Source of the DNA: Megamonas hypermegale
GTDB lineage: Bacteria > Bacillota > Negativicutes > Selenomonadales > Selenomonadaceae
Direction: 5' to 3'
Length of the DNA stretch: 64,000 bases
Assembly: GCF_900187035.1 (NCBI RefSeq)
Contig: NZ_LT906446.1
Span: forward strand, 2,046,001 to 2,110,000
Every line of letters begins with the position of its first letter. The first letter of the stretch is position 1. The position numbers were made by a program, and so were the translations under genes. The notes under the pieces are model-generated. The model made no database searches. It saw nothing but the letters and a program-made list of their open reading frames with translations, and was not told where the DNA came from. Shown in pieces: positions 1-64,000 of this stretch.

Positions 1-78
1 GCATCTTTTAAGATGCAACCACAAGAGAAAAACCCTTATAGGGTTGAGCAAACCACCAGTTTAACTGGTGGTTTTGAT
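1..78. terminator. Cluster of three hairpins beyond the gnd stop
   Basis: Three perfect inverted repeats follow one another: GCATCTT/AAGATGC at 1-16, AACCC/GGGTT at 31-45 and AACCACCAGTT/AACTGGTGGTT at 51-73. The third is followed on the + strand by a T-rich stretch, so it fits a terminator for a gene entering from the left, and it may also serve the minus-strand gnd gene that ends at 88. The upstream context is outside the window. Confidence 0.6.
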
Positions 79-87
79 TTTATCATA

Positions 88-1497
88 TCAATAATGTTTT
101 TGCCATTGATGATGAAATGTTCCTTCACGGTCAATGCGTTTATACGTATGAGCACCGAAATAATCTCTTTGGGCTTGTATGAGATTTGCTCCGACTGTTT
201 TTGTACAAAGACCATCAATATAAGCCATTGCATTAGAAAATGCTGGTATTGGTACACCAAAGCTAACTGCTTTAGCAATGGTTTTCCTAAGGCTTTGTTG
301 GTTTTCTTGCACTTTATGGAAGAAGAAATCATCTTCAAGTAAATTTTCTAGGTTAGGATTTTTTTGATAAGCATTTGTAATATTATTTAAGAATTTAGCT
401 TTGATGATACAACCAGCTCTAAAGATAGAAGCTACTGAACCTAAATCTAAATGCCAGTTATGAATTTCAGAGGCACTTTTATATAATTCAAATCCTTGTG
501 TGTAAGCTGCTATTTTAGCAGTGTACAATGAGCGACGTACATCTTCTACAAAGTTTTCATCAATTTCAACAGGCAATGTTTGTTTTAAATCACTATCTGC
601 GAATTGCTGGCGTTTTGCGTAAAAAGAACTGATGTTACGAGCATTACAAGCACTCGTCATAATGGATGTATTAACACCTTGTTCTAATGCGGCGATGCTA
701 GTCCAGCGACCAGTTCCTTTTTGTCCAGCACTGTCGAGAATTTTGTCGACGAGATAACCTTCAGCCATATCGTCAGTTTCTTTTAAGATATCAGCTGTTA
801 TGCTGATTAAGAAGCTACTTAATTCGCCTTGGTTCCATTCATGAAAGATTTGGGAAATTTGTTCGTTAGATAAATTGCCTACGTTTTTTAATAAAAGGTA
901 AGCTTCAGCGATTAGTTGCATATCAGCGTATTCAATGCCGTTATGAACCATTTTTACATAATGACCAGCGCCATCTTCACCGATATAAGTACAACATGGT
1001 TTACCATCATCAGCTTTGGCTGCGATTGCTTCCATTACAGGTTGAATTTCTTTATAGCTTTCAGCGTTACCTCCTGGCATTAAAGCTGGTCCATTTAACG
1101 CGCCTTCTTCACCACCAGAAACGCCGATACCAAAATATTTAAATCCTTTGCTTGTCACATAATCATAGCGGCGTTGTGTATCTTTATAAAATGAATTGCC
1201 ACCGTCCATGATGATATCATCTGGGTCAAGATGTGGAAGTAAGCTGTCGATTACTGAATCAACGGCTTTGCCGGCTGTTACCATGATGAAAAATTTACGA
1301 GGACGTGCAACTGAATTTATAAGTGATTGAATATCATAATAAGCTGTGATATTTTTGTGCGGATGATTTTTAATAAATTTATCTGTTAAATCGGGCGTAT
1401 AGTTGTATACAGAAACTTTGAAGTTATGATTTGCCATGTTAAGGGCAAGACAACTACCCATAACACCCATACCAATAACGGCTATATTTGCATTCAT
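88..1497 (-). CDS. gnd: 6-phosphogluconate dehydrogenase, decarboxylating
   Basis: Cytosolic enzyme that oxidises and decarboxylates 6-phosphogluconate to ribulose 5-phosphate. The 469-residue protein is the usual length. It opens with a Rossmann fold (AVIGMGVMGSCLALN), has MDGGNSFYKDT near residue 100, the substrate loop GVSGGEEGA near 130 and the conserved KMVHNGIEYADMQ near 185. The ATG at 1497 is chosen because GGAGG lies at 1506-1510; a start five codons upstream would overlap that site. It is last in the operon gntK-gntP-gnd, so gluconate carbon enters through the oxidative pentose phosphate route. Confidence 0.96.
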   Translation of the reverse strand: MNANIAVIGMGVMGSCLALNMANHNFKVSVYNYTPDLTDKFIKNHPHKNITAYYDIQSLINSVARPRKFFIMVTAGKAVDSVIDSLLPHLDPDDIIMDGGNSFYKDTQRRYDYVTSKGFKYFGIGVSGGEEGALNGPALMPGGNAESYKEIQPVMEAIAAKADDGKPCCTYIGEDGAGHYVKMVHNGIEYADMQLIAEAYLLLKNVGNLSNEQISQIFHEWNQGELSSFLISITADILKETDDMAEGYLVDKILDSAGQKGTGRWTSIAALEQGVNTSIMTSACNARNISSFYAKRQQFADSDLKQTLPVEIDENFVEDVRRSLYTAKIAAYTQGFELYKSASEIHNWHLDLGSVASIFRAGCIIKAKFLNNITNAYQKNPNLENLLEDDFFFHKVQENQQSLRKTIAKAVSFGVPIPAFSNAMAYIDGLCTKTVGANLIQAQRDYFGAHTYKRIDREGTFHHQWQKHY

Positions 1498-1514
1498 AAA
1501 AAATACCTCCAAAT

Positions 1515-2834
1515 TTAAAATAAAATGATATTAAGTATTATAACACCTATTAAACCGGCAACAGCAATGATTGTTTCAAGGGCACACCAAGTACGCATGG
1601 TGCCTTTGATACTTAATCCAAAAAATTCTTTAAATAACCAAAAGCCAGGGTCGCTAGGTGGACTTAAAATTACGCTACCAGCACCAACAGCTAAAACCAT
1701 AAGTTCAGGACTTACACCAGTAAGTGGAATAAGTGGAGCTATAATGCCACCGGCAGTGAGTGCTGCAACTGTAGCTGAACCTACAGCAATACGAATAACA
1801 GCAGCAATAAGCCAACCCATAAATAATGGAGATAAAGCTGCGTCTTGAATAAGTGTGCCGATATAGGTACCGAGACCACTGTCAATTAAGATTTGTTTTA
1901 ATACTCCTCCACCAGCAACAACAAGTAAAATCATGGCTATAGTTTTGACAGCTCCATCAACGCTTTCCATTACTTCTTTCATAGATTTACCACGATTTAG
2001 TCCAAATGTAAAGATAGCAATAATAACAGATATGGTAAGTGCAATATCTGGATTACCTAAAAATACAAGAATATGATAAATGGTATAACTATCATTTAAT
2101 ATCATTTTAACGATAGCAGAAGCAGCCATTAAAATAACAGGAACAAGAGCAGTAAATACACTGATACCAAAAGAGGGCATTTCATTATCTTTAAAAATTT
2201 TAGGATTATATAAACCTTTGGGAATTTCTGGTTGTAAATTTTTTACGAAATTAAAATATAATGGACCAGCAATTATTACTGTTGGAACAGCAATTAAAAA
2301 GCCATAAATAAGAGTGGTACCTAAATCAGCATTAAAAATGACAGCAATAGCGGTAGGTCCCGGATGTGGAGGTAAAAATGCATGAGCAGAAGAAAGGGAG
2401 GCTGCCATAGGAATACCAACTTCTAATAAGTTTACTTTCGCTTCAGCAGCAATAGTAAATACGAGAGGAATTAAAAGAACAAAACCTATTTCATAAAAAA
2501 GTGCAAGACCAACGACAAAACCAGTTAAGCATACAGCCCAACGTACATTTTTTACGCCAAATGTAGAAATTAATGTAGTAGCAATACGTTGTGCTCCCCC
2601 ACTATCTGCCATTAATTTGCCTAACATAGCTCCAAAGCTAACAACGATAGCAAGACCACCTAGTGTACCACCTAAACCTTTAGTAATAGATGGAATAATG
2701 TCGTCAACAGGTAATCCTAAAACAAAAGCCATAAAAATAGATACAAAGATTAAGGATAAGAAACTATTTAATTTACATTTTACAATTAAAATGAACAATA
2801 TGACAATACCAATAGCTAATAAGGCAAGAGGCAT
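1515..2834 (-). CDS. gntP: Gluconate:H+ symporter, GntP family
   Basis: Inner-membrane permease of 439 residues, the normal GntP size, hydrophobic throughout with about 12-14 membrane spans. Family features include the segment LPPHPGPTAIAV near residue 155 and the C-terminal SPPSDPGFWLFKEFFGLS. It lies between the gluconokinase gene (49 bases upstream) and gnd (17 bases downstream) on the same strand. This supports gluconate as the substrate, though GntP relatives also move other sugar acids. Confidence 0.93.
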   Translation of the reverse strand: MPLALLAIGIVILFILIVKCKLNSFLSLIFVSIFMAFVLGLPVDDIIPSITKGLGGTLGGLAIVVSFGAMLGKLMADSGGAQRIATTLISTFGVKNVRWAVCLTGFVVGLALFYEIGFVLLIPLVFTIAAEAKVNLLEVGIPMAASLSSAHAFLPPHPGPTAIAVIFNADLGTTLIYGFLIAVPTVIIAGPLYFNFVKNLQPEIPKGLYNPKIFKDNEMPSFGISVFTALVPVILMAASAIVKMILNDSYTIYHILVFLGNPDIALTISVIIAIFTFGLNRGKSMKEVMESVDGAVKTIAMILLVVAGGGVLKQILIDSGLGTYIGTLIQDAALSPLFMGWLIAAVIRIAVGSATVAALTAGGIIAPLIPLTGVSPELMVLAVGAGSVILSPPSDPGFWLFKEFFGLSIKGTMRTWCALETIIAVAGLIGVIILNIILF

Positions 2835-2882
2835 AATAAAAACTTCCTTTCTATTTTGAATTGATAGATATCAATTAATTTA

Positions 2883-4439
2883 TTATTTATACATCTGATT
2901 TTGGTAAGTTGTTATACGAGTAAATTCAGGTTGTAGTTTTTGATAAAGGTTGTTATAAATATCAAATAATTCTTTGTATGTTAAAAAATTTTCTTTTTGT
3001 GGATAATAAATTTTTTTAGATTGAATTAAATTGGCAGTATCAGAAATACTATTCATTTCTCCACTTGCAATAAAACCGAGAACAGCTGCTCCAAATGCAG
3101 CACCTTCACTATTTTGTGGTAAAGTAATATTTTCACCGAAAATATCAGATATAATTTGAAGCCATAAAGTTGATTTAGTAAAACTTCCACTTACGCGAAT
3201 ATCTTCTATTTTTCCGAAGTCTTTAAGAGCTGTTAAAACACAGTTTAAACTAAAACAAATACCTTCCATAGCAGCTCTAATCATATGTGAGCGGCTATGG
3301 TTTAAGGAAAGACCAAAGAACATACCACGTAATTCTGAGTTCCAGTATGGAGCACGTTCACCAGTAAAAAATGGTAAAAGTAATAATCCTTCTGCGCCAG
3401 CTGGAATTTTTGAAGCTTTTAATGTCATGAGATCGTATGGGTCAATATCAATATCATCTAATCGACGGCTATTATAATGACAAATTTTATCACGCATCCA
3501 ACGCATAATAATGCCACCATTGTTTATAGCTCCACCAGCTACCCACATGTCATCAGTTAAGTTGTAGCACCATGTACGATTTTTTTTATCAACTTTTGGA
3601 TTTTTTGTAAGCATACGAATAGCACCACTTGTTCCTATTGTTGCACTTAATTGTCCTGGTTTAACCGCTCCAATACCTACATTTACAAGAACGCCATCAG
3701 TTGCACCTATTACAACAGGTAGTCCTTTTGGTAAATTAAGTCGTTGAGCTGCATCCGGTGTGAGTTTTTGTGAATATGTTGTAGAAACAACAGGTGGAAG
3801 TTGTTCTTTTCTTATATCTGCGAAAGAAAGAATATCTTCATCCCAATCCATTTTATGAGCATTATATAAACCACTAGCAGAGGCAGAAGATTTATCAATT
3901 ACCCATTTATTAGTTAATTTTTCAAATACATAATCTTTTAAAGAATAAATGTATTTCATTTTAGAAAAAACATCTGGGAAAGTTTTTTTTAGCCAAAGGA
4001 TTTTTAAAAATGGATAGCAAGCATGAACTGGACAACAAGTTTTTTCATAGAAATTTCTAGTTAGTTTAATATCTTTCTTTAATTCATTAACAATTTCTAC
4101 ACTACGACTATCTGCCCAAGTTATCATGTTACTTAAAAGTTCTCGTTTTTCATTGGCAGGTGCGAAACTATGCATTACAGTGCTAATAGCTATACCAGAA
4201 ACGGGTATTCCTTTATATATCAAAGTATTAGCTGTATCACGAATAACTTTTTCAGTAGCTTTATAAATAATTTCTGGATTTTGTTCAGCCCAATCGGGAT
4301 ATGGGGTTTCAAGTGGATAAAATTCGTTACTGTCGCAAAGATTAACACCATTTTTTTGATAAGCAATTGCTCTTACACCAGTAGTACCAATATCTACTCC
4401 AATCCAAACACTATTATGCATATTGCCAAAATTTAACAT
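2883..4439 (-). CDS. gntK: Gluconokinase, FGGY carbohydrate kinase family
   Basis: Cytosolic kinase that phosphorylates gluconate to 6-phosphogluconate. The 518-residue protein has the FGGY N-terminal phosphate motif IGVDIGTTGVRAIAY, the second nucleotide motif ATIGTSGAIR near residue 268, GERAPYWNSELRG, and the C-terminal signature with SGSFTKSTLWLQIISDIF and GAAFGAAVLG. The ATG at 4439 has an AAAGGAAAG ribosome site about 8 bases away; a Met six codons later is less well placed. It is the first gene of the gluconate operon, reading away from the regulator at 4671. Substrate is inferred from the neighbours. Confidence 0.9.
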   Translation of the reverse strand: MLNFGNMHNSVWIGVDIGTTGVRAIAYQKNGVNLCDSNEFYPLETPYPDWAEQNPEIIYKATEKVIRDTANTLIYKGIPVSGIAISTVMHSFAPANEKRELLSNMITWADSRSVEIVNELKKDIKLTRNFYEKTCCPVHACYPFLKILWLKKTFPDVFSKMKYIYSLKDYVFEKLTNKWVIDKSSASASGLYNAHKMDWDEDILSFADIRKEQLPPVVSTTYSQKLTPDAAQRLNLPKGLPVVIGATDGVLVNVGIGAVKPGQLSATIGTSGAIRMLTKNPKVDKKNRTWCYNLTDDMWVAGGAINNGGIIMRWMRDKICHYNSRRLDDIDIDPYDLMTLKASKIPAGAEGLLLLPFFTGERAPYWNSELRGMFFGLSLNHSRSHMIRAAMEGICFSLNCVLTALKDFGKIEDIRVSGSFTKSTLWLQIISDIFGENITLPQNSEGAAFGAAVLGFIASGEMNSISDTANLIQSKKIYYPQKENFLTYKELFDIYNNLYQKLQPEFTRITTYQNQMYK

Positions 4440-4500
4440 GAGATATCTTTCCTTTCTATATTGAAAAAAACAAATTAAATGAAAAGTTTTTATTTTATGT

Positions 4501-4598
4501 AAGTTGCAACTTTATTTTATGATAAGAGTATATCAAATAATAAATAATTTTGCAATAACTTTATCATTATTTTTAAAAAAAATGATAAAGTTATTGCA
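4501..4598. promoter_or_regulatory. Divergent gntK/regulator control region with perfect inverted repeat
   Basis: The 230-base gap between the divergent gluconate operon and the RpiR-type gene holds a perfect 18-bp inverted repeat, TGCAATAACTTTATCATT at 4551-4568 and its complement at 4581-4598, with a 12-base spacer. A second, perfect 12-bp palindrome AAGTTGCAACTT lies at 4501-4512 on the gntK side. Both are candidate operators for the neighbouring RpiR-type protein. A bidirectional hairpin is an alternative, but a terminator makes little sense between two outward-facing starts. Confidence 0.55.
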
Positions 4599-4670
4599 TT
4601 TTAGAAGTAATAAAAAGTAAAAATATCTGTTAAAATAATAATAGGAAATAAAATAAATGAGGTAATGAAT

Positions 4671-5522
4671 ATGGAAAATAATGTATCAATTGTGACATTA
4701 ATGCGTAGTAGCTATAATAATATGACTAAATCAGAAAAAAGAATTATAGATTATATTTTAGCAAATGAAAAAACGGTTATAGGTCAAACAATTTCTGATT
4801 TAGCAACAAATACAAATAGTTCAGAAGTCACAATCTCACGTTTTTGTAAAAAATTAGGTTTTAATGGTTTACAAAGTTTGAAAATAGCATTAGCTAGTGA
4901 AGTTTTTAGTAGGGATGAACTTATATCACAAGAAATAAATACAAATGATTCTTATAGAACTATAGCAGAAAAATTATTTTTATCTATAGCTGATGGTTTA
5001 CAAGATACTTTAAAACTTTTAGATTTTAATGAAATAAAAAAAGCAGTTGACTTAATTTCAACTGCTAGGCAAATTTGTGTTTATGGTTTTGGTAATTCAT
5101 ATACTGTTTGTAAAGATATAGAAACACGTTTTATGCGTTTTGGCATACCGATAAAAGCATATTGTGATTTACATATGCAGTTAACGGCTTCATCTGTATT
5201 AACAGATAAAGATGTAATAATTGCTGTATCACATACAGGTTCCAATATAGATTTATTACAATCAATAGAATTAGCACATAAAAATAATATCCCAGTTATA
5301 GCAATAACGAGTTATATGCATTCACCATTATGCAAATTAGCTGATATTGTTTTACATGGTATGGGGCGAGAAGTAGCTTATAAATCAGAGGCAGTAGCAT
5401 CACGTTTAATTCATATGGCTATTGTTGATGTATTATATATGGGTGTTTATCAAAAAAATGTAGATAAAGGTTTTACTAATATAAAAAAAATGCGTTCAGC
5501 AATTGCAAAAAGACGAATGTAA
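4671..5522 (+). CDS. RpiR/MurR-type transcriptional regulator (gluconate operon)
   Basis: DNA-binding regulator of about 283 residues. The N-terminal HTH_6 domain (residues 1-75) includes SEVTISRFCKKLGFNGLQSLK, and a SIS sugar-phosphate-binding domain follows (about 120-260) with CVYGFGNSYTVCKD and IAVSHTGSN. The ATG at 4671 is preferred over the one at 4665 because the TGAGGT ribosome site at 4658-4663 is then 7 bases away. It is transcribed divergently from gntK, so control of the gluconate genes by 6-phosphogluconate or a similar sugar phosphate is likely but inferred. Confidence 0.88.
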   Translation: MENNVSIVTLMRSSYNNMTKSEKRIIDYILANEKTVIGQTISDLATNTNSSEVTISRFCKKLGFNGLQSLKIALASEVFSRDELISQEINTNDSYRTIAEKLFLSIADGLQDTLKLLDFNEIKKAVDLISTARQICVYGFGNSYTVCKDIETRFMRFGIPIKAYCDLHMQLTASSVLTDKDVIIAVSHTGSNIDLLQSIELAHKNNIPVIAITSYMHSPLCKLADIVLHGMGREVAYKSEAVASRLIHMAIVDVLYMGVYQKNVDKGFTNIKKMRSAIAKRRM

Positions 5523-5525
5523 TAC

Positions 5526-5570
5526 AAAAAAGGTACTGATTTTACTTATTAAAAACCAGTACCTTTTTTT
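5526..5570. terminator. Bidirectional terminator between regulator and cobO
   Basis: AAAAAAGGTACTG at 5526-5538 pairs with CAGTACC at 5557-5563, followed by a T run. A-run and T-run flank the stem, so it can work for both converging genes. Confidence 0.85.
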
Positions 5571-6108
5571 AAAATTCTACACCTTTTTGCGCTTTAATTC
5601 CTTGTTTAAATGGATGTTTTATTTCAGTCATTTCTGTTACTAAATCAGCTTTATCAATTATTTCAGGTTTTGCATTTCTGCCTGTTAAAACGAGGTGAAG
5701 CGTTTCGGGTTTATGTTCAATTAAATCTAAAACTTGTTGAAGAGAGATTAAATCAAAATCAATAGCGTAATTGATTTCATCTAATATAATCATATCCCAT
5801 TTACCACTTAACATTTCATCTTTAGCTTCATTTAAGGCATTTTGTGCGGCTTGTTTATGTTTTTCAATATCGGTATTACCGCGACGAGTAAAACCTTCGC
5901 CGCATTGTTTAACTGTTATTTCGGGAGAAAATTTATTAAGTGCTTTTAGTTCGCCGTATTTCCAGCCACCTTTTATAAATTGTAATATCAATATTTTTAA
6001 TCCTTCGCCCCAAGCGCGTATGGCAAGACCGAGAGCCGCCGTTGTTTTTCCTTTTCCGTTACCTGTATGAACGATAGTGAGTCCGTGTACATAATCATTA
6101 TTTGGCAT
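5569..6108 (-). CDS. cobO: Corrinoid adenosyltransferase (CobO/BtuR/CobA type)
   Basis: Transfers the 5'-deoxyadenosyl group from ATP to cob(I)alamin or cobyrinic acid diamide in adenosylcobalamin synthesis. The 179-residue protein has the family P-loop TGNGKGKTTAALG near residue 16, LQFIKGGWKYGE, and the Walker-B-like IILDEINYAID. An AGGAGG ribosome site precedes the ATG at 6108. It follows cbiB by 14 bases on the same strand, forming a two-gene cobalamin unit. Confidence 0.94.
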   Translation of the reverse strand: MPNNDYVHGLTIVHTGNGKGKTTAALGLAIRAWGEGLKILILQFIKGGWKYGELKALNKFSPEITVKQCGEGFTRRGNTDIEKHKQAAQNALNEAKDEMLSGKWDMIILDEINYAIDFDLISLQQVLDLIEHKPETLHLVLTGRNAKPEIIDKADLVTEMTEIKHPFKQGIKAQKGVEF

Positions 6109-6122
6109 AGTAAAATCCCTCC

Positions 6123-7103
6123 TTAAATGTGTAATCCGATGAATTTAAAATTAATGATAGAAATGAGGCAACATAAGATGAGAAATAAAACTGATACGCT
6201 ATACATTAATTTTATGGTTTGAGCGATATGTTTTGCTTTTAAATCATTGAGATTATCACCCATATATGCGCGAAAAGATTGACGTCCAAAATAGTAATTG
6301 ATACCACCGAGGCGAATGCCGAGCGCTCCAGCAACGGTAGCTTCTGTATAACCACCATTAGGGCTTGGATGTTTTTTAGCATCGCGCATCATCATTTTAA
6401 AAGCATTTTTATAATCAAGATGATTAAAAAAGGCAACGATGATTAATAAAATTCCTGTAATACGCGCTGGAATGAAGTTTAAAACATCGTCTACGCGTGC
6501 AGCTGTTCTGCCAAAATAAAAATATTTGTCATTTTTATAGCCAATCATGGCATCCATAGTATTGGAAGCACGGTATAATACGGCAAGCGGTAAACCACCG
6601 ATGAAAAAGAAAAATAATGGGGAAATTATACCATCTACAGTATTTTCAGCTACTGTTTCTACTGTAGCGCGTGTGATATCAGCTTCGTTCATGCGATTGG
6701 CATCGCGGCTTACAATATAATTGACTTTTTCACGTGCGGAAGATATATCATTTTGTATGAGTTTATCGTAAATATCTCTGCCGGCTTTAGCTAATGATTT
6801 TGGTGAAATCATAAAGCTTAAAATGAGTGCTTGAATGAGAATATTTAACCAAATTGGGATATTGAATAAGTTCATGGCCATGATTAAATAGTACGGTATG
6901 GCATAAGAGATGATGAGCATTATGAGAACAAGAATAAAACCACAAACGAGTTTTGTAGGTTCAGCGCTATTATCTTTGCGCAATAATTTATCTAAAAAAT
7001 CGATTAATTTTCCCATCAGGGCAACAGGATGAAATTTTGTATAGGGGTCGCCGATTATGCAATCAATAATAAACGCTAATAGAGCGATAAAAGCAATTTC
7101 CAT
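6123..7103 (-). CDS. cbiB: Adenosylcobinamide-phosphate synthase CbiB/CobD
   Basis: Membrane enzyme joining the aminopropanol arm to adenosylcobyric acid. The protein of about 326 residues begins with a membrane segment and the family motif DCIIGDPYTKFHPVALMG. It also has RDANRMNEADITRATVETVAEN in the middle and PSPNGGYTEATVAGALG near the C-terminus. The ATG at 7103 has a weak GTGAG ribosome site about 9 bases away; a TTG three codons upstream overlaps it. Other cobalamin genes are not in the window, and no cobalamin riboswitch is recognisable upstream. Confidence 0.93.
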   Translation of the reverse strand: MEIAFIALLAFIIDCIIGDPYTKFHPVALMGKLIDFLDKLLRKDNSAEPTKLVCGFILVLIMLIISYAIPYYLIMAMNLFNIPIWLNILIQALILSFMISPKSLAKAGRDIYDKLIQNDISSAREKVNYIVSRDANRMNEADITRATVETVAENTVDGIISPLFFFFIGGLPLAVLYRASNTMDAMIGYKNDKYFYFGRTAARVDDVLNFIPARITGILLIIVAFFNHLDYKNAFKMMMRDAKKHPSPNGGYTEATVAGALGIRLGGINYYFGRQSFRAYMGDNLNDLKAKHIAQTIKLMYSVSVLFLILCCLISIINFKFIGLHI

Positions 7104-7272
7104 TATATTCAACTCACTAATTATATTTTATTTACTTTAACTTGCTATAAAGTAAAAGTTTGTTAGCATATTTATTATAAGAGTTGTTGAATGTAAAAGC
7201 AACAAAGACTATAAAAAAATAAATTGCTATGGTATGATAAAAATATAAATAATTATTAGTGAAGGTGAAATA

Positions 7273-7728
7273 ATGAGTGTAGAATTATTGCATTATACAC
7301 GTGGCAAACATGTGGAAAATATTCATCGTGGTGATGCTGTTTGCGTATCTTCAGATGGAAAAATTTTAGGAAGCTTAGGCAATGCTCATTTACCAATGTT
7401 TTGGCGCAGTGCTGCAAAACCATTTCAATTATTACAATTTGTAAAAATGGGTGGAGTGGAAAAATACAATTTAACGCAAGCAGAATTAGCAATTCTTGCT
7501 TCTTCACATAGTGGTGAATCTATTCATGTAGAAACAGTTACTTCTATATTGCATAAATTGGGGCTTACACCTGATATTTTAAATTGCGGTGCTGCTCGTC
7601 CTATGAGTGGTAAGGCTTTTAAAGAATTAGTTAGACAGAATTTAAAACCATCAGCATTGCATAACCCTTGCTCTGGTAAACATTCTGGTATTATCGCTTT
7701 ATGTCAATTGCTTGAAATTCCAATTGAT
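7273..7728 (+). CDS. L-asparaginase II family protein, exon 1 (interrupted by an IStron)
   Basis: N-terminal 152 codons of an asparaginase II family enzyme (PF06089 type). Family motifs seen are FWRSAAKPFQLLQF, ILASSHSGE and NPCSGKHSGIIALC. In the DNA the frame runs on past codon 152 into element sequence and meets TAG at 7792-7794, so the unspliced message would give a truncated product. Joining 7728 directly to 9576 keeps the frame and gives IPIDDYIKPDHPAQ, which matches the family's usual PDHPVQ region, for a 331-residue protein of normal length. Function therefore depends on removing the intron. Confidence 0.9.
7724..7728 (+). other. TTGAT target/TAM at the IStron left junction
   Basis: TTGAT immediately precedes the element. 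It is the insertion pentanucleotide known for several IS605-type elements and clostridial IStrons, and its last T is the exon U expected 5' of a group I intron. Confidence 0.75.
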
Positions 7729-8240
7729 TATTGTGAGCCGCACACTTGTGATTTTAATCATGAGTTAGGCGAACAAAATAGTCAGCGTATATAGAAATAT
7801 GTACGTAGAGATAGACTAAGATCTATCCAATACTGTTTGAATTGCTGGAAAGCCCTAAAGATATCTGAACTACAACGTAAACATGAAATAAAGTTAAACG
7901 TGAATGTGGCGAAAGCAGAAAAAATCAGATATATAGCATAAGGTTAAATCCTAAGTGTTGAAAAATGGACAATCAGCAGCGAAGCTCCGAATAGGAGAAC
8001 GTTCAACGACTATTCCTCTTGAGGGAAGTACTCAGTAAGCTATTGACTGAGGAAGTGGACAGACTCTAACAGGTAAAGCTGAGGGATAAGATATAGTCTG
8101 TGCCGTTACGAAAGTAACGGAAGTTCATAAGAGAACTGTATAGAAAGTAGCGTTTCTATATGAACGAGACCTCATAATACGACTAAAGCAGAACCTACAG
8201 TTCTTGTATACGTTATTTAAAATAGGCAGTTAATATATAA
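7729..8240 (+). ncRNA. Group I intron catalytic core of the IStron
   Basis: Canonical core elements appear in order: P element AATTGCTGGAAAGCCC (7840-7855), Q element AATCAGCAGCGAAGCTC (7971-7987), R element GTTCAACGACTA (8001-8012) and S element AAGATATAGTC (8088-8098). P4 forms between GCTG in P and CAGC in Q. P7 forms between GACTAT (8008-8013) and ATAGTC (8093-8098). CTCAGT/ACTGAG (8031-8051) is a P8-like hairpin. CCGTTAC-GAAA-GTAACGG (8103-8120) is a P9-like hairpin with a GNRA loop. A possible guide for P1 is GTCAG at 7781-7785 against exon TTGAT; this pairing is tentative. The 3' splice site lies after tnpB at 9575. Confidence 0.87.
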
Positions 8241-8354
8241 ACACTTGCTATATTGCTATACATATGTCATGATTATATTAAATGATAGTATGGAAGTAAT
8301 ACGTGGTAAAGGATATATTTATTCATTAATTAGAAGAAAGCGTAAGTGTTTATT

Positions 8355-9464
8355 ATGGAAAAAGCTTATAAATTTAGGATATACCCTAATAAAACACAAG
8401 AAAGTTTACTTCAAAAAACTTTTGGCTGTGTACGTTTTGTATATAATCACTTTTTAGATAGAAGAATTAAAGCATATGAACAAAATAAGAAAAATATAGG
8501 TTATAATGAATGCTCAAAAGAGCTTACTCAATTAAAAAAAGAAAAAAAGTGGCTTAAAGAACCAGATAAATCCTCTTTACAAAATGCTTTAAAGAATTTA
8601 GATACAGCTTATAAAAACTTTTTTAATAAACAAAAAGCAGGCTTTCCTAAATTCAAATCTAAAAAGAATCGGTATAAATCGTACAAAACAAATATGACAA
8701 ATAACAACATTGTATTTTTAGGAAATAAAATAAAATTACCTAAAATAGGTAAGATAAAAATAAGAGATAAATATTGCCAAATAGAAGGTAGGATTTTAAG
8801 TGCGACAGTATCACAGACTCCTAGTGGAAAATATTACGTTGCACTATGTTGTACAGACCTGCCACAACTTGAATTCATAAAAACGAATAAATATGTCGGT
8901 TTGGATTTAGGAATAAAGGATTTTGTCATAACCTCAGATGCAGTAAAATATAGTAATCCTAAATACTTGCAGAAATCATTGACTAGATTAGCTAAGCTTC
9001 AAAGAGAGCTTTCTCGAAAAACAAAAGGAAGTTCAAATTGGGAAAAGGCTAGAGTAAAAGTAGCAAAGTTGCATGATAGAATTGCCAATCAAAGACGCAA
9101 TTTACTACATCAAGTAACATGTCAACTTATCAGAAACTACGATGTAATCTGTCTTGAAGATTTGCAAGTTGAAAACATGATGAAAAATCATAAATTAGCA
9201 AGAAATATAGCTGATGTCAGTTGGTCAGAGTTTATGAGACAACTAACATATAAAGCCAAATGGTTTGGCAGGGTTATTGTCAAAATAGATAAATTTTATC
9301 CTTCAAGCCAATTATGTCATATTTGTGGGTATAAAAATACTGAAGTAAAAAACTTAAATGTTAGAAAGTGGAACTGTCCTGAATGTAAAACACATCACGA
9401 TAGAGATGTAAATGCAGCTATAAATATTAGAAATGAAGGATTAAGAATATTAAACATAGCTTAA
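8355..9464 (+). CDS. tnpB: TnpB RNA-guided nuclease (IS200/IS605 superfamily)
   Basis: Cas12-like RNA-guided DNA endonuclease of about 369 residues, full length. It starts with the typical [12 protein letters not shown]. The RuvC triad is present: Asp184 in [10 protein letters not shown], Glu268 in [11 protein letters not shown], and Asp351 in [11 protein letters not shown]. The zinc ribbon Cys321-Cys324/Cys341-Cys344 lies between the last two. With no visible damage, nuclease activity is expected. The ATG at 8355 matches family starts; a GTG at 8346 in frame is possible. It sits inside the intron and ends 111 bases before the 3' splice site. Confidence 0.94.
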
Positions 9465-9469
9465 TCTTG

Positions 9470-9575
9470 AATAACATATACAAGAACCGTAGGAACTATG
9501 GGGATAGCTCGGAGATACTGTATTCGTTAGAATACTTGACCGAGAACCCTGTGACTTTAGTCGTGGGAGGTTCAG
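9470..9575 (+). ncRNA. TnpB omega-RNA scaffold (3' part of the IStron)
   Basis: Downstream of tnpB the sequence folds like TnpB guide scaffolds. An outer stem CTCGG (9508-9512)/CCGAG (9540-9544) encloses a hairpin GTATTC-GTTA-GAATAC (9520-9535). GGGG at 9500-9503 can form a pseudoknot with CCC at 9547-9549. A terminal hairpin GACTTTAGTC is followed by GGGAGGTTCAG. The guide would start at 9576 with GATTATATTAAACCAGACC, i.e. exon 2. The RNA 5' end may extend into tnpB. The scaffold end and the intron 3' splice site are the same nucleotide. Confidence 0.75.
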
Positions 9576-10115
9576 GATTATATTAAACCAGACCATCCAG
9601 CTCAAAAAATTATTCATAAAATAGTTGCTATGTCAGCTGGTATCAGTGAAGATGAACTTGATATCGGTATTGATGGTTGTGGTGTGCCTGTCTTTTATTT
9701 ACCAATAGATAAAATGGCTTATGCTTATGCACGTTTGATGAATGCAGAAGAAGGTAATTGGGGTGAGTATACAGAAGCAGCTATAAAAATTCGCGATGCT
9801 ATGTGTGCTAATCCATTGCTTGTTTCAGGTACAGGGCGCATAGATAAAGCTGTAACAGAACTCACTAAAGGTCGTGTTTTAGCTAAAATTGGTGCAGACG
9901 CTGTATATTGCTTAGCTTCACGTGAAAAGAAAGCTGGTATTACTTTTAAAATTGAAGATGGAAGTTATGCAGCAGTAACGCCTATGGTTATTGCTATGTT
10001 GAAGTATTTTGATTTTATTACAGAAGAAGAACATGCTAAATTATTAGAAATGTATCCACCAGTGCTTAAAAATCATCGCGGTGATATTATTGGTACGATT
10101 GAAGCTGTTTTCTAA
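9576..10115 (+). CDS. L-asparaginase II family protein, exon 2
   Basis: C-terminal 179 codons of the asparaginase interrupted at 7728. From the junction the frame reads DYIKPDHPAQKIIHKIVAMS and continues with the family motif GIDGCGVPVFYLP, then GTGRIDKAVTELTKGRVLAKIGADAVYCL. There is no frameshift or stop on either side of the insertion. An internal ATG at 9630 has no good ribosome site, so separate translation is unlikely. The type I asparaginase at 46.5 kb is an unrelated family. Confidence 0.88.
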   Translation, partial: DYIKPDHPAQKIIHKIVAMSAGISEDELDIGIDGCGVPVFYLPIDKMAYAYARLMNAEEGNWGEYTEAAIKIRDAMCANPLLVSGTGRIDKAVTELTKGRVLAKIGADAVYCLASREKKAGITFKIEDGSYAAVTPMVIAMLKYFDFITEEEHAKLLEMYPPVLKNHRGDIIGTIEAVF

Positions 10116-10135
10116 ATTTATTTAATAAAAAAATC

Positions 10136-10190
10136 TAAGCTATTACTTCATGAATTTATTTAGTTGGATAATGGAGTAATAGCTTATTTT
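10136..10190 (+). terminator. Terminator of the asparaginase gene
   Basis: TAAGCTATTACT at 10136-10147 pairs perfectly with AGTAATAGCTTA at 10175-10186, with a long loop, followed by a T-rich stretch. Confidence 0.7.
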
Positions 10191-10335
10191 TATTGTACTA
10201 GGATAAATAGTGCTATTTTTAAGCTTAATAGTATTAGTAAGGGTGATTTTTCTTTTGAATATTATTGAATTTATTAAATAGCTATATTATTATAAATGAA
10301 GGAATAAAACATATATATGAAAGGGGCGATTGAGC

Positions 10336-11220
10336 ATGGCAGGAAAAGTTTTTACCGATGAACAAAGAGAATTGTTGAATAAAAATCCGTATGTAGAGTC
10401 AGTTGAAGCATCAAGAATAATTTATACAGAAGCATTTAAGGTGTATTATGTAAAAAATTATTTAGCAGGAAAAAGACCAACAGAGATATTTGTTTCAGCA
10501 GGTTTTGACCCTAGTATTTTAGGTAATAAACGAATAGAAAGAGCATCTGCTAGATGGAGAAAATTATATGCAGATGGTCAATTGAAAATTGATAATGAGG
10601 AGAAAAAGGAAGCAGTAGATATGGAAAATAAACCAGAAAAAAGACGTAGAGGTCGTCCACGTAAAAATCCGATAATAGAAGAAACAAATGTAAAAGAAAG
10701 TGTAATAGCAGAAACTAAATCAGCAAATGAAGCTGAACCTAAAAAGCGTAGAGGTCGTCCACGTAAAAATCCAGTGGAAGTTGAAAAAGAAGTAACACCG
10801 ACTAAAAAAAGAAAAAAACGTACCAATAAAATTGCAGCAATGGCACAGAGTTTAAAAACAATTGAAGACAAATCTAATAATGAAGAAGCACAAATAAAAA
10901 CACTAGTGCAAGATAAACCAGAAAAAAGACGTAGAGGCCGTCCACGTAAAAATCCAGTAGAAACACCAGTGGTAGAAAATGTTCCTAAAAAACGTCGTGG
11001 TCGTCCACGTAAAAATGTACAACCAATTGTATCAACCGAAACTCATGAAGTAAAAAAAGCTCCAGTTAAAGTGATTTCTACAACTGTATTGCCAAAAGAA
11101 CAAGAAACTGAAATCAATGAACGTCCGATAACAGCACTTGTAAAAGCAATTAATCGTCTTACAAGACAGGTCGATTCACTTAAACGCTTAGTAGCAGGTA
11201 AGAAAAAAGTTAATTATTAA
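10336..11220 (+). CDS. Helix-turn-helix protein with four AT-hook motifs
   Basis: Protein of 294 residues. Residues 1-85 look like the HTH domain of IS3-type OrfA proteins (SRIIYTEAFKVYYVKNYLAGKRPTEIFVSAGFD, then ARWRKLY). Four AT-hooks with the core RGRPRKN follow at about residues 105, 139, 200 and 221, separated by acidic linkers, and a short predicted coiled coil (LVKAINRLTRQVDSLKRLV) lies at the end. AT-hooks bind the minor groove of AT-rich DNA, so a nucleoid-associated or domesticated-transposase role is plausible. This is inference. The ATG at 10336 is chosen because AAGGGGC lies 8 bases upstream. It may be transcribed into the IS3 remnant that follows. Confidence 0.75.
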   Translation: MAGKVFTDEQRELLNKNPYVESVEASRIIYTEAFKVYYVKNYLAGKRPTEIFVSAGFDPSILGNKRIERASARWRKLYADGQLKIDNEEKKEAVDMENKPEKRRRGRPRKNPIIEETNVKESVIAETKSANEAEPKKRRGRPRKNPVEVEKEVTPTKKRKKRTNKIAAMAQSLKTIEDKSNNEEAQIKTLVQDKPEKRRRGRPRKNPVETPVVENVPKKRRGRPRKNVQPIVSTETHEVKKAPVKVISTTVLPKEQETEINERPITALVKAINRLTRQVDSLKRLVAGKKKVNY

Positions 11221-11233
11221 TAAAAAAAGGATG

Positions 11234-11288
11234 AACTGCACCCCAAAAGTTGGACAAAAAAAACAACTTTTGGAGGTGCAGTTTTTTT
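11234..11288 (+). promoter_or_regulatory. IS left-end hairpin that covers the orfA ribosome site
   Basis: AACTGCACC (11234-11242) pairs with GGTGCAGTT (11275-11283), and CAAAAGTTG (11244-11252) with CAACTTTTG (11264-11272). The orfA Shine-Dalgarno GGAGG (11272-11276) lies inside the 3' arm and is followed by a T run. Transcripts entering from outside would hide the site or terminate. Confidence 0.6.
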
Positions 11289-11801
11289 ATGACTAAATAC
11301 TCAAATGAATTTAAAGTTAAAGCAATTAAAATGGTTTTAAAAGGAGATTCTATTTATCATGTAGCTAAAATTCTAAACATGCCAAACACAGCTTCTCTTT
11401 GCAGATGGATATTTCATTATGAAAATGGTGGCATTTCACAACTTCTTCATAAAAATCGTAAATATACTCCTATCTTTAAGCAAAAAGTTATTGAATATAA
11501 ATGGCTACATCATTTATCATTAAATCAAACAGCAGCCAAATTTTCCATTCCTAATACTGGTACAATTTCTACATGGGAAAAGTTGTATAGTTCTTATGGA
11601 TTTTCTGGTTTGCTTGCTAAGAAACGAGGTAGACCATCTATGAAAAAATCTAAATTTAAAAATAAGGTTAACAAACCTAAAAAAGAACTTTCTTATGTTG
11701 AACAATTGGAACAAGAAAATTATCAATTAAGGATGGAAAATGACCTATTAAAAAAGTGGCATGCCTTAATGAAGCAATGGGAAAAGGAAGGAAGACACTA
11801 G
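11289..11801 (+). CDS. IS3-family transposase OrfA
   Basis: 170-residue DNA-binding subunit of an IS150-type transposase. It has two HTH segments: the N-terminal EFKVKAIKMVLKGDSIYHVA and a second around TAAKFSIPNTGTISTWEKLY. The C-terminal leucine-rich coiled coil (YVEQLEQENYQLRMENDLLKK) is used for multimerisation. A slippery heptamer A AAA AAG at 11750-11756 is in the right phase for the -1 frameshift that makes the OrfAB fusion in this family. With orfB truncated, only OrfA (a potential inhibitor) can be made. Confidence 0.85.
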   Translation: MTKYSNEFKVKAIKMVLKGDSIYHVAKILNMPNTASLCRWIFHYENGGISQLLHKNRKYTPIFKQKVIEYKWLHHLSLNQTAAKFSIPNTGTISTWEKLYSSYGFSGLLAKKRGRPSMKKSKFKNKVNKPKKELSYVEQLEQENYQLRMENDLLKKWHALMKQWEKEGRH

Positions 11802-11917
11802 TTTTAGTAATTGCTAAATTAAGGAAAAAATATACTCTAAAAGCCCTATTAAACTATACAAAATTAGCTAAAAGCACATATTATGATGCATTAAAAAAAT
11901 TATCAAAAGAAGACAAA
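11750..11917 (+). pseudogene. IS3-family transposase OrfB, 5' fragment
   Basis: In the -1 frame after the slippery site the sequence reads LVIAKLRKKYTLKALLNYTKLAKSTYYDALKKLSKEDK, the start of an IS150-type OrfB. It then runs into unrelated codons antisense to the DUF3592 gene. The DDE catalytic core is absent. Confidence 0.8.
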
Positions 11918-11927
11918 TTTTTTGTTT

Positions 11928-12581
11928 TTATAATTTTTTATTGGAAAAAGTTGGTTTATTTCGTTGTTTCAGATAAAAATCTAAAAGAATACAGAAAATG
12001 CCCATCGCGCCGAAAACTACGCATATCAAAACGAGTACAGGGTCTTCAAAAAGATTTTCTTGTATATCGATAGGATTTTCCGGATTGATGTATATACCTA
12101 GATGATTACCTATTCTGGAATAATTATTGGACGTTCCAGTCGGAATATTTTTATAGATATGTCCCTGATATTCGTACGTTACGTAGATGAAGTTCATATT
12201 TTCAGGCGGTTTATCATCTTTATCTATGGGTTTGGGGTCATTGTCAGGTATAAGCTGGGTTATCGTAGCAGTCTGTTTTACATAAAAGCAATTATAATAA
12301 ATACCGGGAGTTATAAAAATAAGGATTAATAAAATGTAGCCGTAACCTAAAATGAAGGGACCGGGGCAACGGTCAAACGGTAAAAAACTTTTAACGGCAC
12401 CGAGCAGAGATTTATTGTTTGCATTGGAGGAGATGCCGTCTGTTTTTTCTATAGGGTTGTTTCGGATATATTTTTGTCTATTACGGTTTATTCTTCTGAA
12501 TATAAATTTTATTAAAATGGCTGAACTGATTATAGCTGAAAGAAAAACAAATATAATAAACATCATTAAATTATCATCCAT
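11928..12581 (-). CDS. DUF3592-type membrane protein
   Basis: 217-residue protein with three hydrophobic segments: residues 5-27, about 76-98 (GYGYILLILIFITPGIYY) and 180-205 near the C-terminus. Between the last two lies a soluble region with YVTYEYQGHIYKN and a GNHLGIYINPENP turn, typical of DUF3592 proteins. The ATG at 12581 has an AAGGAAG ribosome site. No function is known. Its stop codon lies about 11 bases from the IS3 break, so the deletion or insertion that cut the IS ended just beyond this gene. Codon composition is patchy, with GC-richer stretches around 12.0-12.45 kb. Confidence 0.7.
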   Translation of the reverse strand: MDDNLMMFIIFVFLSAIISSAILIKFIFRRINRNRQKYIRNNPIEKTDGISSNANNKSLLGAVKSFLPFDRCPGPFILGYGYILLILIFITPGIYYNCFYVKQTATITQLIPDNDPKPIDKDDKPPENMNFIYVTYEYQGHIYKNIPTGTSNNYSRIGNHLGIYINPENPIDIQENLFEDPVLVLICVVFGAMGIFCILLDFYLKQRNKPTFSNKKL

Positions 12582-12680
12582 ATTCTTTCACTTCCTTTTT
12601 AGCAGTTATTTATTTAATTATATATTTTTTCGGTAAAAATATGATTAAATTTTTGTAAAATTAAAAGATTTTATAAAAAT

Positions 12681-12724
12681 AAAAGACAATGCTTATACTT
12701 TGTTATAATAAGCATTGTCTTTTG
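12681..12724. terminator. Terminator hairpin after the 12.7-kb dehydrogenase gene
   Basis: AAAAGACAATGCTTAT pairs with ATAAGCATTGTCTTTT around a short loop. A and T tracts on both sides let it act in both directions; the minus-strand gene ends at 12730. Confidence 0.8.
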
Positions 12725-12729
12725 CAAAT

Positions 12730-13590
12730 TTATTTTAAAACTTTATATACGGCGCAGCAGTCTTCTTTGCCGTAGCCTTCTTCTTTAGCCTGTTTGTAAA
12801 AATCACGGGCTTTTTCAGTAAATTGTGCCGTATAGTTCATTTTTTTCGCCATATCACAGCCTAATGTCAAATCTTTTAGGGTTAAATCCACCGCGAAACG
12901 ATTGGCAAAATCTTTTTCAATAATCAGCGGGCCGCGGCGGTGCAGCTGATTGGAGTCGCCGCCGGTCATGGCGAGCAGTTCCAAAAACTGGTTTGTATCG
13001 ATGCCGGAGCGCTGCGCCAGATGAATTCCTTCGGCTAAGACGGCCAGATTGGTCATGCCGACCATATTGCTGATAATCTTGAAAGCGTAAGCCTGTTTTA
13101 CGCCGCCGAGATAGTGGACGGGCGAACCGATGATATCCAGAATATCTTTGCACCTGTCGAAAGTCGCTCTGTCGCCGCCGGCGAAAATCGGTTCCTGTGC
13201 CAGTTCCGCCTGCGCCGGACCGAGCCCCAGTGTGCAGCCGAGATAATGAATGTTTTTCCGTGCGGCGTACGCTTCGATTTCTCCGGCCGTATGCGGGTCG
13301 ATAGTGCTTGTGTCGATATACACGGAATGCGGCTTCATATGATTTAAAAGCCCATCATCTTCTATCATTACGGATTTAACTGTTTGCGGTAGTGGCAAAC
13401 AAGTGAAAATAATATCACAGTCAGCTAAATCTTTAGTAGAATTTACGAGTTTTCCTGTAGGGCCAGCACTTAGGGTTTTTTCAATATGTTCTTTATTTCT
13501 AGCAAAAAAATATACATCTTTGCCGGCGCGAATGAGATTGCGAGCTAATGGACCACCCATAAGACCGATACCGATGAAACCGATTTTCAT
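12730..13590 (-). CDS. NAD(P)-dependent 3-hydroxyisobutyrate dehydrogenase-family protein
   Basis: 286-residue beta-hydroxyacid dehydrogenase. The N-terminal Rossmann motif is GFIGIGLMGGPLARNLI, and the catalytic-lysine segment KIISNMVGMTNLAVLAEG lies near residue 170. The usual substrate loop DAPVSGG is replaced by GCTLGLGPAQAEL near residue 122, so the substrate is probably not a standard one. The middle (about 12.9-13.35 kb) is clearly GC-richer than both ends of the same gene. No operon partner is visible; the next gene on this strand is far away. Confidence 0.8.
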   Translation of the reverse strand: MKIGFIGIGLMGGPLARNLIRAGKDVYFFARNKEHIEKTLSAGPTGKLVNSTKDLADCDIIFTCLPLPQTVKSVMIEDDGLLNHMKPHSVYIDTSTIDPHTAGEIEAYAARKNIHYLGCTLGLGPAQAELAQEPIFAGGDRATFDRCKDILDIIGSPVHYLGGVKQAYAFKIISNMVGMTNLAVLAEGIHLAQRSGIDTNQFLELLAMTGGDSNQLHRRGPLIIEKDFANRFAVDLTLKDLTLGCDMAKKMNYTAQFTEKARDFYKQAKEEGYGKEDCCAVYKVLK

Positions 13591-13728
13591 GATAATAATC
13601 TCACTTTTTAGGATAGTTTGTGATAGAATATATTAGATATATTCATTAGTAAAAGTGTTAATTTAACATTAACACAACATTTTAGATTAGTGAATAAAGG
13701 ATTATATTGAAAGGTTGGAGGGTTTTTA

Positions 13729-14433
13729 ATGAACAGTCATGATTTTCATGAACTCACACATTATGTAATGGATTCCCCAGCGCATCCACCTGCGAGTTTA
13801 TTTGCTGGCGGTTTTGATGATTGGAGAAGTAGAGCACGTCTTGCTCATTTTTTGGCAATGCCAGAATTAAAGAAAAAAGATGAAGCTGTAGAATTATTTC
13901 GTTCTGTAGTAGAAGTTGAAATTGATGAAGAAAATCCTGAACAGGTAGAAGAAAAGGTTTACGCTTTACAGAGATTGTCCTCTTGTTTGCGTGAAGATAA
14001 AAAATATGAAGATGCTCTTCGTTATATCAATTTAGCGATAGAACTCATTGAGTCTACAGATTATATGTATAAATATATCTTACGCGGTGAAGTTTGGGCA
14101 GACCGCTGGAACATACTCCATGATATGCGCGATATTGAAACGGCTGAAAGTGAAATTGATGAAAAAATACAAGCTTACGGCAATTTACCAGTAAAACACA
14201 TTAGTTATCTGTACTACGGTTATCGTTTTAAAGCGCAACTTATGGCAACAGGTATGATGAAGGATGAAGCGCTTGATTATATGCGAAAAGCACTTTCGTA
14301 TATGGACATTCCAGAACAGTATAAAAAAGGATTGGAAGTCGCTTTTTCAGCAAAACATGATAATATTGCTTGGATTTTGAACACCATTGACCATGCGTGT
14401 CCTCCACCAGAAAAAATTCATTGGGATATTTAA
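13729..14433 (+). CDS. Tetratricopeptide-like protein of unknown function
   Basis: 234-residue soluble protein, rich in helices and acidic residues, without signal peptide. Repeated helix pairs such as EKVYALQRLSSCLREDKKYEDALRYINLAIELI and YRFKAQLMATGMMKDEALDYMRKALSYM have the spacing of TPR motifs. The N-terminus (SHDFHELTHYVMDSPAHPPASLFAGGFDDWRSRARLAHFL) is not recognised. A GGAGGG ribosome site precedes the ATG. The MFS transporter 87 bases downstream may be cotranscribed. Confidence 0.6.
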   Translation: MNSHDFHELTHYVMDSPAHPPASLFAGGFDDWRSRARLAHFLAMPELKKKDEAVELFRSVVEVEIDEENPEQVEEKVYALQRLSSCLREDKKYEDALRYINLAIELIESTDYMYKYILRGEVWADRWNILHDMRDIETAESEIDEKIQAYGNLPVKHISYLYYGYRFKAQLMATGMMKDEALDYMRKALSYMDIPEQYKKGLEVAFSAKHDNIAWILNTIDHACPPPEKIHWDI

Positions 14434-14520
14434 GAGTTTACAAAAAATACATGTATAATTATTGAGATTATATATGTATTTTTGTACATAGATATATAAG
14501 ATAATAAGAGGAGGATTTTT

Positions 14521-15810
14521 ATGACGGAGGCAAAAAAACATGTAGAAGGAGAAGCAGACCATTATATTAAAACTTTAATTGGTGCTGTGCTTGGGTATGC
14601 AGCTGATGGGCTGGATATGTTTTTATTGTCATTTATTTTAGTTTTTATCATTAAGGATTTTGGGCTTACAACAGCTGAAGCGGGTAATCTTACCTTAGCA
14701 ACGACTATTGGTATGTGGATAGGTTCATATATTTTTGGATTATTGGCAGATAAATATGGACGCACAAGAACGTTATCATTTTCAATAATTTTATTTGCTG
14801 TAGCTACCTTTTTAATGTATTTTGTCAATGATTATACAATTTTACTAGTTTTGCGTTTTGTAATTGGTCTTGGTATTGGTGGCGAGTTCGGCATTGGTAT
14901 GGCGATTGTTACAGAAACTTGGGCACCTGATATGAGAGCAAGAGCGACTTCTTGGGTAGCACTTGGTTGGCAAGGCGGTGTATTATTAGCTGCTATCATA
15001 CCAGCAATAATTGTTCCTATGTTTGGCTGGCGTGCTGTATTTCTTGTAGGCTTAATTCCTGCACTTATAGCAATTTATGTGCGTATGCATCTTAGAGAAC
15101 CTATTTTGTGGCAACGCAAAAAACAGCGTCAAAAAGAATTATTAGCTAAAAAAGAAAATGGAACGCTTACTGAAAAAGAACAGAAAGAATATTACCATTT
15201 AGTAGGTATGCCACTTAAAAGATTATTTTCCACTAAAAAAATCACAGCTACGACAATCGGTCTTACTGTAATGTGTTTAGTACAAAATTTTGGTTACTAT
15301 GCGATATTTAGCTGGATGCCAACAATTTTATCTCAAAAATATGGTTATAGTTTAGCTCAGACAAGTGGTTGGATGGTAATTTCTATTGCAGGTATGATTA
15401 TCGGTATAATTTTATTTGGTATCTTAGCTGATAAAATTGGCCGTAAAAAAACATTTGCTCTTTGGTATATTTGCGGAACAATTTACTGCATAATATATTT
15501 CTTCTTCTTTACAAGTCAAACAAGTTTATTGTGGGGCAGTTTCTTATTAGGTTTCACTGTAAATGGCATGATGGGTGGTTATGGTGCTGTCATCGCTGAA
15601 AATTATCCATCAGAAGCACGTTCTACAGCTGAAAATATAATTTTTGGTACAGGTCGCGGCTTATCTGGTTTTGGTCCTGCTATAATAGGTTATTTGGCAA
15701 CAGGCGGAAGCTTGATTAGTGCAATGAGTCTTGTATTTGTTATTTATCCTATCGCACTCATTTTCATGTGGTTTACTGTTCCAGAAACAAAAGGTATTGA
15801 AATTGATTAA
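14521..15810 (+). CDS. Major facilitator superfamily transporter (AAHS/sugar-acid type)
   Basis: 429-residue inner-membrane permease with 12 predicted spans. The MFS signature GLLADKYGRTRTLSF follows TM2, RFVIGLGIGGEFGIGMAIVTETWAPDMRARA is typical of the aromatic acid/sialic acid/niacin group, and the half-repeat GILADKIGRKKTF follows TM8. The central cytoplasmic loop is charged (KKQRQKELLAKKENGTLTEKEQKEYYH). GAGGAGG precedes the ATG. The substrate cannot be told from sequence. Confidence 0.85.
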   Translation: MTEAKKHVEGEADHYIKTLIGAVLGYAADGLDMFLLSFILVFIIKDFGLTTAEAGNLTLATTIGMWIGSYIFGLLADKYGRTRTLSFSIILFAVATFLMYFVNDYTILLVLRFVIGLGIGGEFGIGMAIVTETWAPDMRARATSWVALGWQGGVLLAAIIPAIIVPMFGWRAVFLVGLIPALIAIYVRMHLREPILWQRKKQRQKELLAKKENGTLTEKEQKEYYHLVGMPLKRLFSTKKITATTIGLTVMCLVQNFGYYAIFSWMPTILSQKYGYSLAQTSGWMVISIAGMIIGIILFGILADKIGRKKTFALWYICGTIYCIIYFFFFTSQTSLLWGSFLLGFTVNGMMGGYGAVIAENYPSEARSTAENIIFGTGRGLSGFGPAIIGYLATGGSLISAMSLVFVIYPIALIFMWFTVPETKGIEID

Positions 15811-15825
15811 TATTGATTAATAAAG

Positions 15826-15856
15826 AAAAAGGCTATGCAAGAGCATAGCCTTTTTT
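15826..15856. terminator. Bidirectional terminator, MFS gene and HAD gene
   Basis: AAAAAGGCTATGC-aaga-GCATAGCCTTTTTT lies between two converging genes. Confidence 0.9.
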
Positions 15857-15864
15857 ATATTGAT

Positions 15865-16581
15865 TTATAAGTTTTCAATGATTGAAAGAAGTTCGGCGTA
15901 ATTATTGATAAAAAAATCAGCTTGTTGTTTTATTTCTTCAATATCATTATTAGAGTATTTATCATAGATAGCAACCGTTTTTAAACCTGCATTTTTAGCT
16001 GCTTTAATGCCTACTAAAGAATCTTCAAAGACGATACACTGTTCTAGTTTAGCATTAAATGCTTGCATGGCTTTTAAATAAACTTCTGGATTTGGTTTAA
16101 TTTTAGCAACATCTTCACGTGTGTAAATCAAATCAAAATATTCATCAAGTGGTGCTTTAGAGATGATATTTTTATTTAAAGTGCGGTATATTTCCATATT
16201 AGTTCGTTTAGTCGTTGTAGTTATCGCAAGAGTGAAATTTTTTTCTTTTAATTTTTTTATGATTAAATCGGCTTGCGGTTTATAATCAATTATATTTTGA
16301 AGAAAATCTTGAGCTATTTCATAGCGTAGTTTTATGATTTCTTCTGGGGATAATTGGAATTTGTATTTCTCTTTTAGATATTGGCAATAGCATAGATAAG
16401 GATTTACTTCTGAGCTGAATTTTTGAAGTTGTGTATCGCGGTCGTTTTGAATAATTATTTCATCAACTATTTTATTGGTTTGATTTTCGATGAGTTTTTG
16501 GTCGATTTGGTTCCAAACGCCGACTGAATCAATCAATGTGCCGTCCATATCAAAAAAGATGAATTTTTTATCTGTTAGCAT
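15865..16581 (-). CDS. HAD-superfamily hydrolase (beta-phosphoglucomutase-like)
   Basis: 238-residue cytosolic phosphatase or mutase. HAD motif I is FFDMDGTLIDS at the N-terminus, motif II is AITTTTKRTN, a lysine lies in the VAKIKPNPEVYLKA segment, and motif IV is CIVFEDSLVGIKAAKNAG. The helical cap lies between motifs I and II. The ATG at 16581 has AAAGGAA upstream; an in-frame ATG 11 codons earlier lacks a site. The substrate is unknown. Confidence 0.85.
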   Translation of the reverse strand: MLTDKKFIFFDMDGTLIDSVGVWNQIDQKLIENQTNKIVDEIIIQNDRDTQLQKFSSEVNPYLCYCQYLKEKYKFQLSPEEIIKLRYEIAQDFLQNIIDYKPQADLIIKKLKEKNFTLAITTTTKRTNMEIYRTLNKNIISKAPLDEYFDLIYTREDVAKIKPNPEVYLKAMQAFNAKLEQCIVFEDSLVGIKAAKNAGLKTVAIYDKYSNNDIEEIKQQADFFINNYAELLSIIENL

Positions 16582-16686
16582 GATAAATTCCTTTCTTGTA
16601 TAAATAAAATGCAAATATATTGTAACAATTATACAAGGAAGTTGAAATATATTTAAAGTTAGAAAATAAATGTATTAATCTTTTTC

Positions 16687-16715
16687 TTTACAGTTCCTAG
16701 TATTTATGATATATT
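16687..16715 (+). promoter_or_regulatory. Sigma-A type promoter for rpsO
   Basis: -35 TTTACA (16687-16692), 17-base spacer, -10 TATATT (16710-16715). About 100 bases of leader follow, with an imperfect hairpin around CAACTCCGACGATATCGTGG that may be an S15-binding leader. Confidence 0.65.
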
Positions 16716-16812
16716 AATTTTCGTATGTATGATAGACATTCCCGTTCTAGGACAGACGCAACTCCGACGATATCGTGGAATTGGGAGAAATAAATATTTA
16801 GGAGGAAATTAA

Positions 16813-17079
16813 ATGTTAACTCAGGAACAGAAATTACAGATTATCCAAGATAATGCAACTCATGAAGGAGATACTGGTTCTCCAGAAGTACAGGTTGCTA
16901 TTTTAACTGCACGTATTGCTTACCTTACTGAACATCTTAAAAAGAACAAAAAAGACCATCATTCCCGTCGTGGCTTATTAAAAATGGTTGGTAAACGTAG
17001 AAGACTTTTGAGCTACTTATATGATGTTGATGTAGAACGTTATCGTGCTCTTATCGCAAAATTAAATTTACGTAAATAA
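16813..17079 (+). CDS. rpsO: 30S ribosomal protein S15
   Basis: 88-residue primary 16S rRNA-binding protein of the small subunit, the standard length. Signature segments are [19 protein letters not shown] and [29 protein letters not shown] precedes the ATG. It sits directly before pnp, the gene order common to most bacteria, but is separated from it by a terminator and a long leader. Confidence 0.98.
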
Positions 17080-17088
17080 TTAATGAAG

Positions 17089-17115
17089 AAGCGGGAGCAT
17101 TTCCCGCTTTTTCTT
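17089..17115 (+). terminator. rpsO terminator
   Basis: GCGGGA (17091-17096) and TCCCGC (17102-17107) form the stem, followed by TTTTTC. Readthrough into pnp is likely partial. Confidence 0.85.
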
Positions 17116-17123
17116 TTAAAGAT

Positions 17124-17220
17124 AAATATTGTGGTATTGTAAATCTCTATAGTAAAGATATTAGATATTTTGTTAGTTATCGATAAGATGTTTAATATCT
17201 TTACTATAGCCGCAATATTT
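17124..17220 (+). promoter_or_regulatory. Long stem-loop in the pnp leader
   Basis: A 17-bp perfect inner stem (CTATAGTAAAGATATTA at 17147-17163 with its complement at 17193-17209) is capped by 29 bases. It is extended by an outer stem of 11 pairs with one G-U (17124-17134 with 17210-17220). It ends 41 bases before the pnp ATG. It is a plausible RNase III/PNPase autoregulatory structure, as known for pnp leaders in other bacteria, but the sequence is not conserved, so this is by analogy. Confidence 0.6.
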
Positions 17221-17261
17221 ATCCTGATTGAATTATATTATTAATAATTAGGAGGAATAAA

Positions 17262-19334
17262 ATGTATACTTTTGAAACGACACTTGGCGGTCGTAGTTTT
17301 GTTGTTGAAACTGGTAAAATGGCTAAACAAGCAAATGGTGCAGTTCTCGTTCGTTATGGTGATACAGTGGTACTCGTAACTGCAACTGCTTCAGCTGAAC
17401 CACGTGAAGGTGTAGACTTTTTCCCTTTAACAGTTGATTATGAAGAAAAAATGTATTCCGTAGGAAAAATTCCTGGCGGTTTTATAAAACGTGAAGGTCG
17501 TCCATCCGAATCAGCTATTTTAAATAGCCGTTTGATTGATAGACCAATTCGTCCACTTTTCCCAGAAGGATATCGTAACGATGTACAGATTGTAGCTACT
17601 GTTTTATCCGTAGAACAGGATAATGCTCCAGAAATCGCTGGTATGATTGGTGCTTCTTGTGCACTTTCTATTTCTGATATTCCATTCTTAGGCCCAATTG
17701 CTGGTGTGCGTGTAGGTCGTGTTGATGGTGAATTTGTAATCAATCCAACTGTTGAACAACGTGCAAAATCTGATTTGAATTTAACAGTAGCAGGTTCTTA
17801 TGATGCTGTAATGATGGTTGAAGCTGGTGCAAATGAATTACCAGAAGATGTCGTATTAGAAGCTATTTTATTCGGTCATGAAGAAATTAAACGTTTAGTT
17901 CAATTCCAAAAAGATATGGCTGCACAGTGCGGTAAAGAAAAACATCAACCAAAATTATTTGAAGTTCCAGAAGAACTCGTTAATGCTATTCATGAATACA
18001 CTTATGATAAATTAAATGCTGCAGTACGCGATGCAGATAAATTGCGCCGTGATGAACATGTAGCAGAAGTAAAAGCAGAAGCAAAAGAACATTTCCTTGA
18101 ACTTTATCCAGAAATGGACATGGAAATAGATTACGTACTTTATAAAACCTTAAAAGGTATTGTACGTCATATGATTACACATGAAAAAATTCGTCCAGAT
18201 GGTCGTGGCTTAGAAGAAGTTCGTCCAATCAGTTGTGAAGTTGGTCTTTTACCTCGTACACATGGCAGTGCACTCTTCACACGTGGACAGACACAGATTT
18301 TAAATATCACTACACTTGGTGCTTTAGGTGATGAACAAGTTATTGATGGTATCGGCGATGATACACCAAAACATTATATTCACCATTATAATTTCCCTGG
18401 TTATTCCGTTGGTGAAGCTCGTCCAATGCGTAGCCCTGGTCGTCGTGAAATCGGTCATGGTGCACTTGCAGAACGTGCATTAGTTCCAGTTATTCCATCT
18501 GAAACTGAATTCCCATATACTATTCGTCTCGTATCCGAAGTTTTAGAATCTAACGGTTCAAGCTCCATGGGTAGTGTATGCGCTAGTACACTTTCTTTAA
18601 TGAATGCAGGCGTACCAATTAAAAAACCTGTATCTGGTTGCGCAATGGGACTTGTAAAAGATGGCGATGCTTATACTATTTTGACAGATATTCAAGGCAT
18701 GGAAGATGCTCTTGGTGATATGGACTTTAAAGTAGCAGGTACACCTGATGGTATCACTGCTATTCAGATGGATATTAAAGTAGCAGGTATTAGCAGAGAA
18801 ATCTTAGCTTCTGCGCTTGCTCAAGCTAAACGTGGTCGTGAATTTATTTTAGGAAAAATGCTCGAATGCATCAATGAACCTAATAAAGAATTATCTCCAT
18901 ATGCACCACGTGTTAATACAATGAAAATCGCTGTTGATAAAATCCGCGACGTAATCGGACCTGGCGGTAAAACTATTAAAAAAATCATCGATGAAACAGG
19001 CGTTCAAATAGATATTCATGATGATGGTAATGTATTTATTACAGCACCGGACGGAGCTTCTGCTCAAAGAGCACAGGAAATAATAGATACATTAACTCGT
19101 GAAGTAGAAGTTGGCGCAACATATAAAGGTAAAGTTACACGTATCATGAATTTCGGTGCATTTGTAGAAATTTTACCAGGCAAAGAAGGTTTATGCCATA
19201 TTTCTCAACTTGCTAAAGAACGTGTAGGTAAAGTCGAAGATGTTGTAAAAGTTGGCGATGAATTAGATGTACGAGTTACAGAAATTGACCGTCAAGGTAG
19301 AATAAATGTTTCGCATAAAGTGCTTTTAAAATAA
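17262..19334 (+). CDS. pnp: Polyribonucleotide nucleotidyltransferase (PNPase)
   Basis: 3'-5' phosphorolytic exoribonuclease of the RNA degradosome; 690 residues, slightly short of the 700-710 usual. Two RNase PH-like domains carry [22 protein letters not shown] and [16 protein letters not shown], with [15 protein letters not shown] and the [21 protein letters not shown] segment in the second. A KH domain ([18 protein letters not shown]) and an S1 domain ([31 protein letters not shown]) follow. AGGAGG precedes the ATG. It is the first gene of a run with trmL and murB. Confidence 0.98.
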
Positions 19335-19350
19335 GGGCTGGTGAAAAACT

Positions 19351-19833
19351 TTGCATATTGTTTTAATTGAACCGGAAATACCGGCAAATACAGGTAATAT
19401 TGCTCGTCTTTGTGCTAATACAGGCATTGAACTTCATCTTGTAAAACCATTAGGTTTTTCAACAGATGATAAATATTTAAAACGTGCAGGTCTTGATTAT
19501 TGGCATTTAGTAAAGGTTCATTATCATGAAAATTTCGCAGAAGTTTTAGCATTGTATAAAGACCATAAATTCCATTTTGCTACAACAAAAGCAGCTCATG
19601 TATACAGTGATGTTAAATATGGTATGGATGATATGCTGGTTTTTGGTAAAGAAACGGCAGGTATTCCAGAAAGTATTTTGAAAGAACATTGGGATGATTG
19701 TATTCGTATACCAATGGCATGTGAATCACGTTCTCTCAATTTATCAAATTCTGTAGCTGTTATAGCTTACGAAGCTATGCGCCAGCTTGATTTTGCTAAT
19801 TTAAAACAAATTGGACGCGACCACTTGGATTGA
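19351..19833 (+). CDS. trmL: tRNA (cytidine/uridine-34 2'-O)-methyltransferase
   Basis: 160-residue SPOUT-family enzyme that 2'-O-methylates wobble nucleotide 34 of tRNA-Leu. Seen are the N-terminal HIVLIEPEIPANTGNIARLCANTG, LVFGKETAGIPESIL and the knot IPMACESRSLNLSNSVAVIAYEAMRQ. The start is a TTG at 19351: the protein begins with the conserved HIVL, and no ATG exists upstream in frame. It is 16 bases after pnp and 18 before murB. Confidence 0.93.
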   Translation: MHIVLIEPEIPANTGNIARLCANTGIELHLVKPLGFSTDDKYLKRAGLDYWHLVKVHYHENFAEVLALYKDHKFHFATTKAAHVYSDVKYGMDDMLVFGKETAGIPESILKEHWDDCIRIPMACESRSLNLSNSVAVIAYEAMRQLDFANLKQIGRDHLD

Positions 19834-19851
19834 TAGGGGGACGTAATTACC

Positions 19852-20769
19852 ATGCAAAATTTGCAAGATTGTATAGATGAATTAAAGCAGTCATTACCAC
19901 AAGATGCTGTTTTACTCAATGAACCAATGTCTAAACATACTACATTTAAAATCGGGGGGCCAGCTGATTGCTTTGTAATGCCATCTACAGTGGAAGAAGC
20001 AATGTCAGTTATAAAGACAATCCGTAAATATGATGTACCGTTTACAATGCTTGGCAATGGTTCAAATCTTCTCGTAATGGATAAAGGGATTAGAGGTATT
20101 GTTGTAAATTTAAACGAACGTTTTGCTAAGATAACACAAGATGGAACTACTATACATGCTCAGTGCGGAGCACTTATGGCAGATGTATCTAAATTTGCTG
20201 GTGCTTGTGGTCTTACAGGCATTGAATTTGCTGTAGGTATTCCAGGTAGTATTGGCGGTTGCATCTTTATGAATGCTGGAGCATATGACGGAGAAATAAA
20301 AAATGTTGTAAAATCCGTTACAACTGTAAATAAAAATGGTGAAGTTGTTCATTATACGAATGAACAAGCACAATTTGGTTATCGTCATAGTGCTTTTCAA
20401 GATAATGGTGATTTAATTTTAGAGGTTGAATTAGAATTATCTTTTGGCGATAAAGAAGCAATACAAGCTAAAATGGCAGACTTAACTGCGCGCCGTGAAG
20501 CAAAGCAACCACTTGAACTTCCAAGTGCTGGTAGTACATTTAAACGCCCACCAGGATATTTTGCTGGAACTTTAATTGACCAAACAGGACTTAAAGGACT
20601 CACTGTAGGGGGAGCTCAGGTTTCTAAAAAACATGCTGGATTTGTCGTTAATATCGGTGGAGCAACAGCACAAGATGTTCTTGATTTAATTGCTGAAGTG
20701 CAAAAACGTGTTTATGAAAAACATGGAGTAAAACTATATCCAGAAGTTAAAATGATTGGTGAACAATAA
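19852..20769 (+). CDS. murB: UDP-N-acetylenolpyruvoylglucosamine reductase
   Basis: 305-residue FAD enzyme that reduces UDP-GlcNAc-enolpyruvate to UDP-MurNAc in peptidoglycan synthesis. It has the type IIb pattern: KHTTFKIGGPADCFV, TMLGNGSNLLV, GIPGSIGGCIFMNAGAYDGE, then PSAGSTFKRPPGYFAGTLID containing the catalytic Ser region, and a C-terminal YPEVKMIG. A GGGGG ribosome site lies ahead of the ATG. It is the last gene before a terminator. Confidence 0.97.
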   Translation: MQNLQDCIDELKQSLPQDAVLLNEPMSKHTTFKIGGPADCFVMPSTVEEAMSVIKTIRKYDVPFTMLGNGSNLLVMDKGIRGIVVNLNERFAKITQDGTTIHAQCGALMADVSKFAGACGLTGIEFAVGIPGSIGGCIFMNAGAYDGEIKNVVKSVTTVNKNGEVVHYTNEQAQFGYRHSAFQDNGDLILEVELELSFGDKEAIQAKMADLTARREAKQPLELPSAGSTFKRPPGYFAGTLIDQTGLKGLTVGGAQVSKKHAGFVVNIGGATAQDVLDLIAEVQKRVYEKHGVKLYPEVKMIGEQ

Positions 20770-20780
20770 AATATAACATA

Positions 20781-20819
20781 AAAGCTATAGCAAAGAATTT
20801 ATTTTGCTATAGTTTTTTA
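20781..20819 (+). terminator. murB terminator
   Basis: CTATAGCAAA (20785-20794) pairs with TTTGCTATAG (20803-20812), followed by TTTTTT. Confidence 0.85.
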
Positions 20820-20860
20820 TTTAAATTAAAAATAAATTATTGATTATTAAGGATATAAAA

Positions 20861-21469
20861 ATGATATATTTTATGCAGGGCTTGTTATTTGGATTGGCTT
20901 ATGTTATGCCCATTGGCATACAAAATATGTATGTTATTAATTCTGCTATGCAAAGAAATGTAAAAATAATTTGTCTGACTACGATATTTGTAATTATATT
21001 TGATATTTCGTTGGCTATTAGTTGTTATTTAGGTATTGGAATTTTATTAGATAAATATAAATTTTTACGTGATTTTGTGATGTTTATTGGAGCGATGGTC
21101 ATTTTCTATATTGCTTTTGATTTATGGAGAACGAATAGTAAATTAGAAATAAAATCAACTTATGATTATAGATTGTCAAAAATAATTGTTTCGGCTTTTT
21201 CTGTCGCATGGTTAAATCCTCAAGCTATTATTGATGGTTCATTGATTTTAGGTAGCTTTAGAACATCTTTAGATGGGGATAGTTCTATATATTTTATCAT
21301 AGGAGTTTGTATCGCTTCTTGTTTATGGTTTTCTTCATTAGCTTTTATAGCACATAAATTTATAAATAAATTATATAGATTTGTTAAATATATTAATTTT
21401 ATTTGTTCTATCATTTTGTTTTTATATGGATTGAATTTATTATATATGTTTTGTTTAGATTTATTATGA
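20861..21469 (+). CDS. LysE/ArgO-family amino-acid exporter
   Basis: 202-residue inner-membrane protein with six predicted spans. The LysE signature GLAYVMPIGIQNMYVINSAMQRN lies at the N-terminus and VAWLNPQAIIDGSLILG in the middle. It probably exports basic amino acids. The ATG at 20861 has AAGGA 7 bases upstream; an in-frame TTG at 20840 does not. It is a single gene between two terminators. Confidence 0.85.
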   Translation: MIYFMQGLLFGLAYVMPIGIQNMYVINSAMQRNVKIICLTTIFVIIFDISLAISCYLGIGILLDKYKFLRDFVMFIGAMVIFYIAFDLWRTNSKLEIKSTYDYRLSKIIVSAFSVAWLNPQAIIDGSLILGSFRTSLDGDSSIYFIIGVCIASCLWFSSLAFIAHKFINKLYRFVKYINFICSIILFLYGLNLLYMFCLDLL

Positions 21470-21506
21470 ATTATACATATAATTAAATTTTGGAATTATC
21501 TTGATT

Positions 21507-21541
21507 AAAACCCTAAGAGTTTTAGTACTTTTAGGGTTTTG
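21507..21541 (+). terminator. Terminator after the LysE-type gene
   Basis: AAAACCCTAAGAGT (21507-21520) pairs with ACTTTTAGGGTTTT (21527-21540), ending in a T run. Confidence 0.85.
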
Positions 21542-21578
21542 TTGTATAATAAAATAAATTATTGATGGAGGGATAAGC

Positions 21579-22181
21579 ATGATAGGCGATTGTGCGAATT
21601 GTAAAAATCATATCTGTGCAGGAAAAGGCATTAGTTGCAAAAAAATAAATCAAGAAGAAGTGCTTGATTTATATACGGATGAAGAGAAAAAAATAATGAA
21701 AGCAGCAGCCTTTGTGGAAGCTACATATTACAGTGAGCTTACACGTTTAGAGGAAATAGTAGAATTTGCTAAACAAATGGGATATAAAAAATTGGGTTTA
21801 GCATTTTGTATTGGTTTAAATAAAGAAGCACATTTAATCAATAAATTTTTAGCACGTGAATTTGAAGTAGTATCTATTTGTTGTAAAAATTGCGCTATAC
21901 CAAAAGATAAATTAGGATTAAAAAAAGTAAATCCTAAAAGTACAAATGAAAGTATGTGCAATCCAAAATACCAAGCTGAATTTTTAAATGAAGCTGGCTG
22001 CGAATTATTCATTTCTTGTGGTTTATGTGTAGGTCATGATGCGATATTCAATAAAAATTGTTTCGGTCCTGTAACTACATTGGTCGCTAAAGATAGAGTT
22101 CTTGCTCATAATCCACTTGGCGTAATTTATTCGCGTTATTGGCGTAAAAAACTAAAATTAATGGAAGAACATGAGATATAA
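21579..22181 (+). CDS. DUF1847 metal-binding protein
   Basis: 200-residue cytosolic protein rich in cysteine. It has an N-terminal CANCKNHICAGKGISC cluster, a middle ICCKNCAIPKDKLGL, and a C-terminal SCGLCVGHDAIFNKN, the layout of DUF1847 proteins thought to bind metal or an Fe-S cluster. The function is unknown. GGAGGG precedes the ATG. No operon partner. Confidence 0.75.
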   Translation: MIGDCANCKNHICAGKGISCKKINQEEVLDLYTDEEKKIMKAAAFVEATYYSELTRLEEIVEFAKQMGYKKLGLAFCIGLNKEAHLINKFLAREFEVVSICCKNCAIPKDKLGLKKVNPKSTNESMCNPKYQAEFLNEAGCELFISCGLCVGHDAIFNKNCFGPVTTLVAKDRVLAHNPLGVIYSRYWRKKLKLMEEHEI

Positions 22182-22183
22182 AA

Positions 22184-22216
22184 ATAAGCCACAAGAAATT
22201 ATCTTGTGGCTTATCT
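22184..22216. terminator. Bidirectional terminator between DUF1847 and the symporter gene
   Basis: ATAAGCCACAAGA (22184-22196) pairs with TCTTGTGGCTTAT (22202-22214) between converging genes. Confidence 0.8.
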
Positions 22217-22232
22217 ATTAAATTAATGAATA

Positions 22233-23453
22233 TTAAGCTTTTGTTCTAAATCTATCAACGATAGTTGCACAAGCAGCATCACCTGTGATATTTACAGCGG
22301 TACGAAGCATATCGAAGATACGGTCAACACCAAATAAAATTGGAAGTGCTTCAATTGGAATGTTAGCAGACATGAGAACTGCAACAACTAAAAGTGTAGG
22401 ACCAGGTACACCTGCTTGACCTACAGCACCAACTGTAGATGTGAAGATGATTGCGATATATTGTGTGAATGTGAGTTCAACACCAAACATCTGTGCAAAG
22501 AAGATTGCAGCCATAGCATAATAAGCAGCATTACCATTCATATTGATAGTAGCACCGAGTGGAAGTGCAAAAGAAGTAGTTTCTCTTGAAACGTGCAATT
22601 CTTCAATAGTTGTCTTCATATTGAGTGGCAAAGTAGCCATGGAAGAAGCTGTAGTGAATGCAAAAAGTTGAACTTTGTACATGGATTTGAAGAATTGCTT
22701 AAATGTAGTGCATTTAGAGAACATAGCAACACTACCACCGATAATACCATAGTTAATGATTGCAAGAACAACGATATATAATACTACTAAATAAACGAGT
22801 TTTACTAAGATTTCTGAACCGAATTTACCGATAGAACCAGCCATCAAGCCAAATACACCAAGTGGTGCGATGCACATGATAGCAGTCATAATTTTTACAG
22901 TAACTTCAGTCATATAGTTAAAGAATTTAAGTAAAAATTCCTTTTTTTCGCCTGTTAAATTAGCAATAGCGAAACCAATAAATAAGCTAAATACGATTAT
23001 TTGTAAAATATTACCAGATACGAGTGCTTCGAAAGGATTTGCAGGAACAAAACCGATTAAAGTTTCCCAAAATCCAGGGATACCGCCTTTATCAGCATAT
23101 TCACTAGAAGCCTGCACACCTAAACTAGCTAAACTGATACCTTCACCAGGTTTGAAAATTAAGCTGAAGACAAGTCCGATAGCAGTGGCGATAACAGTAG
23201 TAATTGTGTAATAAACGAATGTTAATAGACCGATTTTACCAGCAGAACTAGAATTTCCTAGTGAAGCTGCACCACCTATCAAAGAGAAGAAAACCATTGG
23301 TACTACAACCATTTTGATTAATTGCATGAATAAATCGCCAATTGGTGCGAAAATTTGTGCGGTTTCACCTAAGACTAAACCAACAACAATGCCCAAAATC
23401 ATGGCGATTAAAATAAGTGTACCAAGCTTATTAATAATCGTTTTTGCTGTCAT
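22233..23453 (-). CDS. Dicarboxylate/amino acid:cation symporter (DAACS family)
   Basis: 406-residue inner-membrane sodium or proton symporter of the GltP/DctA/SstT family. Family features include the serine-rich FAFTTASSMATLPLNMKT re-entrant loop, NMNGNAAYYAMAAIFFAQ, and GVPGPTLLVVAVLMSANIPIEALPILFGVDRIFDMLRTAVNITGDA. A GGAG ribosome site precedes the ATG. The substrate is probably glutamate, aspartate, serine/threonine or a C4-dicarboxylate; sequence alone does not decide. Single gene. Confidence 0.9.
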   Translation of the reverse strand: MTAKTIINKLGTLILIAMILGIVVGLVLGETAQIFAPIGDLFMQLIKMVVVPMVFFSLIGGAASLGNSSSAGKIGLLTFVYYTITTVIATAIGLVFSLIFKPGEGISLASLGVQASSEYADKGGIPGFWETLIGFVPANPFEALVSGNILQIIVFSLFIGFAIANLTGEKKEFLLKFFNYMTEVTVKIMTAIMCIAPLGVFGLMAGSIGKFGSEILVKLVYLVVLYIVVLAIINYGIIGGSVAMFSKCTTFKQFFKSMYKVQLFAFTTASSMATLPLNMKTTIEELHVSRETTSFALPLGATINMNGNAAYYAMAAIFFAQMFGVELTFTQYIAIIFTSTVGAVGQAGVPGPTLLVVAVLMSANIPIEALPILFGVDRIFDMLRTAVNITGDAACATIVDRFRTKA

Positions 23454-23614
23454 TATAGAGTTCTCCTTAAAAATATATTTCCATATTATGTAAAAATAAT
23501 ATAACGAAATTATACTCTTTTTGGAGAAAATTTACAACTATACTGTAATTTTATGGATAAATAAATTAAAAATATCTGTTAAATGTGTATTTGTTTTTTG
23601 TATACGTACATAGT

Positions 23615-24214
23615 TTATTTTAAAATAATTCCTGAAAGAATTAAATTCAGTTTATAACGAATGTTGTCTTGATATTTGAGTGGTAAGCTACTAAATGAAG
23701 CGGATTGAAATAGAGAATGAAACATTTCAGTTATGATTTCAGCCGGTATATCATTGCGAAATTCGCCATTATCTTGTCCGGTTTTGATGATTTCATCAAA
23801 GATATCTTTAAAAGGAAGCGGTTTTTTTATCGAAACATGAGGCTTCATTGTTAAAGCGCTTTTATCTACAGCGCGCATGAATAATGGCAAAATAAAACGG
23901 TTTTGGTCTAATAGATTTGCCGTGTATAAAACGAGTCCTTCTAGTATTTGTGCTTGTGTTTTTTCTTTGTTTAAAGACTCAAGATAATGTTGTCGAATGT
24001 TCATAGCTAATTGAATTAGTAAACTGCGCAATAAATCATCTTTTGATTGGAAATAATTGTAAAATGTACCAATACCTAAATTAGCTTTTTGCATGATATC
24101 CGCAATAGCTGTATCTTTTAAGCCTTTTTGAGCAAATAACATAATAGCAGATTGAATTATCGTTTTCTTTGATTTTATTTTTTTTGCTTCACGTTTACTG
24201 AGATTGTATTCCAA
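23615..24214 (-). CDS. TetR/AcrR-family transcriptional regulator
   Basis: 199-residue repressor. The N-terminal HTH has IIQSAIMLFAQKGLKDTAIADIMQKANLGIGTFYNYFQSKDDLL, followed by an all-helical ligand domain. A TTG at 24214 is the best start, six bases after AGGTG; a GTG three codons upstream overlaps that site. It is divergent from the HPP-protein gene at 24402. The target is unknown. Confidence 0.85.
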   Translation of the reverse strand: MEYNLSKREAKKIKSKKTIIQSAIMLFAQKGLKDTAIADIMQKANLGIGTFYNYFQSKDDLLRSLLIQLAMNIRQHYLESLNKEKTQAQILEGLVLYTANLLDQNRFILPLFMRAVDKSALTMKPHVSIKKPLPFKDIFDEIIKTGQDNGEFRNDIPAEIITEMFHSLFQSASFSSLPLKYQDNIRYKLNLILSGIILK

Positions 24215-24401
24215 AATAATCACCTATTTATTTGTATTTTATAAAAATGAATGCGGTTCGTTTTCTTTAAAATATATTATAATGGCATTTATCTTTTTTC
24301 TCAAACAAGAATAGTTTTTCAATAGCATGCTATAAATTAATTTTGTTTTTTGATATAATGGCAATTAGATTTAATGAAAAAATATAAAGGATTTCAATTT
24401 T

Positions 24402-24863
24402 ATGAAAAAGGATGAGATATTGTCAGCTATTGGCATTTTTTTCGGTATAGGTATCGTTGCTTTAGTATCTGACTCTATTGATAATAATTTATTATTAGCA
24501 CCGTTTGGTGCTACGAGTATAATTGCTTTTTTGTTGTATGATAGTGAATATGCTCAGCCGAGAAATATTATTTTAGGCTATATTATTACGAGTACTGTGG
24601 GAATTTTAGTAGCTTATACTTTAGGGCATAATTGGATTGTTTACGCTTTAGGTGTAGCTATAGCTATGTTGGTTAAATCTTGGTTTAAAGCAATTCATCC
24701 GCCATCTGCTGCTATGCCAATTATATTATTGAAGGCAAATGAACAGGGTATCGTGCATTATTTTTTGTTTGATGTAGTTCCTGGAATTTGTTTATTAGTT
24801 CTTATAGCTATAATTTACAATCGTTTTATTTTACATAGAGATTATCCTTTATGGCGTAGATAA
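24402..24863 (+). CDS. HPP-family integral membrane protein
   Basis: 153-residue protein with four predicted membrane spans and the family motif KAIHPPSAAMPIILL. It also carries LLAPFGATSIIAFLLYDSEYAQPRNIILGY. HPP proteins of plants and cyanobacteria transport nitrite; the role in Firmicutes is not established. The YdjM-like gene follows 20 bases later. Confidence 0.75.
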   Translation: MKKDEILSAIGIFFGIGIVALVSDSIDNNLLLAPFGATSIIAFLLYDSEYAQPRNIILGYIITSTVGILVAYTLGHNWIVYALGVAIAMLVKSWFKAIHPPSAAMPIILLKANEQGIVHYFLFDVVPGICLLVLIAIIYNRFILHRDYPLWRR

Positions 24864-24883
24864 TAAATTTAAGGAGAATTCAG

Positions 24884-25342
24884 GTGAAGTGGGCTAATCA
24901 TAAATTAGTTACAACAGTAGTTGTATTTGCAGGAACAGGAAATCTTTTATATGCAGCGTATAGTTTTTTGGGTAGTGTATTGCCTGATAGGTTAGAAGGT
25001 AAACCACCAAAAGAGAGTAAAGCTTATTGGAAATGGCGTTCAAAGCACCGCCAAAATACACATTGGACAGTTCCTTATTTAGCGATAATCGCTGTTTTAT
25101 ATTATTTGCATGAAATAGGCATACTGCATGATTTGTCTTGGGAAATAGCTAAATTACCTATATTTGTCTGTGTGGGAGCTTTGTTACACATTCTTGAAGA
25201 TGGAATTTGTGGCAAAGTACCGCTTATATGGAGAAAGAAGAAAATAGGAATAAAATTGTTTCGTGTGGGAAGTTCATGGGAATATTTTATAAGCTATACA
25301 ATTTGTTTGGCTGCTTTGTATTATAAATTTATGTTGAAATAA
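24884..25342 (+). CDS. Membrane-bound metal-dependent hydrolase, YdjM type
   Basis: 152-residue membrane protein with motifs of the YdjM/DUF457 family: WANHKLVTT at the start, LGSVLPDRLEG, KHRQNTHW and ALLHILEDGICGKVPLIW. The His/Asp residues suggest a metal site. GTG start at 24884 with AGGAG upstream. In other bacteria YdjM is SOS-linked; nothing here shows that. Catalytic function is unproven for the family. Confidence 0.7.
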   Translation: MKWANHKLVTTVVVFAGTGNLLYAAYSFLGSVLPDRLEGKPPKESKAYWKWRSKHRQNTHWTVPYLAIIAVLYYLHEIGILHDLSWEIAKLPIFVCVGALLHILEDGICGKVPLIWRKKKIGIKLFRVGSSWEYFISYTICLAALYYKFMLK

Positions 25343-25375
25343 AATCTAAATAAACAGAAGAAAGTGGTGAAATTT

Positions 25376-26245
25376 ATGCAGAAAAATAAAATTGGTTTTA
25401 TTGGAATTGGTGTTATGGGAAAATCAATGGCAGATAATCTTTTAAAAGCAGGTTATGATGTCATGATTTATACGCGAACTAAACAAAAAGCTGAAAGTTT
25501 ATTAGCTAAAGGTGCTAAATGGTTTGATAGCGCAATGGATTTAGCTAAAAATGTAGATGTAATCATCTCTATGGTAGGCTATCCTCAAGATGTAGCAGAA
25601 ATCTATTTAGGTGAAAATGGCGTAATCAAGAATTTAAAACCTAATAGCACGATTATAGATATGACGACATCTAGTCCTAAATTAGCACAAGAAATATATA
25701 CAGAAGCTAAAAAATATGAAATAAAAGCATTAGACGCACCTGTATCTGGCGGTGATGTAGGTGCTAAAAATGCTACACTTGCCATCATGGTTGGTGGCGA
25801 TAAAGAAGTTTATGAAGAAGTTTTGCCGATTTTTGAAGCTATGGGAAAAACCATTTGCTATTTTGGTAAAGTAGGTTCTGGTCAATATGCGAAGATGAGC
25901 AATCAAATAGCTATTGCTTCTAATATGATGGGTGTTTGTGAAGCCATTGCTTATGCAAAAAAATGTGGCTTAAATCCAGAGGATTTATTAAATGTCATTT
26001 CTACTGGTGCAGCTGGTTCGTGGTCACTCAGTAATTTAGCACCGAGAATGTTAAAAGGTGATTTTGTACCGGGCTTTTTTATTAAACATTTCATTAAAGA
26101 TATGAAGATAGCCATAGAGTCAGCGGAAGAAATGAATTTAGATTTACCGGGATTGAAATTAGCAAAATCTTTATATGAAAAATTAGCTGAAAATGGTTAT
26201 GAAAATGATGGAACACAAGCTTTGTTGAAATACTATGATGTATGA
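25376..26245 (+). CDS. NAD(P)-dependent 3-hydroxyisobutyrate/tartronate-semialdehyde dehydrogenase-family protein
   Basis: 289-residue beta-hydroxyacid dehydrogenase with all family motifs: Rossmann GFIGIGVMGKSMADNLL, the substrate loop ALDAPVSGGDVGAKN near residue 122, and the catalytic lysine in GSGQYAKMSNQIAIASNMMG near 172. The ATG at 25376 is preceded by GTGGTG; the GTG at 25364 lies inside that site. It overlaps recQ by 11 bases, so the two are cotranscribed. It is a paralogue of the gene at 12.7 kb. Confidence 0.88.
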   Translation: MQKNKIGFIGIGVMGKSMADNLLKAGYDVMIYTRTKQKAESLLAKGAKWFDSAMDLAKNVDVIISMVGYPQDVAEIYLGENGVIKNLKPNSTIIDMTTSSPKLAQEIYTEAKKYEIKALDAPVSGGDVGAKNATLAIMVGGDKEVYEEVLPIFEAMGKTICYFGKVGSGQYAKMSNQIAIASNMMGVCEAIAYAKKCGLNPEDLLNVISTGAAGSWSLSNLAPRMLKGDFVPGFFIKHFIKDMKIAIESAEEMNLDLPGLKLAKSLYEKLAENGYENDGTQALLKYYDV

Positions 26246-28004
26246 TAAAGCAAAATCCATTTTAAAAAAGTTTTATGGTTATGAAGATTTCCGCTCCGGT
26301 CAAGCAAAAGTTATAAAAAGTTTGTTAAGTGGCAAAGATACAGTTGCTATAATGCCTACGGGTGCAGGAAAATCCATTTGTTTTCAAATACCAGCGTTGC
26401 TTTTTTCGGGTATTACATTGGTTATATCACCGCTTATTTCATTGATGAAAGACCAAGTTGATAGTTTAAAAGAGTTGGGAATTTCGGCTGTGTACATCAA
26501 TAGTTCTATTGATAAAACTGAATTTGCGCATAGTTTGCAGGGAATTGCAGCTGGATATTATAAGATAATTTATATAGCACCGGAAAGGCTTACGCCAGAG
26601 TATTTGCCAGCGATATTTAAAAATTTACCAATAAGCATGATTGCCGTTGATGAAGCTCATTGCTTATCACAATGCGGACATGATTTTCGCCCTAGTTATA
26701 AAAATATATTGACCTTTGTTCAGTCTTTGGTTGAAAAACCTTTAATTGGGGCATTTACGGCGACTGCCACGCCAGAAGTAAAAGAGGATATTATAAAATT
26801 ACTAGGTCTTAATAATCCGAATGTATTTGTAACAGGCTTTGATAGGCCTAATTTATATTTTTCTGTACTGCGTGGAGAGAATAAAGATAAATTTGTTGTA
26901 GATTATGTACAAAAGCATTTAAATGAAGCGGGCATTATTTACGCGGGAACGCGAAAAGATGTAGATGCCCTGCAAGCTTTATTAGAAATAAAAGGCATAA
27001 AAGCAGGTCGCTATCATGCAGGTATGAGCGATGAAGCACGAAATAAAATGCAAGAAGATTTTTTATATGATGATATTTCAGTAATGGTGGCAACAAATGC
27101 TTTTGGCATGGGCATAGATAAACCTAATGTTCGTTATGTCATTCATTATAATATGCCTAAAAATATGGAAGCGTATTATCAAGAAGCGGGTAGAGCTGGT
27201 CGAGATGGTTTGCCGGGAAGTTGCATATTATTATACAGTCCGCAAGATACACAACTTCAAAAATTTTTAATAGGTAAATCAACTGAAAGTCAAATTCGGC
27301 AACAATTAGAATATAAAAGATTGCAATCCATGGTGGATTATTGCCATACACCGCAGTGTTTAAGAGCGTTTATCCTGCATTATTTTGGTGAAATAGATGT
27401 AGATGAAACGTGTGATAATTGTAGCAATTGTAAAATAGAAGGTGAATTTGTCGATATCACCATTGAAGCACAGAAAATTTTATCATGTGTATATCGTGTA
27501 CATGAACGTTTTGGCGTAAAGATAGTAGCAGAAATTTTAAAAGGTTCAAAAAGTATGCACATGAAACAATTTAATTTTGAACGATTATCGACGTATGGCT
27601 TGATGAGAGATTTGACTATAAAGCAAATAAGTGATTTAATTTTGCGCTTAACGGCTATGCAGTATTTGAATATTACAGAGAGCAAATATCCTGTTTTAAA
27701 ATTAAATGCACTATCTTGGCAAGTGTTGCGTGGTCAAAAAAAGGTTTGGCAAAAAGTTGTAACAATTAATAAAGCTGAGGCTAAAGGTGATTTATTTGAA
27801 AAATTGCGCTTAGTGCGCCGAGAATTAGCGATAAAAGCTAAATTGCCACCGTATATGATTTTCTCAGATGCTACACTTATAGAAATGGCACAAAAAATGC
27901 CTGTGACGTTAGAAGATATGAGTCATATTAGGGGAATTGGTGAATTTAAACTCAATAAATACGGCAGTGAGTTTTTAAATGTGATAAAAAAATTCGTGTC
28001 TTAG
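26235..28004 (+). CDS. recQ: ATP-dependent DNA helicase RecQ
   Basis: 589-residue 3'-5' helicase for recombination and fork repair. Helicase motifs in order: motif 0 FRSGQAKVIKSLL, Walker A MPTGAGKS, DEAH box VDEAHCLSQCGHDFRPSY, GAFTATATPEV, VATNAFGMGIDKPNVRYVIH and QEAGRAGRDG. The zinc-binding RQC cysteines (CHTPQCLRAFILHYFGE, CDNCSNC) and a winged helix follow. A C-terminal HRDC domain (LRLVRRELAIKAKLPPYMIFSD) ends the protein. It starts inside the end of the upstream dehydrogenase gene. Confidence 0.95.
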   Translation: MMYDKAKSILKKFYGYEDFRSGQAKVIKSLLSGKDTVAIMPTGAGKSICFQIPALLFSGITLVISPLISLMKDQVDSLKELGISAVYINSSIDKTEFAHSLQGIAAGYYKIIYIAPERLTPEYLPAIFKNLPISMIAVDEAHCLSQCGHDFRPSYKNILTFVQSLVEKPLIGAFTATATPEVKEDIIKLLGLNNPNVFVTGFDRPNLYFSVLRGENKDKFVVDYVQKHLNEAGIIYAGTRKDVDALQALLEIKGIKAGRYHAGMSDEARNKMQEDFLYDDISVMVATNAFGMGIDKPNVRYVIHYNMPKNMEAYYQEAGRAGRDGLPGSCILLYSPQDTQLQKFLIGKSTESQIRQQLEYKRLQSMVDYCHTPQCLRAFILHYFGEIDVDETCDNCSNCKIEGEFVDITIEAQKILSCVYRVHERFGVKIVAEILKGSKSMHMKQFNFERLSTYGLMRDLTIKQISDLILRLTAMQYLNITESKYPVLKLNALSWQVLRGQKKVWQKVVTINKAEAKGDLFEKLRLVRRELAIKAKLPPYMIFSDATLIEMAQKMPVTLEDMSHIRGIGEFKLNKYGSEFLNVIKKFVS

Positions 28005-28049
28005 ACATGATTTTAAATATATATATTAAGATTTTGAGGGGGACTTGTA

Positions 28050-29567
28050 ATGATTAATCCAATTTTAAAACTGCAAAATGGCAGTGATGTCAGAGGGGTG
28101 GCTGTTGAAGGCGTAGTTGATGAACCAGTCACATTGACACCAGAATATGCTAACCGTATTGTACAAGCTTTTGTCGTATGGCTCAGCAAAAAAAGCGGTA
28201 AAAAAGCAAGTGAATTAAAAATTGCAGTTGGTCACGATTCACGTATTTCTGCGCCAATGTTAAAACAGCAAGCTTTAATGGCAATTGTAGCTCAAGGTGC
28301 TATTGCTATTGATTGTTCTATGGCTACAACTCCAGCTATGTTTATGTCTTTAGTATATCCGGAAACAAAATATGATGGTTCTATGATGATTACTGCAAGC
28401 CATCTTCCATTTAATCGCAATGGTATTAAATTCTTTGAACCAGAAAATGGCGGTATGGAAAAGAAAGACCTCACTGATATGCTAAATATTGCTTGTGAAT
28501 TGACGGAACAGACAGCAGATATCAGCAATGTAGAAAAATTTGATTTAGTTTCTTTATACGCTGAAAATCTCTGTACTAAAATTCGTGAAGGCATAAATAG
28601 CAAAGACAATTATGATAAACCACTTACTGGCAATCATATCGTAGTAGATGCTGGTAATGGTGCTGGCGGATTTTTTGCACAAAAGGTTTTGGCACAATTA
28701 GGTGCAGATACAACAGGTAGCTTATATTTAGACCCAGATGGACATTTTCCAAATCACATTCCAAATCCAGAAAATAAAGAAGCTATGGATGCTATTCGTG
28801 GAGCAGTACTCAATAATAAAGCTGATTTAGGTTTGATTTTTGATACTGATGTAGACAGAATGTCTGCTGTATTCAGTGATGGTCAAGAAGTAAATCGCGA
28901 TGCACTCATCGCTATGATGGCTGCTATCTTAGTGAAAGATTATCCAAATTCTACTATTGTTACAGACTCCGTAACTTCAGATAAATTAACTGCATTTTTA
29001 GAAGGTGAATTACATTTAAAACATCATCGTTTCCAACGTGGTTATAAAAATGTAATCAATGAATGCAAACGCTTAAATGAAGAAGGCATAGTATCTCCAC
29101 TTGCCATTGAAACAAGCGGTCATGGTGCACTTAAAGAAAATTATTATCTTGATGATGGCGCATATATGGCTGTTAAACTCTTGATTGCTGCAGCACAGAC
29201 AAAAGCAGAAGGCAAGACTTTAAATAGCTTGATTGAAAAACTTGAACCACAATTTGAAACAGCAGAATACCGCTTAAAATTAAAAGGTGAAGATTTCAAA
29301 GCGTATGGTGCAAAAGTTTTAGAAGTATTTACTGCCCGCGCTAAAGAAAAAGGCTATCATATTGTGACACCAAATTATGAAGGTGTGCGTCTTAGCTTTA
29401 AAGGTGAAGCAAATGGCTGGGCATTACTTCGTCAATCTTTGCATGACCCTAATATGCCTCTTAATGTAGAAGGCAATGGTGAAGGCGATTGTGCAAAAAT
29501 CACAGCTATGATGAAAGAAATTTTAGGTGGATTTGACCAATTAGATATTTCTGTATTGGATAAATAA
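28050..29567 (+). CDS. Phosphomannomutase/phosphoglucomutase
   Basis: 505-residue alpha-D-phosphohexomutase. The phosphoserine loop is MMITASHLPFNRNGIKFF, the magnesium loop LIFDTDVDRMSAVF, the sugar-binding loop IETSGHGALKENYYLDDGAYMAVKLL, and the phosphate-contact segment NVEGNGEGDCAK is near the C-terminus. The N-terminal LQNGSDVRGVAVEG is typical. It interconverts hexose 1- and 6-phosphates for envelope sugars or glycogen. A GGGGG ribosome site precedes the ATG. Confidence 0.92.
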   Translation: MINPILKLQNGSDVRGVAVEGVVDEPVTLTPEYANRIVQAFVVWLSKKSGKKASELKIAVGHDSRISAPMLKQQALMAIVAQGAIAIDCSMATTPAMFMSLVYPETKYDGSMMITASHLPFNRNGIKFFEPENGGMEKKDLTDMLNIACELTEQTADISNVEKFDLVSLYAENLCTKIREGINSKDNYDKPLTGNHIVVDAGNGAGGFFAQKVLAQLGADTTGSLYLDPDGHFPNHIPNPENKEAMDAIRGAVLNNKADLGLIFDTDVDRMSAVFSDGQEVNRDALIAMMAAILVKDYPNSTIVTDSVTSDKLTAFLEGELHLKHHRFQRGYKNVINECKRLNEEGIVSPLAIETSGHGALKENYYLDDGAYMAVKLLIAAAQTKAEGKTLNSLIEKLEPQFETAEYRLKLKGEDFKAYGAKVLEVFTARAKEKGYHIVTPNYEGVRLSFKGEANGWALLRQSLHDPNMPLNVEGNGEGDCAKITAMMKEILGGFDQLDISVLDK

Positions 29568-29574
29568 GCAAATG

Positions 29575-29612
29575 AAAATAAGCCATTAGTAAAAACTAAT
29601 GGCTTATTTTCT
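29575..29612 (+). terminator. Phosphohexomutase gene terminator
   Basis: AAAATAAGCCATTAGT (29575-29590) pairs with ACTAATGGCTTATTTT (29595-29610). Confidence 0.88.
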
Positions 29613-29692
29613 ATAAAGTAATTGTACATCAAATTACTTTAAGGTATAATTTAAACAAATAATAAAGTACTAAATCCATAGAGGTGAATTAT

Positions 29693-31060
29693 ATGTCAAA
29701 TGCAGAGGAAAGATATATAGAATATGATGCAAACGGTTTTACTCTCCGAGAAGCAATTGTTGAAGCTAAACGGTGTTTAAACTGTAAAAAACCTACATGT
29801 CGCATGGGTTGTCCTATTAGCAATAACATTCCAGAATTCATTCATGCGTTATCACAAGGTGATTTGGGTAAGGCATCAACTATAATTGCAGAGCGAAGCA
29901 ATCTTCCAGCAGTTTGTGGCCGTGTTTGTCCGCATGAACGTCAATGCGAAGGTTCTTGTATTCTTAGCCGAAAAGGTAAAGGTATTAGAATTGGTAAATT
30001 AGAGCGTTTTATTGCCGACATGGATGGTGAATTAGAATTAGTAGCACCGAAAAAAGAAAGTTCACAACCAGGAAAGATTGCTGTAATTGGTTCTGGTCCT
30101 GCTGGGCTTACAGTTGCAGGTGATTTGGCAAAAATGGGCTTTAAGGTTACGGTGTTTGATTCTAATCCTGAAGCTGGTGGTGTATTGATGTATGGTATAC
30201 CTGAATTTCGTTTGCCAAAACAAGTTGTACGTCGTGAAGTGCGAAAAATAAAAAAATTGGGAGTAGAGTTTCGTCTTAATGTGATGGCTGGTGTGGATAT
30301 AACAGTTGATGATATGTTTGCAGAAGGTTTTGATGCTATTTTTATCGGTACAGGAAATGCATTATCAAAATCTTTATCCATTAAGGGAATAAATTTACCA
30401 GGCGTTGTACAAGCAACATATTTTTTACAGATGGTAGAACTTGCTAGTTGTGAAGCAATAGACAAAAAAGAAATTCCGATTAAAGCAGGTGAAGATGTAC
30501 TTGTTATTGGCGGGGGCAATACAGCTATGGATGCAGCAAGAACAGCTATGCGACAAGGCGCTAAAAGTGTAACTATTTTAAATCGTCGTCGTGAAGAAGA
30601 TATGGCTGCATTAAAATCTGAAATAGAAGCGGCAAAAAATGAAGGCATCATGGTAAAAGTACTTTTAGGCCCAATGGAAATTACAGGAGAAGATAAAGTA
30701 ACGGGTCTTACATGTTGTGTACGTGAGTATAAAGATGAATTGAGTAAAGTTGTTGATACAGAAAAACAGCTACATATGCCAGCTGATAAAATTATCATAG
30801 CAATAGGTCAGAAACCAGCTAGTAGAATAGTTGATTCAACTACAGGTATTGAAGTAGATAAATCAGGTTATGTTATCACACGAGAAAAACCATATGGAAT
30901 GACAATGCGTCATGGCGTATTTTCAGGTGGTGATGTAGTTAATGGACCTGCAACAGTTGTTGTGGCAATGAAAGATGCTCAAAAAGTAGCGCGTGGTATA
31001 GCTCAATATGTAGAAGCTAAAAAATTAATGGAAGAATGTGGCATGAAAATGACGGATTAA
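29693..31060 (+). CDS. NADPH-dependent glutamate synthase small subunit-like oxidoreductase (GltD/NfnB type)
   Basis: 455-residue flavoprotein. The N-terminal Fe-S domain has CLNCKKPTCRMGCPISNNIPEFI and CGRVCPHERQCEGSC. An FAD site (KIAVIGSGPAGLTVAGDLAKMG) and an NADPH site (VLVIGGGNTAMDAARTAMRQG) follow. No large glutamate synthase subunit or NfnA partner is nearby, so it may be a homotetrameric GltA-type enzyme or an electron bifurcation subunit acting with a distant partner. The ATG at 29693 has AGAGGTG 6 bases upstream. Confidence 0.88.
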   Translation: MSNAEERYIEYDANGFTLREAIVEAKRCLNCKKPTCRMGCPISNNIPEFIHALSQGDLGKASTIIAERSNLPAVCGRVCPHERQCEGSCILSRKGKGIRIGKLERFIADMDGELELVAPKKESSQPGKIAVIGSGPAGLTVAGDLAKMGFKVTVFDSNPEAGGVLMYGIPEFRLPKQVVRREVRKIKKLGVEFRLNVMAGVDITVDDMFAEGFDAIFIGTGNALSKSLSIKGINLPGVVQATYFLQMVELASCEAIDKKEIPIKAGEDVLVIGGGNTAMDAARTAMRQGAKSVTILNRRREEDMAALKSEIEAAKNEGIMVKVLLGPMEITGEDKVTGLTCCVREYKDELSKVVDTEKQLHMPADKIIIAIGQKPASRIVDSTTGIEVDKSGYVITREKPYGMTMRHGVFSGGDVVNGPATVVVAMKDAQKVARGIAQYVEAKKLMEECGMKMTD

Positions 31061-31081
31061 TTAAATTATAGAGTTTTAAAT

Positions 31082-31133
31082 AAGAACAATAGTATGTATA
31101 TAATAAATTTATAAATACTATTGTTCTTTTATT
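31082..31133 (+). terminator. Terminator of the GltD-like gene
   Basis: AAGAACAATAGTAT (31082-31095) pairs with ATACTATTGTTCTT (31115-31128), followed by TTATT. Confidence 0.8.
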
Positions 31134-31208
31134 ATGCAAAATAAAAGAAACGTGATAAAATAATATCCGATTTTTAGTTGAAAATGAAAATAGAGAGGTG
31201 TATTTATC

Positions 31209-32048
31209 ATGGAAAGTTTAGTAAAAATTTTGCAAGAGCAAAAAGGGTTTTCTGAATCAGAGTCAATGATTGCAACGTATTTATTAGCTAATTTTCGTAA
31301 ATTGGCTGGAATGTCTACACGAGAATTAGCAAAAAATGCATATACAAATTCAGCAGCTATTGTGCGTTTTAGTCAAAAACTTGGATTTACTGGTTATACA
31401 GAATTTAAAGTTAAGTTTTTAGCAGAAATGATGCAACATATAAATCGACCATCAAATAATGAACTTTTAGTTTCAACGCATGACAGTATTCATTCTTTAA
31501 TTGAAAAAGTGACAGCAATAGAAATTGACACGCTCAAACATACAAGAGCACTGTTAGACCCAGAAGCATTTTTGAGAGCGTTACCTCTTTTTTCTAAATC
31601 GGAGCATATTGATTTTTATGCAATGGATAATAATTTGGATATAGCTAGGATAGCAGCATCTGGTTTTATCATGGCAAATAAATGTTCAAGTGTACATTCA
31701 TCTATGACTATGCAGTATTTACAAGCAACAGGTGGCAAAAAGCATTTAGGTTTTTTTATAAGTAGAACAGGTAATAATAGAATGCTTGTAGATATTGCGC
31801 GTTTATTAAAAATGAAAAAGAGTCCAATCATATTAATTACAGCTAATAAGAATTCTGAATTAGCAGCAATGGCCGATGTGACTTTTACAGTTGCCAGTGT
31901 AGAAAATATGGAAGAATTAGGGCCACGTGTATTTTTATTAGGTGTCAAATATGTTACAGATATTCTTTTTGCGATGCTTATGACAAGACTTGACTATAAT
32001 GAAACTCGCCAAAAAGAACAATGGTTAAGTAAAAATTTTCGTTATTGA
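31209..32048 (+). CDS. RpiR/MurR-type regulator of the beta-glucan locus
   Basis: 279-residue regulator. The N-terminal HTH_6 domain includes LAKNAYTNSAAIVRFSQKLGFTGYTEFKVKFLAEM. The C-terminal SIS domain is more divergent, with HLGFFISRTGNNRMLVDIARLLKMKKSPIILITANKNSELA. AGAGGTG precedes the ATG. It directly precedes the PTS and glycosidase genes on the same strand, so regulation of that locus by a phosphorylated disaccharide or sugar phosphate is likely (inference). Confidence 0.85.
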   Translation: MESLVKILQEQKGFSESESMIATYLLANFRKLAGMSTRELAKNAYTNSAAIVRFSQKLGFTGYTEFKVKFLAEMMQHINRPSNNELLVSTHDSIHSLIEKVTAIEIDTLKHTRALLDPEAFLRALPLFSKSEHIDFYAMDNNLDIARIAASGFIMANKCSSVHSSMTMQYLQATGGKKHLGFFISRTGNNRMLVDIARLLKMKKSPIILITANKNSELAAMADVTFTVASVENMEELGPRVFLLGVKYVTDILFAMLMTRLDYNETRQKEQWLSKNFRY

Positions 32049-32261
32049 TAAATGTAAGACTATATACATTTATATTTTATAAGTTAGATTGTGTTTATTT
32101 AAATTTTAATTTAAATGATATTATTTTCAGATTATTTGTAGCATTGATACAAAACAGAACTTTTTGTGAACCGGTTGATGTAGCAATGTTTCATAATCCC
32201 TTTTATCTATTGAAACGGTATTATGTAGGTGCTATATTAAAAATGACCTTAAGGAAAGCTC

Positions 32262-32285
32262 CTTGAAAGCGTGCACAATTTCAAG
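32262..32285 (+). promoter_or_regulatory. Inverted repeat with cre-like sequence before the PTS genes
   Basis: CTTGAAA (32262-32268) and TTTCAAG (32279-32285) form an inverted repeat around TGAAAGCGTGCACA (32264-32277), which resembles a catabolite-responsive element (TGNAANCGNNNNCA). It lies 29 bases before the EIIC start. It could be a CcpA site or the RpiR operator. The 265-base gap from 32049 to here holds no convincing gene. Confidence 0.4.
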
Positions 32286-32313
32286 AAAAATAAATAAAAA
32301 AGGAGAATTCCAA

Positions 32314-33648
32314 ATGAATAAGCAAAAACTTTTTGACCGTTTCATTGAGATTATGGGCAACTTTGCTCAGATACGTGCTGTAGCGGCTTTGCGTGATGGC
32401 TTTATCATGACTACGCCGTTTACGATATGCGGTTCAATTTTCTTGTTGATTGCCAATCTGCCGATACCGGGCTACGGTGATTTTATGGCTTCTATATTTG
32501 GCAGTGATTGGACAGCAGCTTTAAATGCTGTTGCCGGAGGAACTTTTAACGTACTGGCATTGATTGTCGTGCTTGCCATCACATACAAATTTGTAGCTAA
32601 TGAAGGCTGCGATGCTATTATGGCTGCCATTTTAGCATTATCCACGTTTTTAATTTTAATGCCACCGACATTGACGACTGCAAATGGAGAAATTGTCGGA
32701 GATATTATTCCGAAAACATGGGCAGGAGCAAACGGAGTTATTACTGCAATTATCGTAGCATTTTTCGTATCGCATGTTTTTTGTTATTGTGAAAAAAATC
32801 ATATCGGCATAAAAATGCCAGGAGCAGTGCCTCAAGGCGTAGCAAGAGCTTTTACCGCACTTGTACCGGGTATGATTTTCTTCACTGCGGCTGCTGTTTG
32901 TTACGGCATCTGCTATTATGTCGGAGCAACTACAGTTCCAGAACTCATCTTTAAAGTTATCCAGACTCCGCTTCAGGGTCTTTCAGATACACTTGCCGGC
33001 GGCAGTATTATTGTCGGATTGCAGGGAATTCTGTTCTGGGCCGGTATTCACGGACCGAATGTTGTCGGTGGTGTAGTAGGACCGCTTTTGATTGCCAACT
33101 CACTTGATAATCAGCATCTTATTGATATGGGCATGAGCCTTATAAACAATCCTCAGGCTAAGATTATCACCTGCCAAATCAACGATGTATTCGTAAAAAG
33201 CGGCGGTTGCGGTTTAACATTAGGACTTTTATTGGCAGGTATCTTTACGGTAAAATCGCAGCAGTTGAAATCCTTATTGCGAATGGCTTTTGTACCAGGT
33301 CTTTTTAATATAAATGAACCACTTATTTTTGGTTTACCAATTGTATTTAATCCATATTTATTAGTACCATTTGTATTAGTACCGTTGATTGCAATGTTTG
33401 TTACGTATTTTTCGATTGTTTTAGGTTTTATGGCGCCGTTCAGCGCGGTACAGGTACCGTGGACGACACCGCCTATTATTGCCGGTTTTCTGCTTAACGG
33501 CTGGCAGGGAGCTGTAGTTCAAATCATAAATCTTGCAATAGCGACAGTAATATATTTTCCGTTCCTCAGAGCACAGGACAAAGCGTTCTTAAAAGAAGAA
33601 CAGGAACAGATGGAAATGGAAAATGAAGGCAATGATGAGAAAAAATAA
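32314..33648 (+). CDS. celB: PTS cellobiose/beta-glucoside transporter subunit EIIC
   Basis: 444-residue inner-membrane sugar channel of the lactose/cellobiose PTS family. It begins MNKQKLFDRFIEIMGNFAQIRAVAALRDGFIMTTPF and has FWAGIHGPNVVGGVVGPLL and the conserved FVPGLFNINEPLIFGLPIVFNP. AGGAG precedes the ATG at 32314; an upstream in-frame start is not needed. Short AT-rich and GC-richer patches alternate in the gene. EIIB and EIIA follow after the porin gene rather than directly. Confidence 0.93.
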   Translation: MNKQKLFDRFIEIMGNFAQIRAVAALRDGFIMTTPFTICGSIFLLIANLPIPGYGDFMASIFGSDWTAALNAVAGGTFNVLALIVVLAITYKFVANEGCDAIMAAILALSTFLILMPPTLTTANGEIVGDIIPKTWAGANGVITAIIVAFFVSHVFCYCEKNHIGIKMPGAVPQGVARAFTALVPGMIFFTAAAVCYGICYYVGATTVPELIFKVIQTPLQGLSDTLAGGSIIVGLQGILFWAGIHGPNVVGGVVGPLLIANSLDNQHLIDMGMSLINNPQAKIITCQINDVFVKSGGCGLTLGLLLAGIFTVKSQQLKSLLRMAFVPGLFNINEPLIFGLPIVFNPYLLVPFVLVPLIAMFVTYFSIVLGFMAPFSAVQVPWTTPPIIAGFLLNGWQGAVVQIINLAIATVIYFPFLRAQDKAFLKEEQEQMEMENEGNDEKK

Positions 33649-33725
33649 AAAAACTTCAGCTTGAAGCAATTAACTATCGGATAAATGCCAATAAAAATAG
33701 TTTATCTATAGATAAAGGAGAAATT

Positions 33726-35234
33726 ATGCTGAACTTATTAAACAAGAAAAAAACAATGGCGCTCCTAATGGGGCTTGCCGTCGGCATGACGAGTACGGCT
33801 TTTGCGGCAGAAAATCAGACAGTACAGGCAAATGAACAGGTGAAAGAAGTTTCTGATACAGCTGCTTCTGATGGAAATGAAAAAACAAAAGATACAGCAG
33901 ACGATAAAAAAGATACTTCCGCAGTGGACAGTTTCAGTGATGTGCCGCAAGGTCATTGGGCTTATGAAGCACTTGATTATTTAGCTCAACATGGTGTTAT
34001 TGAAGGTTATAATGATGGAACTTTTCAGGGCAACCGTACTATGACACGCTATGAAATGGCAAGTATTGTAGCAAATGCTATGAAATCAGATAAAGGCGAT
34101 ATTGGTGATAAAGCTGTACTGAAACAGTTAGAAGCCGAATTTCATGCAGACATTCAGAATATGCAGAAACAGATTGACGCTAATAAAGCAGATATTGAAA
34201 AATTAAAAGAAGATGCTGAACGGGTAAAAATATATGGTTTCGGCCGAGTTAGCTGGGATAATGATAATATAAAAGGATATGCGGATCAAAATGATAATAA
34301 TCGTTTCTATCTTGATTTAAAAGGTTCATTTAAGGTTAATGATAATTGGAATTTTAATTTTGAAAGTGAAACTAATCAACGTTATGCTAGATATGTTACC
34401 TCTAATGGTGATGTAAAGTATCATGAAGGTCATGATGATTCTGACGGTGTAATTCAGCGTGTTTGGGCAGAAGGAAATATTGATAAATTACATGTTGATG
34501 TAGGTCGTAGATGGCGTGGATTAGGTTTTCAAAATGTTTTATTAGGAAATGAAACAGATGGTATAGTTTTGGATTATCCATTAGATAATAATGGTTTGAA
34601 AGCATTAGCTTTTTACCAAAAACCAACAGATGCAGGATATGATTTTGCTATGTATGGATTAGGTATTCAAGGACCAGTTTCTAAAAATCTTCAAATTAAT
34701 TTAGCTTACGCTATGCTTGATATAGATAAAAATGAATCTCCAGGTTATGACCCATATAATGGAAATGCACCACTTGTAAATACATTTGGTTCACATGGTT
34801 TAGTTTTAAGTGCGATGTGGAATCCTTTAAGAAATATCACACTTATTGGAGATTATGTACGCACTAATGCGGAAACGCAGCATGTAACTGAATATGTCGG
34901 CGACCGCGTAAACAATTTTGATATTGACGAAAATACAAGTAAATCAATCCGTTTGAATTACCGTTGGACAAATCTCAACGACCCAGGTTCTTTCCAGCTT
35001 TATACGCGCTGGTTTGATTATGGTCGTCATGGAAATATCATGGGCGATGAAGAATGGGGCTTATTAAAACCAGGTTCTAACGGTTGGGTATTTGGTTTTA
35101 AATATGTTCCAGCTAAAAATATAGAATGGGAAACAATGTATGAAATTGCCGATATGTATGACGGTACTTACGGAAAACAGAATGAACAGTATAAACGTCA
35201 TTTACTTCGTACCCAAGTGGATTTCCACTTCTAA
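33726..35234 (+). CDS. SLH-domain outer-membrane porin (OmpM-like)
   Basis: 502-residue exported protein. A Sec signal peptide (about residues 1-28, ending FAAEN) is followed by an acidic linker. One SLH domain (FSDVPQGHWAYEALDYLAQHGVIEGYNDGTF with TMTRYEMASI, about 65-120) tethers the protein to peptidoglycan. A coiled coil (130-175) follows, then a beta-barrel region with alternating aromatic strands ending in ...TQVDFHF; a terminal Phe is the outer-membrane insertion signal. Such porins are hallmarks of Negativicutes. Its place between EIIC and EIIB suggests passage of gluco-oligosaccharides. Confidence 0.88.
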   Translation: MLNLLNKKKTMALLMGLAVGMTSTAFAAENQTVQANEQVKEVSDTAASDGNEKTKDTADDKKDTSAVDSFSDVPQGHWAYEALDYLAQHGVIEGYNDGTFQGNRTMTRYEMASIVANAMKSDKGDIGDKAVLKQLEAEFHADIQNMQKQIDANKADIEKLKEDAERVKIYGFGRVSWDNDNIKGYADQNDNNRFYLDLKGSFKVNDNWNFNFESETNQRYARYVTSNGDVKYHEGHDDSDGVIQRVWAEGNIDKLHVDVGRRWRGLGFQNVLLGNETDGIVLDYPLDNNGLKALAFYQKPTDAGYDFAMYGLGIQGPVSKNLQINLAYAMLDIDKNESPGYDPYNGNAPLVNTFGSHGLVLSAMWNPLRNITLIGDYVRTNAETQHVTEYVGDRVNNFDIDENTSKSIRLNYRWTNLNDPGSFQLYTRWFDYGRHGNIMGDEEWGLLKPGSNGWVFGFKYVPAKNIEWETMYEIADMYDGTYGKQNEQYKRHLLRTQVDFHF

Positions 35235-35268
35235 AAATAAATAACAAAATTAAAGGAGTTAATTTATC

Positions 35269-35571
35269 ATGAAAAAAATTGTTTTATTATGTGCATCCGG
35301 TATGTCTACAAGTATGTTAGTAAAAAAAATGCAGGAAGCAGCAAAAGCTGAAAATTATGATTGTGAAATAGCTGCCTATTCAGCAGCAGAAGCAGTGGAA
35401 AAAGCTTCAGATGCTGATGTAGTATTACTTGGTCCACAAATTCGTTTTTCTAAAGGTAAAATTGCTTCTGAATTACCAGGTGTTCCAGTAGATGCTATTG
35501 ATATGCGTATGTATGGCCGCATGGATGGTAAAGGCGCATTGGCTTTTGCAAAAAAATTGATGAAGGACTGA
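35269..35571 (+). CDS. celA: PTS lactose/cellobiose subunit EIIB
   Basis: 100-residue cytosolic phosphocarrier. The phosphorylated cysteine is Cys8 in IVLLCASGMSTSMLVKKM, and LLGPQIRF near residue 62 is typical of the EIIB-cel fold. It passes phosphate from EIIA to the incoming sugar. AGGAG precedes the ATG. It ends 7 bases before the EIIA gene. Confidence 0.95.
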   Translation: MKKIVLLCASGMSTSMLVKKMQEAAKAENYDCEIAAYSAAEAVEKASDADVVLLGPQIRFSKGKIASELPGVPVDAIDMRMYGRMDGKGALAFAKKLMKD

Positions 35572-35578
35572 GATTGAT

Positions 35579-37325
<1,747 letters not shown>

Positions 37326-37346
37326 AAAAAGAAAGGAGAAAATATT

Positions 37347-38132
37347 ATGAATTTAAAGAAAAAAGCTCTTGCAACAGCAATATTTATGGCTTTAAGTGCC
37401 ACACCAGTTGTATTACCTGTAAATTATATGACTTCTTCTGTTGTTTGTGCTGCACCAGCAAGTGAAATAAAAGCAGAAGATGCATTTCAGGTAGATTTTA
37501 AAAATGGTATGCCGAAAGGTTTTGAAGCTTCCGACGGCTGGACGAACGGCAATATGTTTAATGTAAATTGGCATAAAGAAAATGTTACTTTTAATAATGG
37601 TAATTTACAATTAGTTATTGACCATGAAAAAAATTCAGGTAAAATCCCTTATTCTGGTGGTGAATTCCGCAGTCAGGGCTTTTACGGATACGGACGCTAT
37701 GAAGTCAGCATGAAACCGATTAAAAACGACGGTGTAGTATCTTCGTTCTTTACGTATACCGGTCCGTCCGACAATAATCCGTGGGATGAAATCGATATAG
37801 AATTTTTGGGCAAAGATACGACAAAAGTACAGTTTAATTATTTTCGTGACGGAAAAGGCGGCCATGAATATTTATATGATTTAGGCTATGATGCTTCACA
37901 GAGCTTCCATACGTACGGTTTTGAATGGCATAAAGATAAAATCATCTGGTTCGTCGATGGTAAAGAAGTATACCGCTTAGAAGGAACGACAATTCCTGTA
38001 ACGAAAGCCAAACTCATGATGAACGCATGGTGCGGTACAGGTGTTGATGAATGGCTTAACGCATTTGATGACAAAAATTTACCTGTACAGGCTGAATATC
38101 AATGGATAAAATACACACCATTTACTGAATAA
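37347..38132 (+). CDS. Exported GH16 beta-glucanase (lichenase type)
   Basis: 261-residue endo-beta-1,3-1,4- or 1,3-glucanase. Residues 1-36 form a Sec signal peptide. The catalytic motif DEIDIEFLG gives nucleophile Glu148 and acid/base Glu152. GEFRSQGFYGYGRYEVSMKP and the aromatic YHTYGFEW-like segment FHTYGFEWHKDKIIWFVDG match Bacillus lichenases. There is no anchoring domain, so it acts in the periplasm or outside. GAAAGGAG precedes the ATG. Confidence 0.93.
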   Translation: MNLKKKALATAIFMALSATPVVLPVNYMTSSVVCAAPASEIKAEDAFQVDFKNGMPKGFEASDGWTNGNMFNVNWHKENVTFNNGNLQLVIDHEKNSGKIPYSGGEFRSQGFYGYGRYEVSMKPIKNDGVVSSFFTYTGPSDNNPWDEIDIEFLGKDTTKVQFNYFRDGKGGHEYLYDLGYDASQSFHTYGFEWHKDKIIWFVDGKEVYRLEGTTIPVTKAKLMMNAWCGTGVDEWLNAFDDKNLPVQAEYQWIKYTPFTE

Positions 38133-38146
38133 GGGGTGCATGGATA

Positions 38147-39946
38147 TTGTTTAGTAAAAAAAAACTACTCCAATTTGCTTTAGCAGGTATAGTTTTAGTA
38201 AATACTAATATGCTGTTTTCCGTATCGGAGGCGGCCGATGATGGTATTCATGTGGACCAGGTCGGATATCTTACAAATCACGATAAAGTAGCTATGGTAG
38301 CGGATGCAAAAGACAAGACTTTTGAAATTATTGATACCAAGACAAATAAAGTGGTATTTACAGGAAAATTATCCGCACCAAAATATGATGCTATGTCGGA
38401 AGAAACTTTAAGCAAAGCGGATTTTACAAATTTAAAAACACCGGGAACATATATATTAAAAGTGGGTAATCGTGAATCGTATGATTTTGAAATAGGTGAT
38501 AATGTATATGCCGTTCCTACTGTACAAAGCTGGCGTTCATACACTTTATCGCGCAGCAATACACCGATTGATGATACAAATGTCTCCGGCTTAAAATTAA
38601 ACGGCGGTCATCCGCAGGATAAGGAAGCGCAAGTTTATTTTACGGATAAATTAAATAAAAAAGGCGATGTGGTGGATGTCAGCGGTGGCTGGTATGATGC
38701 TGGCGATTACGGCAAATACATTACAACAGCCGGTTTGAGCAGTGCTGAGCTTATGCTGGCATATGAAGCAAATCCAGACCATTTTACCAAAGGACAGCTT
38801 GTATTCCCGAAGGGAGTAAACAGTGAAGCCAATCTGCCGGATGTATTATCCGAGGTAAAATTTGAAATTGACTGGATGCGTAAAATGCAGCGACAAGATG
38901 GCAGTACTTTTCATAAAGTAGCAGGATTAACTTGGCCTAGTTTTGAAATTTCACCAGATACTGATACACAACAACGCTATATTTTTAGTACTGCAACATA
39001 CAGTTCTGCTATATATGGTGCAAGTTTAGCTATAGGTGCGCGTGTTTATGAACCATTTGATAAAACGTATGCACAAGATTTGAAAAAAGATGCTGAACGT
39101 GTATGGGAATATTTACAGAAAAATCCTAACCCTATTTATCGTGTTGATGAAGGACAGGAAAATGGTTCTGGTCCATATAATAAAAATACGGATATTGAAG
39201 AACGTCTTTGGTTATCTGCAGAAATGTTTTTGACAACAGGTGACAAAAAATATGAAAATTATTTACAACAAGAAAAAGAACGTTTAACAGATAAACCTAG
39301 TTTCTTTACATGGGATAATACTTTAGCTCTAGCTCAATTTGCGTATGCTAAAGCTCCAAATGCTGATAAGAAATTACAAACAGAAGTTAGCAATGCTTTT
39401 ATCAGTTATGCAGAAGATATTTTAAAGAAAATTAATTCTGATGGATTTGAATGTGCTTTAGCAGAAAATGAGTATACATGGGCATCAACAAAAAATGCTT
39501 TGACTCAGGCAGATATATTATTAATGGCTTATCAACTCCAACCTAAACAAGAATATCTCGATGGAGCTTTATCACAAATTCATTATTTATTCGGTCGTAA
39601 TTCATTAAATAAAAGTTTTATGACTGGTGTAGGTGATAATCCACCAGAACATCCACATAATCGTATACATGAAAGTACAGGAGCATATGTTTCAGGATTA
39701 GTTGTAGGCGGACCAAATCATGTTATTGGTGGAGACCCAGACCAAACAAAATATTTGGAAAGCGGACATATTCCAGTAGCTAAATCTTATATCGATGTAT
39801 TGACTTCATGGTCTACAAATGAATATGCTATCGATTATACTGCTGCAGCAGTATATGCTTTATCTTGGTTTACAGAACCAGAAATAATAGATAAAGCTCA
39901 ATTAAAATTAAATAGAGATTTCCCCTCAATAACTCTGAAAAAATGA
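38147..39946 (+). CDS. Exported GH9 glycoside hydrolase (endoglucanase/cellobiosidase type)
   Basis: 599-residue enzyme. After a signal peptide (residues 1-29), an N-terminal Ig-like CelD_N domain (IHVDQVGYLTNHDKVAMV, about 32-115) precedes the (alpha/alpha)6 GH9 domain. GGWYDAGDYGKYITTAG holds the catalytic-base aspartates. GDNPPEHPHNRIHES and a late YTSWSTNEYAIDYTAA-like segment (LTSWSTNEYAIDYTA) hold the general acid Glu. The start is TTG at 38147, 8 bases after AAGGGGTG. The first 700 bases are GC-richer than the rest. Substrate is cello- or mixed-linkage oligosaccharide by context. Confidence 0.9.
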   Translation: MFSKKKLLQFALAGIVLVNTNMLFSVSEAADDGIHVDQVGYLTNHDKVAMVADAKDKTFEIIDTKTNKVVFTGKLSAPKYDAMSEETLSKADFTNLKTPGTYILKVGNRESYDFEIGDNVYAVPTVQSWRSYTLSRSNTPIDDTNVSGLKLNGGHPQDKEAQVYFTDKLNKKGDVVDVSGGWYDAGDYGKYITTAGLSSAELMLAYEANPDHFTKGQLVFPKGVNSEANLPDVLSEVKFEIDWMRKMQRQDGSTFHKVAGLTWPSFEISPDTDTQQRYIFSTATYSSAIYGASLAIGARVYEPFDKTYAQDLKKDAERVWEYLQKNPNPIYRVDEGQENGSGPYNKNTDIEERLWLSAEMFLTTGDKKYENYLQQEKERLTDKPSFFTWDNTLALAQFAYAKAPNADKKLQTEVSNAFISYAEDILKKINSDGFECALAENEYTWASTKNALTQADILLMAYQLQPKQEYLDGALSQIHYLFGRNSLNKSFMTGVGDNPPEHPHNRIHESTGAYVSGLVVGGPNHVIGGDPDQTKYLESGHIPVAKSYIDVLTSWSTNEYAIDYTAAAVYALSWFTEPEIIDKAQLKLNRDFPSITLKK

Positions 39947-39992
39947 CAATCCCTTACCTAAATAATAAGAGAGTGAAATGAGAGAAATAAAT

Positions 39993-40024
39993 AAAGGTTG
40001 TGGCTAAAAAACCACAACCTTTAT
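39993..40024. terminator. Bidirectional terminator ending the glucan operon
   Basis: AAAGGTTGTGG (39993-40003) pairs with CCACAACCTTT (40012-40022) between converging genes. Confidence 0.88.
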
Positions 40025-40025
40025 T

Positions 40026-40607
40026 TTATAATTTTGCATATAAAGCAATAGCTTTTCCGAGAATACGAATATTATTACAGTTATCTATAGTGAAATTTAA
40101 TGGTGCATATTTAGGATTTTCAGCACGTAATTGAAGTGTGTTTTCAAATTTATACACGCGTTTTAATGTAGCACTATCATCTATTAATACAGCAGCGATT
40201 TCACCATTTTCAACTACTGGCTGTTTTTTTATATAAACAATATCTCCGTCATAAATGCGAGCACCAATCATACTATCACCACTTATGCGCAAACAAAAAT
40301 CAGCATTAGTATAATCATCGCAAGGCATATATCCTTCAATATTTTCTTTAGCTAAAATTGGAATACCTGCGGCAATTTTTCCAAGTAGTGGAATGTGTTT
40401 TAATGTACGATTTTTTTCTAAAAAAGTATCCGGTGATATATGCAATGCTTGTGCAATTTTTAAGATATTTTTATATTTAGGTTGATAATTACCAGATAAA
40501 TATTCGCTAATAGAAGATTTATTAATACCTGTTAGTTTAGCTAAATCATTTTGTTTTAAATTTTGTTCTTTTAAAATATATCTAAGTGTAGTAGCAAAAG
40601 AAGACAT
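40026..40607 (-). CDS. XRE-type repressor with S24 (LexA-like) autocleavage domain
   Basis: 193-residue protein. Residues 1-60 form an XRE HTH (LKQNDLAKLTGINKSSISEYLSG), and residues 75-193 a S24 peptidase fold. A cleavage bond Ala-Gly is present in GKIAAGIPILA, the catalytic Ser in RISGDSMIGARI, and the catalytic Lys in ATLKRVYK. It resembles phage CI-type or HdiR-type SOS-responsive repressors rather than classical winged-helix LexA. No prophage genes surround it; gpsA lies 21 bases upstream on the same strand. Targets are unknown. Confidence 0.85.
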   Translation of the reverse strand: MSSFATTLRYILKEQNLKQNDLAKLTGINKSSISEYLSGNYQPKYKNILKIAQALHISPDTFLEKNRTLKHIPLLGKIAAGIPILAKENIEGYMPCDDYTNADFCLRISGDSMIGARIYDGDIVYIKKQPVVENGEIAAVLIDDSATLKRVYKFENTLQLRAENPKYAPLNFTIDNCNNIRILGKAIALYAKL

Positions 40608-40628
40608 ATAATCACCGCCTTTGATATA

Positions 40629-41588
40629 TTATTCAGCTTTTAGTGGTCTCATGAATAAATTTAAAAGTTCTTGTTTTGGGTCTTTATGGTCAATGATTAT
40701 TTTATTAATAGTAGTGCAAATTGGTAATTCTATTTTATATTCATTAGCCATTTTTAAGAGAGCCTCTGTAGTGGAAACGCCTTCAGCTAATTTATTAAAT
40801 GGTTTATTTTGGACAAAGTCTTCACCAAAACGGCGATTATTACTATATGGAGAGAATAAAGTCGCCTCATAATCTCCTAAATGGCTTAAACCATAAATAG
40901 TCATGCCGTTGCCACCTAAAGCTTTAATTAAATTAGAGAGTTCATGTGTACCTCTAGCCATTAAAGCGCCTTTTAAGCTAGTATAATGCATACCATCTAG
41001 CATACCAGCAGCAATACCGATTACATTTTTAGCAGCAGCACCGATTTCAGTACCAATTAAATCTTTACTGTAATAAAAGCGAATTAAATCGCTACTGAAA
41101 ATCTGAATAATTTTTTTACTTATTTCGTTATTATTAGCAGAAATGACCATGCAATTAGGAATTCCTTGTAAAAAGTCTTGAACGTGACCAGGACCTACCC
41201 AAACTCCGACGTTATATGAACCGTGTAATTCTTCTGTTAAAACTTCTGATAAACGTTTTCCAGTAGAAACTTCAATACCTTTCATGCATAATATAAAAGT
41301 TTTATTTTGATATAAATTTGTTTCATTTATTTGTTTGGCTAAATTTCTAAGTTGTTGAGAACTGATAGAAATAATGATGATATCAGCAAAATTTAAAGCT
41401 GTATTTAAATTATAAGTAAAATTAATATCTTGTGGTAATGTTAGATATTCATTTTTATGTGTTGTAATTAAATTTTTTAAATTAGTGGAGTTTTCCCTAC
41501 CCCAAACAGTTACTTTATGGCCGATATGATGGGCATACCAGGCGTGAAAACTCGCCCAGCGTCCACAGCCAAGTATAGATACGTTCAT
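40629..41588 (-). CDS. gpsA: Glycerol-3-phosphate dehydrogenase [NAD(P)+]
   Basis: 319-residue cytosolic enzyme making sn-glycerol 3-phosphate for phospholipids. The Rossmann start is SILGCGRWASFHAWYA, where the usual GSWGTA is replaced by GRWASF. Other motifs are CMKGIEVSTGKRLSEVL, the catalytic Lys in IGAAAKNVIGIAAGMLDGM, and NLIKALGGNGMTIYGLSHLGDYEATLFSPYSNNRRFG. GGAGG precedes the ATG. The altered nucleotide loop is worth noting but the rest is canonical. Confidence 0.88.
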   Translation of the reverse strand: MNVSILGCGRWASFHAWYAHHIGHKVTVWGRENSTNLKNLITTHKNEYLTLPQDINFTYNLNTALNFADIIIISISSQQLRNLAKQINETNLYQNKTFILCMKGIEVSTGKRLSEVLTEELHGSYNVGVWVGPGHVQDFLQGIPNCMVISANNNEISKKIIQIFSSDLIRFYYSKDLIGTEIGAAAKNVIGIAAGMLDGMHYTSLKGALMARGTHELSNLIKALGGNGMTIYGLSHLGDYEATLFSPYSNNRRFGEDFVQNKPFNKLAEGVSTTEALLKMANEYKIELPICTTINKIIIDHKDPKQELLNLFMRPLKAE

Positions 41589-41727
41589 AAATAAGCCTCC
41601 GATAGATTAATTTGTTATAATTATAGCATAAAGAGTATATAAGATGATATAATCTGTGTTTGTTATGGTTTGTAATATATGCTAAAATATAGAAAAATAT
41701 AGAAAATTTTTATGGGGAGATGGAAAA

Positions 41728-42102
41728 ATGGATTTTAAATTCTTGCATAGTAATATATATGTTTTAGATTTAGAAAAATCAATAGAATTTTATAATAAAG
41801 CTTTAGGTTTACAAGAAACTAAAAAATGGCATTTAGATACACCTGATTTTACGCTTGCTTATATGGGTTATGGAGAAAATTCACATCAATTAGAATTAAC
41901 TTGCTTAAAAGGCAGAACGGAACCTTATAATTTAGGTGATGAAACTTTCCATATTGCTTTTGAAGTAGATGATTATGAAAAAGCACATGAACTTCATAAA
42001 CAGATGAATTGTATTTGTTATGAAAACGAAGAAATGGGAATTTATTTTATTAAAGACCCAGATGGAAATTGGCTAGAAATTATACCAAAAGGTAGATTTT
42101 AA
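41728..42102 (+). CDS. gloA: Glyoxalase I / lactoylglutathione lyase family protein
   Basis: 124-residue vicinal-oxygen-chelate protein. The metal-binding His (FLHSNIYVLDLEKSIEFY), Glu (HQLELTCL), His (FHIAFEVDDY) and Glu (DGNWLEIIPKG) are all present. It probably detoxifies methylglyoxal. GGGGAGATGG precedes the ATG. It sits 24 bases upstream of hexokinase, which fits a glycolytic-flux context. Confidence 0.85.
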   Translation: MDFKFLHSNIYVLDLEKSIEFYNKALGLQETKKWHLDTPDFTLAYMGYGENSHQLELTCLKGRTEPYNLGDETFHIAFEVDDYEKAHELHKQMNCICYENEEMGIYFIKDPDGNWLEIIPKGRF

Positions 42103-42126
42103 TTTATATATAAGGAGTAAATATAG

Positions 42127-43416
42127 ATGGAAAATAGCAAATTTCAACAAATGATTGATGATTTTACACTTGATAGCGATGCTATAAAGGAAATTGCGGC
42201 ATCATTTCGTTACGATATTGATGCAGGTGTAAGAGAAACAGGAGAATCTTCCTTACGCATGTTAAAATCATACATTGGACTTCCAACAGGTAATGAAAAA
42301 GGCGAATATTTAGCTTTAGATTTTGGTGGAACTAATTTGCGTGTAGTGCTCATTCGCCTTGAAGGTAATGGTAAATTTGAAGTTATTAAAAAAGTAGCTA
42401 AACCACTTGTAAAACCTGGTGAATATGATTTTATTTGCGCAGATGCTAATGCAGATGAATTATTTGATTTCATTGCTGATATGGTAGAAAAAGCAGTTGA
42501 TGGCGACCATGATAAAAAATATCTTTTAGGCCATACATTCTCTTTCCCATCTGCCCAGACAAATATTTATAATGCTCGTCTTATTATTTGGACAAAAGAA
42601 TTTGCTACAAAAGGCGTTGAAGGCGAAGTTGTAAATGACCTTTTAAAAGCAGCATTAGCACGTAAAAACTTATCAAATGTTGAGCCAACAGCTGTTATCA
42701 ATGATACAGTAGCTGTTTTATTAGCAGCAGCATATAAATTGGGCAATGTAAATGTAGGTTCTATTTATGCGACAGGACATAACACTTGCTATTATGAAAC
42801 ATATACAAGTGCAGGTTTAGGTAAACCAGCTATGGTTATCAATATGGAATCTGGCGGATTTAATAAATTAGCTATCAATAAATACGATTATAAATTAGAT
42901 TTAGAATCCGAAAAACCATATGAACAACGCTTAGAAAAAATGGTATCTGGTCGCTATATGGGTGAATTATTTGCTTATTGCTTAGATGAAGCTTGGGGCA
43001 TTGGCAAAGTATCTTTTACAAGCATTGATATTTCCCGAATTTTAGCTGATAATAGTGATACTTTAAATGATGTATGTGCACTTTTAAAAGAAAAGACTAA
43101 TTTGGATATCGAAACAGAAGATGCTGTTTGGGTAAAAGCTTTAGCTGAAACAATAGCTAGTCGTTCTGCACGTATTGTTGTAGCAACATATTGCGGTATT
43201 ATGTGGCATTTATATCCAAATGGTGGCATTCCAAAACAGTATATAGCTGTAGATGGTTCTGTATTTGAAAAAATGCCTACAATCAAAGAAAACATGCAAA
43301 AAGCTATTTATGAAATTATGGAAGACGATGCTGATAAATTAGAACTTGTTTTAGAAAACGGTGGTTCAGCACTCGGTGCAGCACTTGCTGCCGCTATGGA
43401 ACCAGTTGAAGGTTAA
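42127..43416 (+). CDS. Hexokinase, eukaryotic-type family
   Basis: 429-residue sugar kinase of the hexokinase_1/hexokinase_2 fold rather than the ROK or Glk families. The phosphate-1 motif is LALDFGGTNLRVVLIRL, LGHTFSFPSAQTNIYNARLIIWTKEFATKG is the glucose-binding segment, NDTVAVLLAAAY carries the catalytic Asp, and VLENGGSALGAALAAA is the adenosine end. It likely phosphorylates glucose released inside the cell, e.g. by the glucan locus. AAGGAG precedes the ATG; rpoN follows 17 bases later. Confidence 0.9.
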   Translation: MENSKFQQMIDDFTLDSDAIKEIAASFRYDIDAGVRETGESSLRMLKSYIGLPTGNEKGEYLALDFGGTNLRVVLIRLEGNGKFEVIKKVAKPLVKPGEYDFICADANADELFDFIADMVEKAVDGDHDKKYLLGHTFSFPSAQTNIYNARLIIWTKEFATKGVEGEVVNDLLKAALARKNLSNVEPTAVINDTVAVLLAAAYKLGNVNVGSIYATGHNTCYYETYTSAGLGKPAMVINMESGGFNKLAINKYDYKLDLESEKPYEQRLEKMVSGRYMGELFAYCLDEAWGIGKVSFTSIDISRILADNSDTLNDVCALLKEKTNLDIETEDAVWVKALAETIASRSARIVVATYCGIMWHLYPNGGIPKQYIAVDGSVFEKMPTIKENMQKAIYEIMEDDADKLELVLENGGSALGAALAAAMEPVEG

Positions 43417-43433
43417 TTAGTGAGGCGTTTTTT

Positions 43434-44786
43434 ATGAAGCAGTCATTATCGTTGAACTTAAAGCAAAAATTATTAATGACACCGAAACTTCAACAATCAA
43501 TAAACATTTTGCAACTGTCTTCATATGAACTTAGTGAACTTATTGAAAAAGAATATATGGAAAATCCAGCGTTAGAAATGGACTCAAGCTCATCTGATGA
43601 GCTTGAGCCCGTTTATAATTTTGACAAAGCTGTAGAACTTATGAATTATTTAAATAAAGATGATGAAAAACCAGAACCTCTAGCAGCTGATGATGATTAT
43701 AAAATCAAAGAATTATGTCAAAATTATCAATCGCTAGAGGAAATTTTATTAGAACAGTTAGATTTTTCTTTTAATAATGCTAAAGAAATAAAAATAGCGA
43801 AATATATTATAGGATTGTTGGACCAAAATGGTTATTTAAGAGTTGATTTACAAGAAATAGCCAGTTTAGTAAATGCAGATATTATTTCGATAGAAGCTGT
43901 ACTAAATAAAATACAAACATTTGAGCCAATTGGTGTAGCAGCTAGAAATTTACAGGAATGTTTAAAAATTCAAGCTGAAAAGGCTGATATTTATACGGGA
44001 TTGGTAAAGGTAATTATTGATAAACATTTAGAGCAAGTAGCAGAAGGAAAAATAAAAGAAATTGCTATTTCAGAGGGAAAAGAACCAGTTGAAGTGCAAA
44101 AAGCTGTAGATATTATTCGCTGTTTCAATCCAAAACCGGGTGCTTCATATGGTAAATCAAATCCTGAATACATTAGACCGGATGTTGTAGTTAAAGATAT
44201 TAATGGAAAGTTAGAAGTTATTGTTAATGATTCAGGTTTGCCGAGACTTCATATTAATAAACTATGTAAACGAGGTAATTTATTAGATGTTGCTAGCCGT
44301 AAATACATTGAACAGCATGTAAATTCTGCTATATGGCTTATTAGAAGTATAGAACAAAGACACCAAACTTTATTAAATGTAGTTAATGAAATAGTAAGGC
44401 AACAAGAAGCGGTTTTTCGAAAAGGTATTGCATATATGAAGCCACTGTCTATGAAAACAGTAGCAGAAAATATTGGTGTACATGAGTCTACAGTGAGTCG
44501 TTGCGTTGCTAATAAATATATGGAAATGCCGTATGGTATAATTGCATTAAAAAAGTTTTTTGTTGCTAATATAAATAAAAATGACAGTGATGATGCGATG
44601 ATAGCTGATAAAGTAAAAGCTGTTATTCGTGATTTTATTGAAAAAGAAAACAAGCAAAAACCGCTTAGTGACCAGCAATTAGCTAATTTATTGCAGGAAA
44701 AAAATATGAAAATATCTCGACGTACTGTAATGAAATATCGTGAACAAATGGGATATCCGTCTTCGACAAAGAGAAAAAGATATTAA
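43434..44786 (+). CDS. rpoN: RNA polymerase sigma-54 factor
   Basis: 450-residue alternative sigma factor. Region I is the Gln/Leu-rich LNLKQKLLMTPKLQQSINILQLSSYELSELIEKEYMENPAL. The core-binding domain follows, an HTH-type segment MKTVAENIGVHESTVSRCVANKYM, and the C-terminal RpoN box is RRTVMKYREQMGYPSS. No sigma-54 activator gene is in the window. A weak hairpin follows at about 44.8 kb. Confidence 0.96.
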   Translation: MKQSLSLNLKQKLLMTPKLQQSINILQLSSYELSELIEKEYMENPALEMDSSSSDELEPVYNFDKAVELMNYLNKDDEKPEPLAADDDYKIKELCQNYQSLEEILLEQLDFSFNNAKEIKIAKYIIGLLDQNGYLRVDLQEIASLVNADIISIEAVLNKIQTFEPIGVAARNLQECLKIQAEKADIYTGLVKVIIDKHLEQVAEGKIKEIAISEGKEPVEVQKAVDIIRCFNPKPGASYGKSNPEYIRPDVVVKDINGKLEVIVNDSGLPRLHINKLCKRGNLLDVASRKYIEQHVNSAIWLIRSIEQRHQTLLNVVNEIVRQQEAVFRKGIAYMKPLSMKTVAENIGVHESTVSRCVANKYMEMPYGIIALKKFFVANINKNDSDDAMIADKVKAVIRDFIEKENKQKPLSDQQLANLLQEKNMKISRRTVMKYREQMGYPSSTKRKRY

Positions 44787-44844
44787 TAAATCAGAGCAGG
44801 TGGAATAGTTCTATCTGCTTTGTTATTTAAATAGGAGTAGAATT

Positions 44845-46326
44845 TTGAATAAGAAATTATTATTTAAAGCAGTAGGTATTGCAAGTGTTTGTGTATGTGG
44901 ATTTACTATGAATGTAAATGCAGAAAGTGTACCGACAAGACAGTTGATGGGAAATGTGCAAAATGAACCATCAGCAGTGATGCCTAGTAAAACCATCGAT
45001 GTAAAAATAGGAAATCAACCGCAAATTAATCAAATTGGCGATAAACAGATAAAAAAAGAAGAAATAGTAAGTACTCCAGTTGCAAAAACTGATTTAAAAT
45101 CAGTCATATTGAATTGGCAAGAAATACCAAATGCAGTCATGTATGAATTAATTGTAAAAGATGCTGCAACAGGTGAAAAAGTTTTTAGTAAATACAATAT
45201 ATATGCAGCTGGCTATCAATTAGATGATGGAGAAGTAGATTTACAAAAAAATTTAATCTGGCAAGTGCGCGGTTTAAATATAGATAAAGTACCAGTAACA
45301 GATTACAGTAAGCCTCAACCTGTTAGACAAGGTATTGATTTTTCAGCTGATTGGCAGGCAGTGGATAATAATAAATACGATAATAGTGGTTTTTCTAAAA
45401 CAGATAATAATGTGTATTTAGTAGATAAAAATGTCAGTGTAAGTCCTTTAAAGCTTACTACTCATTTTGATGAAATGGCATATATGCCAGTATATCCAGT
45501 ATATTCATGGGTGCCAGTGAAAAATACAGACCATTATGATATTGATGTTTTTTATGTAAAAGATGATAATCACAATGATGTAGAAAAAGTCGCTTCATAT
45601 AAAAGTCCACAAAATATGGATTTTTATGATGACAAAGCTTATGTAAATAAAGGTTTATATTTTTATAATATTAGAGCATATGATAAAGATAATAAAAAAA
45701 TCGCTGAATCAGTAAATAGTTATTTTAGTGTACAGACTGATAATATAAAAGTAGCAGCACTGGGCGATAGTATCACTCATGGTGGTGGTGCAGTTAGTAC
45801 GCCACCGAGTGCAACATTGTACAATTGGGAAACGTATGCAGGTGTGCCTGTTGTCAATATTGGTTTTAGTGGCAATTTAACTTCAGATATGCTCAAACGA
45901 TTTGACCGCGATGTTTTAGCATTTAAACCGAAACTTTTAGTAATCATGGGTGGCGTAAATGATATTAGAACAGGTATAAAAGCAGATACCGTAATTTCTA
46001 ATTTAAATGCAATAAAAGGAAAATGCCAGAAAAATGGTATCATACCTGTTTTTCTCACAGTAACACCAGTTAATCCGCCAAAAATGAAATCTGTAGCTAA
46101 ACTTGATATAAGTTCAGGTTGGGAAAATGAACGAGAAAAAGTCAATAAATGGATAAAATCTCAAGATTATTATGTTGATGTAGCCGAAGAAATGACTGAT
46201 GACCGTGGATTTTTAGCGGATAATCTCACTACAGATGGATTGCACCCTGATTATGAAGGTAAAAAACATATTGGCGAAGCTGTTGGCGATTATTTGAGAT
46301 TGAATTTTGAGTATATGTTATATTGA
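44845..46326 (+). CDS. Exported SGNH/GDSL hydrolase with N-terminal beta domains
   Basis: 493-residue protein with a signal peptide (residues 1-27, ending VNAES). Two fibronectin/Ig-like regions with WQEIPNAVMYELIVKDAATGEKVF and YSWVPVKNTDHYDIDVFYV precede the hydrolase. SGNH block I is VAALGDSITHGGGAV (Ser nucleophile), with Gly in NIGFSGNLTSDML, Asn in MGGVNDIRTG and the Asp-His pair in TTDGLHPDYEG. It is likely a periplasmic esterase or deacetylase for carbohydrate. The start is TTG at 44845, with AGGAG 7 bases upstream. Confidence 0.85.
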   Translation: MNKKLLFKAVGIASVCVCGFTMNVNAESVPTRQLMGNVQNEPSAVMPSKTIDVKIGNQPQINQIGDKQIKKEEIVSTPVAKTDLKSVILNWQEIPNAVMYELIVKDAATGEKVFSKYNIYAAGYQLDDGEVDLQKNLIWQVRGLNIDKVPVTDYSKPQPVRQGIDFSADWQAVDNNKYDNSGFSKTDNNVYLVDKNVSVSPLKLTTHFDEMAYMPVYPVYSWVPVKNTDHYDIDVFYVKDDNHNDVEKVASYKSPQNMDFYDDKAYVNKGLYFYNIRAYDKDNKKIAESVNSYFSVQTDNIKVAALGDSITHGGGAVSTPPSATLYNWETYAGVPVVNIGFSGNLTSDMLKRFDRDVLAFKPKLLVIMGGVNDIRTGIKADTVISNLNAIKGKCQKNGIIPVFLTVTPVNPPKMKSVAKLDISSGWENEREKVNKWIKSQDYYVDVAEEMTDDRGFLADNLTTDGLHPDYEGKKHIGEAVGDYLRLNFEYMLY

Positions 46327-46338
46327 TTGGAGAAATAA

Positions 46339-46503
46339 ATGAATACAGTAGAGCAAGTAACGAAAGCGATAAAAGCTGTAGATGATTTATGTGGTCATTG
46401 CCCTGTATGCAGTGCAGAATGTCCGATAGCTATAGCAAGACGTGCATTAGAAGGATATAAATACGATTTACAGACTTATTATCAAAGTGAACAGGAGATT
46501 TAA
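46339..46503 (+). CDS. Small cysteine-rich protein with 4Fe-4S-type motif
   Basis: 54-residue reading frame with ATG at 46339, preceded by GGAGA, and stop at 46501-46503 directly abutting the next ATG. It contains one CxxCxxCxxxCP motif (LCGHCPVCSAECPIA, Cys18, 21, 24, 28), the pattern of a [4Fe-4S] ferredoxin half, between two amphipathic helices. Its place in a tight run between the SGNH hydrolase (12 bases) and asparaginase (0 bases) supports real translation. Function unknown. Confidence 0.7.
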   Translation: MNTVEQVTKAIKAVDDLCGHCPVCSAECPIAIARRALEGYKYDLQTYYQSEQEI

Positions 46504-47475
46504 ATGAAAAATTTATGTTGGCTGGCAACTGGTGGTACGATAGCTTCTCGTCCTAGTGAAAATGGATTAGTGCCAGGATTTACAGCGCAAGAAATGCTTG
46601 ATTTATTGCCACAATTAAAGACTTATGGCAATATTGATTGTTACGATATCATGCAGTTAGATAGCACAAATTTGCAACCAAAAGATTGGCAGTATATGGC
46701 TCATTTTATTGAAAAATTTTATGATAAATACGATGGATTTGTCATTACGCATGGTACAGATACGTTGAATTGGACAAGCTGTGCTCTTTCATGTATGCTG
46801 GAAAATTTAGCAAAACCCGTTGTGGTGATTGGTGCACAGCTTACAATAGAAGAAGAAAACACAGATGCTAAAGAAAATTTAAATGCAAGTTTTGCGGTTG
46901 CTTCATCTGGCTTAGCTGGTGTTTATGCAGTCTGTGGCGGTCAAGTAATCTCGGGCTTATGGGCGAAAAAATTATACAGTGAAGATATGCGCTCTATACA
47001 GAGTGTTAATACATTGCCTATAGCTACATTTAAAGGAAATGATATAAATTGGATACAGACTGAATGCGTAGCTGTAAACGGCGAATTTAAAGTTCATTAT
47101 GAATTAGAAGAAAAAGTCGTTCAGATAAAAATTATGCCAGGTTTAGATTGTGAAATTTTATTTGCTTTAACTAAAATGGGCTATAAGGGCATTGTCTTAG
47201 AAGCGTATGGAGCAGGTGGCATACCTTTTTCCGAAGATAAAGCTAAAGATATAAGTGGTGCAATAAAACAATTGACTGAGCAAGGTGTAGTTATTGTTTG
47301 TACGACGCAATGTGTTTATGATGGTGTTCATATGAACCGCTATGAAGTTGGAATTAAAGCGATTAAAGCAGGTGTCATTCCAGCTGGAAAATTAACATCA
47401 GAAGCTGCAACTGTAAAATTAATGGTAGCTTTGGGACAAAAAATGACACGAGAACAGATAAAAGAATTATTTTAA
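46504..47475 (+). CDS. ansA: L-asparaginase, type I/II (PF00710 family)
   Basis: 323-residue amidohydrolase. The first catalytic threonine is in LATGGTIASRPSENG, and the second with Asp in VITHGTDTLNWTS. AQLTIEEENTDAKENLNASFAVA is the substrate-binding segment. No signal peptide, so it is cytosolic. It is unrelated in family to the intron-split asparaginase at 7.3 kb. Its ATG touches the stop of the small Fe-S-type protein, so translation is probably coupled. Confidence 0.93.
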   Translation: MKNLCWLATGGTIASRPSENGLVPGFTAQEMLDLLPQLKTYGNIDCYDIMQLDSTNLQPKDWQYMAHFIEKFYDKYDGFVITHGTDTLNWTSCALSCMLENLAKPVVVIGAQLTIEEENTDAKENLNASFAVASSGLAGVYAVCGGQVISGLWAKKLYSEDMRSIQSVNTLPIATFKGNDINWIQTECVAVNGEFKVHYELEEKVVQIKIMPGLDCEILFALTKMGYKGIVLEAYGAGGIPFSEDKAKDISGAIKQLTEQGVVIVCTTQCVYDGVHMNRYEVGIKAIKAGVIPAGKLTSEAATVKLMVALGQKMTREQIKELF

Positions 47476-47479
47476 AATG

Positions 47480-47512
47480 AAAAAGGAGAAATCATAAAGA
47501 TTTCTCCTTTTT
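47480..47512. terminator. Bidirectional terminator overlapping the MATE stop
   Basis: AAAAGGAGAAATC (47481-47493) pairs with GATTTCTCCTTTT (47499-47511). It includes the last codons of the minus-strand MATE gene. Confidence 0.85.
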
Positions 47513-48847
47513 TTTGTACATTTTATTTTCAATATAGCGAAGACGTATAAACAATAAGAATGCAGAAGCAAAAATACCTAAGACCATGCTTTGCCAATAA
47601 GCGAAAGCTCCTTGATGTCCGTAATAATCGAGTAATATACCAACTGGCATACAAATTCCCCAATAAGCCATCATGCTGATATAAAAAGCAGCTTTTACAT
47701 CTTTATAACCGCGTAAAATACCTTGAATTGGACAAGCAATAGCATCGAATAATTGCCAAGCTACAGTATAGAATAAAAAATGAGGTATATATTCTAAAAG
47801 AATTGGTTCAGTAGCGTACATGCGAGCTACTAAATCTCGATTGAATAATACGAGAGCTATTACGATTAAAGCAGTAGCAAAGGCAACACAAAGACCGAGA
47901 CGAGCATAATTTTTAGCTTCACGATAGCGTTTAGCGCCTACTTCAATGCCGATTATGATTGTTAAAGCTAAAGAATAACTCAGTGGCAACATGTATAAGA
48001 CGCTAGAAAAACTCATAGCAGCTTGATGTGCTGCGATATAATTTGTGCCGAATTTACTGATAAAGATTATGATAAAGCCAAATAAACTGGCTTCCATGAA
48101 AATACCTAAACCGTTAGGAATGCCGATAGATAGATATTCTTTTAAAGATGCAAAAGAAAATTTAAATCTAAATAGATGAAGATTAGTAAATTGCTCATTT
48201 CTTATGATGATGTATATAAAGATAGAAAGTAATACATAATAAGTGATGGCAGTTGCAATACCAGCACCGATACCACCGAGTTTTGGCATTCCAAATGAGC
48301 CGAAAATGAAGCAGTAATTTAAAAAGGCATTTATAGGCAATGCTGCTAAATATATTTTCATAGATACGGCTGTGCCGGCAACAGTATCAGTTAAAGAACG
48401 CAGTGGAAACGTTAAAAGACCGCCACTTAATCCTAAGATTAGTGCTAAGATATAATAACGAGCTACATATGATACAGTAGGTTCTAAATTTAAAAATATT
48501 AATAGTTCATCAATGAAAAAATAATAACTTAGTAAGAGAATTATTTCTATAATACAAGCTAAAACCAATCCAGAACGAATGACTAAATCGATATTTTCTT
48601 TTTGGTTTTTGCCGATTAATTGAGCGATAATTGGTGTCGCAGCCATTAATATACCTGTAGCACTTGCGATAATTGGCATCATTAAACTGCCACCGATAGA
48701 AGTTCCTGCAAGTTGTTCTGCACCTGCATGACCAGACATCGTTGCATCAAAAAAGTTCATACCAATGATGGATAATTGGGTAGCTAAAACTGGTAACATG
48801 ACAGTAATCAGTCGACGAAAGCGATACCATGTACGTTTAGTTAACAT
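47492..48847 (-). CDS. MATE-family multidrug/metabolite exporter
   Basis: 451-residue inner-membrane protein with 12 predicted spans in two halves. Typical MATE segments are MLPVLATQLSIIGMNFFDATMSGHAGAEQLAGTSIGGSL at the start and GIPNGLGIFMEASLFGFIIIFISKFGTNYIAAHQAAMSFSSVLYMLPLSYSLALTIIIG at the start of the second half. It uses a Na+ or H+ gradient. The substrate is unknown. It borders the integrated element but is host sequence. Confidence 0.9.
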   Translation of the reverse strand: MLTKRTWYRFRRLITVMLPVLATQLSIIGMNFFDATMSGHAGAEQLAGTSIGGSLMMPIIASATGILMAATPIIAQLIGKNQKENIDLVIRSGLVLACIIEIILLLSYYFFIDELLIFLNLEPTVSYVARYYILALILGLSGGLLTFPLRSLTDTVAGTAVSMKIYLAALPINAFLNYCFIFGSFGMPKLGGIGAGIATAITYYVLLSIFIYIIIRNEQFTNLHLFRFKFSFASLKEYLSIGIPNGLGIFMEASLFGFIIIFISKFGTNYIAAHQAAMSFSSVLYMLPLSYSLALTIIIGIEVGAKRYREAKNYARLGLCVAFATALIVIALVLFNRDLVARMYATEPILLEYIPHFLFYTVAWQLFDAIACPIQGILRGYKDVKAAFYISMMAYWGICMPVGILLDYYGHQGAFAYWQSMVLGIFASAFLLFIRLRYIENKMYKKKEKSL

Positions 48848-48929
48848 AGATATACTCCTTTTTATTTAATATCACAAATATTATAAAGGATGGTGTTAAA
48901 CGATAGTCAATAAGTTTTTATATAATAAA

Positions 48930-48954
48930 AAAGGCAAGAAAAATTCTTGCCTTT
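48930..48954 (-). terminator. Hairpin with minus-strand T run upstream of MATE
   Basis: AAAGGCAAGAA/TTCTTGCCTTT, followed on the minus strand by TTTATTATA. It would stop leftward transcription coming from the tRNA-Ser side before the MATE gene. Confidence 0.7.
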
Positions 48955-49030
48955 AAGGTTTTAAATGTTAGATTTCATTCGTTTTATATTGTAGTTTTTA
49001 GCATAAAGTTGTGTTATATGTAATTTTTTA

Positions 49031-49174
49031 GATAAAAAAGGGAAAAAAAGGGAAAAACTACTTGCACAGATATAAAAAAAGTGAAACATTACAAAAGGTT
49101 TAAAATGGGCTTAAACCCTTGCGGTTAAAAGCTTTTAAACACTTTGAAATATTTCACTTTATGATTAAATAAAT
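49031..49174 (-). terminator. Displaced tRNA-Ser terminator or remnant of an older element end
   Basis: AAAGTGAAACATTACAAA (49078-49095) pairs with TTTGAAATATTTCACTTT (49143-49160) with two mismatches; on the minus strand a T run follows. It is preceded by GGGAAAAAAAGGGAAAAA. The same arrangement (GGG repeats, hairpin, att) occurs at the right end of the element, at 57281-57438. Confidence 0.55.
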
Positions 49175-49193
49175 TGGCGGAAAGTGTGGGATT
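49175..49193. repeat. attL: copy of the tRNA-Ser 3' end
   Basis: TGGCGGAAAG-T-GTGGGATT matches 57420-57438 with one difference (T for G at position 11). It equals the last 19 bases of the tRNA gene including the encoded CCA. It marks the left end of the integrated element. Confidence 0.8.
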
Positions 49194-49231
49194 TCCGCAT
49201 AAAATCAATACTTTTTAGCCATTTTATGAAA

Positions 49232-49251
49232 AAAGGGGCAAAAAAGGGGCA
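49232..49251 (+). repeat. Left GGGGCA direct-repeat site (candidate integrase arm site)
   Basis: AAAGGGGCAAAAAAGGGGCA, identical over 20 bases to 57281-57300. Each copy contains two GGGGCA hexamers 11 bases apart. In the excised circle the copies would flank the att core. Confidence 0.6.
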
Positions 49252-49282
49252 ACTTCACATAAATCACATCTATATAAATGCT
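49251..49282 (-). repeat. Left-end copy of the 32-base repeat, inverted
   Basis: On the minus strand this reads with the core GCATTTATATAGATGTG followed by ATTTATGTGAAG. It matches the sequence just upstream of the integrase gene at 30 of 32 positions. Confidence 0.7.
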
Positions 49283-50554
49283 AAAACCTAGCAAATTTTT
49301 ACTTTGTTAGACGTATTTTTATATTAAGGTAATTCACCAGCACCGCCATTTATATTTTTGGCTATGCTTAAACTTGTTACTGTATAAAGTTATATTTCAT
49401 CAGAAAAGTATCATGACTTAAAATTGAGCGTTGATATATGCAGCAGCTCCTAATTTTAGATTTTGATAAATCTTTTTGGCGGTTCACTAATATAAATTAA
49501 GCTGGTTGAAAAGATTAACCACTGCAAAAATGCATTTGTTAGAAAAAAATCAGTTAGAAGGCATGATAAATCCCGCCAAAGCAGAAAAATAGACTGAAAT
49601 TTCAGTTTATTTTTCAACTTACGGAAAAATATTATTTGGGAAATTTTTAAAATGGCAAATTTCTCAACATGGAAGGAAATTGATTTTTATTTTTATTTAT
49701 CTAGCCGAATGTTGGGGCTCGCAAGCTACCCGCATTGGCAAATTGTTTTGGAAGTACCTTTTTGATATCATTTCATAATATTTTATATTATGTCATTAAT
49801 TCATGACGGGCTGATACAGGGTTTTTCTGTTAGTGATTAATATATTTATACTCGCCAAATGATTTATATTGCTATAAATTAAAAAGCTGATGTAATCATT
49901 AAGAACTACATCAGCTATGATAATGAGATTGTTTATATTATATACCTACTTTATTTAACTATGGTTAGTATTTACTAAAGTATATTATCAAAGCTCAATT
50001 TGTTATACTGGTTAGTTCTATGATAATTACATTAATTATTATGTCTTAGTTTGGCGGCTAGATGTTTACTTATGAAATAGTCTGAAGTATGCATCATATA
50101 TTATTGATAATAATTCTCATACAGTGATTAACTGATTAAATGTGATTTTTTATTTGTTGAAATATATCTAAGTTTATAAAATACGCTGTTTTTGTAATAT
50201 GGCTTAGCAGCGTTTTATAAAAATGTACGTTTTTGATACATCTATAAATGATTGATGTAAAATCTAATTAGTGTTAGAACCGCCAAAATGTTAAAAAAAT
50301 AAAACTGATATATTGTTCCAGCAAGCGCAATTCCATTTTAAAGATATGTCGCTTGCCTTTATATAAGTTTAAATGATAAATTTCAAAGGTGGCAGTTTAG
50401 CACTTTTGAAGTAATATAAAATGTCTTATCAAAATAATTATTGAATGATAGCCGTTTTTAGACGTCTTTTATTAATGTAGGTCAAATTATATGCCAGCAT
50501 ATTTTTTATCTATTATATGGCAAGATATAACCGCCATAAAATGTTGATATATTA
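49283..50554. other. Long non-coding left end of the element
   Basis: About 1.27 kb without a plausible gene on either strand. Visible structure: an inverted repeat AGCTGATGTA/TACATCAGCT (49885-49916), a GCAAGCG/CGCTTGC pair near 50.32-50.36 kb, and five GGCGG/CCGCC motifs (about 49342, 49477, 50052, 50279, 50530), plus CCCGCCA at 49572. It could hold an origin, a non-coding RNA or decayed genes. Confidence 0.5.
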
Positions 50555-51025
50555 TTATAAAATGCTTCTAGCTCCAAAATAGCACACTATCATTTTATCT
50601 AGTAAGGCATTTTTATTTCTGTATACAGTTACTGTATCACAATATAATTTTTCTGCAATAGCTTCAATTGTATTATGCTCAAAATAATAGAGAGGTATTA
50701 TATCATAATATTTTTCTTTTTGTACTATGAATAAACAACGTTCCATTTGTTTTATGTGTATTTTATCTATAGCGATATCAGCTTTTATTTTATTCGCCAT
50801 ATATTTTCTTTTGTCTTCTATAGTCCATGATACACCAGTTTTATTTATCTTATGAACTGCTGGACAAGCTTCAAAATATTCTTTTTCTAAGTTTTGTATA
50901 TCCTCTTCTTTAAATCGTATACCTTCTTTTATTTGATTGTATGTTGATAGATATTTAGACATCTGCCTTCTATAGTATTTTGTATTATGTTTATTTTTAT
51001 TTTGATAATCCTGTTTTGAAGTCAT
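50555..51025 (-). CDS. ArpU/RinA-like phage-type transcriptional regulator
   Basis: 156-residue basic, helical protein. The N-terminal NKHNTKYYRRQMSKYLSTYNQIKEGI and the C-terminal sigma-70 region-4-like HTH (YYFEHNTIEAIAEKLYCDTVTVYRNKNALLDKMIVCYFG) match phage late-gene activators of the ArpU/RinA type. Such proteins control packaging or structural operons in phages and satellites, yet none are present here. It may act on a helper or on the element itself. GGCGGT lies 5 bases before the ATG. Confidence 0.6.
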   Translation of the reverse strand: MTSKQDYQNKNKHNTKYYRRQMSKYLSTYNQIKEGIRFKEEDIQNLEKEYFEACPAVHKINKTGVSWTIEDKRKYMANKIKADIAIDKIHIKQMERCLFIVQKEKYYDIIPLYYFEHNTIEAIAEKLYCDTVTVYRNKNALLDKMIVCYFGARSIL

Positions 51026-51165
51026 AATATACCGCCTTTTATCATAAAATAATAAATATAATTCATGGCATATATATTATCATTACCATTGATAAATATA
51101 ATTGGTATAAATTTTTATATACTTATATTGTAGATAATGATATTATATAAATGTTAATATATTTG

Positions 51166-51924
51166 TTATTTAGATTGGCGGTTTTTCGGGTGTATCCGTA
51201 TCAATCTATAAAACTGGTATTCATACTCGATACCACTTTCAAACGTATAGAAGCCGTTTATTATTGAGTGTGTATCTAAGTAGTAACCTTTTTTTGTTTT
51301 TGGCTGCAGTCTCCAATTTTTATGGTGTATGACAGCCGTTGAGCGTTGGGGCTTTTGCAAATTTTTGCTAGAGTTCCAACGCTTTTTATATATGTTCGGT
51401 AATAAATAAAAAGCATTACTATCTTTCTTTATAAAATAGTTGGCCAAGTTTTCAGCATCTTGCAACGTTCCGCCATATAATTTTATTTTTACAAATCCAT
51501 TTTTCCATATATCACGTATATGAGATACTTTTATAATATTTTTGCTGGTATTAATAATGATATGATGATGTATTCTATTTTTTCCGCCGATTTCTGTTAC
51601 TGCAATATATTTTATATCTACATTTAACTTTTTGGCCAAGCGTTGTAATCTTTTTCTAAAGTTAGCTAGATGTTTTTTTGCCTGTTCTCCTGCTACTGGC
51701 TTATCATATGTCAATGTGCAGTATAAATCATTCTCATTAAAATTTTGTAGAAGCAATAATCTTAATAAGTTTGTAGCATATTTAATATTTCTTTTTTCTT
51801 GTTGTTCTGATGTAGTATTCATCTTGATGCATCTTAATCTATTTTTAACTGGTAATCTTTTACTTTTTGTTATTTCTAAAATATCATCATTTCTGATACT
51901 TATTATTTCTCTTTTATAAGCCAT
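51166..51924 (-). CDS. HUH-type rolling-circle replication initiator
   Basis: 252-residue Rep. In order: motif 1 region DLYCTLTYDKP near residue 67, the metal-binding HUH motif RIHHHIIINT near 117, and a tyrosine motif ENLANYFIKKDSNAFY near 160, whose Tyr would nick DNA. The layout resembles Rep proteins of Microviridae-like and plasmid-like integrated elements. ANY upstream origin is unproven; repeats at 52.03-52.13 kb are candidates. The protein is basic and ends HPKNRQSK. The ribosome site AAAGGAG precedes the ATG. Confidence 0.8.
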   Translation of the reverse strand: MAYKREIISIRNDDILEITKSKRLPVKNRLRCIKMNTTSEQQEKRNIKYATNLLRLLLLQNFNENDLYCTLTYDKPVAGEQAKKHLANFRKRLQRLAKKLNVDIKYIAVTEIGGKNRIHHHIIINTSKNIIKVSHIRDIWKNGFVKIKLYGGTLQDAENLANYFIKKDSNAFYLLPNIYKKRWNSSKNLQKPQRSTAVIHHKNWRLQPKTKKGYYLDTHSIINGFYTFESGIEYEYQFYRLIRIHPKNRQSK

Positions 51925-51989
51925 TCTTTTTTGCTCCTTTCGTTATAGTTTTATGTATGGTCATTAAGATAATAACCTTATCAAGTCAT

Positions 51990-52148
51990 AAAGGGCCTTA
52001 TTTTTAGCCCTTAGTCAGTAGGTTTCCCCAATTTTGGGGACACGCATATATTAAGATTTTTATTATGTAATACAAATACTTAATGAAGAAAGTATCAGAA
52101 CGCAATTTTACGTTATGTAATACAAAAGCCCCAATTTTAGGGGCTTAT
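51990..52148. promoter_or_regulatory. Structured region upstream of rep
   Basis: AAGGGC/GCCCTT hairpin (about 51988-52011), a perfect palindrome CCCCAATTTTGGGG (52026-52039), two direct copies of TTATGTAATACAAA (52063-52076 and 52113-52126), and a terminator-like AAGCCCC/GGGGCTT (about 52128-52148). It is a candidate double-strand origin and/or operator for Rep. Confidence 0.5.
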
Positions 52149-52151
52149 TAT

Positions 52152-52430
52152 TTAATCGTTTAAATGTAATGATATCCAGTTCAGTAAAAAATAAAATGTT
52201 GCTGCATTAACTTTTTGATAAATCACTATGTTTTTACTTGTATTTTTGTTCATATTAAGCCTATATAATGGATTTTTGTTTTTATCCAATTTAGATACTA
52301 TTAATTTAGTAGTGATATTAGTTTTTAAATCTTTCATTTCTAAAGTAAAACTATCATCTACAAGATTAAATCTTTCGTATCTGTCGTTCATTTTGCCAAT
52401 ATCTATAATAAAATCGTTCTCATTATTCAT
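52152..52430 (-). CDS. Hypothetical element protein, 92 residues
   Basis: No recognised family. It is a small protein (NDFIIDIGKMNDRYERF at the start; VNAATFYFLLNWISLHLND at the end) probably of mixed alpha/beta fold. It lies between a terminator-like hairpin and the HTH gene, 10 bases downstream of the latter on the same strand, so it belongs to the leftward operon. Confidence 0.5.
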   Translation of the reverse strand: MNNENDFIIDIGKMNDRYERFNLVDDSFTLEMKDLKTNITTKLIVSKLDKNKNPLYRLNMNKNTSKNIVIYQKVNAATFYFLLNWISLHLND

Positions 52431-52440
52431 TTTTTCGCCT

Positions 52441-52689
52441 TCATTCTCTCATATATTTTTTATGTTTATCTTTGATAAATTCTTCAAAACTGGCAAGATG
52501 TACCAGCTTTTTTTGTGGGCTTACATCACGGAAAGCCTTTTGATATTTTGGTATCAATCGCATTTCATTTAATAACCGCCATAATGTACATCTACTGATA
52601 TCATAGAGCTTTAATATATGCTTTAGTTGTACATATACATCATTATTTTTTATTCTGATATCTACTAAAGTATCTGCTATAGTTCCCAT
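52441..52689 (-). CDS. Excisionase-like/HTH protein
   Basis: 82-residue protein. LKHILKLYDISRCTLWRLLNEMRLIPKYQKAFRDV forms an HTH with a basic wing-like follow-up, and VHLASFEEFIKDKHKK ends it, the shape of small excisionases or replication regulators. A GGAGC ribosome site precedes the ATG. One copy of the 32-base repeat lies 40 bases upstream, so it may share control with the integrase gene. Confidence 0.5.
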   Translation of the reverse strand: MGTIADTLVDIRIKNNDVYVQLKHILKLYDISRCTLWRLLNEMRLIPKYQKAFRDVSPQKKLVHLASFEEFIKDKHKKYMRE

Positions 52690-52729
52690 TTTTTATTGCT
52701 CCTTTTAAAATCTTAGAAGTGCAATTCCT

Positions 52730-52761
52730 TTATATAAGCATTTATATAGATGTGGTTTATG
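52730..52761 (+). repeat. Middle copy of the 32-base repeat
   Basis: Identical over 32 bases to 56018-56049 (core GCATTTATATAGATGTG, ending GTTTATG). It sits between two leftward genes. Confidence 0.8.
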
Positions 52762-52813
52762 CTTACTTTTGTATTTATTTTTATTGGAATTTGTTATAAA
52801 ATATAAGTGTCTT

Positions 52814-53255
52814 TTATTCGTTCCTTGTTTTATTGCAAGGGACTATTTTTTTTAAATCATTAAGTAAATCAACATTTACATCATTTGACGTACTCCCCAT
52901 AGCTAAAGCTAGGGAATTCTGGGATACTGACGAACCTTGCTATCAAATGACAGTCTTACGAGTTCTCTCCGCAATGGACAACGCCCTGCCCATATTTATC
53001 GTTCAACGAGAGCAAATTCGTTGGACGTTCCTTATATCCCCAGTGTTAAAACACGGGGCTTTACGGCACACTTGGTAAATTTTTTAATACAAGATGTAAG
53101 GCTTTTTCTTTTGTTTTATCCGTTACATCTTTATTTTTTAATATGCTTTTTAACGTATATTCAATGGCGGTCAAATTAAATACATTTTCATAAACACCGT
53201 TGAATATATTGTTATCTAATAAATATTGTTTTTTTGTTATAACTTTTAAATTCAT
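52814..53255 (-). pseudogene. Small element gene broken by a 190-bp insertion
   Basis: The intact 5' part (53075-53255) encodes MNLKVITKKQYLLDNNIFNG...VLKNL, then runs into the insertion and stops at TAA after PSVP. Removing 52885-53074 restores the frame to ...KNLHDVNVDLLNDLKKIVPC and a stop at 52814-52816, about 83 residues in all. No family is recognised. The stump of 64 residues may still be made. Confidence 0.7.
52885..53074 (-). mobile_element. IS200/IS605-type miniature element (190 bp)
   Basis: On the minus strand it follows TTAC (53075-53078), the target of IS608-like elements. It opens with a bulged hairpin CCCCGTGTT/AACACTGGGG and closes with CCCTAGCT/AGCTATGGGG and GGAGTACGTCAA. 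Bulged subterminal hairpins are the family's end signature. It has no coding capacity and no target duplication. The right end resembles a TnpB guide-RNA 3' end. Confidence 0.7.
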
Positions 53256-53308
53256 ATAGTACCTTTTTCAAGCCTTATATATTTATATAGGGCTTTTTTT
53301 TATACTTT

Positions 53309-53521
53309 TTAACAGTTCTTTAAATATTTTTCGTTTAATGCAATGAATTTCTTCATGAAATCAAGCATTTTTTCATTGACAATACTGTGATGAACAGTTA
53401 CATCTTTTCTTTTTTCTTTATAGATTGCTAAGATTTCATAAGCAGATTTACTATCGTTAGAACATATGAAAGCTTCTATCTTATTGTTTTTATCTGTAAC
53501 TAAAGAAAAACTCTTTTCCAT
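53309..53521 (-). CDS. Hypothetical element protein, 70 residues
   Basis: Small protein starting MEKSFSLVTDKNNKIEAFICSNDSKSAYEILAIY. No family recognised. The ATG at 53521 is chosen because AAAGGAA lies just upstream, inside what would otherwise be an earlier start at 53539. It follows the Cro-like gene in the leftward operon. Confidence 0.5.
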   Translation of the reverse strand: MEKSFSLVTDKNNKIEAFICSNDSKSAYEILAIYKEKRKDVTVHHSIVNEKMLDFMKKFIALNEKYLKNC

Positions 53522-53577
53522 GCCTTTTGTTCCTTTCATTAGTGCCGCTATAAAATATTATTTATTGGCGGTCTTTT

Positions 53578-53781
53578 TTATTCTTGTATTAAGTCTTTGG
53601 GTTCAACATCAAGGGCTTTGGCTATTTTTCCTAATGCTTTATAACTACTAAATGCACTATCTTTTATAATTTTGCTTATTGTTGTATCAGATAAGCCAGC
53701 TTCTTTTGCTAAATCTGTAGGATTGAACAACTTTTTAGCCATAGCATTATTGAAATTATTTTTATTTAAATTTAACATCAT
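53578..53781 (-). CDS. Cro-like XRE regulator
   Basis: 67-residue HTH protein (NPTDLAKEAGLSDTTISKIIKD, then LGKIAKALDVEPKDL). It is preceded by a strong AAGGAGG site. It is divergent from the CI-like gene at 53947 across 165 bases of AT-rich DNA, the usual arrangement of a lysogeny-type switch. It starts the leftward replication operon. Confidence 0.8.
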   Translation of the reverse strand: MMLNLNKNNFNNAMAKKLFNPTDLAKEAGLSDTTISKIIKDSAFSSYKALGKIAKALDVEPKDLIQE

Positions 53782-53946
53782 CTAACCTCCTTTATTATCT
53801 TTTAAAGCTATTTTTATAAAAAATTATCCTATTTAGATTATATATTTAAAAATAAATTTTTTCAAGTAATATGTTTATATTTTTTCTTATATTTAGTTTG
53901 ATTTTATCCTTTTGAGCTATTATAATGTTTTTAAGGAGGTGTAGAA

Positions 53947-54624
53947 TTGAGCTTTCAAAAGAATTTGAAATATTATAGAAAAAAAGCAGGATATAAAACT
54001 GCTAGAGATTTTGCAGAGGTTTTGAAAATACCTTATGCCAGTTATGTTGCTTATGAAAATAAAAAACGTGAGCCTAAATATCAAACATTAATACAAATTG
54101 CTAATGCTTTAAATGTGAGTATAGATAGATTAATAGGTCGATATGATAGTTCTGTTTTTAGTGCGGATATTGAAGATTTAAAGCAAAGAATAGAAGATAT
54201 TTTATCTATTCAAGAACAAAAAAATATATCGTTAAGTCTTTCTTTTGAACATACGAAAACATTATTTTTTAATATAAATATTGATGATACATCTAATCAA
54301 GAAATAGAAGTGGATATATCATATTTGAAAAAAATATTAGATGATTGTTATTCTAAATATTTTTATAGCCGAGAAAAAGAAATATTAAATACTTTGTCTC
54401 TTGCTATTGTTAATACTGCTATTAGTAATAATTTAGATAAAATATCTAAACTATTAGAACAGGAGAACATTTTTACTACTGATTTAAATGATATTTTCTT
54501 TAATCGTGAATTATTAGTTTTTGATAATCCAAACTATAAAGATTTAATGTTACAACACATAAATATTTATAGAAAGTTAGAAAAGTTAAAGGATAATTTA
54601 ATAAGTAATGCTATTAATAAATAG
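53947..54624 (+). CDS. CI-like XRE regulator
   Basis: 225-residue protein with an N-terminal XRE HTH (YKTARDFAEVLKIPYASYVAYENKKREPKYQTLIQIANALNVS) and a helical C-terminal region of unknown fold lacking S24 protease motifs. It therefore would not be cleaved by the RecA/LexA route; induction must work otherwise, e.g. by a protein partner as in satellite Stl repressors (analogy only). The start is TTG at 53947, with AAGGAGG upstream. Confidence 0.75.
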   Translation: MSFQKNLKYYRKKAGYKTARDFAEVLKIPYASYVAYENKKREPKYQTLIQIANALNVSIDRLIGRYDSSVFSADIEDLKQRIEDILSIQEQKNISLSLSFEHTKTLFFNINIDDTSNQEIEVDISYLKKILDDCYSKYFYSREKEILNTLSLAIVNTAISNNLDKISKLLEQENIFTTDLNDIFFNRELLVFDNPNYKDLMLQHINIYRKLEKLKDNLISNAINK

Positions 54625-55157
54625 ATATACTAGGCAAGTACCTATTTATTTAATTGATGATTGATTGCATTGCCTAAGCAATTAATTATTAAATAGCTGA
54701 AGTAAAACTTTTAGCCCCTGCATTTTTGCGTTGGCTAAAGACAATATATTTAAAACTGCACGATAAAACGTCGTTCAGTTAAAGACATGCATACAATGTA
54801 AAAAAATACCGCCATAATAATTTTTAGGCGGTAAAATATAAGGCTTATTTGTTTTTGCAGGTATAATCATAAGCACCAGCAAAAGAAAATGGCTTAAAAC
54901 GGCGAATATTTCATCAAAAAATTTTTGATGTGTTATTGGCTTTATTAAATATACTCTTTTTTAGTGTAGATGATGTCTTGTTTTGGAATATCATGTTTCA
55001 CGATAGCAGTAAATTTTTTGGCGGTAATATGTTTTTCATAGCCAATATTTTTATGTTAAGTTAAAGCCTTGTATAGATGTTTATATGTATCTATAGATAT
55101 ATTTATATAAGTCATGCTTTAAATCGCTTATAATGGCGGTTAATTTATAGAAAAGAG
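54625..55157. other. Non-coding gap between the CI-like and Fic genes
   Basis: About 530 bases without a supported gene. It contains TTTAGCC/GGCTAAA (about 54709-54740) and TACCGCC/GGCGGTA (54807-54833). The second is followed on the minus strand by a T run, so it could stop leftward transcription. Further GGCGGT copies occur at 55019 and 55134. Confidence 0.55.
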
Positions 55158-55166
55158 GTGGATTTA

Positions 55167-55883
55167 TTGAAAATTTATTTATCAAATGATTATTTTTCTG
55201 ATTTACTGGTTAGAATGGCACATCATAGCACCGCCATAGAAGGCAATACACTTACACAAGGGGAAACAAAAAGTATTTTGATTGATAACTATATCCCTCG
55301 TGCTATGAATATGCGAGAACTTAACGAGGTATTGAATTATAAATCATATGTTAATCAAATGATTGATGATTTAAAACATGATGTATCAATAAATAATGAG
55401 TTTATAAAGTCCATTCATGCTATTTTATGTAATAATGCTATTGACGGCGTAGCTGGCAGATTTAAGACTATACCTAATTTAGTGATTGGGGCTGATTTTA
55501 CACCAACACCGCCATATTTAGTGCCGAGTGCATTAGAAGATTGGCGGGCCAATTTACAATATCAAATAGAATTGGCCAAAAATACTGATGAAATAATTGA
55601 AAGTATTTTACGCCAGCATATACAATTTGAGCATATACACCCGTTTTCAGACGGTAACGGCCGAGTTGGCAGGGCCTTAATCGTTTATAGTTGTTTGCAA
55701 GCTCACATCTTGCCTATTGTTATACCTGTAAACGATAAACAAAGATATATAAACTGCTTGAATACTGAAAACATGGCGGAATTTATGGCTTTTGCTAAAG
55801 AACTTCAAGCGAATGAGTTAATTAGATTGCAGGCATTAGCAAATAATAATGAGCATGATTTATATATTGAAGTTGATTTATGA
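55167..55883 (+). CDS. Fic-domain AMPylase, class II type
   Basis: 238-residue protein. The catalytic Fic motif is HPFSDGNGRVGR (His158 as base). The N-terminal inhibitory helix motif STAIEGN, i.e. [S/T]xxxE[G/N] with Ser21 and Glu25, marks a class II Fic that is self-inhibited. The flap region is around FKTIPNLVIGADFTPTPPY. It would transfer AMP to an unknown protein. A TTG at 55167 lies 6 bases after GAGGTG; a GTG at 55158 is inside that site. It is cargo between the repressor and integrase. Confidence 0.87.
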   Translation: MKIYLSNDYFSDLLVRMAHHSTAIEGNTLTQGETKSILIDNYIPRAMNMRELNEVLNYKSYVNQMIDDLKHDVSINNEFIKSIHAILCNNAIDGVAGRFKTIPNLVIGADFTPTPPYLVPSALEDWRANLQYQIELAKNTDEIIESILRQHIQFEHIHPFSDGNGRVGRALIVYSCLQAHILPIVIPVNDKQRYINCLNTENMAEFMAFAKELQANELIRLQALANNNEHDLYIEVDL

Positions 55884-56017
55884 TAATCACTTCATGCTGC
55901 TGAAACGATAGCAGATTTATTTTAATCATATTATGATGAGAACTTTATAAAATTTATCCAGCATATTTTTATATGCTTTTTATTTTAACTATATAATATT
56001 TCAGTGCTTTTCAATTG

Positions 56018-56049
56018 TTATATAAGCATTTATATAGATGTGGTTTATG
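56018..56049 (+). repeat. Integrase-promoter copy of the 32-base repeat
   Basis: Identical to 52730-52761 and nearly identical to the inverse of 49251-49282. It ends 31 bases before the integrase ATG. Confidence 0.8.
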
Positions 56050-56080
56050 TGAAGGTAATAATTTGAAAAGGTGATTTATT

Positions 56081-57247
56081 ATGTGGATTGAAGAAATTAT
56101 AAACTCAAAAGGTACTAGATATAAATTTTGTGAAAGGTTCTTAGTTAATAATAAAAAGATAAAATTATCTGTTACATTAAACAGTAAAACAGCTCAAGCA
56201 AAAAGAAAAGCTACAGAATTATTGCAAGCTAAATTATATGATGTATTAAACAAGGTAGAAAAAAAGCAACTTGAAAAGATTAATAGTCTAACCTTTATAC
56301 AAGTTGCTAATGAATGGCTTGAATATACCTCGCCAACTGTAAAAATAGATACAAGAATAAATCATAAAAATTATGTAAATCGTATAAAAAAAGTCATTTC
56401 AAATATGTTATTTGTTGATTTTACGCCAGCTGTGGCAGAAAAAATCGTTTCTGATATGTATTATAAAGAACAGCTATCATATAGTTATTCAAATTCTACT
56501 TTAATAGTTATAAAAGCTGTAATGAAGTATGCTAAAAAGTCTAAATATGTGCAGGATATAAGCGATTTTATAGATATAAGGTTAAAGAAAAGACCTGCTA
56601 CAAAAAAAGAAGTCCATAAATTACAGAATAAATTTCTAAATGCTGATGAACTGAAATCATGTTTGCATCAATTAAAAGAAATAAATCCTCGTATTGCTTT
56701 AGCCATGGAATTTATAGCCCTTACTGGTCTACGCTGCGGGGAAATGCTCGCCTTGCGTATTCAAGACTATGATAAATTAAATTCTGTAGTAAATATAAAT
56801 GGTACTCTTTTAAAATCAGCTCGCAATGGTGAAGATATTCAACGAGGTACGCCCAAAAATATTTATTCATATCGTGATGTTATCATAAATGATAGGGCTA
56901 AAAATATACTTGATGCCATAATCTTAGAAAATAAAAGACTTGCCAGCTGGAACGGTAAAAAATATAAAGATAGAGGGTATATATTTACTAATAGCACTGG
57001 CAATCCTTTTAACATTCAATATATCAATAAAAAACTTAGACAAATTAAGATTGCAGATAAGAAGATATCAAGTCATATTTTCCGCCATACTCACATTAGT
57101 ATGTTATCAGAATTGGGCTTGTCTTTAAAGTCAATAATGCAGCGTGTAGGGCATAACGACCCAAAGACAACATTAAGTATTTATACTCACGTTACTGACA
57201 ATATGAATAATGAAATGAAGAACAAATTGAAAGCCCTAAATTTTTAG
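56081..57247 (+). CDS. int: Tyrosine recombinase/integrase
   Basis: 388-residue phage-type integrase. The N-terminal AP2-like arm domain (residues 1-60) and a SAM-like core-binding domain (70-150; SLTFIQVANEWLEYTSPTVKIDTRINHKNYVNRI) precede the catalytic domain. It has Arg in LTGLRCGEMLALRI, HxxR in SSHIFRHTHISML, and His...Tyr in VGHNDPKTTLSIYTHV. It faces the tRNA-Ser gene that holds its attachment site. AAGGTG precedes the ATG. Confidence 0.95.
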   Translation: MWIEEIINSKGTRYKFCERFLVNNKKIKLSVTLNSKTAQAKRKATELLQAKLYDVLNKVEKKQLEKINSLTFIQVANEWLEYTSPTVKIDTRINHKNYVNRIKKVISNMLFVDFTPAVAEKIVSDMYYKEQLSYSYSNSTLIVIKAVMKYAKKSKYVQDISDFIDIRLKKRPATKKEVHKLQNKFLNADELKSCLHQLKEINPRIALAMEFIALTGLRCGEMLALRIQDYDKLNSVVNINGTLLKSARNGEDIQRGTPKNIYSYRDVIINDRAKNILDAIILENKRLASWNGKKYKDRGYIFTNSTGNPFNIQYINKKLRQIKIADKKISSHIFRHTHISMLSELGLSLKSIMQRVGHNDPKTTLSIYTHVTDNMNNEMKNKLKALNF

Positions 57248-57280
57248 TCTTTGATAGCTGATGAAACACCAGTATAATTC

Positions 57281-57300
57281 AAAGGGGCAAAAAAGGGGCA
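57281..57300 (+). repeat. Right GGGGCA direct-repeat site
   Basis: Identical over 20 bases to 49232-49251; located 34 bases after the integrase stop. Confidence 0.6.
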
Positions 57301-57319
57301 GACTTTTTAAAAGCAATGA

Positions 57320-57402
57320 AAAAAAGGGAAATACTTCAAACTATCAAAAAGCCTTTAAATACTAGCATTATCAAGACTTTGAAATACTTTGAAATATTTC
57401 CC
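57320..57402 (-). terminator. Terminator for tRNA-Ser carried by the element
   Basis: GGGAAATACTTCAAA (57326-57340) pairs with TTTGAAATATTTCCC (57388-57402) with one mismatch. On the minus strand the stem is followed by a T run, so it ends the tRNA transcript. It resembles the hairpin left of attL. Confidence 0.65.
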
Positions 57403-57419
57403 TGTATTATCAATTTAAA

Positions 57420-57438
57420 TGGCGGAAAGGGTGGGATT
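57420..57438. repeat. attR within the tRNA-Ser 3' end
   Basis: TGGCGGAAAGG-GTGGGATT, the right-hand copy of the att repeat, starting exactly at the encoded CCA. Confidence 0.8.
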
Positions 57439-57508
57439 CGAACCCACGGTACGTTGCCGTATCACTGGTTTTCAAGACCAGCTCCTTAAACCACTCGGAC
57501 ACCTTTCC
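57420..57508 (-). tRNA. tRNA-Ser (UGA)
   Basis: 89 bases including the encoded CCA. The acceptor stem is GGAAAGG/CCTTTCC with discriminator G, the anticodon stem-loop CTGGT-CTTGAAA-ACCAG gives anticodon UGA, a long variable arm GATACGGCAACGTA marks it as a class II tRNA, and the T-loop is GGTTCGAATCC. The 3' end is the attachment site of the element, which keeps the gene intact. Confidence 0.97.
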
Positions 57509-57718
57509 ACTAAGATACTATAATAGTATATCAATTTTATATAGCTATTGTCAACTGAAAAATTAAGAGCTTTTTATAAAGATTTGTAAAGATTTGTAAA
57601 GATTTTGTGTCTTTTTTATTAACGCTGGATATAGGCTTGATAAGTTAAAATAGATGAATTATACTTAATATGCAGTATTTATAATACAAGATTAAAAACA
57701 TAAGGATGGTGAATAATA

Positions 57719-57832
57719 ATGGATGATTATCCGGAGAGTAATAGGTTAAATATAATAAATTTACAATTAAAAACGGAAGAACAATCTGCCATTATTATGT
57801 GCACTATCGATAAAATTAATATAAAGTGGTAG
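57719..57832 (+). CDS. Possible 37-residue small protein
   Basis: Frame MDDYPESNRLNIINLQLKTEE...INIKW with AAGGATGGTG ahead of the ATG. It ends 35 bases before corA. It has no recognised family and could be a leader peptide for corA or chance; only the ribosome site supports it. Confidence 0.35.
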   Translation: MDDYPESNRLNIINLQLKTEEQSAIIMCTIDKINIKW

Positions 57833-57867
57833 GTTTTCTTCGTATTTTGAAGGGAGAAATCTATCGC

Positions 57868-58827
57868 ATGTTAAAGATATATAAATCCATGGAAAGTGGT
57901 CCTTTAAAAGAATTGAATTTAAGAACTCTAGAAAAAGGAGCATGGATAAATATTGTAGCACCTACACCGTATGAATTAAAAGTAGTGGGCAATCTTACCG
58001 AAGTTGAACCGGATTTTTTACGTTCTGCACTAGATAATGAAGAACGTTCACATACGGATATTGAAGATAATTCCATCATGGTATTAACAAATGTACCAGT
58101 TATGCGTACTTTTGAATCATACGATACGTTGCCACTTGCGATTATTTTAACGCCAGATTATATAATCACAGTATGTTTGGAAGATACTCCAGTAATATCT
58201 GATTTTAATGAAAGAACATACCGTTCCTTTCGCACTTTTAAAAAGACACGTTTTTTGTTTCAAATATTGTATAAATCAGTGACTTATTATTTGAAATATT
58301 TGCGTCAGATTGATAAATTATCTGATGAAATTGAATCGCGTTTGCGAGATTCTACGCAGAATAAAGAAATCTTACGTCTTTTGGAATTGCAAAAAGGTCT
58401 TACTTATTTTAATGCTTCTTTGCGTTCTAATGGTGCTGTGCTTGATAAATTGATGCGACTTCGTTCAAATTATAATTTGCAAAATATTATTAAATTGTAT
58501 GAAGAAGATGAAGATTTACTAGAAGATGTCATTATCGAAAATAAACAGGCTCGTGAAATGGTTGAAATGTACAGCACGATTTTGGCTAGATTAGTAGATA
58601 CGTTTTCTTCGATAATGTCTAATAATTTGAACTTAGTAATGCGATTTTTAACAGCAATAACAATACTTTTAGCAATTCCTACAGTAATATCTAGTTTTTT
58701 TGGTATGAACGTAGAAGGTTTTCCAGCCTTTTCAAGTGGGCCTTTTGCTTTTATAGATATATGTGTGATATCCATTGCATTATCTGTAATATGTGCGACT
58801 GTATTGTGGCGAAAAAATATGTTTTGA
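57868..58827 (+). CDS. corA: CorA-family magnesium transporter
   Basis: 319-residue divalent-metal channel. A long cytoplasmic helical funnel domain is followed by two C-terminal membrane spans. The signature between them is FFGMNVEGFP (GMN motif). The ATG at 57868 has AAGGGAG upstream; earlier in-frame starts lack one. The extracellular loop after GMN (VEGFPAFSSGP) is typical of the YfjQ-like subgroup. It lies 13 bases ahead of the next small gene. Confidence 0.92.
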   Translation: MLKIYKSMESGPLKELNLRTLEKGAWINIVAPTPYELKVVGNLTEVEPDFLRSALDNEERSHTDIEDNSIMVLTNVPVMRTFESYDTLPLAIILTPDYIITVCLEDTPVISDFNERTYRSFRTFKKTRFLFQILYKSVTYYLKYLRQIDKLSDEIESRLRDSTQNKEILRLLELQKGLTYFNASLRSNGAVLDKLMRLRSNYNLQNIIKLYEEDEDLLEDVIIENKQAREMVEMYSTILARLVDTFSSIMSNNLNLVMRFLTAITILLAIPTVISSFFGMNVEGFPAFSSGPFAFIDICVISIALSVICATVLWRKNMF

Positions 58828-58840
58828 CGAGGCTAGTAAT

Positions 58841-59071
58841 ATGAGAACCTTAATTGAAGCAGAATTATGTGATGGCGTGATTTATGGTGATAATGTAAAT
58901 TGCGAATATGTATATATGCCAGCTTCAGAAATTGGTGTTTCAAATCCAATTTGTATTTTTGAAACGACCGATAAAAAAGAAGATATAAATATGACTGAGG
59001 CATTAAAGATTATTACACGGCGCAGTTTAAAACCGGTAAGACATCCTAAATTGGGCTTATCATCGTGTTAA
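58841..59071 (+). CDS. Hypothetical protein, 76 residues
   Basis: Starts MRTLIEAELCDGVIYGDNVNCEYVYMPASEIG and ends KLGLSSC, with three cysteines. No family recognised. It lies 13 bases after corA with a GAGG-type site, so it is likely cotranscribed. Confidence 0.5.
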   Translation: MRTLIEAELCDGVIYGDNVNCEYVYMPASEIGVSNPICIFETTDKKEDINMTEALKIITRRSLKPVRHPKLGLSSC

Positions 59072-59092
59072 TAGAATAAAGGATGTGTAAAA

Positions 59093-59275
59093 ATGTTAGT
59101 AATTTCTTCATCTGATTTAATAAACGAATTCACTTTATATGCTAATAAAGCTGTAGATGAAAAAGAAACAATGATTGTACAGCGTAGTAATGGCAAAAAT
59201 CTTGTTGTTATGTCTATGGATAAATTCAATGAAATACAAAAACAAATTTTTTTAGCAAATGAAGCCGCAAAATAG
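59093..59275 (+). CDS. Phd/YefM-family antitoxin-like protein
   Basis: 60-residue protein with the Phd/YefM N-terminal fold (ISSSDLINEFTLYANKAVDEKETMIVQRSNGKNLVVMSMDKFNEI). The toxin-binding C-terminus is short. No Doc, YoeB or other toxin gene follows; the next gene, 12 bases on, is a CsoR-type repressor. It may be an orphan antitoxin or a repressor in its own right. Confidence 0.75.
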   Translation: MLVISSSDLINEFTLYANKAVDEKETMIVQRSNGKNLVVMSMDKFNEIQKQIFLANEAAK

Positions 59276-59287
59276 TGAGGTTAAAAA

Positions 59288-59617
59288 ATGAATAATGATA
59301 TACATGAGCATGTTCATGAAGATGGAACGGTGCATACACATCATGGACATACACATAGTCATACTCAAACAAAAGCCGTTTTAAATAGATTATCGAGAGC
59401 TATTGGTCATTTAAATGCTGTAAAACGCATGGTAGAACAAGGCAGAGATTGTAGCGATGTCTTAATTCAATTATCTGCGGTAAATTCTGCGCTAAAAAAT
59501 GTTTCTAAAATTATATTAAAAGACCATATTGAACATTGTTTGGTAGAAGCTGTAAAAGAAAATGACCAAGCAGCTATTGATAAATTAAAAGAAGCTATTG
59601 ATAAATTTGTGAAATAA
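59288..59617 (+). CDS. CsoR/RcnR/FrmR-family metal-sensing repressor
   Basis: 109-residue all-helical repressor. The family core RLSRAIGHLNAVKRMVEQGRDCSDVLIQLSAVNSALKNVSKIILKDHIEHCLVEAV has the Cys-His-Cys ligands of copper-type CsoR (Cys in RDCSD, His and Cys in DHIEHC). A His-rich N-terminal tail (HEHVHEDGTVHTHHGHTHSHTQT) adds metal-binding capacity. Regulated genes are not adjacent; corA lies upstream, but CsoR proteins usually control efflux. Confidence 0.88.
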   Translation: MNNDIHEHVHEDGTVHTHHGHTHSHTQTKAVLNRLSRAIGHLNAVKRMVEQGRDCSDVLIQLSAVNSALKNVSKIILKDHIEHCLVEAVKENDQAAIDKLKEAIDKFVK

Positions 59618-59618
59618 C

Positions 59619-59650
59619 AACCCTTAGAAATACATTCTAAGGGTTTTGTA
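59619..59650 (+). terminator. Terminator after the CsoR-type gene
   Basis: AACCCTTAGAA (59619-59629) pairs with TTCTAAGGGTT (59635-59645), followed by TTG. Confidence 0.85.
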
Positions 59651-59805
59651 TTTTGCATACAAAATTTCGTGAAAATTAGAATAAATTAACGAAGTATTGT
59701 ATTTTTTGATAATCAATGCTAAATTAAATAAATAGTAGACTTTTTATATTATTTTTGTAAAAAGAATGTATTTTAATTATAAATTTGTTAGCTAGGATGA
59801 ATGAA

Positions 59806-60672
59806 ATGATAACAATTAATGCCAATGCAAAAATAAACCTTACTTTAGATATATTAGGTAAACGTGATGATGGATATCATGAAGTTAGTATGATAATGCA
59901 ATCAATTAATTTATTTGATACATTGACGTTGAAAAAATTGAATACAAAAGATATTATTTTGCATGGTGATGTTCGCGGTGTAGAAAATGTGCAAGATAAT
60001 TTAATTTATAAAGCAGTAAAATTGTTTTTAGATACATACAAAATACAAAATGGAGTAGAGATTGAACTTATTAAACGCATTCCTATAGCCGCAGGATTAG
60101 CTGGTGGTAGTACTGATGCAGCGGCTACACTGCGCGGATTAAATGAATTATTTGAAATGAATTTATCTGTGATGTCTTTGTGCAAATTAGGTGAAAAACT
60201 AGGTTCTGATGTTCCGTTTTGTATTATGGGTGGCACGATGCTTGCCACAGGTAGAGGCGAGATTTTAGCACAAGTTGCTGATATGCCGAAGGTGAATTTA
60301 GTTTTAGTTAAACCTAAAATAGACGTTTCTACTGCATGGGTATATAAAAATTATCATAAAGTAGAAAATGAAGTAGTTCATCCTGATAATAAGAAGATGC
60401 GTAAAGCATTAATTTTAAAAGATATAAATCAAATTTGTGCTTGTTTAAAAAATGTATTAGAATATGTAACTATTAAACAGTATCCACAAATTAATGATAT
60501 AAAAGAGAAATTATGTAGCTATGGTGCCAAGACGGCGATGATGTCGGGCAGTGGGCCTACTGTATTTGCTATAGTAGAAAATAAAATTTTAGCTGAAGAA
60601 ATCGCAGCAAAGATAAAAAATGATTTTGATGCCGAAGTATTTACAGTAGAAACAGCTTCAAAAAATTTTTAA
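59806..60672 (+). CDS. ispE: 4-(cytidine 5'-diphospho)-2-C-methyl-D-erythritol kinase
   Basis: 288-residue GHMP kinase of the MEP isoprenoid pathway. Start region ITINANAKINLTLDILGKRDDGYHEVSMIMQSI, ATP motif PIAAGLAGGSTDAAATLRGLNELF, and C-terminal MSGSGPTVFAIVE. The ATG at 59806 lies 8 bases after AGGA. ispE next to a GntR gene, glmU and prs is a recurrent Firmicute arrangement. Confidence 0.95.
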   Translation: MITINANAKINLTLDILGKRDDGYHEVSMIMQSINLFDTLTLKKLNTKDIILHGDVRGVENVQDNLIYKAVKLFLDTYKIQNGVEIELIKRIPIAAGLAGGSTDAAATLRGLNELFEMNLSVMSLCKLGEKLGSDVPFCIMGGTMLATGRGEILAQVADMPKVNLVLVKPKIDVSTAWVYKNYHKVENEVVHPDNKKMRKALILKDINQICACLKNVLEYVTIKQYPQINDIKEKLCSYGAKTAMMSGSGPTVFAIVENKILAEEIAAKIKNDFDAEVFTVETASKNF

Positions 60673-60685
60673 TGGAGGCGTTTGT

Positions 60686-61375
60686 ATGAATAATAAACTT
60701 GCACCTATAAAATTGGATAGTTATCAACCACTGCGTGAAGTGGTTTTTGAAACACTTAGAGATGCTATACGCAAAGGTATTTTGAAACCGGGTGAACGTT
60801 TAATGGAAATTCATTTAGCAGAACAGCTCGGTGTTAGTCGTACTCCAGTAAGAGAAGCTATACGCAAATTGGAGCTTGAAGGCTATGTAATCATGATGCC
60901 ACGTCGTGGTACATATGTATCAAATTTATCCATTAAAGATATCAATGAAGTTTTTGAAATTCGCACATCATTAGATTCACTAGCAAGTGGTTTAGCAGCT
61001 GAACGTATAACAGATGATGAATTAGAACAGCTTCAACGTTTACTCGTTATCATAGGTGAAGCTATTAAAGAAAGAGATATGGATAAAATTGTAGAGGCAG
61101 ATACTAAATTCCATGATTTATTATATCAGGCTAGCCGTAATAATCGTTTAGTAGGTATTATTCATAATCTCAGAGAACAACTTACAAGCTTTCGAGCTAA
61201 ATCCATGGCATATCCAGGCAGATTGGAAGAAACACTTGAAGAACATCGTCGCATAGTAGATACAATTGCTCAAGGTAATGTAGAGGCAGCACAAAAAGCT
61301 TCTGAATATCATATGGAACGTTCTGAACATACTTTGCTTTTAAGTATGGAAGACAAAGAAGGTAACATGGAATAG
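60686..61375 (+). CDS. GntR-family (FadR subgroup) regulator
   Basis: 229-residue regulator. The N-terminal winged HTH is YQPLREVVFETLRDAIRKGILKPGERLMEIHLAEQLGVSRTPVREAIRKLELEGYV. The C-terminal FCD domain has metal-binding Asp/His residues (EADTKFHDLLYQASRNNRL, EHRRIVDTIAQGN, ASEYHMERSEHTL). It occupies the place that purR has in Bacillus. The ligand is unknown. GGAGG precedes the ATG. Confidence 0.9.
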   Translation: MNNKLAPIKLDSYQPLREVVFETLRDAIRKGILKPGERLMEIHLAEQLGVSRTPVREAIRKLELEGYVIMMPRRGTYVSNLSIKDINEVFEIRTSLDSLASGLAAERITDDELEQLQRLLVIIGEAIKERDMDKIVEADTKFHDLLYQASRNNRLVGIIHNLREQLTSFRAKSMAYPGRLEETLEEHRRIVDTIAQGNVEAAQKASEYHMERSEHTLLLSMEDKEGNME

Positions 61376-61475
61376 ATAAGAGCTATTTTATCTATACTAG
61401 TATAATGAGTGTATGATATAATAAAAATAGACATTAGTTATAAATTATTAAATAAAAAGGAAAGTGAATTTTACG

Positions 61476-62846
61476 GTGAAATCAGATGGATTGATTACAA
61501 TTATACTGGCAGCAGGTAAAGGAACACGCATGAAATCAAAATTACCTAAAGTACTGCATTGTGCAGGCGGTAAACCAATGGTTAAACATGTGCTTGATGC
61601 TGCAAAAGAAGCTGGTTCCACACATAATATTGTTGTAGTAGGTTTCGGTCATGAACAAGTACAAGAAGCTTTAATAGGTCAAGCTGAAATTGTTTTACAA
61701 AAAGAACAACTTGGTACAGGTCATGCCGTAATGCAAGCACAGCCACTTGTCAAAGATGAAGATGCTTCTGTTATGGTACTTTGTGGAGATACTCCACTTG
61801 TAACAGGAAGTATGTTAAAAAAATTCTATGAAGAACATATCGTTTCAGGAGCAATGGCTTCCGTGCTTACAACAATTATGCCAGACCCATTTGGTTATGG
61901 TAGAGTAATTCGTGGTATAGATGGTTCTGTAGAAAAAATTGTTGAACAAAAAGATGCAAATGAAACAGAACTTGCTATCGATGAAATTAATACAGGTATA
62001 TATTGCTTTAATGCAAAAGCATTATTTGAAAGCCTTAAAAAAGTAAATAATAATAATGCACAAGGTGAATATTATTTACCAGATGTATTATCAATTTTGC
62101 GTGAAGAAGGTCAAAAAATAAATGCTTCTATCGCTGAAAACTATGAAGATACATTAGGTATTAATAGCCGTGAACAACTCGCTAATGCTGAAAAAATTCT
62201 ACGTCAGCGTAAAAATAAACAGTTAATGGCACAGGGTGTTACACTTATGGACCCTGCAACAACATATATTGACTATGATGTAGAAATTGGTCAAGATACT
62301 GTAATTTATCCATCTACATGGATTGAAGGTAATAGTAAAATTGGTGGAAATTGTAAAATTGGTCCAAATAGCCGCTTGAATAATGTAGTAATAGGTGATA
62401 ATGTAGAAGCTATGTTCGTCTTCGCTGAAGATTGTGAAGTAGCTGATGATGTAAAAATGGGACCATATGTACATCTTCGTCCAAATACTAAAATTTGTGA
62501 TAAAGTTAAAATCGGCAATTTCGTTGAAGTCAAAAATTCAACAATTGGCGAAGGTTCTAAATTACCACATCTCATCTATATCGGTGATACTGATATGGGC
62601 TCAGGTGTAAATATGGGTTGTGGTACTATTACTGTAAATTATGATGGTAAAAATAAATACCGTACAGTAATTGGAAATAATTGCTTTATCGGTTGCAACT
62701 CAAATTTAGTAGCACCTGTTAAAGTTAATGATGGAGCATATGTTGGTGCTGGTTCTACAATAACAAAAGAAGTTCCAGAAAATACACTAGCTATAGCTCG
62801 TGAAAGACAAAAAAACATTGAACACTGGAAAGATAAAAGAAAATAA
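61476..62846 (+). CDS. glmU: Bifunctional UDP-GlcNAc pyrophosphorylase/GlcN-1-P acetyltransferase
   Basis: 456-residue enzyme making UDP-GlcNAc for peptidoglycan and LPS. The uridyltransferase domain starts ITIILAAGKGTRMKSKLPKVLH. The left-handed beta-helix acetyltransferase domain begins near residue 250, with hexapeptide repeats, GPYVHLRPNTKI and the acetyl-CoA region LIYIGDTDMGSGVNMGCGTITVNYDG. GTG at 61476 is chosen, since AAGGAAAG overlaps the earlier GTG at 61464. Confidence 0.96.
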   Translation: MKSDGLITIILAAGKGTRMKSKLPKVLHCAGGKPMVKHVLDAAKEAGSTHNIVVVGFGHEQVQEALIGQAEIVLQKEQLGTGHAVMQAQPLVKDEDASVMVLCGDTPLVTGSMLKKFYEEHIVSGAMASVLTTIMPDPFGYGRVIRGIDGSVEKIVEQKDANETELAIDEINTGIYCFNAKALFESLKKVNNNNAQGEYYLPDVLSILREEGQKINASIAENYEDTLGINSREQLANAEKILRQRKNKQLMAQGVTLMDPATTYIDYDVEIGQDTVIYPSTWIEGNSKIGGNCKIGPNSRLNNVVIGDNVEAMFVFAEDCEVADDVKMGPYVHLRPNTKICDKVKIGNFVEVKNSTIGEGSKLPHLIYIGDTDMGSGVNMGCGTITVNYDGKNKYRTVIGNNCFIGCNSNLVAPVKVNDGAYVGAGSTITKEVPENTLAIARERQKNIEHWKDKRK

Positions 62847-62941
62847 AAATACTATTACTAAAATTTAAAGTTTGGTAGTAATGTAAATAATACATTATTA
62901 TATGTTATTTATTTATTTTTATATATTTCAGGAGGAGTAAA

Positions 62942-63916
62942 ATGAACTTCGATACCTCAAAATTATGTATTCTCGCTGGTAATGCAAACCCTAAATTAGC
63001 GCAGGAAGTTGCGCAGTATATCGGCGTTGAATTATGTCATGCTTTTGTAGGTCATTTTAACAATGGCGAAACACAGGTAATGATTAGCGAAAGTATTCGC
63101 GGTAAGGATGTATTTATCATTCAACCAACTAGTCAGCCAGTAAATGACAATCTCATGGAACTTTTAATCATGGCTGATGCTTGCCGTAGAGCTTCTGCAC
63201 AAAGTATTACTGCTGTTGTGCCATATTACGCTTATTCTCGTCAAGACCGCAAAACTCGTGGTCGTGAACCTATCTCTGCAAAATTAGTAGCAAATTTAAT
63301 GACTACAGCTGGTGTAACTCGTGTAGTAACTGTTGATTTGCATGCAGGTCAAATTCAAGGTTTCTTTGATATTCCTGTAGACCATTTAGCAGCAGCACCT
63401 CTTTTAGCAGGTTATATTCAAACTAAAAATCTTGAAGATGTAGTAGTTGTTTCTCCAGACCTTGGTGGTGTAACTCGTGCACGTGCTTTGGCTGACCGTT
63501 TAAAAGCTCCAATTGCTATTATTGAAAAACGTCGTCCAAAACCTGGCTGTGCAAAAGTTATGAACCTCATTGGTGATGTAAAAGATAAAAACTGTGTTAT
63601 CATCGATGATATCGTAGATACAGCTGGCTCCTTGTGTGAAGGTGCAAAAGCTCTTGTAGCACATGGCGCAAAATCTGTATATGCTTGCTGTACACATGGT
63701 ATTTTAAGTGACCCAGCAGTTCAGCGTATTGAAGATTCTCCAATGGAAGAATTAATTGTTACAAATACTATTCCATTACCTGAAGAAAAACATTCTAGCA
63801 AAATCATTTCCTTATCTATGGCTGCTCCTATCGGAGAAGTTATTAGCCGTATTTATCAGAAAAAATCTGTAAGCAAACTTTTTGATTCTATCGATATCAT
63901 AAAAGGTAAAGGCTGA
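62942..63916 (+). CDS. prs: Ribose-phosphate pyrophosphokinase
   Basis: 324-residue PRPP synthetase. Signature features are [22 protein letters not shown], the flexible loop [42 protein letters not shown], and the PRPP loop [26 protein letters not shown] precedes the ATG. It supplies PRPP for nucleotide, histidine and NAD synthesis. It follows glmU after 95 bases, as in Bacillus. Confidence 0.97.
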
Positions 63917-63935
63917 TAATAAGTATATAATGATA

Positions 63936-63968
63936 TTTGAAAAAGGTCTCTTTATGAGGCCTTTTTCT
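63936..63968 (+). terminator. prs terminator
   Basis: AAAAAGGTCTC (63940-63950) pairs with GAGGCCTTTTT (63956-63966). Confidence 0.88.
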
Positions 63969-64000
63969 AGGTTTTACAAGAAATTAAGTAGTTAATATTA

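Follow-up and report, generated by a model that had tools for sequence, protein, structure and literature searches.

The window, a stretch of 64,000 nucleotides from Megamonas hypermegale (NZ_LT906446.1), contains eight genes that probably form a co-regulated unit for oligo-beta-glucan uptake with a dedicated, exchangeable outer-membrane porin in a diderm Firmicute. In the proposed mechanism, the RpiR-family regulator would control the whole unit, and cello- or mixed-linkage oligosaccharides would cross the outer membrane via the operon's own porin. The GH16 and GH9 enzymes, which have plain signal peptides and are probably periplasmic, would trim these oligosaccharides, the EIIABC PTS would import and phosphorylate the cellobiose-size products, and the GH1 enzyme would cleave the phospho-disaccharide inside the cell. 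How sugars larger than monosaccharides enter across the outer membrane of diderm Firmicutes is little known.

All eight genes, from the RpiR gene to the GH9 gene, are co-directional with one terminator at the end (Table 1); the gaps from EIIC to GH9 are 77, 34, 7, 1, 21, and 14 bp, and 265 bp separate the RpiR gene from EIIC. The hairpin adjoining the GH9 end is the longest of the terminator scan, which gave 8 terminator-like sites versus 5.9 expected from shuffles. The order EIIC, SLH porin, EIIB, EIIA, GH1, GH16, GH9 under an RpiR regulator had been proposed in an earlier note on this DNA, and every gene lies where that note had placed it. The comparison with related loci that it called for finds the same order in many relatives, so the order is not a matter of chance. 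In support of its interpretation, family cut-offs indicate a lactose/cellobiose-type PTS, a phospho-beta-glucosidase, and a lichenase-type GH16, with EIIC scoring above that of the lacE subfamily, GH1 above the curated value of its subfamily, and GH16 above that of the BglS beta-glucanase equivalog; EIIB and EIIA exceed their Pfam gathering scores but fall below their NCBIfam cut-offs. The GH16 protein contains the string DEIDIEF, which we take to be a motif of this family. PTS Enzyme I is encoded elsewhere in the same genome, and an Rfam scan of the window gave one tRNA and no match at the operon.

Table 1. Genes and candidate regulatory elements of the porin-PTS locus, with positions in the window
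Feature	Positions	Strand	Evidence
RpiR-family regulator (HTH_6 + SIS)	31209..32048	+	Pfam PF01418 4e-17, PF01380 8.5e-11
Candidate RpiR operator 1, TGTAGCATTGATACA (palindrome TGTAnCAnTGnTACA)	32137..32151	.	Sole perfect genome copy
Candidate RpiR operator 2, TGTAGCAATGTTTCA	32179..32193	.	1 mismatch; 42 bp beyond site 1
Candidate promoter TTGAAA-17-TATATT	32210..32238	+	10/12 matches
Candidate 5'-leader element, CTTAAGG + hairpin, degenerate in window	32248..32305	+	RNA model R1 E 4.5e-6
PTS EIIC, lactose/cellobiose family	32314..33648	+	PF02378 7e-49; TIGR00410 354 vs 236 bits
SLH porin, predicted OmpM-type fold	33726..35234	+	PF00395 9.7e-13; AlphaFold; 8bys match; clade placement
PTS EIIB (lactose/cellobiose)	35269..35571	+	PF02302 5.8e-21
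PTS EIIA (lactose/cellobiose)	35579..35902	+	PF02255 5.2e-31
GH1 6-phospho-beta-glucosidase	35904..37325	+	PF00232; PRK09589 784 vs cut-off 624 bits
GH16 beta-1,3-1,4-glucanase, lichenase type	37347..38132	+	PF00722; NF047856 325 vs 300 bits; signal peptide by eye
GH9 with N-terminal CelD_N Ig-like domain, TTG start	38147..39946	+	PF00759 2e-79, PF02927 2.7e-22; signal peptide by eye
Bidirectional intrinsic terminator 3' of GH9	39989..40026	.	Hairpin, 15 (+) or 17 (-) counted pairs, T-rich flanks

The perfect operator-like palindrome occurs once in the 2.23 Mb genome, upstream of EIIC, and a search before the porin gene found none; with at most one mismatch the pattern has 12 places in the genome, versus 3 for a reversed control pattern. 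The exact motif is present in the upstream stretches of 12 of 27 relatives and absent from those of the other 15, the form of operator 2 (TG[TA]AnCAnTGTTTC) is found in 16 of the 27, and where the two sites occur together, in 10 relatives, their starts lie 42 to 43 bp apart, as in the window. An RpiR gene precedes EIIC in many relatives, and binding of the regulator to these sites appears plausible. The claim of the earlier note that the genes form one unit agrees with their common direction and with an operator-like site only upstream of EIIC; as to its other part, co-transcription, we infer it from sequence.

The promoter scan as a whole gave 40 matches versus 41.2 in shuffles and is not above background, so matches were used only where relatives concur; for the candidate promoter, a similar -10 was noticed by eye in relatives. 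The leader model R1 includes the window among its own sequences, which qualifies its E value, and the fold in the window itself is not clear-cut. Covariation across 14 leaders (13 of the 27 relatives and the window) is further evidence for the element, though these leaders were picked for a visible hairpin, which biases the paired fraction upward. The stretch holding the 77-bp EIIC-porin gap folds better than shuffles (z -2.48), so the expression of EIIC and porin could be uncoupled at this point.

The link between porin and PTS genes recurs among relatives. The EIIC protein queries started at 32311, one codon 5' of 32314. A porin was counted in 28 of 32 EIIC loci of the family with GH16 versus 9 of 52 without it, a count that covers only part of the EIIC places and omits 11 of the 95 EIIC frames because their contigs are short; it favours positives, since short-contig rows with a visible GH16 or porin were included. 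The GH16-PTS loci found without a porin are two (L120 and L135), both close to contig ends. Loci fetched for a porin match have an EII gene in their flanks in 49 of 56 cases, as detected by likeness to lactose/cellobiose and glucose-type EII, which misses other PTS types, and an EII or a secreted GH in 54; two of the 7 loci without an EII also lack a secreted GH (L050 and L051). The four paralogues in this genome that resemble OmpM lack such an EII within about 7 to 8 kb. Of 15 strong porin matches in Negativicutes outside the family, 13 lie in co-directional runs with EII genes, and related porins occupy alpha-glucan PTS loci built along the same lines. Porins outside this group can be PTS-linked too, since EII matches also occur at 6 of 20 loci retrieved for SLH porins of other kinds (L188, L189, L190, L193, L194, and L195). 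A search for related loci with the porin gave 21 pattern matches, 0 of them confirmed, and the open-licence literature listings showed no article about porins linked to a PTS in Negativicutes.

The predicted structure of the window porin (AlphaFold mean pLDDT 82.8) has 19 strands of at least 3 residues, 16 of which were counted as a barrel (340-342, 385-391, and 394-400 left out), the strand number of OmpM. Its top structural match is VpOmpM1 (PDB ID 8bys; Z 26.6, rmsd 3.0, 305 residues, 14% identity in the structural alignment), the next among the matches listed reaching 19.7. No LamB-type entry stands among the best 50 Foldseek matches, which is not evidence of absence, and the Pfam scan gave no match besides the SLH domain. 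This N-terminal domain contains the string TRYE, which has been tied to peptidoglycan binding in OmpM (PMC10628300), as might be expected if the porin were a tethering OmpM paralogue that landed in the operon incidentally. Such an accident is very improbable, because different genera and families retain a porin at this place, even beside a distant EIIC type (33% identity; L218 and L219); moreover, a regular expression finds no SLH anchor in 26 of 36 beta-locus porins, an absence that the earlier note had missed.

On a tree of 145 rows, 33 of the 36 beta-locus porins fall into one starred clade that includes the window porin, which does not group with housekeeping OmpM paralogues. Sugar-PTS porins are separated from the rest by 3 changes on this quick tree, which has long branches and no bootstrap, and the alpha-locus porins are not a single clade. 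The row labels (beta, alpha, ptsX, and hk) were assigned by us from neighbour genes, and the hk sample, having been retrieved with an OmpM query, is biased; to offset this, 22 rows of other SLH porins were included. The first tree left out porins no longer than 380 aa and OmpM relatives of at least 620 aa, and the second dropped rows of the added set outside 370 to 620 aa as well as L223 to L225. The comparison indicates that the sugar porins have the OmpM fold yet form a clade apart from general OmpM, with PTS genes as neighbours across the class; the specificity for PTS substrates of which the earlier note had spoken is putative.

The porin could also be co-regulated yet unspecific, a wide OmpM-type general porin that raises permeability when the operon is on. 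Its best fold match is itself a general porin, Mep45 of Selenomonas ruminantium has an estimated pore larger than that of VpOmpM1 (PMC10628300), and beta and alpha porins, the latter not being one clade, differ at three positions only, for which reason separate specificity residues were dropped. We nevertheless consider an unspecific porin unlikely, given that the PTS-linked porins carry many residues of their own compared with general OmpM porins and that the beta-locus porins gather almost wholly in one clade. VpOmpM1 is described to let monosaccharides pass but not disaccharides (PMC10628300), which makes it plausible that a PTS for disaccharides depends on a different porin. The candidate explanation of a wide pore by a short L3 was rejected (median 18 in OmpM versus 19 in sugar porins). 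In a strand-parity test, 16 of 32 diagnostic residues point inward, 10 outward, and 6 lie in loops, compared with 98 strand positions inward and 99 outward overall; parity, from which the facing was assigned, is weak in several strands, so a sugar slide is not claimed.

The earlier note had read the locus as a full glucan route. On such a reading, GH16 and GH9 would cleave polymeric lichenan or barley glucan extracellularly, and the products would enter through the porin. The GH16 belongs to the endo-acting lichenase type, both enzymes look exported, and in most alpha loci the porin has a GH13 neighbour that is apparently exported as well. In contrast, none of the 60 GH16/GH9 copies read in relatives has an SLH motif and only 8 have lipobox-like strings, and among the eight operon proteins Pfam detects neither a SusD-like nor another glycan-binding family. 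This route is possible but doubtful; periplasmic trimming fits at least as well as outside digestion of polymers, given the plain signal peptides of the two enzymes and the lack of an SLH motif in the copies of relatives.

Within the uptake unit favoured here, the porin is the gene that varies. In 15 pairs of near-identical loci, with at least 95% identity in every protein but the porin, the porins are less than 63% identical in 8 pairs and 72 to 99% identical in the remaining 7. When 6 pairs were aligned as DNA, the breakpoints around the barrel proved sharp in 3, while porin divergence was graded in the other 3, indicating that the barrel was replaced by recombination in several relatives, with the other operon genes kept. 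The chances seem even that this extends to Negativicutes as a whole: their PTS polysaccharide loci would take the gate from one OmpM-derived sugar-porin clade (beta-glucan, alpha-glucan, and other), as a hypervariable module. Strong selection, such as that from porin-using phages, would drive recombinational exchange of its barrel, with the 5' coiled-coil end of the gene and EIIB as conserved flanks and the metabolic genes staying fixed. Through barrel exchange and the absence of the SLH anchor, these loci offer a natural experiment on the selection of outer-membrane gates under an unchanging metabolic task, and the class-wide clade provides specific proteins for experiments in bacteria of rumen and gut such as Selenomonas and Mitsuokella.

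The closest known designs, which the earlier note had missed, are enterobacterial. The bgl locus of E. coli (bglGFB with the porin BglH) and an Erwinia cluster of arbGFB, porin, and exoenzyme, as described in PMC2646131, likewise place a regulator, a PTS EII, a phospho-beta-glucosidase, and an outer-membrane porin in a single locus; arb includes a putative exoenzyme and bgl a gene homologous to an endoxylanase. They differ in having an antiterminator instead of RpiR, another EII arrangement, and another lineage, and the porin here is of the OmpM type. The gene order, operator-like site, and terminator of the window fit bgl-like loci, as far as sequence alone can tell. In the scr sucrose locus (scrK, scrYABR with the porin ScrY; PMC11251922), a dedicated porin is also co-regulated with a PTS, and the repressor's operators lie at the promoter, whereas the substrate is sucrose, the repressor is of the LacI family, the porin is another one, and the account of scr in that paper names no polymer-degrading enzymes. 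OmpM of Veillonella parvula is a general diffusion channel and tether, and OmpM and Mep45 share the SLH domain, helical linker, and OmpM-like barrel with the window porin (PMC10628300). The latter, however, belongs to another clade, at 14% identity to 8bys, and most of its beta-locus relatives are without SLH; the marks of the OmpM class are polyaminated peptidoglycan binding, a trimer, and general diffusion. Bacteroidetes PULs with SusCD bring outer-membrane entry, an exported glycosidase, inner-membrane import, and a regulator together. The window locus jointly encodes the same four functions, but, as the earlier note had argued, with a porin and a PTS in place of SusCD, since Pfam finds neither SusC nor SusD among the eight operon proteins. 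By analogy, bgl, arb, and scr are functional precedents of a porin-PTS locus, on whose design the loci of Negativicutes appear to have converged; new here, judged from the loci compared, are the barrel replacement between near-identical operons and the SLH-less majority of beta-locus porins.

The earlier note had claimed the gene order RpiR, EIIC, SLH porin, EIIB, EIIA, GH1, GH16, GH9, and both this order and its coordinates are borne out by the ORF listing and the Pfam and NCBIfam scans. The intergenic gaps from EIIC to GH9 are 77, 34, 7, 1, 21, and 14 bp, and GH9 is followed by a long bidirectional hairpin terminator. The window covers positions 2046001-2110000 of a single-contig 2.23-Mb genome, which holds a PTS Enzyme I gene elsewhere. 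GC3 reaches 0.30-0.36, in patches, in EIIC, GH1, and GH16, compared with 0.17-0.25 for six window genes outside the operon and 0.13-0.15 in the genus mate G038, making recent recombination with a GC-richer relative a possibility.

Features of the operon and its leader (window positions)
Feature	Coordinates	Remark
Palindrome TGTAnCAnTGnTACA	32137-32151	sole perfect copy in the genome
Second palindrome site	32179-32193	one mismatch
Leader hairpin	32248-32305	
Segment with patchy GC3	32314-38132	
EIIC-porin gap	33649-33725	perfect palindrome TTTATCTATAGATAAA
Stretch around the EIIC-porin gap	33630-33740	folds better than shuffles, z -2.48

Matches to the porin (E <= 1e-40) occur in 51 of 189 Selenomonadaceae genomes and matches to EIIC (E <= 1e-120) in 67; the EIIC search of the class Negativicutes yielded 71 among 380 genomes. 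Gene neighborhoods of such matches (loci, L numbers) were fetched and their genes labelled by BLAST. EIIC proteins 62-86% identical to that of the window are found in Selenomonas ruminantium strains, S. ruminis, S. montiformis, Mitsuokella jalaludinii, M. multacida, Propionispira species, and MAGs. Among the 84 countable EIIC frames of the family, a same-strand porin lies close by in 28 of the 32 with GH16 nearby versus 9 of the 52 without it (Fisher p 1.5e-10, which is overstated because the rows are related and short contigs favor positives). Four of these nine loci are beta-glucan (beta) loci like that of the window, truncated by contig ends (L038, L062, L068, L085). Of the four GH16 rows lacking a porin, L120 and L135 lie near contig ends, and the other two represent the second EIIC of L056 and of L081. 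No porin was found within the fetched stretch of 22 plain EIIC-EIIB-EIIA-GH1 runs lacking GH16 (L096-L098, L101, L104, L109, L112, L113, L115, L116, L121, L123, L124, L126-L134), while L093 is such a run followed by a porin. Seen from the porin, 49 of the 56 fetched loci have an EII gene in the flanks and 54 an EII gene or a secreted glycosidase; L050 and L051 show neither in the fetched flanks. In the beta loci L055, L068, L073, and L089, EIIB is missing between porin and EIIA, and in the beta locus L086 between porin and GH1; L055 and L089 carry an EIIB upstream of the operon. L146 (G162:C17) is a second PTS locus, with an EIIC 60% and EIIB, EIIA, and GH1 75-85% identical to those of the window and a porin interrupted by a stop.

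The association extends beyond the family. With a porin of another family as the query, 51 of the 380 class genomes gave a match at E <= 1e-45. Of the matches outside the family, 15 reach E <= 1e-100, and 13 of these porins belong to a same-direction gene run that includes EII genes (L153-L155, L208-L211, L213, L214, L216-L219). At the other two, EIIC lies about 5 kb away on the opposite strand (L207) or the sequence stops just past the porin (L212). L218 and L219 show the window-like order EIIC, porin, EIIB, EIIA, GH1, with a porin-adjacent EIIC only 33% identical to that of the window. PTS genes also adjoin some SLH porins that were not assigned to the sugar-PTS group, the clade holding the window porin, at L188, L190, and L195 (genomes G047 and G280).

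In a tree of 145 rows on barrel columns only, a quick tree without bootstrap and with several long branches, the sugar-PTS porins split from the general OmpM porins with three changes needed, and a single starred set (SH-aLRT 97) unites 33 of 36 beta-locus porins. The exceptions in the first tree, L085, L056, and one of the two porins of L058, group with other PTS porins, and the porins of the parallel alpha-glucan (alpha) loci are arranged serially around the beta clade and do not make up a single clade. W263, G267, G274, R428, D441, R495, and D499 are among the residues conserved almost without exception in 65 sugar-PTS porins and seldom or never present in 43 OmpM rows. In the AlphaFold model of the window porin (36 sequences, mean pLDDT 82.8), a manual count gives 16 barrel strands; the closest PDB match to the model is the Veillonella parvula porin VpOmpM1 (8bys; Z 26.6 over 305 residues, next entry 19.7).

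Excerpts of the VpOmpM1 study (PMC10628300) describe an SLH domain, a coiled coil, and a barrel, with a stalk-less construct transporting similarly except for arginine and alanine. The SLH start is retained in the window porin, its genus mate, and eight other rows, and is missing from 26 of 36 beta-locus porins (regular expression; Pfam for the window), which start with a stretch read as coiled-coil-like. The same excerpts report that monosaccharides pass VpOmpM1 and disaccharides do not (PMC10628300); a dedicated porin would thus benefit a PTS that handles cellobiose-size sugars. Both GH16 and GH9 carry plain signal peptides as judged by eye, none of the relatives' 31 GH16 and 29 GH9 copies has an SLH motif, and lipobox-like strings in 8 of these 60 were read as part of the hydrophobic core. 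Both enzymes would by default be placed in the periplasm; that they act outside the cell seems rather doubtful.

Across 18 relatives' loci and the window, the porins have a median pairwise identity of 53%, versus 69-86% for the other seven proteins. Fifteen locus pairs have a mean identity of at least 95% in their other proteins; these pairs share loci and are not independent. The porin falls below 63% in 8 of them and lies at 72-99% in 7. The other proteins and the porin are, respectively, 97.5 and 48.6% identical in G143/G148 (G numbers denote relatives' genomes and their loci), 98.4 and 62.6% in G149/G160, 96.5 (four genes) and 34.9% in G170/G172, and 95.2 (four genes) and 33.9% in G170/G175; G142/G157 has kept its porin (98.2 and 99.0%). 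DNA alignment reveals breakpoints in three of six pairs. In G143/G148, DNA identity is 82-98% in EIIC, 77-86% over the first ~300 porin bases, 42-56% in the barrel, and 97% from the porin end onward, with a similar profile in G147/G148, and in G149/G160 it drops from 90-94% to 51-71% before recovering to 98%. The divergence is graded in G163/G160, G143/G147, and G142/G150. At the protein level, the G143 and G148 porins share 90% identity in the N-termini, 40% in the barrel strands, and 21% in the extracellular loops, and the best-matching OmpM of these two genomes, the one control in this set, is 81% identical. In G170/G172, DNA similarity is absent from the EIIC end to the EIIB start, indicating that the whole porin gene was exchanged. 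The simplest reading of these alignments would be recombination between conserved flanks; phage, immunity, and substrate are candidate selective causes.

Outside beta loci, many of the most similar porins belong to alpha loci with the order glucose-type EII, TreC-like GH13, HAD, porin, exported GH13 (L042, L044, L047, L060, L061, L063, L064, L072, L094, L095, and, in two other families, L215 and L220), preceded by RpiR wherever the stretch extends that far. A second order comprises PTS EII, an endonuclease/phosphatase-like gene, a MalQ-like gene, porin, and GH13 (L053, L082; partly L080, L091), the names TreC, HAD, and MalQ being assigned by reading translated sequences and not by family scan. 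L045, L046, L074, and L088 have GH13 with no EII seen. Exchange is milder here, with porins at 69-72% and other proteins at 94-99% (L064 versus L060, L061, and L063). The porins of L044/L047 and L060/L061 are conserved at 98-100%, and that of L215/L220 (88%) is better conserved than its neighbors (74-85%).

Of the 27 relatives examined, 12 carry the exact palindrome TGTAnCAnTGnTACA in the RpiR-EIIC stretch, 16 carry a second, related site, and 10 carry both, with starts 42-43 bp apart, the spacing also seen in the window; these counts are lower bounds, since some stretches are cut short or set on a misplaced EIIC start. With at most one mismatch, the palindrome occurs at 12 places in the window genome, versus 3 for the reversed control pattern, and no site was found in the EIIC-porin interval. 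This pattern is consistent with a single regulated unit, short of proof. A different palindrome, like TGTACCAAAGTAC, in four of seven alpha leaders read (L042, L047, L072, L095) would be in keeping with a separate RpiR per locus. Downstream (3') of the presumed -10, five of seven sister-operon leaders shown (among loci L096, L101, L113, L115) have the palindrome GTCTTAAGnCA and five of seven alpha leaders shown (L042, L047, L060, L061, L072) have the palindrome AAGATATCTTA, at the position held by CCTTAAGG in beta loci. Between the CTTAAGG box and EIIC, the window and 13 relatives' leaders share a 7-bp hairpin with a loop near CGCGCA. In these 14 leaders, selected for showing the hairpin, both-side changes occur at all seven pairs, and covariation is 0.531 versus 0.264 when shuffled (0 of 500 shuffles as high). 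The RNA model, scored on 150 candidates per genome, gave a single match in each of seven of nine genomes, several of which contributed to the model, always upstream of this operon's EIIC. The window search against Rfam gave no match to the hairpin.

No paper on PTS-linked porins in Negativicutes was found in the open-licence literature searched. According to excerpts of published accounts, a porin occurs together with a PTS in the enterobacterial bgl (BglH) and Erwinia arb clusters (PMC2646131) and in enterobacterial scr (ScrY) (PMC11251922), so the principle is already known. Relative to bgl, arb, and scr, what is new in the Negativicutes loci is the lineage, the porin type, the exported glucanases, the class-wide extent, and the porin exchange.
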